A stretch of DNA of 41,365 nt, taken from NCBI GenBank assembly GCA_902799985.1, contig CADCCR010000024.1, positions 1 to 41,365 on the forward strand. Reading direction: 5' to 3'. Shown here piece after piece: positions 1-41,365 of the stretch; position 1 is the stretch's first letter, and each line of letters opens with the position of its first letter. Source of the stretch: an uncultured Bacteroidales bacterium. Its GTDB lineage: Bacteria; Bacteroidota; Bacteroidia; Bacteroidales; Bacteroidaceae. Under the pieces are notes generated by a model. The model did no database searches. It was not told where the DNA came from and saw only the letters and a program-made list of their open reading frames with translations. A program made the position numbers and the translations under genes.

Positions 1-1
1 G

Positions 2-3000
2 GTGACGGACGCCAGCAACATCGTCAGCGGCAAAGCATATCTGCTACAACATCAAGGGAATAACACAAACACCCCTTGGCTTGAAGACGCAGGTACCCAC
101 TATAACTGCCCCAACTCCGCAGGCAATTGTAATATGGCCTCTGTATGGTATCTTATTGATAACGGAGACGGAACATGGAAAATAGAAAATGCTTATACGG
201 GCAAGTATTGGCCTAAGCCAACAGGTAATGCCAACTTGGTAGGCACAGATGTAGCCAATGCAGGCAGCTGGGCGTTGAATATGACAGATGGAGTGGCAGC
301 TCCGACCTGTAATGGATTTAGATTAAACCGCAACACTCCTTATTTGGTTGGATGGAATAGTGGCTCTGGCAGCGTCACTCAAGTGAAAATCTTCGAAGTT
401 ACAGCTTCCACGCTGGCCACCTCTGCCACCTATTCCGCTTTCACCGATATGGACATCTCTATCTCAACCACAGAAGCTGCCAGCATCAGCGAAGGACAGT
501 GGTATGTGATGAAGAACCGCGGCCGCAATGGTTATGCCTTCGAGAACAGTGGCTCGATGAAGAATCAGGCAGCAGCTCCCTTTGGTTATGCCACGGACAA
601 TGCAAAATTCCTTGTTCGCTTCCTCAATGCAGGTGACGGCAAGTACTACCTGCAGAACGGCCTCGGCAACTTTTGGGGTGTTGTTCCACAAAACACAGTT
701 GTACCTGCCACGGCGCTGGGCACAGAGAAGTACACCATCGGTAAGATTAACTCCACAGACGGCCACTTCTACCTGACTTCAGAGACCAACGGCATCGTCC
801 TCGACTGCCAGGAGAACGGCAATCCCGTCGTAGGCTGGAACAAAACGATTCCCACTGCCACGGGCGGCAACAACGACTGGGCTTTCTATCCTGTAGAGTT
901 TGTCAGATCGTGGATTCCCACTATCAGTGAGGTTTATACCATCGTCAACAACACGAGCTCAAACAATGGTGCGCTCATCTACAACCCCGAAAATCCAAAA
1001 TATGTATGGAGCAGCAGCAAGAACAGCACATTCGATGCTAATAATGCCAATTGCCAATGGGTATTCGTGCCAACAGGAACAGCCAAACATTATTATATAT
1101 ATAATGTAGGGGTTGGCAAGTTCGCTGTACCTGTCACGGGTGGAACCTATAACGGCTACTGCTGGGCATTCTCTTCAGATGCTGTTGCTGTTAAGCTGGT
1201 TAAGCAGATTGATGGAACTTACAAAATATTCTCTGTAACAGGTGAGATTATTATGTCTGTCAGCAACAACTACATAGGTCCCATCATCAACTACAATGAT
1301 GCAGGCGGTAACTTTACCATAACAAAGGTTGACGGAGACCAAAGCACTGCTGCTACCGCCGCTTTTAACAAATTGGTGGACAATAAGACCGCAGCAAGTG
1401 CAGTTCCTGCTTCCGGTAGTGATAGCTGGTATGTCATTCGTATCAAGACGCATGGAACGTATGCCGACAAGTATGTGTTCCCTGCCACAAGTGAGATAAA
1501 CTACAGCGGCACATATTATCCTCTTACTTTTGAACACGGAGCAAATATACGTCCCGCCATCGACGATGCCACTTATTATACTCGCATCAGCAATGAAAAT
1601 GGATACTATTATTGGCAGATGCCTAATGGCAAGTATCTGTATGGAGACAACAATAAATTCCCCATCTCCACGACTACCAAGAAGAATTTCGCCATGGATT
1701 ACACCAATGGCAGTGGTTTCCGTATGTGGGGCAGTTCCCGCTATGCTGTTCCATATCTATTGAGTAGCCTATACTTCATCGGCGAAACTGCGAGCTCTGG
1801 CAACGCCTACTATGACATCTATCCCATCGACCTTGCTGCTGCTGGGCTTACGGCTTGGCAAGTCCTTTGCGACAATGCTCCTGAGACTGCACAGATTACC
1901 TGCTCTCGCAGCGACGTCAGTGGTCTGAAGGCTGTTTACAAGAATGGCTTCTTCTTCCTGCCCACCGGCGTGACACCTGAAAGCTCAGACTTCAACTTAG
2001 ACGAAGCAACCAATGTGGACGTGGATGCCTCAGCACATACCGTCACCTTTACTTACGATCCCAGCCTCGCTATTGTTGCTGACGGTGTTACCGTGGAGCA
2101 AGGCTGGCAGACAACTGGTCGCGGAAGCGAGGTGATGTTGCTTCGTGTCACAGCTAAGCCCTTCAAGGCTGCTATGAGCACAACGCTTACCGTCAGCCTC
2201 AAGGATGGCTCTGAAAGTAAAATCTCTGCCTTGAAGCTTTACGAGGCCAACACCAGTTCACCGGAAATCTATTCAACAGGCGACGGTGCGCCGACGAAGA
2301 CAGAGGTCGCTACAGCAACTTTCTCCGGCTCTACTGCCACCTTCAACATCGGCAACCTCACTGCTGGCACGCACTACTATTGGATTGGTGCTACGGTGAG
2401 CAGCACAGCCACTCTCGGTGCAGTCCTCGATGCAGCCGTGACAGGCATCTCCTATCAGGTGGAAGGCAAGACGGCACAGGACCTCGACCTGACCTCTGTT
2501 GGCGACCCTGCCGATCGTGGCGCGATGGTCTTCAATGCACAGTCCTATCCTTTCCTGCCTCGCGACAACGGCAGCCGTGTCTATCGCATTCCTGCAATGG
2601 TTGTGGCCGACGACGGCAGCATCGTAGTAGCCGCTGACAAGCGCTACGGAAGCCACACCGACATCGGCGGCGGTCACGTCATCGACATCGTCGTTCGTCG
2701 CTCTACCGATGGCGGCAAGACATGGAGCGACCCCGTCACCATTGCCAAAGGCGTCGGTACAGCCGACAATAATAGGTGTGGCTATGGTGACCCAAGTCTC
2801 GTGAAGGGTAAGGACGGTAAACTCTACTGCCTCTTCGCTGCAGGCAACCTCGGCTATTGGTATGGCCAGAAGCATGTATGTATGTCCACCAGCACAGACA
2901 ATGGTGTGACGTGGAGCAGCAGCGAGAGCAATCCTCCCGTCGATCTCTACTCTACTGGTGCCATTCAGAACGCCACAGGTGTTGGTGCTGCCGGCGGCTA

Positions 3001-4810
3001 CGGCCTCTACGACTACTTCGTCACTTCCGGCAAGGGCCTTTACACCTCCGACGGCATACTGATGTACCTCATCCCGGCACAAACCCTGACAGCCGACAAC
3101 TACACCATGGCCGACGGCACCTATTGGGATGCTTCTTCAGACGACTACCTGTTCTATTCCACCGACGATGGTGCTACCTGGTACTTCAGTCCAACGCCAA
3201 TGATTATCGGAGGCGACGAAGCCAAGGTTATAGAAATGAACGACGGCTCGCTGTTCGGTTCTATCCGCAAGCAATATGCGCGTCGCTTCAATACAGCCAC
3301 CTATACCAGAAACAACGACGGCACGCTCAGCTTCACGTATGGCACGCAATGGGATAACAGCCAGCTCTATCAGGACAAACAGAACAACCAGGATATCTAC
3401 TATTACCAGCGCGAGACGACAGAGGGCAAGACCGATGTCATCTTCCACTCGATGACGACAGGTATCCATGCCAACTTCAAGCTCTACTACAGTACTGACC
3501 AAGGTGCGAACTGGACGGAGTTCTTGAACATTCAAACTAAGGGCGCCCGATATGTAACGATGGACAAAAACCCAGCCAACGGCAGCCTGTACCTCTTCTT
3601 CGAGGATCAGAGCCTCAACAGCGCCGGCGGCGACACCGACTACAACCACTATCCCTTGAACTTCATCGAGATTACTCGCGAACAATTGGAAAGCCTCATC
3701 CCGACACTAAACGACTACGTTAATGTACCAGAGTTCATGGAAACGCCTGATGTGAAGATTGTCTATGGAACCACATCCCATACCACTTATGGTAATCTAG
3801 TTGGTTTAACGTGGACATCGAAAGAAACATCTGGATTATCAACTGGCGACAACGTCGTTGCCGGATTGAGAATGGTAGCATCAGATGGTGATTTCAACCA
3901 ATTCTCTAATTGGAATAATCATTTTAATATAGCCTATCATCCAGAAACGGCCAATACAGATGCTACATTGACGCTGACAGCTCCTGAAGGTTATGTAATT
4001 AAAAGCTACTCAATGCTCGTCGCACGAGCTTCCAGCGCAACGCACACCTATACTGTGACGAACGCTGCGGGCGTTTCTTTTGATGTACCGTTCGGCGCTA
4101 ATGCCTCCTCGTATGTAACTGTGTCACAAAACAACATCAATGCAGAAAGCACAGTCATTACAGTGAGAACAAGTGATATTTCCAAGTGGCTTGCCATTGC
4201 CGACTTCACTGTCACGCTTGCCAAGACTATGCCGCTTAATGTCGTGGGCGACAAGAGCTATGCAACGCTCTACCTGCCCTTCGACGTGACGACGACTGGT
4301 ACAACGAAGGCTTACTATGCTGCAACTGCCAGCAATGGCTCGGTACAGCTGACCGAGACATCGGGCGAAGGCACAGAGATTCCTGCCCTTACCGCTGTGA
4401 TACTGGTGAACAGCATCGGTGCAGAAGGCACAACCCTCGACATGACTACTGGACTTACCTCCGTGGTCAGCAAGGATGCGAACCTGCTGAAGGGTACTTT
4501 GGTTCCAATGAGCCTCGACCTCAGCGACGCGACCAACTTCTACTCTTTGGGCAAGGTGGACGATCAGATTGGCTTCTACAAGTTCACAGACGGAACGATT
4601 ACCCTCGGTGCCAACAAGGCCTACCTCGAAGTGCCTGCAAACAACGTCAAGGGCTTCACCTTCGACTTCGACGAGGATGCGACTTCAATTCAAGATTCAA
4701 AATTCAAAATTCAAAATGAAGAAGCTCCCATCTACAACCTCGCCGGCCAACGCCTGAGCAAACCTGTCAAGGGTATCAACATCATCAATGGAAAGAAAGT
4801 ATTGAAATAA
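2..4810 (+). CDS. Secreted exo-alpha-sialidase with lectin-like repeats and C-terminal sorting tail (5' partial)
   Basis: The reading frame is open at the left edge, so start codon and signal peptide are not visible; 1602 residues remain. Residues 1 to about 640 are Trp/Asn/Gly-rich beta repeats resembling ricin-like carbohydrate-binding modules (my reading, no catalytic motif). A sialidase propeller follows: the YRIP motif with the substrate Arg at about residue 862, then four Asp boxes, STDGGKTW (~900), STDNGVTW (~965), STDDGATW (~1050) and STDQGANW (~1163). These features define family GH33-type sialidases, which release terminal sialic acid from host glycans. A beta-sandwich region precedes the C-terminal tail with core IYNLAGQRLSKP and INGKKVLK, the short Prevotellaceae sorting-type tail, so the protein is probably secreted or surface-attached. 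A 7-bp repeat lies in frame in the linker before the tail. A 61-residue ORF follows 58 bp downstream, probably in the same transcript. Confidence 0.9.
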   Translation: MTDASNIVSGKAYLLQHQGNNTNTPWLEDAGTHYNCPNSAGNCNMASVWYLIDNGDGTWKIENAYTGKYWPKPTGNANLVGTDVANAGSWALNMTDGVAAPTCNGFRLNRNTPYLVGWNSGSGSVTQVKIFEVTASTLATSATYSAFTDMDISISTTEAASISEGQWYVMKNRGRNGYAFENSGSMKNQAAAPFGYATDNAKFLVRFLNAGDGKYYLQNGLGNFWGVVPQNTVVPATALGTEKYTIGKINSTDGHFYLTSETNGIVLDCQENGNPVVGWNKTIPTATGGNNDWAFYPVEFVRSWIPTISEVYTIVNNTSSNNGALIYNPENPKYVWSSSKNSTFDANNANCQWVFVPTGTAKHYYIYNVGVGKFAVPVTGGTYNGYCWAFSSDAVAVKLVKQIDGTYKIFSVTGEIIMSVSNNYIGPIINYNDAGGNFTITKVDGDQSTAATAAFNKLVDNKTAASAVPASGSDSWYVIRIKTHGTYADKYVFPATSEINYSGTYYPLTFEHGANIRPAIDDATYYTRISNENGYYYWQMPNGKYLYGDNNKFPISTTTKKNFAMDYTNGSGFRMWGSSRYAVPYLLSSLYFIGETASSGNAYYDIYPIDLAAAGLTAWQVLCDNAPETAQITCSRSDVSGLKAVYKNGFFFLPTGVTPESSDFNLDEATNVDVDASAHTVTFTYDPSLAIVADGVTVEQGWQTTGRGSEVMLLRVTAKPFKAAMSTTLTVSLKDGSESKISALKLYEANTSSPEIYSTGDGAPTKTEVATATFSGSTATFNIGNLTAGTHYYWIGATVSSTATLGAVLDAAVTGISYQVEGKTAQDLDLTSVGDPADRGAMVFNAQSYPFLPRDNGSRVYRIPAMVVADDGSIVVAADKRYGSHTDIGGGHVIDIVVRRSTDGGKTWSDPVTIAKGVGTADNNRCGYGDPSLVKGKDGKLYCLFAAGNLGYWYGQKHVCMSTSTDNGVTWSSSESNPPVDLYSTGAIQNATGVGAAGGYGLYDYFVTSGKGLYTSDGILMYLIPAQTLTADNYTMADGTYWDASSDDYLFYSTDDGATWYFSPTPMIIGGDEAKVIEMNDGSLFGSIRKQYARRFNTATYTRNNDGTLSFTYGTQWDNSQLYQDKQNNQDIYYYQRETTEGKTDVIFHSMTTGIHANFKLYYSTDQGANWTEFLNIQTKGARYVTMDKNPANGSLYLFFEDQSLNSAGGDTDYNHYPLNFIEITREQLESLIPTLNDYVNVPEFMETPDVKIVYGTTSHTTYGNLVGLTWTSKETSGLSTGDNVVAGLRMVASDGDFNQFSNWNNHFNIAYHPETANTDATLTLTAPEGYVIKSYSMLVARASSATHTYTVTNAAGVSFDVPFGANASSYVTVSQNNINAESTVITVRTSDISKWLAIADFTVTLAKTMPLNVVGDKSYATLYLPFDVTTTGTTKAYYAATASNGSVQLTETSGEGTEIPALTAVILVNSIGAEGTTLDMTTGLTSVVSKDANLLKGTLVPMSLDLSDATNFYSLGKVDDQIGFYKFTDGTITLGANKAYLEVPANNVKGFTFDFDEDATSIQDSKFKIQNEEAPIYNLAGQRLSKPVKGINIINGKKVLK
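4684..4716 (+). repeat. 7-bp-period array (ttcaaaa) inside the sialidase linker
   Basis: Four to five units of ttcaaaa/ttcaaga run without interruption and are read in frame as a stretch containing DSKFKIQN, just before the C-terminal sorting tail. The other tail-bearing protein here (29403-31979) has no such insert at the same place. Confidence 0.75.
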
Positions 4811-4868
4811 CCCTCTCCACATTGCGAAGAATAACATAGTTAAAACCTAAACTAATAAACAGCATATT

Positions 4869-5054
4869 ATGAAAAAGCATATTTATATATCCCCACGTGT
4901 ATGTGTCTGTGAGATTTCAGGCAAGGCCATGATTTCTACATCCATGAGATTAGGCGACACACAGCAGAAGGTCAGCAACAGCCAAGACATCGGTTTCGTG
5001 AAAGAAGACAATTCCCAAGGAGGTGACAACAGCCTCTGGGATAACGAATGGTAA
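4869..5054 (+). CDS. Small peptide ending LWDNEW, downstream of the sialidase
   Basis: 61 residues, starting at an ATG 58 bp after the sialidase stop. It has no signal peptide or membrane segment. The N-terminus has the pattern MKK-x-YISP-x-V-x-V-CE and a MIST segment near residue 21; the middle is polar and Gln/Asn/Asp-rich; the end is LWDNEW. The same layout and an identical LWDNEW end occur in the 58-residue ORF at 31981-32157, which also directly follows a large secreted sorting-tail protein. The matching ends in otherwise diverged sequences argue that both are translated and under selection. Function unknown. A peptide precursor, a chaperone-like partner or an export-related peptide are all possible. 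A hairpin follows 30 bp after the stop. Confidence 0.75.
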   Translation: MKKHIYISPRVCVCEISGKAMISTSMRLGDTQQKVSNSQDIGFVKEDNSQGGDNSLWDNEW

Positions 5055-5084
5055 TCACTTAGGAGACTGATTCCTACACCTATC

Positions 5085-5122
5085 GCCCTGTGCCTGCATC
5101 GACGTTGATGCAGACACAGGGC
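5085..5122 (+). terminator. Hairpin after the sialidase/small-peptide unit
   Basis: Arms GCCCTGTG-c-CTGCATC and GATGCAG-a-CACAGGGC pair over 15 bp with one mismatch around a 6-nt loop (gacgtt), followed by a weak tttgc tract. It lies 30 bp after the small ORF and 34 bp before the next ATG, so it may act as a terminator or attenuator for the phosphoesterase gene. Confidence 0.7.
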
Positions 5123-5156
5123 TTTGCTAAAAGCTACATCCTAAACACAGAGAATC

Positions 5157-6287
5157 ATGAACAGAAGAGACTTCCTGACGCTTTCCGCTACGGGAATCAT
5201 TGGCCTCGGTGCCAGCAGCTTCCCATTATCTGCTTTTGCAAAGGGGAAGGCAGACAAATCATATTCCATGATTATCCTGGGCGACACCCACTTCGATGCC
5301 GACCCGCCATCGGTTTACCATTCCCTCTACAACGAACCGAACGAAAGGCTCAACAAGATACAGCGAGCCGAGTTTGCCCGCAACGGGGCGATGTGGAAGG
5401 ACCGTTGTCCACGCCTCCTCAAGAGGGCTGCCGGTCTGATTGACAAGGACACCCGCATGGTGTTGCAGATGGGCGACCTCGTGCAGGGCGACTGCGGCAA
5501 CGGCGAGGTACACAAGAAGATGCTCTCCGACGTCATGACCCGCTTCAAGCACGAACTGGGCGGCCTGCCCTTCGTCACCGTCGTTGGCAATCATGACATC
5601 CGAGGGGTCGATGCTCTGGAAGCTTATCACTCCTTCATGCCGGCCCGCATGTCGGAAGAGTTGGGCAAAAGCATCAGCAAGACCACTTTTGCCTTCAACG
5701 TCGGCGACGATGCCTTTATCGTGATTGACTTCAACAACCCGGACGATGCGGAGACAGACCGTCTCCTGGACGAGACCAAGGGAGCACGCCACACCTTTGT
5801 CATGACGCATGGCCCTGTGCTTCCGCCCGACATCAGCAGCTGCCGATGGTTCTTCCACGGTGGTGCCTCCGAAGCCAACACCCAGGCACGCCGGCACTTC
5901 CGTCAGGCCTTCGCCAAGCGCAATGCCATCGTGCTGTGTGGTCACACGCATTACACCGACTTCAAGGATTGGTGGGGAGATGGCGGACGTATCACACAGA
6001 TGACGATGAGCAGCGTCTGGACTGCAGAGGAGCAGAAGGAATACACTGTCCGCTCGGAGGGAGCCGAGAACTACGGCATGCTACGCAAGAAGATGATGGA
6101 GAAGCCCGACTCCAACCTCAAGGACGAGTCGGCCCTCTTCGACGAATACCGTCCCGGCATCCGCCAACACATCAATTCACGTTCTCAGGGTTCGTACAAG
6201 CTGAACGTCGGCAAGAAGCAGGTCAGCATAGATTTCTATGGCGGCGACTCGGAAGAGGTGTCGCACAGGTTTATCATCCGAGGGTAA
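5157..6287 (+). CDS. Tat-exported metallophosphoesterase (calcineurin-like)
   Basis: 376 residues. The N-terminus NRRDFL followed by a hydrophobic stretch ending in SAFAKG resembles a twin-arginine signal. The binuclear-metal phosphoesterase motifs appear in order: GDTH (D43, H45), GDLVQGD (D107), GNHD (145-147), MTHGP (H218) and GHTH (262-265). It therefore probably hydrolyses a phosphomonoester or phosphodiester in the periplasm; the substrate cannot be read from the sequence. It follows the hairpin at 5085-5122 and is convergent with the esterase on the other strand. No good -7 box was found in the short leader. Confidence 0.88.
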   Translation: MNRRDFLTLSATGIIGLGASSFPLSAFAKGKADKSYSMIILGDTHFDADPPSVYHSLYNEPNERLNKIQRAEFARNGAMWKDRCPRLLKRAAGLIDKDTRMVLQMGDLVQGDCGNGEVHKKMLSDVMTRFKHELGGLPFVTVVGNHDIRGVDALEAYHSFMPARMSEELGKSISKTTFAFNVGDDAFIVIDFNNPDDAETDRLLDETKGARHTFVMTHGPVLPPDISSCRWFFHGGASEANTQARRHFRQAFAKRNAIVLCGHTHYTDFKDWWGDGGRITQMTMSSVWTAEEQKEYTVRSEGAENYGMLRKKMMEKPDSNLKDESALFDEYRPGIRQHINSRSQGSYKLNVGKKQVSIDFYGGDSEEVSHRFIIRG

Positions 6288-6340
6288 CGCCGATTCGTTC
6301 GAAGCATCGGAAAAGGACGCGTCAGAAACACAATTGATAT

Positions 6341-6372
6341 AATAAGACAACGGATTCAACGTTGTTGTTATT
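6341..6372. terminator. Bidirectional terminator between convergent genes
   Basis: AATAA-g-ACAACG and CGTTGT-tg-TTATT pair across a 7-nt loop in the 99-bp gap between the phosphoesterase and the esterase. A-rich and T-rich flanks suit both directions. Confidence 0.55.
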
Positions 6373-6386
6373 TGTAGCGGGCCCTC

Positions 6387-7241
6387 TTACTTCGCGAAGT
6401 TGCGGGAGGCGAAGGGCAGTGCTGTGCGCAATGCCGTGTGCCAGTATTCCCAGTTATGTACGCCGTTGCGGACGCGCAGTTCGTCGTGGATGCGGGCTGA
6501 GCGCATCAGCTGGTGCATGCGGACGCTCTGGTCAAAGAGGAAGTCATCGTCGCCGCAGTCGAAGAACCATTTCACGTTACGCAGCTTCTGCTTCGTGGCA
6601 TCGTCGGCCTGCTCCACAAAGCGCAAGGCGCTGTGCTCCTTCACGGCTTCGCTCACGTAGTAACGCTTGTCCTTTTGTTCGCCGGGACCGACTTCGCTTC
6701 TCTCGTTGTCGAGCCACGGGCTCATGGCGTAGCACGAGGAGAACATGTCGGGATGCCTCCGACAATACACCGTGCTACCGCCGCCACCCATCGAGAGACC
6801 CATCACGGCGCGGTGCTCCTTGTCGCCCACGGCACGGTACTTCTGCTCGATGGTCGGCAGGAACTCCTGGAAGAAGAAGTCCTCGTACGGCCAGCCTGGC
6901 ATGTTGAAGTAGCCGTTCCACGTGTTGTGGGTGTCGGGACCGCCGGCATTGGGCATGACAATCACGACGGGCACGCACTCGCCCGACCCGATGAGTTCGT
7001 CCACGACGGTCTGCATCTGCCCCCTGTCGCGCCAGGCCCGATAGTCGTCGCTCAGGCCGTGAAGCAGATAGATGACCGGATAGCGTTGGCTTTCGTTTTT
7101 GCCGAATCCATCGGGAAGATAGACATTGCAAGGCACATCGGCAGAGAGGATTCTGCTCTTCACCGTGTCCGTAACGATACGGCCTGCCATCGAAGGCAGA
7201 CAAAGCAACAGCAGCAGAGCTGCAACCAGATTCTTTTTCAT
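6387..7241 (-). CDS. Secreted alpha/beta-hydrolase esterase (Esterase D / CE1-like)
   Basis: 284 residues from the ATG at 7241, chosen because it starts a signal peptide (MKKNLVAALLLLLCLPSMAG) 65 bp after the upstream gene; in-frame residues further upstream lack such features. Alpha/beta-hydrolase signs: HGLSDDYRAW near residue 61 (oxyanion region), nucleophile elbow GLSMGG with Ser150, an Asp in DCGDDDF (~231) and His262 in GVHNW. This matches the feruloyl/acetyl-xylan esterase and enterochelin-esterase-like group, usually acting on ester substituents of plant polysaccharides; the exact ester is not known. It sits downstream of a small secreted protein gene on the same strand, probably one operon. 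Confidence 0.85.
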   Translation of the reverse strand: MKKNLVAALLLLLCLPSMAGRIVTDTVKSRILSADVPCNVYLPDGFGKNESQRYPVIYLLHGLSDDYRAWRDRGQMQTVVDELIGSGECVPVVIVMPNAGGPDTHNTWNGYFNMPGWPYEDFFFQEFLPTIEQKYRAVGDKEHRAVMGLSMGGGGSTVYCRRHPDMFSSCYAMSPWLDNERSEVGPGEQKDKRYYVSEAVKEHSALRFVEQADDATKQKLRNVKWFFDCGDDDFLFDQSVRMHQLMRSARIHDELRVRNGVHNWEYWHTALRTALPFASRNFAK

Positions 7242-7306
7242 ACTGATTATTGAGTGGATAACTGGATTATCGTGAAGGTCGTGGTTGGACGTAACCGATG
7301 AAGGCA

Positions 7307-7594
7307 TCACCAATCGTCGTCGTCACTGCCAGCCACACCGTTCTTGATGGCCTCCTCAACCTTGTCGAGAATGGCATTCGAGTAGGCATGTGTCATCACC
7401 AGGGCTTTCGAGCAGGTGCGCTTCTGTGCGTCCTTTTCCACGAAGGGATAGTGTTTGGCTGCCTCCAACCACTTGTCGCCGTATTTTTGCTTGGCATACT
7501 TCTCCAGGTCGGCAGTTTTCATCACCTGTCCATACATCTCTATGCCGCCAAACAGCATGGTACCCAGCAGCAGGAACAATCGAATAATCTTCAT
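7307..7594 (-). CDS. Small secreted protein of unknown function, ending DDDDW
   Basis: 95 residues from the ATG at 7594, which begins a signal peptide (MKIIRLFLLLGTMLFGGIEM, then YGQ); a longer in-frame start upstream would put charged residues before it. The mature part is about 70 residues, charged and mostly helical by composition (DLEKYAKQKYGDKWLEAAK), with a single Cys (in KRTCSK) and an acidic C-terminus ending DDDDW. I do not recognise a family. It lies 65 bp upstream of the esterase gene on the same strand, with a -7 box candidate 34 bp before the start, so it probably leads that operon. Confidence 0.72.
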   Translation of the reverse strand: MKIIRLFLLLGTMLFGGIEMYGQVMKTADLEKYAKQKYGDKWLEAAKHYPFVEKDAQKRTCSKALVMTHAYSNAILDKVEEAIKNGVAGSDDDDW

Positions 7595-7627
7595 ATCACT
7601 TCTTTCTTTTTTTGCATATCTCGGGTG

Positions 7628-7635
7628 CAAAGATA
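7628..7635 (-). promoter_or_regulatory. -7 promoter box TATCTTTG for the small protein/esterase unit
   Basis: On the minus strand TATCTTTG matches the Bacteroidetes -7 consensus TAnnTTTG, 34 bp before the ATG at 7594. No convincing TTTG -33 box is seen at the expected spacing. Confidence 0.45.
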
Positions 7636-7680
7636 CGTATTTTCATAGATATAATGCACACATACACGGGGAAAATTACA

Positions 7681-7834
7681 AACTATGCGTGTGAAGTGAG
7701 TAAACTAAGCGTGGATAGTGGGCAAACTTCACGTGGATAGTTCGCAATAAGCACGAGGCGCTTCTGAAATAAGCACGAGGCGCTTCCGAAATAAGCACGA
7801 GGCGCTTCCGAAATAAGCACGAGGCGCTTCCGAA
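7681..7834. repeat. 22-bp-period array, seven units, overrunning the rhamnosidase 3' end
   Basis: Seven contiguous 22-bp units start at 7681, 7703, 7725, 7747, 7769, 7791 and 7813. The last four are nearly identical (core ataagcacgaggcgcttc); the first three are diverged (cores such as aactaagcgtggatagt) but keep the exact period. No spacers separate them. Read on the minus strand they encode a 22-residue repeat (RKRLVLISEAPRAYF...), because 22 is not a multiple of 3 and three units restore the frame. This forms the tail of the rhamnosidase frame. Confidence 0.85.
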
Positions 7835-9620
7835 AGCGACCCCTCTCCGTCTCCCCCGAGGGGGAGTGAATGTCGCCGCAAAGGAAGCCTCCCCTCGGGT
7901 TATGCGAACGGCCACCCTGCTGAGGCAGATATACTTTGGCCTTCATGCTGGAGGGCAGGCTCACCGACATACGGCCGTCGGCCAGGCGGACCGTGACGGG
8001 ACCCTTTGGCGTCGGCACCTGGCACGCTGCTTCGCCGAGGCTGCCGGGCTGCGGACGGATTTCCACCACATCGAAGCCGGGAGCCAGCGGACGCACACCC
8101 ATCAGGCGGAAGGGGATAATGTTGGCAGGTGCAGCACCCCAGGCATGGTTCCAGTCCTGATTGGGTTTCCAACGGTTGCCCCAAGCCTCCATCGTGATGG
8201 TGGAACCCTCTCGGAGCATGTTTGCCCAGCTGCGGTCGCTCTGGCTGGTCAGCAGGGCAAGGGCCGCATCGGGCTGATTCAGGTCGTAGAGTGCATCGAG
8301 CAGGAACTGAGCGCCATAGACGCTGCAAGCCATGCCGCGCGACACGATGTGACGGGCCACGGACTGGCGGTACTGCTCGGGCACGAGGTGGAACACCGCG
8401 GCGAACATATTGGCATGCAGCGAAGCATGATTTGTGCCCATTCCATCGACATAAATGCCCCTCTCGGCATCGAGGAAGGCACGGTTGAAAGTGTCGCGGA
8501 ACCGACGGGCGTAGGCCGCAAGCTCCTTTGCCTCTGCCTTCCTGCCAATAGCCGCGAACATCTGCGCCAGACGACTCACGGCAGCATAGTGATAGGCATT
8601 GACCACGGTATTGAAGTCGGTGTAGACATAGCCATCGTCCTCGCCGCCTTGTCCCTCGGCAAGGCCCAGCGTGCCCGAATGCGGCCAGTCGACGATGTCG
8701 CGGAGCGGCTCGCCCCGATGGATGGAGCCGAGCACCTCGCGGGTCTGTCCGCGGCGTGTCGTGATGAGTCCCGTTGTGCTGTCGCGCAGAGCCATCAGCG
8801 TGTGGGCCCGCAAGTCGTCGGCATATTGCGAGATGAGCTGCGTGTCGCCCGTGTAGAGATAGTCGTACCAGGCTATCAGCACCATCTGCAGACTCCATTC
8901 GGTAGGCCAGGTGGGATGGTCGATGAGGTAGGCGAAGGTACGTCGCGCCACGTCGTAGCGGCTGTCCGTAGCATAGTGGCAGAGCTGGTTTATCAGGGCG
9001 TCGGCCTCGTACGGGGTGCGTTCGCGGTCGCCATCCACATGGAAGCCCGAGAAGGAGGTGGCTTTGATGCTGTAGCGGCAAAGCTCCCACACAGCATTGA
9101 GCACGCTGTCGCTCGAAAGGAAGCTGGCCGCTTCGTCGTCGAACGGCACGTTCACGGCTATCCGGACCACATCGTTCGTCGTCAAGCCTCCCCTGCGACC
9201 TTCCACCTCAACATAGCGGAATGGCATCACCTCCCCCACGTCGTCCGGCATGCGGATGGCTGTTCCGCTGGTGTTGCGTCCGTCCTTCGGGATGTCGGGA
9301 CGATAGGTGTGTGTGCCTTCGCGCAGCGGCACGACGACCATCCGATAGCGTTTGGAGCCGCCCGGAGCCCTGTCCACACGGCCGTCGCGGACGCATTCGC
9401 CCAAGTGAAGTCGGAGCGTGTCGCCTGCCGAGAGCGCTCTTGCCGTTATCTCAATCTGTCCGAAGGCTGCCCGGCCGAAGTCGGCCATGACGTTGCCATC
9501 GGGCAGCACGACAAGTCTGCTGGCAGGCTGGCGCGTCTGTTCCAGCACGACGGGCGACATCTGTGCCCGTGCGCTTCGGGCTACCAGCGCGATGAGAAGA
9601 AGTAGAATCCACCTGTTCAT
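7683..9620 (-). CDS. GH78-like alpha-L-rhamnosidase, secreted, with array-derived C-terminal tail
   Basis: 645 residues with an N-terminal signal peptide (MNRWILLLLIALVARSARAQ). A beta-sandwich region (to ~160) is followed by an (alpha/alpha)6 catalytic region. The motif GDRERTPYEADALINQ (~residue 198) corresponds to the GH78 segment carrying the general acid; EWSLQM, NHASLHANMF and WNHAWGAAPANII are further family-like landmarks. Role: release of alpha-L-rhamnose from pectic or other glycans. The start overlaps the stop of the patatin frame (ATGA), so the two are co-transcribed. After about residue 575 the frame runs through a palindromic element (7851-7866) and into the 22-bp array, so the last ~60 residues are not family sequence. 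The original stop was probably lost or displaced. Confidence 0.82.
   Translation of the reverse strand: MNRWILLLLIALVARSARAQMSPVVLEQTRQPASRLVVLPDGNVMADFGRAAFGQIEITARALSAGDTLRLHLGECVRDGRVDRAPGGSKRYRMVVVPLREGTHTYRPDIPKDGRNTSGTAIRMPDDVGEVMPFRYVEVEGRRGGLTTNDVVRIAVNVPFDDEAASFLSSDSVLNAVWELCRYSIKATSFSGFHVDGDRERTPYEADALINQLCHYATDSRYDVARRTFAYLIDHPTWPTEWSLQMVLIAWYDYLYTGDTQLISQYADDLRAHTLMALRDSTTGLITTRRGQTREVLGSIHRGEPLRDIVDWPHSGTLGLAEGQGGEDDGYVYTDFNTVVNAYHYAAVSRLAQMFAAIGRKAEAKELAAYARRFRDTFNRAFLDAERGIYVDGMGTNHASLHANMFAAVFHLVPEQYRQSVARHIVSRGMACSVYGAQFLLDALYDLNQPDAALALLTSQSDRSWANMLREGSTITMEAWGNRWKPNQDWNHAWGAAPANIIPFRLMGVRPLAPGFDVVEIRPQPGSLGEAACQVPTPKGPVTVRLADGRMSVSLPSSMKAKVYLPQQGGRSHNPRGGFLCGDIHSPSGETERGRFRKRLVLISEAPRAYFGSASCLFQKRLVLIANYPREVCPLSTLSLLTSHA
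7851..7866. repeat. GC-rich palindrome, dispersed-element copy A
   Basis: CTCCCCC-GA-GGGGGAG forms a 7-bp stem, flanked by a cccctctccgt tract. Similar palindromes with a neighbouring ggggtc/gagggtc motif occur at 10641-10718, 12160-12250 and 38393-38412, all inside coding frames. Confidence 0.55.
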
Positions 9621-10393
9621 AAGAAGTCTTTTATAGTCTGAATCATGTCCTCGCCCGTTTGCTGGCCCATGCCATAGACGTGGCGCATCTTCGCCTCCTT
9701 CTGCTCGGTGCGGCCGATGGGCAGGGTGTCTTGCGGACAGATAAGCAGGATGTTGCCGCGTCGCTCTTGCTCGTCGAGGTAGGAAAGCTCGTCGTTGTAC
9801 ATCAGGTGGCGGCGGCTCATGGCCTGGACGATGGCCGGATAGCGGCGCATAAAGAGGTGAAAGAGAGGCATCAGCTTCGTCCGCCGCTTGAAGAAGCCCT
9901 TGGGTTGCGTCAGGATGACCACGTTGCGGTCGAAGCCCTGGCCTTGGAAGTAACGCAACGGGATGGAGTCGCTGATGCCGCCATCGAGCAGAAGATGTCC
10001 GCCCAGACTGACGGGGCGCGACACAAGCGGCATGGAGGCGGAGGCACGAATCCAGTCCAGTCCCTCGTCGTCCATGTCGTCGATGCGGTGATAGACGGGT
10101 TCCCCTGTCTCGACATCCGTGCAGACCACATGAAACTCGGCCGGGTCGTTGATGAAGGTATCGAAGTCGAACACGTCAAGCTCATTGGGCAAGGTGTGGT
10201 AGCTGAACTCTGCCCCGACGAGGTCGCCCGTGCGAAGCAGGGAGCGCAGCCCCATGTAGCGGGGGTCGTCCTTGAAGCGGATGTTATAGCGCAGCACGCG
10301 TCCCAGCTGGTGCGACTTGTAGTTGCAGCCGAACGTCGCGCCCGCCGAAACACCCACAATACCGTCGAAGCGGATGCCATGCTCCAGCATCAC
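9617..10393 (-). CDS. Patatin-like phospholipase, 5'-truncated (probably non-functional)
   Basis: 258 residues. The nucleophile elbow GVSAG (Ser16) and the catalytic-dyad motif DGG (Asp137 in LLLDGGISDSIP) are intact, as is RASASMPLVS. Patatin-family relatives begin about 20 residues earlier with a Gly-rich oxyanion-hole segment (form GLVLEGGGMRG). That segment is missing: directly upstream of the codons for QDVMLEHG the frame meets a stop inside the 7-bp array at 10399-10426, and no good ATG or ribosome site exists (the first possible start is a GTG at 10393). The gene therefore appears beheaded at the array. Its stop overlaps the rhamnosidase start. The opposite side of the junction holds the promoter of the divergent helicase gene. 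Confidence 0.75.
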   Translation of the reverse strand: MMLEHGIRFDGIVGVSAGATFGCNYKSHQLGRVLRYNIRFKDDPRYMGLRSLLRTGDLVGAEFSYHTLPNELDVFDFDTFINDPAEFHVVCTDVETGEPVYHRIDDMDDEGLDWIRASASMPLVSRPVSLGGHLLLDGGISDSIPLRYFQGQGFDRNVVILTQPKGFFKRRTKLMPLFHLFMRRYPAIVQAMSRRHLMYNDELSYLDEQERRGNILLICPQDTLPIGRTEQKEAKMRHVYGMGQQTGEDMIQTIKDFL

Positions 10394-10398
10394 ATCCT

Positions 10399-10426
10399 GA
10401 ACTATAAGCTATGAACTATGAACTAT
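10399..10426. repeat. 7-bp-period array (gaactat) at the patatin/helicase junction
   Basis: Four contiguous units (gaactat, aagctat, gaactat, gaactat) lie between the truncated patatin frame and the helicase promoter box. Confidence 0.75.
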
Positions 10427-10432
10427 TTTTCG

Positions 10433-10440
10433 TACCTTTG
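10433..10440 (+). promoter_or_regulatory. -7 promoter box TACCTTTG for the helicase gene
   Basis: A TAnnTTTG match ends 8 bp before the ATG at 10449, which implies a very short leader. A -33 TTTG is not evident; the array occupies its place. Confidence 0.5.
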
Positions 10441-10448
10441 CGCCCGAT

Positions 10449-12518
10449 ATGAAGAACTTTAACGAATTAGGGCTTGCCGAACCTTTGTTGCAAGCCATTG
10501 AAGAACTGGGATACGAGCACCCGATGCCCGTGCAGGAAGAAGTGATTCCGCACCTGCTGAACAATGACACTGACCTTGTAGCCTTGGCACAGACAGGCAC
10601 AGGCAAAACCGCTGCTTATGGCCTGCCGCTGCTGCAAAGGACCCTCTCTAACTCTCCCTTAAAGGGCGAGGACTCGGGAAATGACACCCTCCCTTTAAGG
10701 GAGGGCCGGGGTGGGTCTGCCCTCATCCTCAGTCCTACACGCGAACTCTGCCTGCAGATAGCGGACGACCTGGAAGGTTTCAGTAAGTATCTGCCCGAAG
10801 TGAACATCCTGGCCGTCTATGGCGGCACGAACATCGAGCCGCAGATACGTGCCCTCAAGCACGGAGCCGACATCATCGTGGCTACGCCAGGCCGACTGAT
10901 GGACTTGATGAAGCGCGGCGTGGCCGACCTCTCCAAGGTGCAATACGTTGTGCTCGACGAGGCTGACGAGATGCTTTCGATGGGCTTCCAAGAGGACCTC
11001 GACAGCATCCTCGCAGGCATCCCCAGCGAGCACCGCACGCTCCTCTTCAGCGCCACGATGAGCAAGGAGATTGAGCGCATAGCACAAAACTACCTGACCG
11101 ATGCCACACAGATACAGGTGGGCAGCCGAAACGAAGGGGCCGAGAACGTGAACCATATTTATTATATGGTACACGCGCGCGACAAGTACCTTGCCCTCAA
11201 ACGCGTCGTCGACTTCTACCCGCGCATCTATGCCATCATCTTCTGCCGCACACGATTGGAAACGCAGGAGGTGGCGGACAACCTTATCCGCGACGGCTAC
11301 AATGCAGACGCACTCCATGGCGACCTCTCGCAGCAGCAGCGCGACCTGACGATGCAGCGCTTCCGCCGCCATCGCATTCAGCTCCTCGTGGCAACGGACG
11401 TGGCAGCTCGCGGACTGGACGTCGATGACCTGACGCACGTCATCAACTACGGTATGCCGGACGACGTGGAATACTACACGCACCGCTCCGGCCGTACGGG
11501 TCGCGCCGGCAAGAAGGGCACGAGCATCTGCATCATCGGCATGCGCGAACGCAGCAAGATAAAGCAGATAGAAAAGGAGATACAGAAGACCTTCGAGCAA
11601 GGCACGCTGCCCGAGCCTCGCGACATCTGCACCAAACAGCTCTACCATGTCATCGACGAGATAGAGCGTGTGGTGGTGGACGAAGAAGAGATTGCTCCCT
11701 TTATGGACGAGGTGCAGAAGCGCTGGGCATGGCTCGACAAGGACGACCTCATTCGCCGCGTCCTCTCGCGCGAGTTCGGTCGATTCCTCCAGTACTACGC
11801 CAATGCGCCCGAGATAGAGAACCCCAAGGAACAAGGGACAGGAAGCAAGGGACAAGGAGCACGGGGCAAAGGACGTCAGGCTGAGGAAGGCTACGTCCGC
11901 CTCTTCCTGAATGTCGGCAAGATAGACGGCATGTATGCCCGCGAGATTATCGGCATGCTCAACAAGAATGTGCAGGGCGACAAGGTGGCCGTCGGTCGCA
12001 TCGACCTGATGAAGAGCTTCTCGTTCATCGAAGTGAAGCAGGACGACCTCAGCCGCGTCATGAAGGGACTGAAGCACGGCGTGACGGTCAAAGGTCGCAG
12101 CGTGGTCTGCGACGTGGCAGCCCCCTCCCCCAGCCCATCCTCCGAGGAGAAAGACCTTCCCCGACCCTCCCTTAAAGAGAGGGAGAAAAAAGCCACGCCT
12201 CGTCCGCTAAGAAAGTCCTCCCCCTCTAAGGGGGACTCAGAGAGGGTCCGCCCTTCCCGCGAGGAACGTGGCTACACAGAGCCTCGCGGCAAGGAGACAT
12301 TCCCGACTTCAGCGAAGAAGGCTGGGCAAGAAGAAAACCAAAAAAGAAAAAGTAACAACAAACGGAAGAATCAGAGTACTCAGAGTATTCGGAATCTTCA
12401 GAGTTCTCAGAGCATTCAGAGTACTCAGAGCATTCAGAGTACTCAGAGCATTCGGAATCTTCAGAGTACTCAGAGCATTCAGGACAATCATATTAATCGG
12501 AATAATCAGAGAAGCTAA
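10449..12518 (+). CDS. DEAD-box RNA helicase with DbpA-type RNA-binding domain and inserted repeats
   Basis: 689 residues. Helicase motifs in order: Q-motif region (PMPVQEEVIP), AQTGTGKT (47-54), PTREL (~96), TPGRL, DEAD (170-173), SAT (~201), ARGLDV and HRSGRTGRAG (~345). A DbpA-like RNA-binding domain spans about 478-556 (GYVRLFLNVGKIDG). It probably remodels RNA in ribosome assembly or cold adaptation. Odd features are four in-frame repeats: residues 65-90 between motif I and Ia (palindromic element), ~461-476 (7-bp purine array), ~571-604 (palindromes) and 639-688 (9-bp array giving S-I/T-Q triplets). The core motifs remain intact, so the enzyme may still work. The stop overlaps the start of the peptidase gene by one base (TAATG). 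Confidence 0.9.
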   Translation: MKNFNELGLAEPLLQAIEELGYEHPMPVQEEVIPHLLNNDTDLVALAQTGTGKTAAYGLPLLQRTLSNSPLKGEDSGNDTLPLREGRGGSALILSPTRELCLQIADDLEGFSKYLPEVNILAVYGGTNIEPQIRALKHGADIIVATPGRLMDLMKRGVADLSKVQYVVLDEADEMLSMGFQEDLDSILAGIPSEHRTLLFSATMSKEIERIAQNYLTDATQIQVGSRNEGAENVNHIYYMVHARDKYLALKRVVDFYPRIYAIIFCRTRLETQEVADNLIRDGYNADALHGDLSQQQRDLTMQRFRRHRIQLLVATDVAARGLDVDDLTHVINYGMPDDVEYYTHRSGRTGRAGKKGTSICIIGMRERSKIKQIEKEIQKTFEQGTLPEPRDICTKQLYHVIDEIERVVVDEEEIAPFMDEVQKRWAWLDKDDLIRRVLSREFGRFLQYYANAPEIENPKEQGTGSKGQGARGKGRQAEEGYVRLFLNVGKIDGMYAREIIGMLNKNVQGDKVAVGRIDLMKSFSFIEVKQDDLSRVMKGLKHGVTVKGRSVVCDVAAPSPSPSSEEKDLPRPSLKEREKKATPRPLRKSSPSKGDSERVRPSREERGYTEPRGKETFPTSAKKAGQEENQKRKSNNKRKNQSTQSIRNLQSSQSIQSTQSIQSTQSIRNLQSTQSIQDNHINRNNQRS
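10641..10718. repeat. Palindromic dispersed element inserted in frame in the helicase core (copy B)
   Basis: Near-perfect palindrome CCCTCCC-TTTAA-GGGAGGG at 10687-10705, preceded by a related imperfect one (ctcccttaaagggcgag) and followed by ccggggtgggtc. Encodes residues 65-90 of the helicase, where relatives usually have a short loop leading directly into the ALILSPTREL segment. Confidence 0.65.
11828..11875. repeat. 7-bp-period purine array in frame in the helicase
   Basis: Seven contiguous 7-bp units (ggaacaa, gggacag, gaagcaa, gggacaa, ggagcac, ggggcaa, aggacgt) encode EQGTGSKGQGARGKG in the linker before the RNA-binding domain. A related array lies in the transglutaminase-like gene at 38416-38508. 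Confidence 0.75.
12160..12250. repeat. Two palindromic elements in frame in the helicase tail (copies C1, C2)
   Basis: CTCCCTTAAAGAGAGGGAG at 12167-12185 and a GTCC...CCCCCTCTAAGGGGGAC hairpin at 12215-12236, with a following agagggtc motif. Same type as copies A, B and D; here they fall in the disordered tail. Confidence 0.55.
12365..12508. repeat. 9-bp-period array encoding the helicase C-terminus
   Basis: About sixteen contiguous 9-bp units (cagagtact, cagagcatt, cggaatctt and variants). Since 9 is a multiple of 3 the protein shows a three-residue period, S-I-Q / S-T-Q / N-L-Q. The helicase stop lies 8 bp further on. Confidence 0.8.
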
Positions 12519-14659
12519 TGAAAAAGATAATCCTTTGCGCCCTTTGCGCTATTTCACTCTTTTCCCGTGCCGACGAAGGCATGTGGATGCTGAACAACAT
12601 CGACCCCAAGACGGCAAAGGCCATGCGTAGCCTCGGACTCAAGCTCAAGCCCGACCAGCTCTACAGCACCGAGCATGCCAGCCTCAAGGACTGCGTGGTG
12701 GACTTCGGCGACTTCTGCTCGGGCGTCGTAGTGAGCCGCGACGGACTGGTCTTCACCAATCACCACTGCGGATACGGTGCCATCCAGAAGCTCTCAACGC
12801 CGGAGGACGACATCCTCACGAACGGCTTCGTGGCACATGAACGCAGCGAGGAACGTCCTGCCGAAGGGCTCTTCGTGAAGTTCCTGCAACGCACCGAGGA
12901 CTGCACCGAACGCATCGTGCAGGCCCTCAACGGTGTCTATGCGGCACACCCCGGAGAATCCATCACAGAGCTCGACTGGCAATACACCGACAGCATCATG
13001 GGAGCCGTGGAAAAGGAATTGCGTCTGGACAACCCGGGCCTGGACTGCGTAGTCAGAGCTTACTATGAGAACAATGCCTTCTACGCAAGCTTCTACAAAG
13101 TCTATCGCGACATACGCCTCGTCTTCACGGCAACGGAAACGCTGGGCAAGTTCGGCGGCGACACCGACAACTGGATGTGGCCGCGCCAGACGTGCGACTT
13201 CAGCGTCTTCCGCATCTATGCCGACAAGGACGGAGAGCCTGCCGACTACAGCGAGGAGAACGTGCCCCTCCATTGCGACAACTACGCCCGCATAGCTACC
13301 AAAGGCTACCGCAGCGGCGACTTCTGCATGACCGTCGGCTACCCAGGCAGCACCAGCCGATACATGAGCTCGTGGGGCATCGACGAACGTGTGAACGCCA
13401 GCAACATCAGCATCATACAGGTGCGCGGCAAGAAGCAGGAGGTGTGGAAGCGCTTCATGGATGCCGACCGCGCCGTTGGCATCAAGTATGCCAGCAAATG
13501 GGCCGGCAGCAGCAACTACTGGAAGAACAGCATCGGCATGAACAAAGCCATTGCCGACCTCGGTGTCATCGCTCAGAAGCAGCGCCTTGAGGAAAGGATT
13601 CGGGGCTGGTACGGAGGCCGCAAGGACCTTAGCGACCGCTTCGGAACGATGTTCGGCAAGCTCGAGAAGGCATACACCGGACGGCGCGACGACGTCTATG
13701 CGATGGGCTTCTTCCGCGAGACCTTCGCCAGAGGCATCGAGCTTTACCGCGTTGCCAACATGCTGAACATGATGCCGCAGGATGCCGACAGCACCGAGGC
13801 AGCCCGGGTGCGCAGCCACATGGAGGCATTCTTCAAGGACTATGATGCCCGACTGGATGAGGCAACGATGGCTGCTCTGCTCCGCAACTACCGCGAACAG
13901 GTGAAGGAACGTCGCTACTGGCCTGATTGCTATGCCACCATCGACAGCCTCTACGGAGGCGACGAAGCGGCTTACGCACACGATGTCTTCGCCCGAACCA
14001 TCTGCACAGACATCTCTGCCGTGGACAAGTTGCTTGCCGACAGCACGCTGCGCGACACCGACCCTGCCCTGCTCTACGCCGCAGGCATCCCAACGAAGAT
14101 GCAGGAGATAGCAGGCAGCAGCCGCGACGCTTCGTCCATCATCGATTACAACGAGCACCTGCTCACCCAGGCTCTGCTCGAGATGGAGCAGGAACAGCCG
14201 CACTACAGCGATGCAAACTTCACCATGCGCCTCTCCTATGGATACATCCAGGACTACACAGCAAGCGGTCAGCACTACCAGTACTACACCAACGCTCAGA
14301 GCCTGCTCGACAAGGCCGCCAAGCAAAACGAGATAGAAGACTACAAGCTGGAGGACGACATCGTTGCCTTAATGAAGAAAGGCGACTGGGGACGCTATGC
14401 CGACCGCAAGACGGGCGACATGCACCTGTGCTTCCTCTCGAACAACGACATCACGGGCGGCAACTCCGGCTCGCCGATGTTCAACGGCAAAGGCGAGCTG
14501 CTCGGTCTGGCCTTCGACGGCAACTGGGACGCCATGTCGGGCGACATCTCGTTCGACAGCAACCTGCAGCGATGCATCGGCGTCGATGTCCGTTTCATGC
14601 TCTTCATCATCGACAAATGGGGCAAAGCCGACAACCTCATCAAGGAACTCTCGCGCTGA
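12518..14659 (+). CDS. dpp7: S46-family dipeptidyl peptidase, DPP7 type
   Basis: 713 residues with a signal peptide (MKKIILCALCAISLFSRA) and the full S46 layout. Catalytic His lies in TNHHCGYG (82/83), Asp in GDTDNWMWPR (D217) and Ser in GGNSGSP (S650). The residue 18 positions after the Ser is Gly668 (in FDGNWD). In this family Gly at that site goes with DPP7, which prefers hydrophobic P1 residues, while DPP11 carries Arg for acidic P1. So this is probably a periplasmic enzyme cutting dipeptides from the N-termini of peptides with hydrophobic second residues, feeding amino-acid fermentation. The ATG overlaps the helicase stop by one base, and no separate promoter is seen. Confidence 0.92.
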   Translation: MKKIILCALCAISLFSRADEGMWMLNNIDPKTAKAMRSLGLKLKPDQLYSTEHASLKDCVVDFGDFCSGVVVSRDGLVFTNHHCGYGAIQKLSTPEDDILTNGFVAHERSEERPAEGLFVKFLQRTEDCTERIVQALNGVYAAHPGESITELDWQYTDSIMGAVEKELRLDNPGLDCVVRAYYENNAFYASFYKVYRDIRLVFTATETLGKFGGDTDNWMWPRQTCDFSVFRIYADKDGEPADYSEENVPLHCDNYARIATKGYRSGDFCMTVGYPGSTSRYMSSWGIDERVNASNISIIQVRGKKQEVWKRFMDADRAVGIKYASKWAGSSNYWKNSIGMNKAIADLGVIAQKQRLEERIRGWYGGRKDLSDRFGTMFGKLEKAYTGRRDDVYAMGFFRETFARGIELYRVANMLNMMPQDADSTEAARVRSHMEAFFKDYDARLDEATMAALLRNYREQVKERRYWPDCYATIDSLYGGDEAAYAHDVFARTICTDISAVDKLLADSTLRDTDPALLYAAGIPTKMQEIAGSSRDASSIIDYNEHLLTQALLEMEQEQPHYSDANFTMRLSYGYIQDYTASGQHYQYYTNAQSLLDKAAKQNEIEDYKLEDDIVALMKKGDWGRYADRKTGDMHLCFLSNNDITGGNSGSPMFNGKGELLGLAFDGNWDAMSGDISFDSNLQRCIGVDVRFMLFIIDKWGKADNLIKELSR

Positions 14660-14782
14660 TAACTCACATCTTTCCATCACTTACCAGCTCAGAAGACCTC
14701 TCATAAATGCCAAGTACGCTTCGCAAAAAAGCAAACAAAGGCAAATAAATCGCCCTGCGGAATTAAAAAATCAAAAGGCGGC

Positions 14783-14813
14783 TTTCCCATGTCGAAAGAA
14801 AATTGTAACTTTG
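14783..14813 (+). promoter_or_regulatory. Promoter of pckA (TTTC, 19 bp, TAACTTTG)
   Basis: The -7 box TAACTTTG (14806-14813) fits TAnnTTTG; TTTC at 14783-14786 is one base from the -33 TTTG at 19 bp spacing. The leader to the ATG at 14894 is about 75 nt and A-rich. Confidence 0.65.
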
Positions 14814-14893
14814 CACCCGCAAAAAGCAGGATACAAGGTAAAAAGCTTAAAGGAAAATCAAAATAACATCAATAAATTTCAACAACAATCAAC

Positions 14894-16448
14894 ATGGCAA
14901 CATTAGACTTGACAAAGTATGGCATCACCGGCAGCACCGTGATTGCCCACAACCCTTCCTATGAGTTCCTCTTCGAAGAGGAGACAAAGGCTGGACTCAC
15001 CGGCTTCGACAAAGGCCAGAACACCGAGCTCGATGCAGTGAACGTAATGACTGGTATCTACACCGGCCGCAGCCCCAAGGACAAGTACATCGTGATGGAC
15101 CAGAAGTCAAAGGACACCGTTTGGTGGACCTCCGAGGAGTACAAGAACGATAACCATCCCATGAGCGAAGAGGTTTGGGCAAAGGTTAAGGCCATCGCCG
15201 TGAAGGAACTCTGCAACAAGAACCTGTACGTGGTCGACGCATTCTGCGGTGCCAACGAAGGCACACGTCTGCGTGTCCGCTTCATCGTGGAGGTAGCTTG
15301 GCAGGCACACTTCGTAAAGAACATGTTCATCCAGCCCACAGCAGAAGAGCTGGAGAAGTTCGAGCCTAACTTCGTCATCTACAACGCCAGCAAGGCTAAG
15401 GTGGAGAACTACAAGGAACTCGGCCTCAACAGCGAGACTTGCGTTGCCTTCAACGTAACAAGCCGCGAACAGTGCATCATCAACACATGGTACGGCGGCG
15501 AGATGAAGAAGGGTATGTTCTCCATGCAGAACTACTACCTGCCCCTCGACGGCATCGGGCCTCTCCGGCACAGGTAAGACAACCCTCTCTACCGACCCGA
15601 AGCGTCTCCTCATCGGCGACGACGAGCACGGATGGGACGACGAGGGCGTCTTCAACCTCGAAGGCGGCTGCTACGCCAAGGTCATCAACCTCAGCAAGGA
15701 GAACGAGCCCGACATCTACGGCGCCATCAAGCGCAACGCCCTCCTCGAGAACGTAACCGTTGATGCTAACGGCAAGATTGACTTCGCCGACAAGAGCGTC
15801 ACCGAGAACACACGCGTCAGCTACCCCATCGAGCACATCGAGAAGATTGCCAAGAAGGTGAACGGCAAGAGCGCAGGTCCCGACGCCAAGAACGTCATCT
15901 TCCTCAGCGCCGACGCATTCGGTGTACTGCCTCCCGTCAGCATCCTCACTCCCGAGCAGACGAAGTACTACTTCCTCTCTGGCTTCACAGCTAAGCTTGC
16001 AGGCACAGAGCGCGGCATCACAGAGCCCACTCCCACCTTCTCTGCTTGCTTCGGCCAGGCATTCCTCGAGCTGCATCCCACAAAGTACGCTGAGGAACTC
16101 GTGAAGAAGATGGAGAAGAGCGGTGCTAAGGCTTACCTCGTCAACACAGGTTGGAACGGCACAGGCAAGCGCATCTCAATTCCCGACACACGCGGCATCA
16201 TCGACGCTATCCTCGACGGCAGCATCCTGAAGGCTCCCACAAAGAAGATTCCTTTCTTCGACTTCGAAGTGCCCACAGCTCTGCCCAACGTCAATCCCGC
16301 CATCCTTGACCCCCGCGACACATACGCCGAGGCAAGCATTTGGGAAGAGAAGGCAAAGGATCTCGCTGCCCGCTTCATCAAGAACTTCAAGAAGTACGAA
16401 GGCAACGAAGCCGGCAAGGCTCTCGTCGCTGCAGGTCCGAAGCTGTAA
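14894..16448 (+). pseudogene. pckA: ATP-dependent phosphoenolpyruvate carboxykinase, frameshifted by an internal deletion
   Basis: The enzyme interconverts oxaloacetate plus ATP and phosphoenolpyruvate plus CO2. Here the frame from 14894 ([10 protein letters not shown]) is family-like up to LPLDGI at 15556, then shifts and stops at 15577. The remainder, from [16 protein letters not shown] (15558 onwards, one frame over) to AGPKL at 16448, is also fully family-like; an in-frame ATG for it occurs only at 15858. Relatives have about 19 residues between GI and GLSGTGKT (form ASMHCSAN...VAVFF); here a single base is left, so about 56 nt are missing. That segment carries the His metal ligand of the MHCSAN motif, so frame repair alone would not restore activity. 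It is either a real pseudogene or an assembly error. The P-loop and DDEHGWDD metal/nucleotide motif are retained in the second half. Confidence 0.9.
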
Positions 16449-16508
16449 AGCAACTGGGCCTACAGCAACGAACATCCTTGCTCGTCGCTGCAGGTCCGAA
16501 GCTGTAAA
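16422..16508 (+). repeat. 28-bp direct repeat of the pckA 3' end
   Basis: The last coding bases and stop of pckA (16422-16449, beginning ctcgtcgctgcaggtccgaa) recur exactly at 16481-16508, 59 bp apart, in the 3' untranslated region. Confidence 0.85.
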
Positions 16509-16527
16509 TCTATATTTACATACAAAA

Positions 16528-16561
16528 AGAAAAGGGGCAACCACATGGTTGTCCCTTTTCT
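16528..16561 (+). terminator. pckA terminator
   Basis: Arms AGAAAAGGGGCAACC and GGTTGTCCCTTTTCT pair over 15 bp (one G-T) around acat and run into ttt. Confidence 0.85.
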
Positions 16562-16610
16562 TTATATCAGCTCTGACCAGAGCGAAACCTCATCACAATC
16601 TACTGAAAAC

Positions 16611-17006
16611 CTGGAGATTATTTCCATCGCGCCATGGAAACAAAACCATACATCAACAGAGAGATAATCCAACCGCAACGAAGAGTAATTCATACTGCAA
16701 CGAAGACTAATTCATACCGCCACGGATAAAAACTTTTTCAGTGGCACGGAAATATATTTCAAAGGCTTGGAAATATATTTCAGAGGCTTTAAAATATATT
16801 TCCAAGCCTTTGAAATAGTTTTGTTGCAGAGAGAAAGGAAATTCTATACAGGGAGGAAGAATATTCTGTACAGGAAGGAAGGATATTCTGTGCAGGGAGA
16901 AAGGGACTTCATCACCTACAGAAAGGGATTTCATCGCCTACAGAAAGACACTTCTTTGCCTACAGATGAGCATTCTACCCTTCTGCATCACGAGTTCCCA
17001 TCAAGG
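16611..17006. repeat. Long degenerate 22-bp-period array (about 18 units)
   Basis: The non-coding stretch after the pckA terminator divides without gaps into 22-bp units starting at 16611, 16633, 16655 and so on to 16985. Adjacent units resemble each other most: two with aacgaagagtaattcatac, three with ggaaatatatttc, three with ggaaga/tattctgtacagg, three with gaaaggga-ttcatc. A purine block in the first half and TTC in the second half recur throughout. The units from 16721 to 16830 closely resemble those at 32543-32652. There are no spacers, and open frames across it are by-products. Apart from this array and two hairpins nothing else is seen in 16449-17164. Confidence 0.8.
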
Positions 17007-17046
17007 TCGTTCTGCAGGGAAGCGGCTGTGGTTCAGGGAAGAAGAA

Positions 17047-17070
17047 AGGGGCAACCTCACGGCTGCCCCT
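17047..17070 (-). terminator. Hairpin terminator downstream of the sigma-partner gene
   Basis: AGGGGCA-a-CC and GG-c-TGCCCCT pair around tcac. On the minus strand it is followed by tttcttc, about 95 bp after the stop at 17165. The plus-strand side also has a T-rich flank. Confidence 0.6.
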
Positions 17071-17164
17071 ATCTTTCGTTAGTTTTTTGTTTTGAGAGAA
17101 AAAGTGCTTCACAGCACCAAAATGATTGTTTTATTAAGCAATTATTGTTTTATAGTATGAATGA

Positions 17165-17701
17165 TTACCTTGCAAGAGCGTTGAGCGAATCCGAGGTATG
17201 CGAGCTGAGGGCTGCGGACTGTTGCTCCGGATTGCTAACGATGATGTGCTGGAGGCTGTCGGCATTGACGGTTTCTGCCACCTGCGGGGCGGGTGCTTCA
17301 TCCTCCTGCGTAAAGCTCTTCTGGGCTGCATTGCCGATGCTGAGGAGCAATGCCACGAGGCCTGCGACGCGATAGAAGGGACGCAGGCGGCGCATGAAGG
17401 TCAGGCGGCGAGCCTTACAGACGTAGCCTCCTTCCAGCCTTATCCCGTCGGGAGCGGATGCCTCGCCTTCCGGCTGGGCCTGGCCCGACTGACGAACCAG
17501 CTGCAGCATCCAGTCTGTGAAGTCCTTGCCAAGATGCTCGTTTGCCATCGCGTCCTCCTCGATGAAGAGTTGACGATAGGGAAGCAGGCTGGCCGGCACG
17601 TCCTCCTGACGGAAGAAAGTGCGGAGGATAGCCTCTTCCTCGAGTGTCGTCTGGCACTCCCAATAGCGTTCCAACAGTTGTTCTATGTACTTATAGTCCA
17701 T
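17165..17701 (-). CDS. Membrane-anchored partner of the ECF sigma factor (putative anti-sigma factor)
   Basis: 178 residues. The N-terminal ~70 residues are acidic and helical (MDYKYIEQLLERYWECQTTL), followed by a linker, a basic stretch (RRLTFMRRLRPFYR) and one likely membrane helix (about 111-127, VAGLVALLLSIGNAA), with a short polar C-terminal part beyond it. This one-helix layout directly downstream of an ECF sigma gene is typical of Bacteroidetes sigma/anti-sigma pairs. I did not see a recognisable zinc-binding anti-sigma motif, so the role is inferred from position and topology. The 96-bp gap to the sigma gene is filled by an inverted pair of 7-bp arrays. Confidence 0.65.
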   Translation of the reverse strand: MDYKYIEQLLERYWECQTTLEEEAILRTFFRQEDVPASLLPYRQLFIEEDAMANEHLGKDFTDWMLQLVRQSGQAQPEGEASAPDGIRLEGGYVCKARRLTFMRRLRPFYRVAGLVALLLSIGNAAQKSFTQEDEAPAPQVAETVNADSLQHIIVSNPEQQSAALSSHTSDSLNALAR

Positions 17702-17711
17702 TGTCTTAGTT

Positions 17712-17834
17712 AATTAAGAATTAAGAGATAAGATTTAAGAATCTGCTACCGTTCGAAGTTCTCTGACCTTTAATCCTTATTCTTTAGTCTCTATTCTCTA
17801 ATCTTTAATCTTCAATCCCTCTTTAATCTTCGTT
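17712..17834. repeat. Inverted pair of 7-bp-period arrays between sigma factor and partner genes
   Basis: Left: aattaag, aattaag, agataag, atttaag (17712-17739). Right, roughly complementary: ctttaat, ccttatt, ctttagt, ctctatt, ctctaat, ctttaat, cttcaat (17768-17816), with more after a 4-bp slip (17821-17834). The right array supplies the stop codon and last residues (GLKIKD) of the sigma factor. Confidence 0.75.
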
Positions 17835-18295
17835 CTGGCCCGATGGAGATAGACCTTCACCTGTGTCTCGCTGATGCCGAGCGCCTGGGCTATCTCCTGA
17901 TATGTCTTGCCTTCGATGTCGCGCAGGAGCATGATGGTGCGTTGCAGTTCGGGCAAGCCGTCCATGAGTCGGCGTACGAGAGAGAGTTGTTCGCGAGCCT
18001 CCAATGAAGACTGAACGTTGAACATTGCAGAATGGACATCGTCAACTTCGTCGAGGGACTTGGTGTTGCGTCCGGCCCGCTTCAGCACATCGAGCGCCCT
18101 GTTGCGGCAAGTCGTTATCGCAAACGCTTCGAGGCTCTTTATCTGCTTCCACTGGCTGCGCTGCTCCCACACTCGAAGGAGTGTGTCCTGCACCACATCT
18201 TCGGCCTCTGCCCTGTTCATCGTGATGCGGAGAGCGAGGCGGAAGAGCCTGTCGCTCAGCGGAAGCACGGTGTTTTGGAAGCTGATATATTCCAT
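17798..18295 (-). CDS. RNA polymerase sigma factor, ECF (RpoE-like) family
   Basis: 165 residues. Region 2 (LSDRLFRLALRITMNRAEAEDVVQDTLLRVWEQ split over residues ~13-45, with the DVVQDT core) binds core enzyme and the -10-type element; region 4 (LPELQRTIMLLRDIEGKTYQEIA, GISETQVKVYLHRAR, residues ~115-160) recognises the -35-type element. Length is usual for the family. The linker contains SAMFNVQSSLE, whose DNA resembles a short repeat. The C-terminal residues lie in the 7-bp array. With the downstream one-helix protein it probably forms a signal-responsive pair, with regulon unknown. Confidence 0.9.
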   Translation of the reverse strand: MEYISFQNTVLPLSDRLFRLALRITMNRAEAEDVVQDTLLRVWEQRSQWKQIKSLEAFAITTCRNRALDVLKRAGRNTKSLDEVDDVHSAMFNVQSSLEAREQLSLVRRLMDGLPELQRTIMLLRDIEGKTYQEIAQALGISETQVKVYLHRARTKIKEGLKIKD

Positions 18296-18338
18296 CTCTC
18301 TACTATGATAGACGATTAAGAACGGGAAAAGTTACAGA

Positions 18339-18420
18339 AGAAAAGGGAAAAAATTGAAAAAATGAAAAGGTGAAGAATTGAAAAGGTGAAAAGGGTAAGG
18401 GGTAAAACATTGAAAAGGGG
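18339..18420. repeat. 8-bp-period A/G-rich array, left arm of an inverted pair
   Basis: Units such as gaaaaaat, gaaaaggt, gaagaatt, gaaaaggt, gaaaaggg. The T/C-rich counterpart (ctttttca, acttttta, ctttttca, acttttaa) is at 18675-18714, beyond the hairpins, and supplies the argB stop. Confidence 0.6.
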
Positions 18421-18432
18421 AATCTCCCCGTT

Positions 18433-18546
18433 CGGTCGGATTTGCAATCCGACCGTAAGGAATATAGGGATTTGTAATCCCGCAAGAACAGATTGTCGGC
18501 ATTTGAAATGCCAATATTCGCTTCTGGCGGATTGCAAATCCGCCAG
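18433..18546. repeat. Four palindromic hairpins sharing an ATTTGnAAT-type core
   Basis: CGGTCGGATT-tgc-AATCCGACCG (18433-18455), GGGATT-tgt-AATCCC (18467-18481), GGCATT-tga-AATGCC (18498-18512) and CTGGCGGATT-gca-AATCCGCCAG (18524-18546). The arms differ from copy to copy but each pairs with itself perfectly. This looks like a repetitive extragenic palindrome cluster. Confidence 0.85.
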
Positions 18547-18561
18547 AACTGGGCCAGAACA

Positions 18562-18634
18562 GGATGCTGCCTTTCTATTGGATACTTGCTTCTCTATTGG
18601 ATGTTGCCTTTCTTTTGGATGCTGCTTGTCTTTA
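18562..18634. repeat. 18-bp tandem repeat, four units
   Basis: Units beginning ggatgctgcctttctatt at 18562, 18580 (19 bp), 18599 and 18617 in the non-coding stretch between the sigma gene and argB. No gene is seen in 18296-18702. Confidence 0.65.
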
Positions 18635-18674
18635 ATATACTTATCATGCTACACTTCATTCTTCCCTCTCCTCC

Positions 18675-18714
18675 CTTTTTCAACTTTTTACTTTTTCAAC
18701 TTTTAAACTTTTAT
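18675..18714. repeat. 8-bp-period T/C-rich array, right arm of an inverted pair, at the argB 3' end
   Basis: ctttttca, acttttta, ctttttca, acttttaa, acttttat. It contains the argB stop (18703-18705) and the codons for its last residues, and is complementary in character to 18339-18420. Confidence 0.65.
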
Positions 18715-19545
18715 CGTCGTTCCCTTCGTGCCGTCGATGTTGTCGGAATGAGTAATGACCACTTGCTTTACGCCGCGATGAATGGCATCGAAGGCATTCT
18801 CTATCTTCGGTATCATGCCGCCCGAGATGATGCCTTCGCCAATCAGCCGAGCGGCCTGTTCCTCGTCGATGGAAGGGATGACGCTGTTGTCGTCGTCGGC
18901 ATCGCGAAGCACCCCAGCCTTCTCGAAGCAGAAGGTCAGCGTCACTTCGTAGTGTCCGGCGAGTGCACAGGCCACGGCAGACGCGATGGTGTCGGCATTG
19001 GTGTTGAGGATGTGCCCCTCGCCGTCGTGCGGGAGGGGAGCGACCACCGGCACCATGCCGCCTTCGATGAGTTGGGCAAGCAACGAGGCATCGACCTTGT
19101 CGACATCGCCCACAAAGCCGAAGTCCACCATCTGCTCCGTGCCGTCGTCCATCTTGACGCGCTTCAGGGGACGCCGGTGACTGCGAATCACGTCGCCGTC
19201 GGCACCCGTCAGACCAATCGCCTTCACGCCTTTTGCCTGGAGGCCGGCCACGATGCTCTTGTTCACCAAGCCGCCGTAGACCATCGTCACCACGCGGAGC
19301 ATCTCCTCGTCCGTGATGCGCCGACCGCCCACCATGTGGCTCTCGATGCCGAGGCTCGTAGCCATCGACGTGGCCAAGCGACCGCCGCCATGCACCAGCA
19401 CCTTGCGGCCCGGCATGACCGAGAACTGTTGGAGCAGCGAAGCCAACGAAGTGGCGTTCTCCACCACACCGCCTCCTACCTTAATTATATTAATGTGTTC
19501 CCTCGCGACATTCCCCTCGCGGGAGCAGCATGTGTTCGTTTCCAT
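18703..19545 (-). CDS. argB: Acetylglutamate kinase (arginine biosynthesis)
   Basis: 280 residues from the ATG at 19545, preceded by an aaaggag ribosome site; a GTG 8 codons upstream is possible but less good. Amino-acid-kinase fold signs: INIIKVGGG (phosphate loop), VLVHGGG, the GLTGADGD segment, LNTNADT and EGIISGGMIPK near the end. It phosphorylates N-acetylglutamate (or the N-succinyl analogue used by some Bacteroidetes, which the sequence cannot settle). The last residues TIKV and the stop fall in an 8-bp array. It lies 36 bp after rsgA on the same strand, probably one transcript frr-rsgA-argB. Confidence 0.9.
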   Translation of the reverse strand: METNTCCSREGNVAREHINIIKVGGGVVENATSLASLLQQFSVMPGRKVLVHGGGRLATSMATSLGIESHMVGGRRITDEEMLRVVTMVYGGLVNKSIVAGLQAKGVKAIGLTGADGDVIRSHRRPLKRVKMDDGTEQMVDFGFVGDVDKVDASLLAQLIEGGMVPVVAPLPHDGEGHILNTNADTIASAVACALAGHYEVTLTFCFEKAGVLRDADDDNSVIPSIDEEQAARLIGEGIISGGMIPKIENAFDAIHRGVKQVVITHSDNIDGTKGTTIKV

Positions 19546-19581
19546 TTGATTCTCCTTTTCTTTGTGCACCTCGCAAGAGGC

Positions 19582-20517
19582 TCAGACAGGACTCCTGTAC
19601 TTCCCTTCGTCCTTGTCCCCAAGCATGGAAAGATAACTGGTGTAACGACTTTCGGCAATCTCACCCTCTGCCACAGCCTCCAGCACAGCACAACCCGGCT
19701 CGTGCGTATGGGTGCAATTGCCAAAGCGACACTGTGACGAAGTCTGGAAAATCTCGCGGAAGTAGTGCGACACCTCCTCGCGCTCCATGTCGAACGTGCC
19801 GAAGCCCTTGATGCCCGGCGTGTCGATGAGTGCTCCGCCTTGAGGCAGGAAGAACATCTGCGAGAAGGTTGTGGTGTGCATGCCCGAGTCGTGTGCCAGG
19901 CTGATTGCCGCAGTCTTGGCATCCGCTTCCGGCACAAGATGGTTGAGCAACGTGCTCTTGCCCACGCCACTGTTGCCGCTGAGCAGCGTCGTCTTGTCGC
20001 AAAGTTCCATCCGGAGCTCTTCAAGCCCGTTGCCATTCGTTGCCGAACAGGACAGACAGGTGTAGCCGATGGCCCGATAGAGCTCGACGAGCGTGTCCAA
20101 CTGCTTCAGCTCCTCGGCGTCGTAGAGGTCCGTTTTGTTGAAGACGATGAGCACCGGCACCCGATACGCCTCGGCACTGGCCAGGAAGCGGTCGATGAAG
20201 GTGGTGCTCGTCTCGGGGTGCGCGATGGTGACGATAAGGGCGGCCAGGTCGACGTTGGCTGCAATAATCTGGCTTTGCTTGGAGAGGTTCGAGGCACGCC
20301 GGATGATGTAGTTGCGGCGATCCTCTATGCCGTCGATGAACGCCGTCAGCCCGTCTGCACCGGGCGTAATGGAGACCACATCGCCCACGGCCACAGGATT
20401 GGTGCTACGGATTCCCCTCAGGCGGAAAGTTCCTTTCACCTTGCAGTCGAACAGCTGACCGTCATCTGTTCGGACGGTGTACCAGCTACCCGTGTTCCTT
20501 ACGACGAGTCCTTTCAT
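19582..20517 (-). CDS. rsgA: Small ribosomal subunit biogenesis GTPase RsgA
   Basis: 311 residues with the circularly permuted GTPase order typical of RsgA: an N-terminal OB-fold (~1-70), G4 NKTD (127-130), G1 GNSGVGKS (181-188) and G3 DTPG (232-235). A C-terminal zinc site follows (C263, C268, H270, C276 in [14 protein letters not shown]). It acts in late 30S maturation, releasing on GTP hydrolysis. Upstream lies frr, also a ribosome-related gene; the gap holds an inverted pair of 7-bp arrays. Confidence 0.96.
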
Positions 20518-20520
20518 TCA

Positions 20521-20617
20521 ATTCATAATTCATAATTCATAATTGAAGGCTGCGCCTCGGGACGTTATCCGAAGCGAAACCCAGCAACCATGAATTATGA
20601 ATTCTTAATTATGAATT
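20521..20617. repeat. Inverted pair of 7-bp-period arrays between frr and rsgA
   Basis: attcata x3 (20521-20541) faces atgaatt, atgaatt, cttaatt, atgaatt (20590-20617) across a ~48-nt GC-richer spacer. The arms can pair in the frr-rsgA transcript. Confidence 0.8.
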
Positions 20618-20619
20618 AA

Positions 20620-21180
20620 TTAAACCGTCATGATTTCCTTCTCCTTGGCAGCTAACAGCTCGTCCACCTTCTTGATGTACTTGTCGTGCATCTTCTGCAT
20701 GTCTGCCTCGGCATCCTTCTCCAGGTCTTCCGACAGGCCGTCCTTGACGCCTTTCTTCAGCTTCTCGATAATCTCGCGGCGTGTGTTGCGGATGCTCACC
20801 TTGGCCTGCTCAGCCTCCTTGCCACATTGCTTTGCAAGCTGCTTACGACGCTCCTCCGTCAAAGGGGGAATGCCCAGGCGGATAATCTCGCCGTTGTTCT
20901 CGGGCGTGATGCCTACGTTGCTGTCCATGATGGCCTTCTCGATGGGGCGGAACATGGTCTTGTCCCACGGCTTGATGGCAATGGTGCGCGCATCGGGAGT
21001 GTTGATGGCAGCCACCTGATTCAGGGGCACCATGCTTCCATAGCTGTCGACACGGATGCCGTCCAGAATCTTAATGTTGGCCTTACCGGCACGGATGTGT
21101 GCCAAAGCTTCTTCGAGGTACAGCACTGCCTCGTCCATCTTCTCTTGGGCTTTGCCAAGGGTTTCCTTTACTTCTATCAT
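20620..21180 (-). CDS. frr: Ribosome recycling factor
   Basis: 186 residues, the usual length. The N-terminal helix ([19 protein letters not shown]), [20 protein letters not shown] (hinge and domain II start), and the C-terminal helical pair ([13 protein letters not shown], ending KEKEIMTV) are classic. With EF-G it splits post-termination ribosomes. A good promoter lies 45-76 bp upstream; rsgA follows downstream on the same strand. Confidence 0.97.
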
Positions 21181-21224
21181 AACTTTATGGGTTTAATATG
21201 TTGTTGTTTTATCTTATTTTTTAG

Positions 21225-21256
21225 CAAAAGTAGAGATATTTTGTTAAAAAAACAAT
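21225..21256 (-). promoter_or_regulatory. Promoter of frr (ATTG, 20 bp, TACTTTTG)
   Basis: Minus-strand -7 box TACTTTTG (21225-21232) with ATTG (21253-21256) 20 bp upstream as a near -33 box. Confidence 0.6.
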
Positions 21257-21286
21257 GTTAAGCTACGATATTTACGCAAAAATGTA

Positions 21287-21294
21287 TACATTTG
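21287..21294 (+). promoter_or_regulatory. -7 box TACATTTG for the VTC-DUF4956 operon
   Basis: TAnnTTTG match ending 9 bp before the ATG at 21304 and 21 bp before the next ATG at 21316; no clear -33 box. The short spacing favours a near-leaderless start or use of 21316. Confidence 0.5.
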
Positions 21295-21303
21295 TACCGT
21301 AGA

Positions 21304-22057
21304 ATGCACAAAAAGATGGATATTGATGCCCATATCGACGAATTACTGACCAAACTTCAGCCCATAACGCTGGAGGAGATGAAGGACATCCGTCTCATGA
21401 ACCGCACGGACACAAAGTTCGTGACGAGCAAGGACAAGCTGGTGCGCCTGCTGGAGCTGGCGCAAGGCAAGTACTATGCCCAGTTCACGAACGGCAGCAG
21501 GATTGCCAACTACATGACAACCTACTGGGACACCGACGACTATCGTTTCTACATGGAGCATCACAATGGCCGTGCGCCACGGCAGAAGGTGCGCGTCAGA
21601 ACTTACATGGACAGCGACACCACCTTCCTGGAGATTAAGACGAAGAACAACCACGGGCGGACGAAGAAGAAGCGTGTGGAGGTGCCCGACCAGCAGATAA
21701 CAGGCGAAGGCGGCAACGAGGAGTTCATCAAGGAGCGCGTCCATCTCAGCCTGGCGGACATACATCCCACGGTGCGCAACCGCTTCCATCGCATCACCCT
21801 CGTCAATTATGGCAAGACGCGTACACTTCCACAACATGGAGACAGAGCAGGATGCCAACGTCGGGCCGCTGGTCATCATCGAGCTCAAGCGCGACGGCAA
21901 CGTCTACAGCCCGGTGCTCGACATGCTTCGACAGTTGCGCATCAAGCCCAGCGGATTCAGCAAGTACTGCATCGGCTCCGTCATGACAAACAAAGGGCTC
22001 AAGCAAAACCTCTTCAAGCAGAAGCTGGTGAAACTACGGAAAATAGCAAATTCATGA
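21304..22057 (+). pseudogene. VTC-domain (polyphosphate polymerase-like) protein, frameshifted
   Basis: The N-terminal two thirds match the VTC domain: DIRLMNRTDTKFV, YWDTDDYRFYMEHHNGRAP, KVRVRTY and FLEIKTKNNHGRTKKKRV, which line the basic catalytic tunnel. The frame is correct to VNYGKT (21819). Family proteins then have a short segment (form ERLTID-x-x) before HFHNME. Here one base (21820) stands in its place, after which the family sequence VHFHNMETEQ...VIIELKRDG...FSKYCIG continues in the next frame to the stop at 22057. About 23 nt seem to be missing. Unrepaired, the original frame runs to 22065 with nonsense residues. Start taken at 21304; 21316 is also possible. VTC proteins make polyphosphate from ATP. 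The gene heads a run of five same-strand genes. Confidence 0.8.
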
Positions 22058-22094
22058 CATCATAACAAGACATTAAACACAGAAACCAAACACT

Positions 22095-22808
22095 ATGGAA
22101 ACCTTTAACGACATTAACTACCACCTGGGTAATCTGATAGGTCTGACGCTCTTCGACCCCTTGCACTTCATCTCGTTGCTGATGCGCTTCGTCGTCAATC
22201 TGGTGACGGTATGCATCATCGCCCGCTGCTTCTATTATCCCCGCGGACGCCGGCGCGACTACATGTTCATCTACATCCTCATGTCCATGAGCATCTTCCT
22301 GCTGGTGAGCCTGATGGAAGGCGACGGCATGAACATCGGAGCAGCAATGGGCCTCTTTGCCATCTTCGGCATCATGCGTTTCCGCACAGAAGCTGTGCCC
22401 ATCCGCGAGATGACCTATCTCTTCATGCTCATCGCCCTGAGCGTAGTGAATGCACTCTGCCGTGCTGAATACCACCCCAAGGCCGACTACTGGGACGGCT
22501 TCGGCGTTGTCACCATCGTTTTCGTCAACCTCGTCTTCGTTGGCATGGCATGGATCTTCGAGAGCGGGAAACTCGTCAGCAGCAATTGCAGCAAGTTCAT
22601 CAAGTATGACAACGTGGCCCTCGTCGCTCCCGACAAGCGTGCCGAGCTGATTGCCGACCTCGAGAAGCGCACCGGACTGAAAATAGAGCGCGTGGAAGTA
22701 GGCACCATCGACTTCCTGAAGGACGCCTGCCTCATCCGCATCTACTACGACGAGCCTGCCGACCACGGCAACAGCATTGAAGAAATCACCAAAATGCCCC
22801 GTATATGA
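22095..22808 (+). CDS. DUF4956 membrane protein
   Basis: 237 residues. About five hydrophobic segments (roughly 23-47, 56-74, 80-95, 106-122, 136-155) contain the well-conserved GAAMGLFAIFGIMRFRTE stretch, followed by a soluble C-terminal domain (IERVEVGTIDFLKDAC). This matches DUF4956, a family often found next to VTC-domain proteins; the function is not established. Its stop overlaps the start of the next gene (ATGA), so translation is probably coupled. Confidence 0.85.
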   Translation: METFNDINYHLGNLIGLTLFDPLHFISLLMRFVVNLVTVCIIARCFYYPRGRRRDYMFIYILMSMSIFLLVSLMEGDGMNIGAAMGLFAIFGIMRFRTEAVPIREMTYLFMLIALSVVNALCRAEYHPKADYWDGFGVVTIVFVNLVFVGMAWIFESGKLVSSNCSKFIKYDNVALVAPDKRAELIADLEKRTGLKIERVEVGTIDFLKDACLIRIYYDEPADHGNSIEEITKMPRI

Positions 22809-23683
22809 CACTGCGTCAGCTCACCCTTGCCTCGTTGCTCCTCTGTGCCGCACCTATGCTGGCCGAGGGAGACGACGAGTTCGGCGCCTGGCAGGAGATT
22901 GGCATCGAAAAGGCCATCACTCAGAACTGGGATGTCGGACTCGACCTGGAGTACCGTGCCCAGCACAAAGCACGCTTCTCCGCCGGACTCGGCACCACCT
23001 ACAAGCCCCTCAAGTACCTCAAGCTGGGCATCGGCTACAACTTCCTCTACACGGGTCGCCCCGACAAGATCAACGACAAGAGTGACTATACGGCATACCC
23101 CAACACATGGACGGTAGGCTACAACTCCTACCCGGCATGCTGGTATCCGCGCCACCGCTTCTATGCCGAGGCAACAGGCACCGTCAAGCTATGGAAATGG
23201 CTGCGCATCTCGTTGCGCGAACGCTATCAGTTCACACACACCAAGGCCTACAACGTCGACCGCTACAGGTATCGCATGGAGTACGAGAATGCCGAGAAGA
23301 TAGATTTCGACGAAAACTGGGAGCCCTACACCTACTACGAGCTGGAGACAGAACTGAAGCACGACGAGTGGGACACAAAGCCTGTCCTTGCCAACACCGA
23401 CCAGGTGCTGCGCTCGCGCCTCAAGCTGGAGTACGACAAGAAGCGCTGCCCCTTCTCGCCCTACATCTCGGCCGAGGCACACAACAGCGTCAGCGTGGGC
23501 GACCACATGCTCCTGCAGAAGGTGCGCACAGCCATCGGCTGCGGATATAAGTTCCGCAAACACAACGAAGTGTCGCTTTCCTACGTCGCCACATTCTACA
23601 TGTACGACATCGAGGACGGAGAAGTCATTCGCGACCACGACCGCAGACACGCACTCTGCTTTGGCTACAAGTACAGCTTTTGA
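22805..23683 (+). CDS. DUF2490 outer-membrane beta-barrel-like protein
   Basis: 292 residues with a signal peptide (MTLRQLTLASLLLCAAPMLA). The mature part is a series of alternating, aromatic-rich beta strands (FGAWQEIGIEKAI, WDVGLDLEYRAQ, LKLGIGYNFLY, KWLRISLRERYQF) ending in the aromatic YKYSF, as for outer-membrane barrels; it fits DUF2490. Possibly a channel or assembly protein for material handled by the neighbours, but this is inference. A short attcat-type repeat follows the stop (23690-23715). Confidence 0.8.
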   Translation: MTLRQLTLASLLLCAAPMLAEGDDEFGAWQEIGIEKAITQNWDVGLDLEYRAQHKARFSAGLGTTYKPLKYLKLGIGYNFLYTGRPDKINDKSDYTAYPNTWTVGYNSYPACWYPRHRFYAEATGTVKLWKWLRISLRERYQFTHTKAYNVDRYRYRMEYENAEKIDFDENWEPYTYYELETELKHDEWDTKPVLANTDQVLRSRLKLEYDKKRCPFSPYISAEAHNSVSVGDHMLLQKVRTAIGCGYKFRKHNEVSLSYVATFYMYDIEDGEVIRDHDRRHALCFGYKYSF

Positions 23684-23793
23684 TTAATTCATAAAAAGAT
23701 TAATTCATAATTCAAAACTGAAACATCCTGCTCTCAAAGCAGACAAGTTCAGCATTCACGGCGAACATACATTATTAATATATATACACGTAT

Positions 23794-24243
23794 ATGAAAA
23801 CGAGAAACATTTTGGCAGCTTTGCTGCTCATGGCTTGCACCACGATGCTGGCCGATGGCTTCAAGTACCTCACCATCACTTACAACGGTACGGAGGAGAA
23901 CATTTCACTGCCCATCGTGAAGAAGATCTTCTTCCAGGATGGCAACGTCGTGGTCACTACCACAGAGGGCGAGTACACCTACCCCATCTCCATCATGGAG
24001 CGCATCACCTTCACCGAATCGGCCGATGCCATCAAGGCACTCCCCGAGCAGGCCGAGAACCTCACCTACGAGAACGGCACACTCTCCATCAAGGGTAATG
24101 GCCTGATGAGCATCTACAACACCAACGGCGCACTCATCAGTGTAGCCAACGTCAAAGAGGGTGCCAACGTCAGCCTCGAAGGACTGCCCACCGGCATCTA
24201 CATCGTTCGCATGGGCGACAAGGCCATCAAGGTCAAGAAGTAA
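23794..24243 (+). CDS. Small secreted protein with type IX-like C-terminal sorting domain
   Basis: 149 residues. The signal sequence (MKTRNILAALLLMACTTMLA) contains LMAC, so lipoprotein processing is an alternative to signal peptidase I. A beta-rich middle carries two ISLPIVKK/YPISIMER-like strands. The C-terminal ~60 residues (LMSIYNTNGALISVANV, then LEGLPTGIYIVRMGDKAIKV) are the standard type IX (Por) sorting-domain pattern. The protein is therefore probably delivered to the cell surface. No enzymatic motif is seen. It precedes the beta-helix protein by 10 bp. Confidence 0.78.
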   Translation: MKTRNILAALLLMACTTMLADGFKYLTITYNGTEENISLPIVKKIFFQDGNVVVTTTEGEYTYPISIMERITFTESADAIKALPEQAENLTYENGTLSIKGNGLMSIYNTNGALISVANVKEGANVSLEGLPTGIYIVRMGDKAIKVKK

Positions 24244-24253
24244 AAGGATAACT

Positions 24254-25519
24254 ATGAACATATCACACAGGGAAAACTCCCTCTTCTGCGGAAGATTCGA
24301 GGGGAGGCTGTTGTTCTTGCTCCTTCTGCTCCTTGCCCCCGTCTCCATGCTCCGCATTGAAGCACAGGAACAGGTGCGCATCTGGCAGGCAGGCAACGAC
24401 ACACGCCTCACGACATCCAGAATGGATTTCACCGACGATGGCTCTACCCTCACCATCGGCAGCAACACGTTCGACACCGGTCTCGTGGACAGCATCACCG
24501 TGGTACACACGGTCACCGTCACGTACGACGGCGGGACGGCAACAGTCGACATGGGCCACGCGCCAGGCGTCACGGCAACGGTCGACGGAGCTCACGTCAA
24601 CATCCTCAGCACCAACGTGAAGAGCGAGCTGGAGTTCGTGCTGCAAGGCACCAGTGCACATGGCTCGCTGACCTACGACGGACCGCTCAAGTGTAAGTTC
24701 TACCTGAACGACCTGAACCTGACCAGCGACCGCGGCGCAGCCATCGACATACAGTGCGGCAAGCGCGTCGACCTCATCCTCGTCGACGGCACGGACAACT
24801 ACCTGACCGATGCCGCAGGCGGCGAACAGAAGGCAGCCCTCTATTGCAAGGGACACCTCGAGGTGGAAGGCGGCGGCTCGCTCACCGTGAAGGGCAACAC
24901 AAAGCACGCCATCGCCACCAAGGAGTACATGCAGCTGAAGAAGAGCACGGGCAGCATCACCGTCATCGGAGCCGTGTCCGACGCCATGCACGTAGGCCAG
25001 TACTTCCTCATGAGCGGCGGCAAAGTGACGCTCAGCGGACAGAGCGGCGACGGACTGCAGGTGGAGACGATGACGCTCGACGATGACGTCACACCGAACC
25101 CCGACAAGGAGAACAACGGCATGATGTTCATTCGCGGCGGCAGCCTCGACATCACAGCTGCCAACACCGACACGAAAGCCATCAAGGCACCCGCCGACAT
25201 GATTGTCACAGGTGGCACCTTCACGCTCCTCGCTTCGGGCGATGGCAGCAGAGGCATCCAGGTGACAGGCAACATGACAATCAACGAGGACGACAACAAA
25301 ACCCTCATGCAGATTCGAGCCACTGGCACCACCTACGAGGACCCCGTCACCGATGAAAGCACGCGCTGCATGGGCATCAAGGTAAAGGGCAACCTGACCA
25401 TCGAAGCCGGTACAATCCAGATTGCCAACAAGGGCAAGTATTCCTACGGCATCAAGGTGGACGGCGTTTACACAAAGTCTGCCAACGCCACAGTACAAGC
25501 CAACGTCAAAACGGACTGA
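24254..25519 (+). CDS. Secreted beta-helix carbohydrate-binding protein (Cthe_2159-like)
   Basis: 421 residues from the ATG at 24254, which has aaggata upstream and leads into a signal peptide (FLLLLLLAPVSM). The mature protein is a series of short beta-strand turns (DRGAAIDIQCGKRVDLILVD, AALYCKGHLEVEGGGSLTV, KHAIATKEYMQLK, DAMHVGQYFLMSGGKVTL, KAIKAPADMIVTGGTFTL, RGIQVTGNMTI, MGIKVKGNLTI). This ladder of A/G-I-x-x-K/G turns matches the right-handed beta-helix of the Cthe_2159 family, whose founding member binds acidic polysaccharide. In this family such proteins co-occur with VTC, DUF4956 and CotH genes. It closes the operon, and a long hairpin follows 10 bp later. Confidence 0.8.
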   Translation: MNISHRENSLFCGRFEGRLLFLLLLLLAPVSMLRIEAQEQVRIWQAGNDTRLTTSRMDFTDDGSTLTIGSNTFDTGLVDSITVVHTVTVTYDGGTATVDMGHAPGVTATVDGAHVNILSTNVKSELEFVLQGTSAHGSLTYDGPLKCKFYLNDLNLTSDRGAAIDIQCGKRVDLILVDGTDNYLTDAAGGEQKAALYCKGHLEVEGGGSLTVKGNTKHAIATKEYMQLKKSTGSITVIGAVSDAMHVGQYFLMSGGKVTLSGQSGDGLQVETMTLDDDVTPNPDKENNGMMFIRGGSLDITAANTDTKAIKAPADMIVTGGTFTLLASGDGSRGIQVTGNMTINEDDNKTLMQIRATGTTYEDPVTDESTRCMGIKVKGNLTIEAGTIQIANKGKYSYGIKVDGVYTKSANATVQANVKTD

Positions 25520-25528
25520 ACAGTTGAC

Positions 25529-25580
25529 ACATAAACATCGGCGTGCCCTTATTGTCGTAAGAGCACGCCGATGTTTATGT
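25529..25580. terminator. Long bidirectional terminator hairpin
   Basis: Arms ACATAAACATCGGCGTGC (25529-25546) and its exact complement (25563-25580), extended by CTTA/TAAG after one mismatch, with a 6-nt loop. It lies between convergent genes ending at 25519 and 25612. Confidence 0.85.
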
Positions 25581-25611
25581 AGTGGCTAAAGGTGCTTCCT
25601 GGACACAGGCT

Positions 25612-26520
25612 TCAGAAATCCTCCTCACCCGTGCCGAAGCGCTTCACGTCCTCGATGACTTTGAGCAGGTACTGCCCGTACTGGTTCTTGAGCATGGGCT
25701 GTGCCAGTTGGCGCATACGCTCCTCGTCAATCCAACCTTTGCGGTAGGCGATGCCCTCCAGGCAACCGACCTTGAGGCCCTGACGCTTCTCGAGCACCTC
25801 GATGTAGGTTGAAGCCTCGGAGAGGGAGTCGAAGGTGCCCGTGTCGAGCCAGGCAAAGCCGCGGCCCAGGGTCTGTACCTTCAGTTCGCCGTCGGCGAGG
25901 AACTGCTGGTTGACGGTCGTTATCTCGTACTCGCCGCGGGCGCTGGGCTTGATGTTCTTTGCCACATCCACCACCTTGTTGGGGTAGAAGTAGAGGCCGA
26001 CGACGGCATAGTTGCTCTTCGGATGGGCAGGCTTCTCCTCGATGCTGAGGCAGTTGCCCTGCTTGTCGAACTCGGCCACGCCGTAGCGCTCGGGGTCGTT
26101 CACCCAGTAGCCGAACACCGTTGCCTTCTTCTCAACCTCTGCTGAGCGAACGGCTTCGCGGAGCATGGCACTGAAGCCGTTGCCCTGGAAGATATTGTCG
26201 CCCAGCACGAGGCAGGCGCAATCGTCACCGACAAAGTCAGCCCCGATGGTGAAGGCCTGTGCCAGTCCGTCGGGCGAAGGCTGCTCGGCATACTCGAAGT
26301 GCACGCCGTAGTCGCTGCCGTCGCCCAGCAGGCGCTTGAAGCCGGGCAAGTCGAAGGGCGTAGAGATGATGAGGATATCACGTATGCCAGCCAGCATGAG
26401 CACGCTGATGGGGTAGTATATCATCGGTTTGTCGTAGATGGGCATGAGCTGCTTGCTGATACCCTTCGTGATGGGATAGAGACGGGTGCCCGACCCGCCG
26501 GCCAATACAATTCCTTTCAT
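25612..26520 (-). CDS. rfbA: Glucose-1-phosphate thymidylyltransferase
   Basis: 302 residues, full length. Nucleotidyltransferase signs: [10 protein letters not shown] (7-16), [15 protein letters not shown], the [10 protein letters not shown] metal site, [34 protein letters not shown]. It makes dTDP-glucose from dTTP and glucose-1-phosphate, the first step to dTDP-rhamnose and related sugars of surface polysaccharides. No rfbB-D genes are adjacent. Its leader (26521-26562) runs into an 8-bp array. Confidence 0.95.
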
Positions 26521-26562
26521 AGTATAGTTCTTTTTTCGGGGTTTAGATGATTCGGGGGTTCA

Positions 26563-26658
26563 TTATCACGAGATAACGTTATCTCGTTATCTCGATATCT
26601 CGATATGACGTTATTTCGTTATGACGTTATCTCGTTATGACGACATTTCGTTATTCCG
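26563..26658. repeat. 8-bp-period array (ttatctcg), 12 units
   Basis: Exactly phased 8-bp units: ttatcacg, agataacg, ttatctcg, ttatctcg, atatctcg, atatgacg, ttatttcg, ttatgacg, ttatctcg, ttatgacg, acatttcg, ttattccg. The array ends one base before the stop of the Dabb gene. A second array with the same unit is at 27784-27903. Confidence 0.85.
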
Positions 26659-26659
26659 A

Positions 26660-26968
26660 TTACTTTATCTCATAGTCGAGGCAGGTGCGGAGGCAGGTGT
26701 AGGGACGCACCTTGCCGTCGGCCACGGCCACATGTTCGGGGTGCACGGCATAGGCCTTGAGTGCAGCCTCGTCGGTGAAAGTACTGTCGAGCATCACGTC
26801 GGCATTCGAAGAGTCCAGCCGCCCGTCCACGTTGACCTTGATGTCCACGAGTCCAGGTATGCGTCCGCTCAAACCTTCCAGGCCGGCCTTGATGCCGCGC
26901 TTCACATTCTCTTTCTCTTCAGCGGTGAGGTCCTCCCTCAGCCGCCATAGTATAATATGTTTTACCAT
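26660..26968 (-). CDS. Dabb-family stress-responsive alpha/beta-barrel protein
   Basis: 102 residues, the usual single-domain size. MVKHIILWRLREDLTAEEKE begins the ferredoxin-like fold of Dabb proteins, and ADVMLDSTFTDEAALKAYAVHPEH and the terminal CLDYEI are typical. Dabb proteins are small dimers with poorly known roles, some enzymatic. It lies between ccsA and rfbA on the same strand, 27 bp after ccsA. Confidence 0.85.
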   Translation of the reverse strand: MVKHIILWRLREDLTAEEKENVKRGIKAGLEGLSGRIPGLVDIKVNVDGRLDSSNADVMLDSTFTDEAALKAYAVHPEHVAVADGKVRPYTCLRTCLDYEIK

Positions 26969-26995
26969 CTTCTTTAATTTTAATTATTCATTCCT

Positions 26996-27769
26996 TCACG
27001 AGTAAGTATGTGCGCTTGCGCCTTGAGCGGCAGGCAGATAGTTGATACCCCACCAGCACATCTGCAGGCAGAGGAAGCAAATCACTTGCCAGAGCAAGGC
27101 AGGCCGGACGGCAGCGGGGCGTCCGATGCGCAGATGCAAGTATATCAGATAGCAGAGCCATGTGGCAGCCGCCCACGTCTCCTTCGGGTCCCACGACCAG
27201 TAAGTGCCCCAGGCCTCCTTGGCCCACAGGGCGCCGAACAGCATGCCGACGGTGAGGAACGAGAGGCCCACGCGCGTCAGGCCGTCGATGGCATCCAGCA
27301 GGTTCTGTCTGCGAATGAGTTGCCAGAGCGACATCAGCATGGCAGCACCCGTCGTGGCATAGGCAAACATGTACACGATGACGTGCGGCGCGAACCACGG
27401 ACTCTGCAGGGCTGGCATCAGCATCTTGCTGTGTATCTCGGGCTTGAAGAGGTTCACACAGATGAAGACCGTGCTGAGCATGGTGCTGAACAGCAGAATC
27501 CAGCGGTAGCGCCAGCGGCTGTAGGTGACCAGTCCCACCAGCGGCAGGAAGAAGGAGTACCAGAGACGCGTCTCGCCCATAGTGCGCAGAGGCGGACGCT
27601 CCAGCGAAATCCACATCAAGGCAATGTATGCCCCGAAGATGAGCAAGCCGCCGATAGCAGACAGATAGACAAGCTTCTGCCCCTTCCCTCGGAGGGAAAG
27701 CAGCGAAGCCACCGTCCAGCACACCACTGCAGGCAGGGCAAAGAGCCAAAAGTCATTCCAGTTTTCCAT
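26996..27769 (-). CDS. ccsA: Cytochrome c biogenesis protein CcsA/CcmC-like (heme handling)
   Basis: 257 residues with about eight hydrophobic segments. The tryptophan-rich WWD signature WGTYWSWDPKETW (187-199) binds heme, with nearby conserved His in PWFAPHVIVYMFAY. It pairs with the upstream ResB-like gene as a system II cytochrome c assembly unit that moves heme and attaches it to apocytochromes at the periplasmic face. It starts 86 bp after the partner's stop; the gap is an 8-bp array. Confidence 0.9.
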   Translation of the reverse strand: MENWNDFWLFALPAVVCWTVASLLSLRGKGQKLVYLSAIGGLLIFGAYIALMWISLERPPLRTMGETRLWYSFFLPLVGLVTYSRWRYRWILLFSTMLSTVFICVNLFKPEIHSKMLMPALQSPWFAPHVIVYMFAYATTGAAMLMSLWQLIRRQNLLDAIDGLTRVGLSFLTVGMLFGALWAKEAWGTYWSWDPKETWAAATWLCYLIYLHLRIGRPAAVRPALLWQVICFLCLQMCWWGINYLPAAQGASAHTYS

Positions 27770-27783
27770 CGAGGATGATGTTT

Positions 27784-27903
27784 TTATCTCGTTATGACGT
27801 TATGACGTTATTTCGTTATGACGTTATTTCGTTCTGTCGTTATTCCGAAATATCGTTATTTCGATATTTCGACATTCCGTTCTGACGGCATTTCGTTCTG
27901 ACG
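27784..27903. repeat. 8-bp-period array, 15 units, overrunning the ResB-like gene
   Basis: Phased units ttatctcg, ttatgacg, ttatgacg, ttatttcg, ttatgacg, ttatttcg, ttctgtcg, ttattccg, aaatatcg and further to ttctgacg. Positions 27856-27903 encode the last residues and stop of the ResB-like protein (NEMPSERNVEISK). Confidence 0.85.
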
Positions 27904-28791
27904 CTGTTCCTTCTTTCGGAGAGTGCCGGACTGAAGGAAGAGACATCCGGCCCCTGCCAGCATCATGAAGATGCCGAGGTAGACGAACGGCAGCCACGGG
28001 TCGCGCACCAGTTCGAAGATGCTGATGTCGCTCTCGGCACCCTTCGACTCGTCGTAGCCATACTGATATATCTTCCATCCGCGCACGGCGAGGGGTTTGT
28101 TGACGCGGAGCGTGTCGCGCAGGACGAGGCCCTTCTTCGTGTAGACCGTCACGTCCGAGAGGTAGCGAAGCGGCGCCTCCTCGATGAAGAAGTCGTGCAG
28201 CTCGATGGCCACCGGCAGCTCCTTCACGCGGTGCAGTTCGTCGACGGCCCGCCACTCCGTTGTGCCCTCGCGCACCATCATGTGCAGACGCTGCATGTCG
28301 GCATTGCCGAGGGTGCCGCAGACCAGGGCGATGAAGATGCCGAGGTGGTTCAGCAGGAAAGGCACATTGCGCCAGGCCGGACGGGTCAGCCTCGTCATGC
28401 AGACCATGCCGACAAGCGCCATGAGCCACACATAGAGGAGCACGAAGGGCCAGAACGAGAGCATGGCCGTGATGCCGATGGGCTCCATGGGCACATGTCC
28501 GGAGGGCACCTGGCGCGTGACGCCCATGAGGACCGTCATCATGGCGCAGGCCACCAGAGCCGGGATGCCGGCCTGCAGCGTAGCCATCCAGCGGAACAGC
28601 CGCACACGGCTGCGGCACAGATGCATCGCCACCACAGAGAGCAGCAGCACAGCCAGCACGATGCCGTTCACCGGCCAGGCCATCATGCCCCAGCGCACCG
28701 GTCCGGCCACCACCTGCAGCAGCATGCCCGCACCGGCCAAGCCACAGCAGACATAGCCGCCAACCGTCATTCCCCATGTATCTCTTTTCAT
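27856..28791 (-). CDS. ResB-like cytochrome c biogenesis protein (CcsB type)
   Basis: 311 residues from the ATG at 28791 (MKRDTWGMTVGGYV). An in-frame extension upstream to 29007 is Cys-rich and spans the promoter, so it is not used. Several membrane segments flank a periplasmic part containing PFLLNHLGIFIALVCGTLGN, VAIELHDFFIEE, KPLAVRGWKIYQYGYD and a C-terminal helix (VYLGIFMMLAGAGCLF); these are ResB-type features. It forms the system II synthase with the CcsA-like protein. The last ~15 residues are encoded by the 8-bp array. A promoter box lies 33 bp upstream. Confidence 0.85.
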   Translation of the reverse strand: MKRDTWGMTVGGYVCCGLAGAGMLLQVVAGPVRWGMMAWPVNGIVLAVLLLSVVAMHLCRSRVRLFRWMATLQAGIPALVACAMMTVLMGVTRQVPSGHVPMEPIGITAMLSFWPFVLLYVWLMALVGMVCMTRLTRPAWRNVPFLLNHLGIFIALVCGTLGNADMQRLHMMVREGTTEWRAVDELHRVKELPVAIELHDFFIEEAPLRYLSDVTVYTKKGLVLRDTLRVNKPLAVRGWKIYQYGYDESKGAESDISIFELVRDPWLPFVYLGIFMMLAGAGCLFLQSGTLRKKEQRQNEMPSERNVEISK

Positions 28792-28823
28792 CGAATCTCG
28801 TACATTTTCGTTGAACGTCACTG

Positions 28824-28831
28824 CAAAGATA
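28824..28831 (-). promoter_or_regulatory. -7 box TATCTTTG for the cytochrome c assembly operon
   Basis: Minus-strand TATCTTTG fits TAnnTTTG, 33 bp before the ATG at 28791; GTTG (28852-28855) 20 bp upstream is a weak -33 match. Confidence 0.6.
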
Positions 28832-29093
28832 GGACTTTTATTTGAGATAAACAACCTTCGGCGTGAATTATGTTCTCTATTCATGCCGAAAAGCCCAAAG
28901 AAACAGACGCGGGCAAGGGACAGAAAGGTCATGACTGTCACATAATTGTTCGGGAAACAGCAACATGGTTTGAGACACGAAAAACAACGTTTCGTACAGC
29001 GGCACATAGTTAAACTATGTTAACCGATATGTTTCGTACATAAAGTTTCTTAATTCATACCCTTATTAGTATGTTCGTTTGACGCGAAACTGC

Positions 29094-29101
29094 TACCTTT
29101 G
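29094..29101 (+). promoter_or_regulatory. -7 box TACCTTTG and long leader of the second secreted protein
   Basis: TAnnTTTG match about 300 bp before the ATG at 29403. The leader (29102-29402) has no convincing gene; it contains a CACGCGC/GCGCGTG hairpin (29265-29287) and an A-rich end. The rest of 28832-29093 shows no gene. Confidence 0.5.
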
Positions 29102-29402
29102 CACCAAACTAAACACGCACACATACCTAAACGACAATCTAACATCGGAAACACTCTACTCTAATACATTGGGAACAAATCTAACAACACTCTTCAGCAG
29201 CGAGCCATGTCTGCAACGTCACATTGCGGGCAAGGCCGAATACCTCTATACATTATATAATATACACGCGCGACGCGCATGCGCGTGAGGGCTTCATTCA
29301 ACGAATGGACCTGGAGGCACAGCGACAGCGAAGGGTTGACGAACAGCAACAACAACATTAAAAACATATATATTCTAATTATTAACTAAACTTTTTATCA
29401 AA

Positions 29403-31979
29403 ATGAGAATGAAAACAAAACTAACTCTCATGCTGGCACTGCTGGCATTATGCAGTAGCGGGACTCGGGCCGCCTCGAATGATCTTCCGGAATTAACTTC
29501 CGACCCCAGTAGCCCGAAATACTTCACCATCAAATCCTTCAGCCGTGGAGGATTCCTAACATCCAATGGCGCAGGGCAGGGTATGACACATGTCAACTTT
29601 GTTGACGGATCCATATGGTATTTCACTGCTGCTGACGGCAACACCACCGGTGATGCAACAGGCGGTGTCATTGCTCACAACTATGATGGGACAAAGATGA
29701 CCACCAGCTGGACAACTGCAGCTACAGGCGAAACAATTTACATTCTGCCCAATGGTATAAATACAGAAGGTGTGTCCATCTGTAAGGCCTCATCTATTAC
29801 AGACTATAGCTGTATGGATGCCAACAACGGCAACACAGGTGTGGGCAGTTGGGCTCCATATAGCAATGACTGGAAAGGTACAACATGGGTCATTGAGCCA
29901 GTTGTCCCAAATGGATACTATTATTTCAAGGGTATGGATACAAATCGTTATCCTTATCTTTATAGTGACTTCGTTGCGAAAGGCGAGAATAACACATTCC
30001 ACCATAGTCTGCCTAACTCACCAAGTAACGGTCATATTTGGAAAGTGACTCTCTCTTCAACCATTACTGGTAGCTCATACGACGGGGCCACTACGACAGT
30101 CAGTCTCACAGCTGTTAATGGAGAAGGTCTTCCCCTTACTATCGACAATACAGAGTACCAGACACTAACCATCGGAAGCAGAGCAGCAAGTCTTGATTTT
30201 TATTTCACTGAGGCCATCAATCTCACAAACTGGGGCAATGATACCAAGTTGACAACTTGGGCGGGGTTCCCCAATGCGACTGACAACCATTGGACATTCG
30301 AGGATGTAGATGTCAGTGCAGGAGTCTATAATGTCGTAATCAGCGGTAACAATGCTGGCTACGTCACATATAACGGACAGAATGCAAAGAATGGCGGTTT
30401 CTTTGTGGCTGGTACAATCACTGAAGGTGATATTACAGTAGCAGAAATTGAAGGCTACACAACAACTGCGACAATAAGCGAGAGAACTATCACAGTGAAC
30501 TATCAGCTGAGCAACGCAAAGACCATTCAGTACACTTACATTGATGGTAACGGAGGAAGATATAGCGGAACCTACGAAGCAATATGGAATGGAGACCTGA
30601 CACAAGAGCCGCCAACCTTCTCCGGCGTATATGGTGCAACTATCACAGACAAGACTTTTGCTGAAAGCGAAGGCACATACACCTTCACTGCAAACATCAC
30701 ATTCCCGTTCCCTGTTTCCAGCAATGGCGTAAACAATGCTACGACTCTGAGAAGTGCCCTTGGAAACTCATTATGGTTCGCAACAACCGACAACAAAGCA
30801 AAAGCAAACAATTCTGCAAATACCGTTGTTTACGACATAAGAGCTGATTACTATCGTTGGTATATTATTCCTACCTTCGATTCAGAAAGCAGTACATTCT
30901 ATTTCTCTCTGTACAATGTAGGAGCAGGGAAGTACATCCCCACTTTGTCAGTAGGTTCTCCAAGCTCAGAATGCACACTCTCCGACACTCCGGGTATGTA
31001 CTGCTATTCTCATTATAATCAAGGAGAAGGCTTCAACACATCTCCTACCTCGACAAATTATCTAACAATTAATACATCTGGCACCAACCAAAATATCTGG
31101 GTCTGGAATGGTGGCACTGCAAGCGCAACCCACAGAGGTTCTGCCATGGACTTCCCCGTCTTGGAGGATTTGAATGTAATAACCACTGTCGACGAAGCCT
31201 TCAATACCCTCAAAAATACAAGTAAGTTCGACATCCTTGCTGGTTCAACAGTTATGGGACCCGCTGAGTTCGCTAGTCCTGTTGATATAAATAATGCCAT
31301 CGATGCAGCACAAGAAGTAGAGGACAATGCTGAAGCAAAACTGGCTTTCATCGAAGGTGCAAATGGTAGCAAGATTCTGAACTACCTTAATATGGTTGCA
31401 GCATATGGCGACTTGGCAAATATCCAGATAGACATGAAACGGGAATATGGCACAATGATACTTCCGTGTCCTTCCACACGCATCAGCGGCTTGGATATCT
31501 ACTCTTGCAGCGGAAAAGAAGGCAACGTGCTGACTCTGACTCTTGTCGAGGGCAATTATTCTAAAGACACACCTTACATCATTCATGCCGAAGCCGGTAG
31601 CAAGTTCACCATCATCGGCTGGGATAAAGGAAGTACTGCAACTCACACAAACGGTTGGCTGACAGGTACGCTGAACGATGAAACAGAGATTCCTGACGGT
31701 TCTTACATGCTTGCAACGAACAAGACAACAGGCGTTCAGGCCTTCCACAAGGTTTCCGGCACAGGCGTGAAGTGCGCAAAGAACAAGTGCTACCTGACTC
31801 CAGAAGTTGGTGGCGAAGTGAAGGCATTCTTCTTCAACGAAGAAGATATCGAAACTGCCATCACCCTGTCTGTTGAGGAGTTGACAGAAGACGGTTACAT
31901 CTACAACCTTGCTGGTCAGCGCATAAGCAAGGCACAGAAAGGCATCAATATTATTAACGGTAAAAAAATCATTAAGTAA
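29403..31979 (+). CDS. Large secreted protein with C-terminal sorting tail, function unknown
   Basis: 858 residues. The signal peptide (KTKLTLMLALLALCSSGTRA) is followed by repeats rich in Gly/Asn/Thr/Trp (FTIKSFSRGGFLTSNGAG, TTWVIEPVVPNGYYYFKG, YRWYIIPTFDSESSTFYF). They resemble the lectin-like N-terminal repeats of the sialidase at 2-4810, but no catalytic module was recognised. A module near residues 680-800 (YGTMILPCPSTRISGLDIYS) resembles the domain before the tail in the sialidase (SYATLYLPFDV). The end YIYNLAGQRISKAQKG and INGKKIIK is the same sorting tail. It is probably a surface or secreted glycan-binding protein. The small peptide gene starts one base after its stop. Confidence 0.8.
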   Translation: MRMKTKLTLMLALLALCSSGTRAASNDLPELTSDPSSPKYFTIKSFSRGGFLTSNGAGQGMTHVNFVDGSIWYFTAADGNTTGDATGGVIAHNYDGTKMTTSWTTAATGETIYILPNGINTEGVSICKASSITDYSCMDANNGNTGVGSWAPYSNDWKGTTWVIEPVVPNGYYYFKGMDTNRYPYLYSDFVAKGENNTFHHSLPNSPSNGHIWKVTLSSTITGSSYDGATTTVSLTAVNGEGLPLTIDNTEYQTLTIGSRAASLDFYFTEAINLTNWGNDTKLTTWAGFPNATDNHWTFEDVDVSAGVYNVVISGNNAGYVTYNGQNAKNGGFFVAGTITEGDITVAEIEGYTTTATISERTITVNYQLSNAKTIQYTYIDGNGGRYSGTYEAIWNGDLTQEPPTFSGVYGATITDKTFAESEGTYTFTANITFPFPVSSNGVNNATTLRSALGNSLWFATTDNKAKANNSANTVVYDIRADYYRWYIIPTFDSESSTFYFSLYNVGAGKYIPTLSVGSPSSECTLSDTPGMYCYSHYNQGEGFNTSPTSTNYLTINTSGTNQNIWVWNGGTASATHRGSAMDFPVLEDLNVITTVDEAFNTLKNTSKFDILAGSTVMGPAEFASPVDINNAIDAAQEVEDNAEAKLAFIEGANGSKILNYLNMVAAYGDLANIQIDMKREYGTMILPCPSTRISGLDIYSCSGKEGNVLTLTLVEGNYSKDTPYIIHAEAGSKFTIIGWDKGSTATHTNGWLTGTLNDETEIPDGSYMLATNKTTGVQAFHKVSGTGVKCAKNKCYLTPEVGGEVKAFFFNEEDIETAITLSVEELTEDGYIYNLAGQRISKAQKGINIINGKKIIK

Positions 31980-31980
31980 C

Positions 31981-32157
31981 ATGAACAAGAAATATATTGC
32001 TCCTTCCGTGTTCTGCGTGGAGCTCCACACAACAAAGCTGATGGCTCTGTCCACAAACGATAGTGATCCCATAACAAGGGACAATCTGGATAACTACGAA
32101 CAGGATGTCAAAGGATTCAAAATCACGAACGACAACCTTTGGGACAACGAGTGGTAG
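31981..32157 (+). CDS. Small peptide ending LWDNEW, directly after the secreted protein
   Basis: 58 residues; the ATG is one base after the preceding stop (TAA-c-ATG), so translation is very likely coupled. Sequence pattern: MNKKYIAPSVFCVELHTTKL, then MALST, an Asp/Asn-rich middle and LWDNEW. Shared with the 61-residue ORF at 4869: K-K/H-x-Y-I-x-P-x-V, then CVE or V-CE, an Ala/Leu-Met-x-x-S-T block near residue 20, and the identical last six residues. No signal peptide, membrane helix or known domain. Function unknown. A strong terminator follows 50 bp later, so the two genes form a closed unit. Confidence 0.8.
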   Translation: MNKKYIAPSVFCVELHTTKLMALSTNDSDPITRDNLDNYEQDVKGFKITNDNLWDNEW

Positions 32158-32207
32158 AATCCAACCTTAGCTTTCCCTAAGAGGAAAAGAATCTAATACG
32201 CCTATTG

Positions 32208-32246
32208 AGCCCCAAGAGTCTAAGCCAACGACTCTTGGGGCTTTTT
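32208..32246 (+). terminator. Terminator of the secreted protein/small peptide unit
   Basis: AGCCCCAAGAGTC and GACTCTTGGGGCT pair perfectly (13 bp) around a 9-nt loop and run into ttttt. Confidence 0.92.
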
Positions 32247-32337
32247 CTGTTTGCTCCGGGGGTAGGCGATTAACAGCTTATTAGGTATTAATCAAACACA
32301 CAGACACAAAAGCACAAAGGAACAAACCACCGAAAAA

Positions 32338-32372
32338 GACACAAAGAGCCTTGCCTTGGCAAGCTTTGTGTC
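32338..32372. repeat. Hairpin within an inverted pair of 8-bp-period caaag/ctttg arrays
   Basis: GACACAAAG-agc-CTTGCC-tt-GGCAAG-CTTTGTGTC. On the left lie acacaaaa/gcacaaag units (32297-32325), on the right ctttgtga/ctttgtgt units (~32396-32413). Confidence 0.6.
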
Positions 32373-32476
32373 TTCATTTCCAGCGTAACACTTCGAGTCT
32401 TTGTGACTTTGTGTTCGATTATAAACATCCGAGACATAAGTCTTTAACATGTAATTGCCATAAATTGCTCATGAAT

Positions 32477-32696
32477 TTCAATTAATTGTTTCGTCTGGTT
32501 CACAGTAAAATTCACCGGCGATGGGAACTAAATCTCTGGCGGCAGGGAACAAAACTTTTTCAGTGGCTTGGAAATATATTTCCGAAGCTCTGAAATATAT
32601 TTCCAAGCCTTTGAAATAAATTTCCAAGGCTTTGAAAAAGTTTTATCGCGAGCCGCAGGGGAAAATACTCTCTACGGGAAAGAATTTGTGTTTTCA
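32477..32696. repeat. Degenerate 22-bp-period array, ten units
   Basis: Contiguous 22-bp units at 32477, 32499, 32521, 32543, 32565, 32587, 32609, 32631, 32653 and 32675. The units at 32543-32652 (aaaactttttcagt, then ggcttggaaatatatttcc and neighbours) are close relatives of 16721-16830. An open frame starting MEIYF crosses the array and is not a gene. No gene is seen in 32158-32943. Confidence 0.78.
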
Positions 32697-32856
32697 TGTT
32701 TACATCGAAAGACCCGAAATAACCGGTTTGTCCGAGACTTTGCTATAGAATGGGGTTCAACTCGGCTTCACTTCCTCAGCAGAGTCTGGTTTTGCGTTGA
32801 TAAGGTAATTGCAACCCACAAACAAGCTTGATGCAATGAAAATAATCGCTGCAAAG

Positions 32857-32888
32857 CTTGCAACGTTCGCGGAAACATCGTAACTTTG
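32857..32888 (+). promoter_or_regulatory. Promoter of the GH3 gene (CTTG, 20 bp, TAACTTTG)
   Basis: The -7 box TAACTTTG (32881-32888) with CTTG (32857-32860) 20 bp upstream as a near -33 box; leader of about 50 nt to the ATG at 32944. Confidence 0.65.
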
Positions 32889-32943
32889 CAGAGGGATAAG
32901 AGCCACATTATACTTAAAGGACGAATACTACACACAATACACA

Positions 32944-35214
32944 ATGAAGAAACTCTGCTTACTGCTGGCCCTGCTGGGCTGCACGCTTTGCCTGGGGGCG
33001 ACGACGGACAAGAAGATGGACCGCTTCGTCAGCGCGCTGATGAAGAAGATGACGCTTCGCGAGAAGATTGGGCAGCTGAACCTGCAACCTGCGGGCAACA
33101 TCACCACCGGCGGTGCGATGGACACCGAGGTGGGCTCGCTGGTGATGAACGGCGACCTGGGCGCCATCCTCAACCAGACGGGCAAGGACGAGATACGCGC
33201 CATACAGGAGGTGGCCGTGAAGCGGAGCCGTCTGGGCATCCCCCTGCTGGTGGGGCTCGACGTGATACACGGCTACCGCACCATCCTGCCCATCCCGCTG
33301 GCTCAGGCCTGCTCGTGGGACATTCCCGCCATTGAGGGCGGTGCACGCATCGCTGCCGAGGAGTGCTCGTCGGACGGCATCTCGTGGACCTACAGCCCGA
33401 TGGTGGACATTGCGCTCGACGCGCGCTGGGGCCGCATCATGGAGGGCAGCGGCGAGGACCCCTACTTGGGCAGCCTCATCGCAGCTGCTCTTGTGCGCGG
33501 CTATCAGGGCGACTTCAAGGAGAAGCACAACATCATGGCCTGCCTGAAGCACTACGCCCTCTACGGCGCTGCCGAGGCCGGTCGCGACTACAATACGGTG
33601 GACATGAGCCGCTGGCGCATGTTCAACCAGTACATGCCGCCCTACGAGGCTGCCGTGCGGGCAGGCGTGGGAAGCGTGATGACCAGCTTCAACATCGTGG
33701 ACGGACAGCATGCCACGGCCAATCCCTGGCTCCTCGACGAGGTGCTCCGCCGCAAGTGGGGCTTCGAGGGCTTCGTGGTGACCGACTACGCCAGCATCAC
33801 CGAGATGACGAGCTGGGGCTTCGGGTCGCAGAAGGAGAACGGCATACAAGCCCTGAAGGCAGGCACCGATATGGACATGTGCGCCCAGGCCTTCCTGCAT
33901 CACTGCGAGGCGGCCGTCAGCGAAGGGCTCCTCAAGGTGCAGGACATCGACCGCGCTTGCCGTCGGGTGCTGGAGGCTAAGTACAAGCTCGGCCTCTTCG
34001 AGGACCCCTACAAGCACTGCGACATGAGCGACGAGGAGCAGGCCCGTCACATCTTCACTCCGGAGCATCGCCGTGCTGCACGCGACCTGGCTGCCGAGAC
34101 CTTCGTCCTACTGAAGAACGACGGCGGCATCCTGCCCCTGAAGAAGCAGGGCAAGGTGGCCCTCATCGGCCCCAATGCCGACACGACCGACGGTCTGCTG
34201 GGCTCCTGGTGCGTGGTGCGTCCCCAGCGCGACGCCTATCCCTCGCTGCTGAGTGCCATGCGCGAATACCTGCAGGGAAAGGCCGAGGTGCTCTATGCCC
34301 AGGGCTGTAACCTGACCAACGACGAGCGTCAGGACAAGGCAGGCATGGCGAATGCGCCCTACAGGACAGTGCCCCGCGTGGACAGCCGACAGGCTCTGAC
34401 CGAGGCCCTGAAGGTGGCAGCCGATGCCGACGTCATCGTCTTTGCCGGCGGCGAAGGTGCGGAGTGGAGCGGCGAGAGCCACAGCCGTGCCGACCTGAGC
34501 CTGTCCGACTGCCAGAAGCGACTGCTCTCTGCCCTGCAATCGCTCGGCAAACCACTGGTGGTGCTCAACTTCTCGGGCCGCCCCACCGAAATGGGTTGGC
34601 TGAAGCAGAATGTTCCTGTCCTGATGAACGTATGGTTCGGCGGCACGGAGACTGGTCCGGCGCTGTGCGACGTATTGTTCGGCGACAAGGCTCCCAGCGG
34701 TCACCTCACCGTCAGCCTGCCGCAGGTCACCGGTCAGGAACCGCTCTACTACAACCACCTCAACACGGGCCGACCCGTCCGCGACGACGACGACACCTTC
34801 CGCCAGTACCAGGGCAATTACTTCGAGGTGAGCAACGGTCCGGCCTTCCCCTTCGGCTACGGACTCTCGTACACCACGTTCAGCTACGGCGAGATGCAGG
34901 TGGCACAGGACGGCCGCAACGTGACAGCCACCGTCAGCGTCACTAACACGGGCGACCGCGAGGCAGCGGAAGTGGTGCAATGCTACATCCACGACGTGGC
35001 CTGCCGCTACGCCCGTCCGGTGAAGGAGCTGAAGGGCTTCGAACGCATCACTCTGCGCCCGGGCCAGACACAGACGGTGAGCATACGCCTGACGGAACGG
35101 GAACTCAGCTCGTACGACGCCGAGGGCAACCTCTTCTTCGAGGCCGGTGCCTTCGACATCATGATGGGCGGCAACAGCCGCGATGTGCAAACGAAAAGGA
35201 TTGAAATGAAATGA
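32944..35214 (+). CDS. bglX: Secreted GH3 beta-glucosidase (BglX-like)
   Basis: 756 residues with a signal peptide (MKKLCLLLALLGCTLCLGA). N-terminal GH3 barrel (~25-350): MTLREKIGQLN, GLDVIHGYRT, SPMVDIALDARWGR, CLKHYALYG, nucleophile Asp281 in GFVVTDYASI. C-terminal GH3 domain (~380-620): AETFVLLKNDGGILPL, ALIGPNAD, GGEGAEWSGESHSRADL (acid/base region), LVVLNFSGRP, NVWFGGTETGPA. A fibronectin-III-like domain follows (FPFGYGLSYTTFSY to the end). It releases terminal beta-linked glucose or xylose from oligosaccharides in the periplasm. Its stop overlaps the xth start (ATGA). Confidence 0.95.
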   Translation: MKKLCLLLALLGCTLCLGATTDKKMDRFVSALMKKMTLREKIGQLNLQPAGNITTGGAMDTEVGSLVMNGDLGAILNQTGKDEIRAIQEVAVKRSRLGIPLLVGLDVIHGYRTILPIPLAQACSWDIPAIEGGARIAAEECSSDGISWTYSPMVDIALDARWGRIMEGSGEDPYLGSLIAAALVRGYQGDFKEKHNIMACLKHYALYGAAEAGRDYNTVDMSRWRMFNQYMPPYEAAVRAGVGSVMTSFNIVDGQHATANPWLLDEVLRRKWGFEGFVVTDYASITEMTSWGFGSQKENGIQALKAGTDMDMCAQAFLHHCEAAVSEGLLKVQDIDRACRRVLEAKYKLGLFEDPYKHCDMSDEEQARHIFTPEHRRAARDLAAETFVLLKNDGGILPLKKQGKVALIGPNADTTDGLLGSWCVVRPQRDAYPSLLSAMREYLQGKAEVLYAQGCNLTNDERQDKAGMANAPYRTVPRVDSRQALTEALKVAADADVIVFAGGEGAEWSGESHSRADLSLSDCQKRLLSALQSLGKPLVVLNFSGRPTEMGWLKQNVPVLMNVWFGGTETGPALCDVLFGDKAPSGHLTVSLPQVTGQEPLYYNHLNTGRPVRDDDDTFRQYQGNYFEVSNGPAFPFGYGLSYTTFSYGEMQVAQDGRNVTATVSVTNTGDREAAEVVQCYIHDVACRYARPVKELKGFERITLRPGQTQTVSIRLTERELSSYDAEGNLFFEAGAFDIMMGGNSRDVQTKRIEMK

Positions 35215-35969
35215 AGTACGTCAGTTGGAACGTCAACGGCCTGCGGGCCGTGGTGAGCAAGAACTTCAGCGAGGCCTTCGCCGCGCTCGATGCCGACTTT
35301 GTGTGCCTGCAGGAGACGAAGTTGCAGGCCGGACAGCTCGACCTGAGCTTCCCGGGCTACCAGGCCTATTGGAACTATGCCGAGAAGAAAGGCTACTCGG
35401 GCACCGCTGTCTTCACGCGGCAGACGCCCGTGGCTGTGACCTACGGCATGGGCATCGCGGAGCACGACACCGAGGGACGCATCATCACGCTGGAGATGGC
35501 GGACCACTATCTGGTGTGCGTCTACACGCCGAACAGCCAGGACGGACTGCGCCGACTGGACTACCGCATGCAGTGGGAGGACGACTTCCGCGCGTATCTC
35601 CTCGCGTTGGACAGGCAGAAACCCGTCATCGTGTGCGGCGACATGAACGTGGCACACCAGGAGATTGACCTGAAGAATCCGAAGACGAACCACATGAATG
35701 CGGGCTTCACCGACGAGGAACGCGAGAAGATGACCACGTTGCTGGGCAGCGGCTTCGTGGACACGTTCCGCCACCTGCACCCCGATGCCCGAGACCGCTA
35801 CAGCTGGTGGAGCTACCGCTTCCATGCCCGCGAGAAGAACGTGGGCTGGCGCATCGACTACTTCCTCGTATCGGAACGCCTGGCCCCAAGCATCCAGGCG
35901 GCCGACATTCACGACGACATCATGGGCAGCGACCACTGTCCCGTGTCGCTTCTTTTAAGTGAAAAGTGA
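35211..35969 (+). CDS. xth: Exodeoxyribonuclease III (AP endonuclease)
   Basis: 252 residues of the exonuclease-endonuclease-phosphatase fold: SWNVNGLRA, CLQETKLQ (metal Glu), YTPNSQDGL, VCGDMNVAH (catalytic Asp/Asn), WWSYRFHAREKNVGWRIDYFL and the final GSDHCPVSL with the catalytic His. It acts at abasic sites and 3' ends in base-excision repair. The start overlaps the GH3 stop, so the two are co-transcribed. The last codons (SEK) and stop lie in a 7-bp array (aagtgaa), so the original C-terminus may have been slightly altered. Confidence 0.94.
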   Translation: MKYVSWNVNGLRAVVSKNFSEAFAALDADFVCLQETKLQAGQLDLSFPGYQAYWNYAEKKGYSGTAVFTRQTPVAVTYGMGIAEHDTEGRIITLEMADHYLVCVYTPNSQDGLRRLDYRMQWEDDFRAYLLALDRQKPVIVCGDMNVAHQEIDLKNPKTNHMNAGFTDEEREKMTTLLGSGFVDTFRHLHPDARDRYSWWSYRFHAREKNVGWRIDYFLVSERLAPSIQAADIHDDIMGSDHCPVSLLLSEK

Positions 35970-36172
35970 AAAGTGAAAAGTGAAAAATAATAATTAGATA
36001 GAGGGAGATAGAGGAAGATAGAGGAGATGAGGAGATAGAGGAAGTTAGAAGAAGATAGAGGAAGTTAGAAGAAGATAGAAGAAGATAGAAGAAGATAGAA
36101 GACAATACATTGAAACCGCGCCTTGTTTCTACAAGAAATGATTAAATGGTAAATGATTAAATAGTAAATGTG
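35957..36172. repeat. Three successive short-period arrays between xth and the flippase gene
   Basis: 7-bp aagtgaa x4 (35957-35984, carrying the xth stop); 10-bp agatagagga/agatagaaga/agttagaaga, ten units (35996-36102, one 7-bp slip at 36026); and a 7/8-bp atgattaa/atagtaa array (36137-36172) ending next to the flippase ATG. Confidence 0.8.
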
Positions 36173-36174
36173 AG

Positions 36175-37593
36175 ATGGCAAACCTGAAAGGACTGGCCAA
36201 GGACACGGCTATCTACGGACTCTCGAGCATCGTGGGGCGCTTCCTCAACTATATGCTCGTACCGCTCTACACGCACTACATGCCCAAGGCTTCGGGCGAC
36301 TATGGCGTGAACACAAATATGTATGCCTACACGGCTCTGGTGCTCGTCATCCTGACGTTCGGCATGGAGACAACCCTGTTCCGCTTTGCCAACGACGAGC
36401 ACGAGGAGCCCGACACGGTCTTCTCCACCGGCTTTGCCATCATCGGGAGCCTCACGGCTCTCTTCCTCCTGCTCATCTTCGGCTTCATCACTCCCATTGC
36501 CGACTACACCGGCTACGCCGAACATCCCGAGTACTTGCTGATAATGGCCTCGGTGGTCTCGCTGGATGCTCTGCAGGCGCTGCCCTTCAGCTACCTGCGT
36601 TTCCAGCACCGCGCCATACGGTTCGCCTCGCTCAAGCTGCTGTTCATCGTGCTCAACATCACGCTCAACGTTGTCTTCTTCGTCCTGCTCGGCAAGACGG
36701 CCGTGTTCTACGTATTCTTCATCAACCTGCTTTGCACAGGCTTCATCACCTTCTACTTCCTGCCCGACCTGTTCCGGATTCGCTGGCACGTGGACGGGCG
36801 CCTCTTGCGGCGCATGGTCTCCTACTCGTGGCCGATACTCCTGCTGGGCGTGATGGGCATCCTGAACCAAGTGGCCGACAAGATTATCTTCCCGAAGGTC
36901 TATCCCGACAAGGCTCAGGCCAACGTGGAACTGGGCGTGTACGGCAGCTGTGCAAAGGTGGCGATGATTATGGCCATGATAACGCAGGCCTTCCGCTACG
37001 CCTACGAACCCATCGTCTTTGCCAAGGCGAAGGATGCCGACAAGAAGGAATATTATGCCCTGGGCATGAAGTACTTCGTCATCTTCACCCTGCTGGCTTT
37101 CCTCTGCGTGATGGGCTGGCTGCCACTGCTCCGCTATATGATTGGCTCCGATTACTGGGAGGGACTGTACGTCATACCCATCGTCATGGTGGCGGAAATC
37201 ATGATGGGCATCTACTTCAACCTCTCGTTCTGGTACAAGCTGACGGACAGGACGGCCTATGGTGCCGTGTTCTCCCTGGCCGGTTGCATCGTGCTGCTTG
37301 CCGTCAACATCTGGGGCATCCCGCACTACAGCTACATGGCTTGTGCATGGGGCGGCGTGGCAGGCTACGGCACGGCGATGCTGCTGAGCTACTTCGTCGG
37401 ACAGCGCATCTATCCCATCCCCTACCCCATTCGGTCGATGGCAGCGTATACGGTTCTCACCGCCGCTTTCTACTACGCGATAACCTGCATCCCAGCCGAC
37501 GCACCTGTGTGGCTGCACCTCGGCATCAGCACGGCACTCATCCTCATCCTCGCTGCCATCATCTACTGGAAGGAAATAAGAAAAGCCCCATAA
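36175..37593 (+). CDS. Polysaccharide (oligosaccharide) flippase, MATE/Wzx-like
   Basis: 472 residues with about 12-14 membrane segments throughout. The N-terminal LAKDTAIYGLSSIVGRFLNY and PLYTHYMPKASGDYGVNT are typical of the polysaccharide-exporter family (MurJ/Wzx superfamily), as is SWPILLLGVMGILNQVADK after the sixth helix. It would move lipid-linked oligosaccharide across the inner membrane. No glycosyltransferase neighbours are visible, so the substrate is unknown. The stop is inside a 9-bp array. Confidence 0.88.
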   Translation: MANLKGLAKDTAIYGLSSIVGRFLNYMLVPLYTHYMPKASGDYGVNTNMYAYTALVLVILTFGMETTLFRFANDEHEEPDTVFSTGFAIIGSLTALFLLLIFGFITPIADYTGYAEHPEYLLIMASVVSLDALQALPFSYLRFQHRAIRFASLKLLFIVLNITLNVVFFVLLGKTAVFYVFFINLLCTGFITFYFLPDLFRIRWHVDGRLLRRMVSYSWPILLLGVMGILNQVADKIIFPKVYPDKAQANVELGVYGSCAKVAMIMAMITQAFRYAYEPIVFAKAKDADKKEYYALGMKYFVIFTLLAFLCVMGWLPLLRYMIGSDYWEGLYVIPIVMVAEIMMGIYFNLSFWYKLTDRTAYGAVFSLAGCIVLLAVNIWGIPHYSYMACAWGGVAGYGTAMLLSYFVGQRIYPIPYPIRSMAAYTVLTAAFYYAITCIPADAPVWLHLGISTALILILAAIIYWKEIRKAP

Positions 37594-37632
37594 GGCCTAT
37601 AGAACTTATAGGACTCATGGAGCTTATCGGGT
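37588..37632. repeat. 9-bp-period array at the flippase 3' end
   Basis: Units ccataaggc, ctatagaac, ttataggac, tcatggagc, ttatcgggt are in exact phase. The first contains the flippase stop codon. Confidence 0.65.
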
Positions 37633-37647
37633 GGGGCCAATAGCCTC

Positions 37648-40170
37648 TTATTCTCCCATGATTATCTTGCGCAAGGCATCCATTATCTGGTCGCCCAGGC
37701 CAATGCTGTAGCCCTGACGGAACCAGACGACGCGGTTGAACGTGTCGCAGAGCAGGATGATGGGCAGTTCCTCGTTGCCGTGGGTGAGCTCCTGAATGTG
37801 CATGGCTTCGGCTGTCTCGGGGTCGGCAATGCCGAAGAGCACGTTGCTGGGCAGGTCGTCGAACTCGCGACGGTTGAAGTTGTCGTATTCCTCCTGGTTT
37901 TCAAACAGCATGAGGTAGCACTGCGACCACTGCGAGAAGTGGATGTTGGCTGCCTCGATGTCGTGCAAGAGGTGTGTGCTCGGCTCGTGTCCGCTGCGGA
38001 TGAGGGCGATGATGTAGAAGCCGCGGCCTGTGGTGTCGAGTATCTTCTTGTGCACGCCCTTTGCATTGGTGAAGTACTGCTCGCAGTCGAAGCTGCCGAT
38101 GACACGCAGACGGTCCTCGTCGACACGCAGGCGGAGGGGAAGAACGGAATTGGCGGTGAGGCTGTTTATCTCCACATGCGCCAGCACGCCGCCGTTGGCA
38201 AGACGCGTACCGCTCAGCAGCATGTACTGCCCGGCATCGACGTTCACGCCTTCGGCAAACGTGTCCTTCCACGTCGCACTCTCAGGAAACTCCTGCACCT
38301 GCGGACGTCCGTCAACGATGCGCGACAAGGCGAAATGCGTGTAGTACTGCGGATTCTCCTTCACAGCCTGGTCGGTGTAAGTGAGGCGAAGAGACCCCTC
38401 ACCCCCCTCGCTATGGGGGCAGGAGGCAAGGGGCAGAGGGCAAGAGAATTGATTGTTCAGGTTAGGGCTATTTGTACCCTCTTGCTCCTTGCCCCTTGCT
38501 CCTTGCCCCAAAATTTCAAGTCTGCCCGTCACTTCGTCGATGCGGGCAGGAATGCCGATGGCACGGGCTGCCGAGACGAGGAAGATGTCGCGGCTATGAG
38601 CGTCGCACGTCCGATGCCGGAGCACGCCGAGCGGACTCATGCAGAGATGCTGCGGGTTGCGCGTGTCGTCCACCGTGATGCTGTCCTTCACCCACTGCTG
38701 CAGCTGCTCAGCCGTCATGCCCTGGAAGTATTCGGCAAGGGCACCGCGGCAAGGCGTCAGACGCTCGTTGGCAACACGCGGACCGAGGACATACCTCAAG
38801 TCCTTCCCGCCTTCATTGGGAACGGGGGAGGCTGCCACATCCATCAGCACATCCATCGTGACGTCGCGCAAGTCCTTGCGGGAAAGCGTGGAGAGGACGT
38901 CGTCGGCAAGCTTCTTGCTGCCACAGCTCTTCTTGAAGGTGGCGATGGCCTGCCAGTTGGCGCGCGCCAAGGCTTCGTAGCTGTTGGGCTCGGCATCGGG
39001 GCAGAAGGCCTGCTTCATGTAGGCTGCCCGTATGCTGTCTTCCTCGGCAAGGCGCTTGCGATTCTTCTTAATCGACTCGACGCTGACATCCGGCTTGTTG
39101 TCCTTGCCGAGAGGCGGTATCAGGTCGAGGTCGAACGAAGCGGTGTAGGTGCTGTCCTTATCGAGGTAGAGGGTGACAAGGTTGTCGGTGCCGACACTCA
39201 CCTTGGTGAAGCCGAAGCGTCCGTCCTTGCTGGCCCAGACGATGAGGTCGCCCTTGCCGCAGGTCAGCGAAGACTGTCCCTTGGCATCGCTCTTCTTCGT
39301 GACAAGGGGATAGAACTCTGCATAGTTGTACAGGCGGTAGTCAACCGTGGCATCTTCCACGGGCAGACTGTCGGCACCGAGCACCGTCACCTTGACTGTA
39401 GCCACGTCGGCATAGTTCTTCGTGACGTTGATTTCGGTGTAGCAGGCATTGCGGCCCACCACTTCCTCCGGTCCGCCGTAGTCGCCGAACACCTTCGTGT
39501 GCATCAGCATGCCGCGGGCTGCAGGCTCGTTGAACCATCCGAGGTTGAGCACGGGCTCCGGCTCGCAAGCTCCGAGGAAGTACCATCGGCCGTCCACCCA
39601 AGCTTCCACCCAGGCATGATTGTCGTCGGTGTGGGCCCAACGTGGCGTGTAGACCTGACGGGCAGGAATGCCGATGGTGCGAAGCGCCGTGACGGTGAAG
39701 GTGCTCTCCTCGCCGCAACGCCCGATGGCGGAGCGAAGGGTGTTCATGGGCGACGAGGTGCGACTGTCGCTGGGCTGGTAGCTGACGTGCTCGTGGCACC
39801 AATGGTTCACCTCGAGCACGGCACTGTACATCGTCTTGCCCTTCACGCGTTCCTTCAACTCGTCGTAATAGACGATGCGGAAGGAGTCGAGGTCCTCGTT
39901 GTTGACACGCAGAGGCAGGACGAAGTGCCGCCACTCCCGACCGGGCACCTTCTCGCCCCACGGCATCTCGTGGCGGGCCTTCACAGCCACCTTGACGTTC
40001 GCCTCCCAGAACTCGCGGGAGTAGTCCACGCTGTCGGGCAAAGGCATGTTCTCGTACAGGAAGTCCAGCGCCTCCTGCTCTTCACGGCTGCTGCCGGTGC
40101 AGGCGGCCATAAAAACAAGGAGCCCCACAATGAGGGCTCCCTGCAATATCGTTTGTTTCTTACTCTGCAT
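37648..40170 (-). CDS. Transglutaminase-fold lipoprotein
   Basis: 840 residues from the ATG at 40170, which overlaps the end of the GH125 gene by 11 bp. A lipoprotein signal ends FMAAC (Cys24). The transglutaminase-like core has Cys152 (IGRCGEES) and His185 (DDNHAWVEAW), followed by GRWYFLGACEPEP. A beta-sandwich insert comes next (VTVLGADSLPVEDATVDYRL). A second, similar segment (CDAHSRDIFLVSAARAIGIP, ~residue 545) lies before the repeat insert, and a C-terminal thioredoxin-like part is possible (SNVLFGIADPE). Such proteins act as cysteine peptidases or structural proteins at the envelope; the substrate is unknown. An array and a palindrome (38393-38508) are read in frame at about residues 555-593. 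Confidence 0.85.
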   Translation of the reverse strand: MQSKKQTILQGALIVGLLVFMAACTGSSREEQEALDFLYENMPLPDSVDYSREFWEANVKVAVKARHEMPWGEKVPGREWRHFVLPLRVNNEDLDSFRIVYYDELKERVKGKTMYSAVLEVNHWCHEHVSYQPSDSRTSSPMNTLRSAIGRCGEESTFTVTALRTIGIPARQVYTPRWAHTDDNHAWVEAWVDGRWYFLGACEPEPVLNLGWFNEPAARGMLMHTKVFGDYGGPEEVVGRNACYTEINVTKNYADVATVKVTVLGADSLPVEDATVDYRLYNYAEFYPLVTKKSDAKGQSSLTCGKGDLIVWASKDGRFGFTKVSVGTDNLVTLYLDKDSTYTASFDLDLIPPLGKDNKPDVSVESIKKNRKRLAEEDSIRAAYMKQAFCPDAEPNSYEALARANWQAIATFKKSCGSKKLADDVLSTLSRKDLRDVTMDVLMDVAASPVPNEGGKDLRYVLGPRVANERLTPCRGALAEYFQGMTAEQLQQWVKDSITVDDTRNPQHLCMSPLGVLRHRTCDAHSRDIFLVSAARAIGIPARIDEVTGRLEILGQGARGKEQEGTNSPNLNNQFSCPLPLASCPHSEGGEGSLRLTYTDQAVKENPQYYTHFALSRIVDGRPQVQEFPESATWKDTFAEGVNVDAGQYMLLSGTRLANGGVLAHVEINSLTANSVLPLRLRVDEDRLRVIGSFDCEQYFTNAKGVHKKILDTTGRGFYIIALIRSGHEPSTHLLHDIEAANIHFSQWSQCYLMLFENQEEYDNFNRREFDDLPSNVLFGIADPETAEAMHIQELTHGNEELPIILLCDTFNRVVWFRQGYSIGLGDQIMDALRKIIMGE
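38393..38508. repeat. Palindromic element (copy D) and inverted 7-bp purine arrays in frame in the transglutaminase gene
   Basis: cccccctcgctatggggg (38402-38419) resembles the other palindromes. ggggcag/gaggcaa/ggggcag/agggcaa (38416-38443) faces cttgctc/cttgccc/cttgctc/cttgccc (38481-38508). The right arm encodes GQGARGKEQEG, much like the helicase insert at 11828-11875. Confidence 0.75.
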
Positions 40171-41365
40171 ACATATCAACAATTAGTTCGCCAAAGATGG
40201 TGTTGGCCCATGCAAACCAGCTGCGGGTGAAGTCCTCTGCGTTGTCCTTGTTGAAGGACTCGTGCATGAAGCCCTTGCCGCCGTCGGTCTTGAGGATTTG
40301 CTGCACGCACCATTCCTTCTCGGCACGGTCGTTGGTGGTGAAGGCCTTCATCACCAGGCTCATAGGCCAAGGCTTGTCGAGTCCGCAGTGCGGGCCACCG
40401 ATGCCTTCGCCAGCCTTGCCCTTGAAGAAGTAGGGGTTGTCCTCGCTCCAGACAAACTTACGTGTGTTCTGGTAGATGGGGTCGTCGATGTCAACATCGG
40501 TCAGATAGGGCAGACAAAGCAGGCTGGGCGCATTGCTGTCGTCCATGAGCAGATAGCTTCCGTAGCCGTCAACCTCGAAGGCATAGATGGGGCCGTACTT
40601 GGGATGTTCCACCACGGCATACTCCTTCAGAGCTGTCTCCACTTGGCTTGCCATCTGCTCGCATTCGCCGGCAAGCACCTTCTCCTTGTTCACGTCGCGA
40701 AGGATGGTTGCAGCCTTGCGCAGTACGCTCACAGCGAAGAAGTTCGAGGGCACGAGGTAGGGGAAGATGGTGCTGTCGTCGCTGGGACGGAAGGCACTGG
40801 CGATGAGGCCGCAAGGCTTGCCCGGATGACCGTAGCCGCTGTTGCTGCGGGTGTCGTGGAGTGCCTTAGTGTTGCGGCGGAAGTGGTAGTTGGTCTTGTA
40901 GCCGTTCCAGTTCTGCTGGTCGCGGAAGACGTCGAGTGTGGCACGAACCACCTTCAGCCAGTTCTCGTCGAAGATGCTGGTGTCGCCTGTCTTCTGCCAG
41001 TAGGCGTAGGCCAGGCGGAGGGGATAGCACAGGGAGTCAATCTCGTACTTGCGTTCGTGCAGCATCTTGTTCATCTTCGTCTCGTCGGTCTGCCACTCAC
41101 CATCCTTGGGCTTGATGTTGAAGGCATTGGCATAGGGGTCGATGAGGATGCAGGCGAACTGCCTACGGATGACGCCGCGGATGAGGTGGCGCAGCGGCTC
41201 GTCCTGGTTCACATAGCGCAGATAAGGCCACACCTGAGCGGCACTGTCGCGCAGCCACATGGCTTCGATGTCGCCGGTGATGACGAAGGTGTCGTCGTCG
41301 CCGCTCTCGTTGCTGTACCATACAGTCGTGTCGAGCGTATTGGGGAAGCAATTGACGAACATCCA
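40160..41365 (-). CDS. GH125 exo-alpha-1,6-mannosidase (5' partial)
   Basis: About 401 residues remain; the frame continues past the window edge, so start and signal peptide are not seen. GH125 landmarks: PNTLDTTVWY, ITGDIEAMWLRDSAAQVWPYL, RRQFACILIDPYANAF, YEIDSLCYPLRLAYAYW, SNSGYGHPGKPCGL, PSNFFAVSVLRK, DDSNAPSLLCLPYL, GGPHCGLDKPWPMSL and FTRSWFAWANTIFGELI. These metal-independent enzymes remove alpha-1,6-linked mannose from N-glycans or yeast mannan, a typical gut Bacteroidales trait. It overlaps the downstream transglutaminase-like lipoprotein gene, so the two are co-expressed. Confidence 0.94.
   Translation of the reverse strand, partial: WMFVNCFPNTLDTTVWYSNESGDDDTFVITGDIEAMWLRDSAAQVWPYLRYVNQDEPLRHLIRGVIRRQFACILIDPYANAFNIKPKDGEWQTDETKMNKMLHERKYEIDSLCYPLRLAYAYWQKTGDTSIFDENWLKVVRATLDVFRDQQNWNGYKTNYHFRRNTKALHDTRSNSGYGHPGKPCGLIASAFRPSDDSTIFPYLVPSNFFAVSVLRKAATILRDVNKEKVLAGECEQMASQVETALKEYAVVEHPKYGPIYAFEVDGYGSYLLMDDSNAPSLLCLPYLTDVDIDDPIYQNTRKFVWSEDNPYFFKGKAGEGIGGPHCGLDKPWPMSLVMKAFTTNDRAEKEWCVQQILKTDGGKGFMHESFNKDNAEDFTRSWFAWANTIFGELIVDMYAE

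Follow-up and report, generated by a model that had tools for sequence, protein, structure and literature searches.

REP and BIME elements favour the 3' ends of genes, and classical plasmid iterons are direct repeats with a 22-bp pitch, or two helical turns. The nearest described analogue of the element considered here comes from Porphyromonas gingivalis. BrickBuilt is described as a dispersed MITE with 19 intergenic copies, made of spacer-free 23-nt tandem units, and at conserved loci its arrays lengthen and shorten from strain to strain (PMC4596501). It has a single array, flanked by a leader and a tail that bear 12-bp outer terminal inverted repeats, the unit being recognisable across copies (PMC4596501).

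The present element likewise belongs to Bacteroidales and resembles BrickBuilt in being dispersed and intergenic and in having spacer-free tandem units of similar length that change in number at conserved loci. It differs in having a fixed-length central dyad core (pitch 21) and two inverted arms (pitch 22) with no recognised outer inverted repeats, and in a unit sequence that varies by locus and species while the pitch stays constant. REP and BIME elements are also short extragenic palindromic units in clusters (PMC3733652, PMC2817692); here, however, the units are head-to-tail, with a fixed 22-bp pitch and free sequence, and a Y1 transposase was not found in 7/12 array-bearing congeners. Two-turn direct repeats are shared with plasmid iterons, but the repeats here are dispersed over the chromosome, and Rep3_N occurs in part of the array-bearing genomes. 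CRISPR arrays are equally regular; here the period equals the unit length (lags 22, 44, 66) and unique spacers are absent, so a CRISPR is rejected, as the original prediction had it. That prediction also held that no element of this kind has been described. Literature searches (Prevotella 22-bp tandem repeats, dispersed repeats, REP/RAYT in Bacteroidetes, minisatellites, two-turn tandem palindromes, Bacteroidales MITEs) returned no title describing the element or a genus-wide 22-bp pitch, with most subscription journals and preprints lying outside their coverage; BrickBuilt is nevertheless a near analogue. What is new is a variant of the dispersed intergenic repeat, and the surprise is a genus-wide fixed 22-bp pitch without sequence conservation.

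The window is the whole 41,365-nt stretch of DNA that was analysed, and the array occupies positions 16611-17006. Identity at lag 22 across the array is 0.540, against 0.262 in 1000 dinucleotide-preserving shuffles (sd 0.023, maximum 0.326; z 11.9), and among lags 5-89 the next ranks are taken by lags 44 and 66. Chance periodicity is therefore rejected, and the autocorrelation that had been proposed as a check bears out a constant period of about two helical turns with drifting sequence. The period had been described as a gap-free 22 bp throughout. This is correct for the two arms, where TRF reports period-22 arrays at 16646-16724, 16827-16904 and 16898-16966, but not for the central block at 16748-16817, which has a 21-bp pitch; the stretch thus consists of 22-bp arms around a 21-bp core. 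Its parts are as follows.

16611-16729, no strand assigned: left arm, about five 22-bp units, each with an AATTC block and a GC-richer block; its outer edge is not sharp, and it is placed by lag 22, by the first TRF array and by a core-relative register common to other copies.
16730-16822, plus strand: core, 93 bp, with modified terminal dyads AAACTTTTTCA and GAAATAGTTTT enclosing three internal dyads that repeat every 21 bp.
16749-16760, no strand assigned: internal dyad 1, GAAATATATTTC, part of the pattern by which copies were selected.
16770-16781, no strand assigned: internal dyad 2, GAAATATATTTC, outside the selecting pattern.
16791-16802, no strand assigned: internal dyad 3, AAAATATATTTC, outside the selecting pattern.
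16823-17006, no strand assigned: right arm, some eight units of 22 bp that run opposite to those of the left arm, for example GAAAGGGATTTCATCGCCTACA; placed by the other two TRF arrays and by a two-sided arm consensus.

The stretch had been read as a solitary array with no fixed unit, and this did not hold. It is a single copy of an intergenic element that is dispersed and bilaterally symmetric, with a core between mutually inverted 22-bp arms, and the well-conserved 93-bp core recurs at no fewer than 40 distinct places in its own genome (G000; 3.05 Mb in 215 contigs, 79% complete), where L041 and L010, near-identical contig ends that are probably one locus, are counted once. Blastn of the stretch against this genome, in which 40 of the 62 first-look candidates went on to scoring, gave 83 matches, nearly all on one ~100-bp stretch. 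The unit pattern GGAAATATATTTCNNAGGCTT (at most 3 mismatches) matched it 131 + 125 = 256 times, whereas the reversed-pattern control gave 0. A further 39 loci were fetched. A second copy lies in the window itself.

32552-32644, plus strand: second core copy, 93 bp, with short arms (~32490-32700), placed by the core listing, the sequence and TRF.

Run over named genome contigs, an exact core pattern found 62 stretches. Two MAGs, Bacteroidaceae bacterium RGIG4863 (G179, roe deer rumen) and Prevotellaceae bacterium UBA4336 (G053), account for 61 of them, and the remaining one comes from a Prevotella MAG of reindeer. A pattern search over the own genome and these relatives yielded 105 copies, of which 4 run off the end of their sequence (L041, L096, L097, L113) and 101 are complete. 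Core length is 93 bp in 101/101 complete copies, by pattern in 93 and, by eye, in 8 whose diverged right end falls at the identical place. Copies that can be placed between two called genes all fall in gaps; the element is dispersed, intergenic and multicopy.

In all 93 distinct copies the three internal GAAATATATTTC dyads (at most 2 mismatches) keep their fixed offsets on the 21-bp pitch, and the spacers between the dyads are drawn from a small set of words. Arms of 22-bp units flank the core on both sides in opposite orientations. Their lag-22 identity drops outward from ~0.5 to background over ~200 bp, with lags 21 and 23 remaining at 0.24-0.36. When arms are followed outward over lags 17-27, 352/416 accepted steps are at lag 22, compared with 2/29 in shuffled arms. 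The arms fade without a common end, the top information per position declining from ~1.5 to 0.3 bit across six left units.

Neighbouring units had been noted as the most similar, and this agrees with left-arm neighbours within a locus, which share 0.43-0.52 identity against 0.28-0.45 across loci (93 distinct copies); no unit is common to the copies. The further view that the units are too diverged for a satellite is half right, since elsewhere the arms consist of tandem copies that are still fairly fresh, such as the ~11 similar right-hand units of L040. The arms behave as a minisatellite undergoing turnover.

Copy number in the core family is very uneven. The window's own core was matched in 6/101 relatives. 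A variant of the AAAACTATTTTCA type (AAAACTATTTTCAN5TGAAAATNNATTTTCA, at most 2 mismatches) was found in 14/139 genomes of the genus, with 144+138 matches in G013, 38+34 in G115, 12+9 in G146 and fewer in the other 11; the reversed control gave 0, and the own genome and G053, which carry the other variant, also score 0. A search of the family gave 2 matching genomes out of 301, one of them from another genus. Chains of five dyads at 21 bp, with other spacer words, make up 37/42 dyad chains at loci of G013, G115 and G146. Distant blastn of the array stretch found no match in 72,556 plasmid records or 50,697 phage records, and an exact core pattern gave 0 matches in viral_contigs; a phage or plasmid origin is not supported by these sets.

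The dyads could act in DNA or in RNA. The window core folds into a ~30-bp stem (-40.6 kcal/mol, z -8.3), and the whole stretch also folds better than shuffles (z -5.4). The right arm by itself does not (z -1.5). Selection for a long hairpin should leave the spacers beside the central dyad complementary to each other; instead, they are less complementary than shuffled pairings in three species (z -4.0, -4.6, -3.7, tests that are not independent because these species have some orthologous loci in common), and direct similarity of the spacers does not account for this in the three species. In five-dyad chains the corresponding values are z -4.0 in G013 (n=21), -2.0 in G115 (n=7) and -1.7 in G146 (n=8), with 0/36 perfect. 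Matching between left and right arms is no closer within an element than between elements (z 0.4, -0.7 and -0.3 for units 2-4). A conserved long hairpin is thus rejected, although the window core folds well, for central complementarity is avoided and the arms are not mutually complementary. These results point to the dyads as separate short sites in duplex DNA, a perfect central palindrome being disfavoured. Long palindromes are unstable in DNA, which is perhaps the reason. Other spacer pairs deviate as well: complementarity between own-genome spacers 2 and 4 exceeds that of shuffled pairings (z 2.6). Together with the long stem of the window core, this leaves a looped hairpin some probability, a point against the reading favoured below.

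Hairpins in 3' untranslated RNA that terminate transcription or protect mRNA ends, as REP elements do, would account for the strong folding of the core and of the whole stretch and for the preference for convergent gaps described below. We regard such an RNA-level element as improbable, however: terminator-like hairpins already flank the window array, the right arm by itself shows no folding beyond that of shuffles, the two arms of an element lack mutual complementarity, and the spacer pairs that would perfect the stem are under-represented. The window has 0 Rfam matches at gathering threshold; 13 sub-threshold matches in 16500-17100 are mostly microRNA-type hairpins on the core.

The explanation we favour, tentatively and while stopping somewhat short of belief, is that the element offers phased dyad sites to a putative oligomerising DNA-binding protein and is renewed by unequal exchange. 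Every unit would be a dyad site on one face of the DNA, 22 bp being about two helical turns. The core would be a high-affinity nucleation site, and the arms weaker sites along which the putative dyad-binding protein, perhaps of nucleoid-associated or insulator type, would spread as it oligomerises. Between convergent genes, such a filament would part transcription units that otherwise collide, or act as a buffer for supercoiling. Pitch and dyads would be held by selection, the letters being replaced through local tandem duplication and unequal exchange. In favour of this reading are the constant 93-bp core and the five-dyad chains of other species, the 22-bp register of the arms within elements and across orthologous sites, the prevalence of period 22 in the genus with unrelated units, the palindromic units of congeners, the spacer and arm comparisons that indicate short separate dyads, and the preference for convergent gaps.

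The position of the arrays relative to genes bears on this proposal in two ways. In gaps of at least 80 bp from two genus samples, with genes called by a codon-usage caller made for this analysis, arrays of period 22 or a multiple are carried by 18/42 convergent, 37/221 codirectional and 6/52 divergent gaps (convergent versus rest, Fisher p 0.0002). For the core family, 26/92 placed copies lie in convergent gaps, against 15/122 gaps of at least 100 bp without a core (p 0.005). Counting against the favoured reading, the majority of arrays (44/74) adjoin codirectional genes.

The window array itself sits between pckA (plus strand, ending at 16448) and a convergent gene at 17165-17701 (minus strand), with a hairpin on either side.

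16523-16565, plus strand: hairpin followed by T-rich DNA directly after pckA, seen by eye; the terminator scan lists the inner stem only, at 16538-16551 on the minus strand.
17047-17070, minus strand: terminator-like hairpin of the convergent gene, from the terminator scan, which reports two minus-strand hairpins before that gene.

Among 30 loci fetched for the site below pckA, 16 could be read by a C-terminus motif. Clear 22-bp arrays follow the gene at the own site and in G032 and G022, and weaker lag-22 windows are found in G005, G012 and G024; the other ten do not have lag 22 among their four best lags. Occupancy of this site in some congeners only is a further point against the favoured reading. 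The pckA gene is read as two ORFs, 14894-15577 and 15858-16448, within 14894-16448, an apparent frameshift that is either an assembly error or real. By eye, its 3' end (CTCGTCGCTGCAGGTCCGAAGCTGTAA) is duplicated just past the stop codon (16419-16508), and some congeners have several such copies.

Comparison of orthologous sites separates the behaviour of the core from that of the arms. With both flanking genes required to be orthologous, 30 pairs comprising 45 elements were obtained from three species. Their cores align without gaps in 30/30 pairs, with a mean identity of 0.91 and a minimum of 0.77. Out of 360 comparisons of arm units, 162 were scorable (at least 55% identity), and 153 of these align best at shift 0. 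At orthologous sites the core thus persists, whereas the arms exchange, gain and lose units without leaving the 22-bp register: against the ~11 right-hand units of L040 there are 7 of another sequence in L099 and 4-5 of a third in L078. Gapped alignment counts 903 mismatches and 104 gaps in arms and 57 and 13 in flanks, a comparison that is not clean, gaps being over-used at low identity.

Sites can also be empty. At 3/3 own sites examined (the window site, the second window site and L020, the latter two picked because no ortholog had turned up) the core is absent from the corresponding G053 site, again counting against the favoured reading. The window site holds other sequence, apparently genes, in both G053 and G179, and G179 keeps an apparent right-arm remnant. 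The G053 site of L020 is without the element, its flanks being too diverged for any duplication to be read. Below pckA in G053 (L331, ~1140-1710), two small ORFs apparently replace the element, by eye possibly a toxin-antitoxin pair.

These empty sites lend weight to the main rival, in which the element is MITE-like, contains a minisatellite as BrickBuilt does, and is selfish or neutral. Its core would spread by a borrowed transposase, its arms would lengthen and shorten through slippage or unequal exchange, and copies at intergenic 3'-end sites would merely be tolerated. Doubtful as we find it, this rival is to be taken seriously: the copy number of both core variants is very uneven, as given above, and the turnover of the arms is minisatellite-like. 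It is opposed by the 30 orthologous site pairs common to species, by the avoidance of central palindromy and by the unrelated families of the genus that have the same 22-bp pitch, which a single MITE lineage leaves unexplained. Outer terminal inverted repeats and target duplications were not recognised either, although arms that fade gradually make this no clean test. The strongest objections to phased dyad sites are of this kind: unequal exchange alone keeps a period, and the copy number is very uneven, as in a selfish element.

The 22-bp pitch reaches well beyond the core family. DNA was sampled at arbitrary places, on contigs often known from other searches and, for the own genome, partly placed to avoid known copies. 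In the own sample (the window and 20 stretches, 420,634 bases) there are 32 period-22 arrays, five in the window and three of those within the window element, compared with 1, 14 and 1 arrays of periods 20, 21 and 23. Twenty congeners (400,000 bases) have 27 period-22 arrays against 0, 3 and 3 for the same neighbouring periods, and 13/20 of their stretches have at least one. Sister genera of the same family (30 stretches from 24 genera, 498,067 bases, three stretches of 2.2-2.9 kb being omitted) have 4 period-22 and 19 period-21 arrays, and 19 stretches of other families (332,224 bases) have 0 of period 22. The scan of relatives that had been proposed with the original prediction was thus positive, and what was observed there is real and extends further than first described. 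Within the range of 15 to 40 bp, both genus samples have more arrays of period 22 than of any other, and their intergenic autocorrelation has its maxima at 22, then 44 and 66. Period 7 is the most frequent of all in the own sample, with 38 arrays in 421 kb, whereas in congeners its 18 arrays in 400 kb are fewer than those of period 22.

The unit sequences of these arrays vary from species to species, for example ATTGCTTCATCGCGATGAAGCA in G013, GGTTAACCATTATTGGCAAAAT in G024 and GCACCGTGGTGCGACGACCGTC in G025. The window contains arrays of a second sequence family.

7679-7835, no strand assigned: 22-bp arrays, AAACTAAGCGTGGATAGTGGGC-like and then four units of AATAAGCACGAGGCGCTTCYGA, in a single register (TRF and sequence).

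Units resembling AATAAGCACGAGGCGCTTCYGA are also present in other own-genome arrays. A minus-strand ORF (7683-9620) crosses these arrays over 7683-7835, so its C-terminus would be repeat-encoded. The window element is one family among several in the genus that have only the 22-bp pitch in common. Because the many arrays of relatives keep the 22-base spacing with unrelated letters, the spacing is suggested to matter more than the sequence.

The same diversity limits the favoured reading, since one sequence-specific protein cannot bind all arrays when units differ so much between species. Self-complementarity of the units also differs between the samples. Congener units are self-complementary above shuffles (0.675 versus 0.521, n=21, z 9.5), whereas own-genome period-22 units on average are not (0.504 versus 0.502, n=31, z 0.2), which counts against phased dyad sites. 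Imperfect palindromy, claimed at the outset for many units, is found in core dyads and in congeners but not in the own-genome units as a set. A bolder reading gives the genus a sequence-independent ruler: some protein or DNA-processing system would impose or require a two-turn 22-bp pitch on intergenic arrays whose letters can change freely. The many arrays of each genome would then be generic bacterial 'satellites', platforms that organise the chromosome or insulate convergent genes. We consider such a ruler unlikely, if not greatly so.

Two further readings invoke a known partner protein. The first takes the arrays for chromosomal iterons: direct repeats of 22 bp, relics or decoys, to which a Rep protein of plasmid type would bind. 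Besides the pitch, which is the same as that of classical iterons, this draws on Rep3_N (PF01051) being present in 7/37 congeners against 1/24 genomes of other families, and in 5/12 array-bearing congeners. Overall, however, PF01051 occurs in 8/61 genomes, with none in the 79% complete own genome and none in the remaining 7/12 array-bearing congeners, and the plasmid records held no match to the stretch; we find iterons very improbable. In the second, a Y1 (RAYT) transposase would have dispersed the arrays as REP elements, which scattered short units, often palindromic in congeners and biased to 3' ends, might indicate; the own genome has 2 weak Y1_Tnp (PF01797) matches over cut-off. Against it, PF01797 has no match in 7/12 searched congeners with a period-22 array (G005, G008, G012, G015, G016, G024 and G025, 72-92% complete), and among the readings given here we credit this one least. 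Neither the RAYT/REP nor the iteron/Rep partner is supported, each domain having no match in 7/12 array-bearing congeners, though Rep3_N is somewhat more frequent in congeners.

One period across unrelated sequences is unexpected in a bacterial genus and recalls eukaryotic satellite DNA, in which length is kept and letters are not. The fixed 22 bp offers a direct route to a protein or process that measures 22 bp, and the elements provide many natural replicate loci for the study of tandem-repeat turnover and of the gaps that separate convergent genes. Should no protein take part, they are a clean case of period-preserving repeat turnover.

Tandem repeats of other periods also occur in the window. 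AT-rich 7-bp arrays lie at 17712-17742, 17768-17817, 20520-20544 and 35957-35986. Arrays of 8/16/32 bp of the CGTTATTTCGTTATGA type lie at 26564-26654 and 27784-27903, and periods 8, 16 and 32 are found elsewhere in the own sample. A 9/45-bp repeat at 12359-12511 codes for the Gln/Ser-rich tail of ORF 10449-12518, by eye a DEAD-box helicase.
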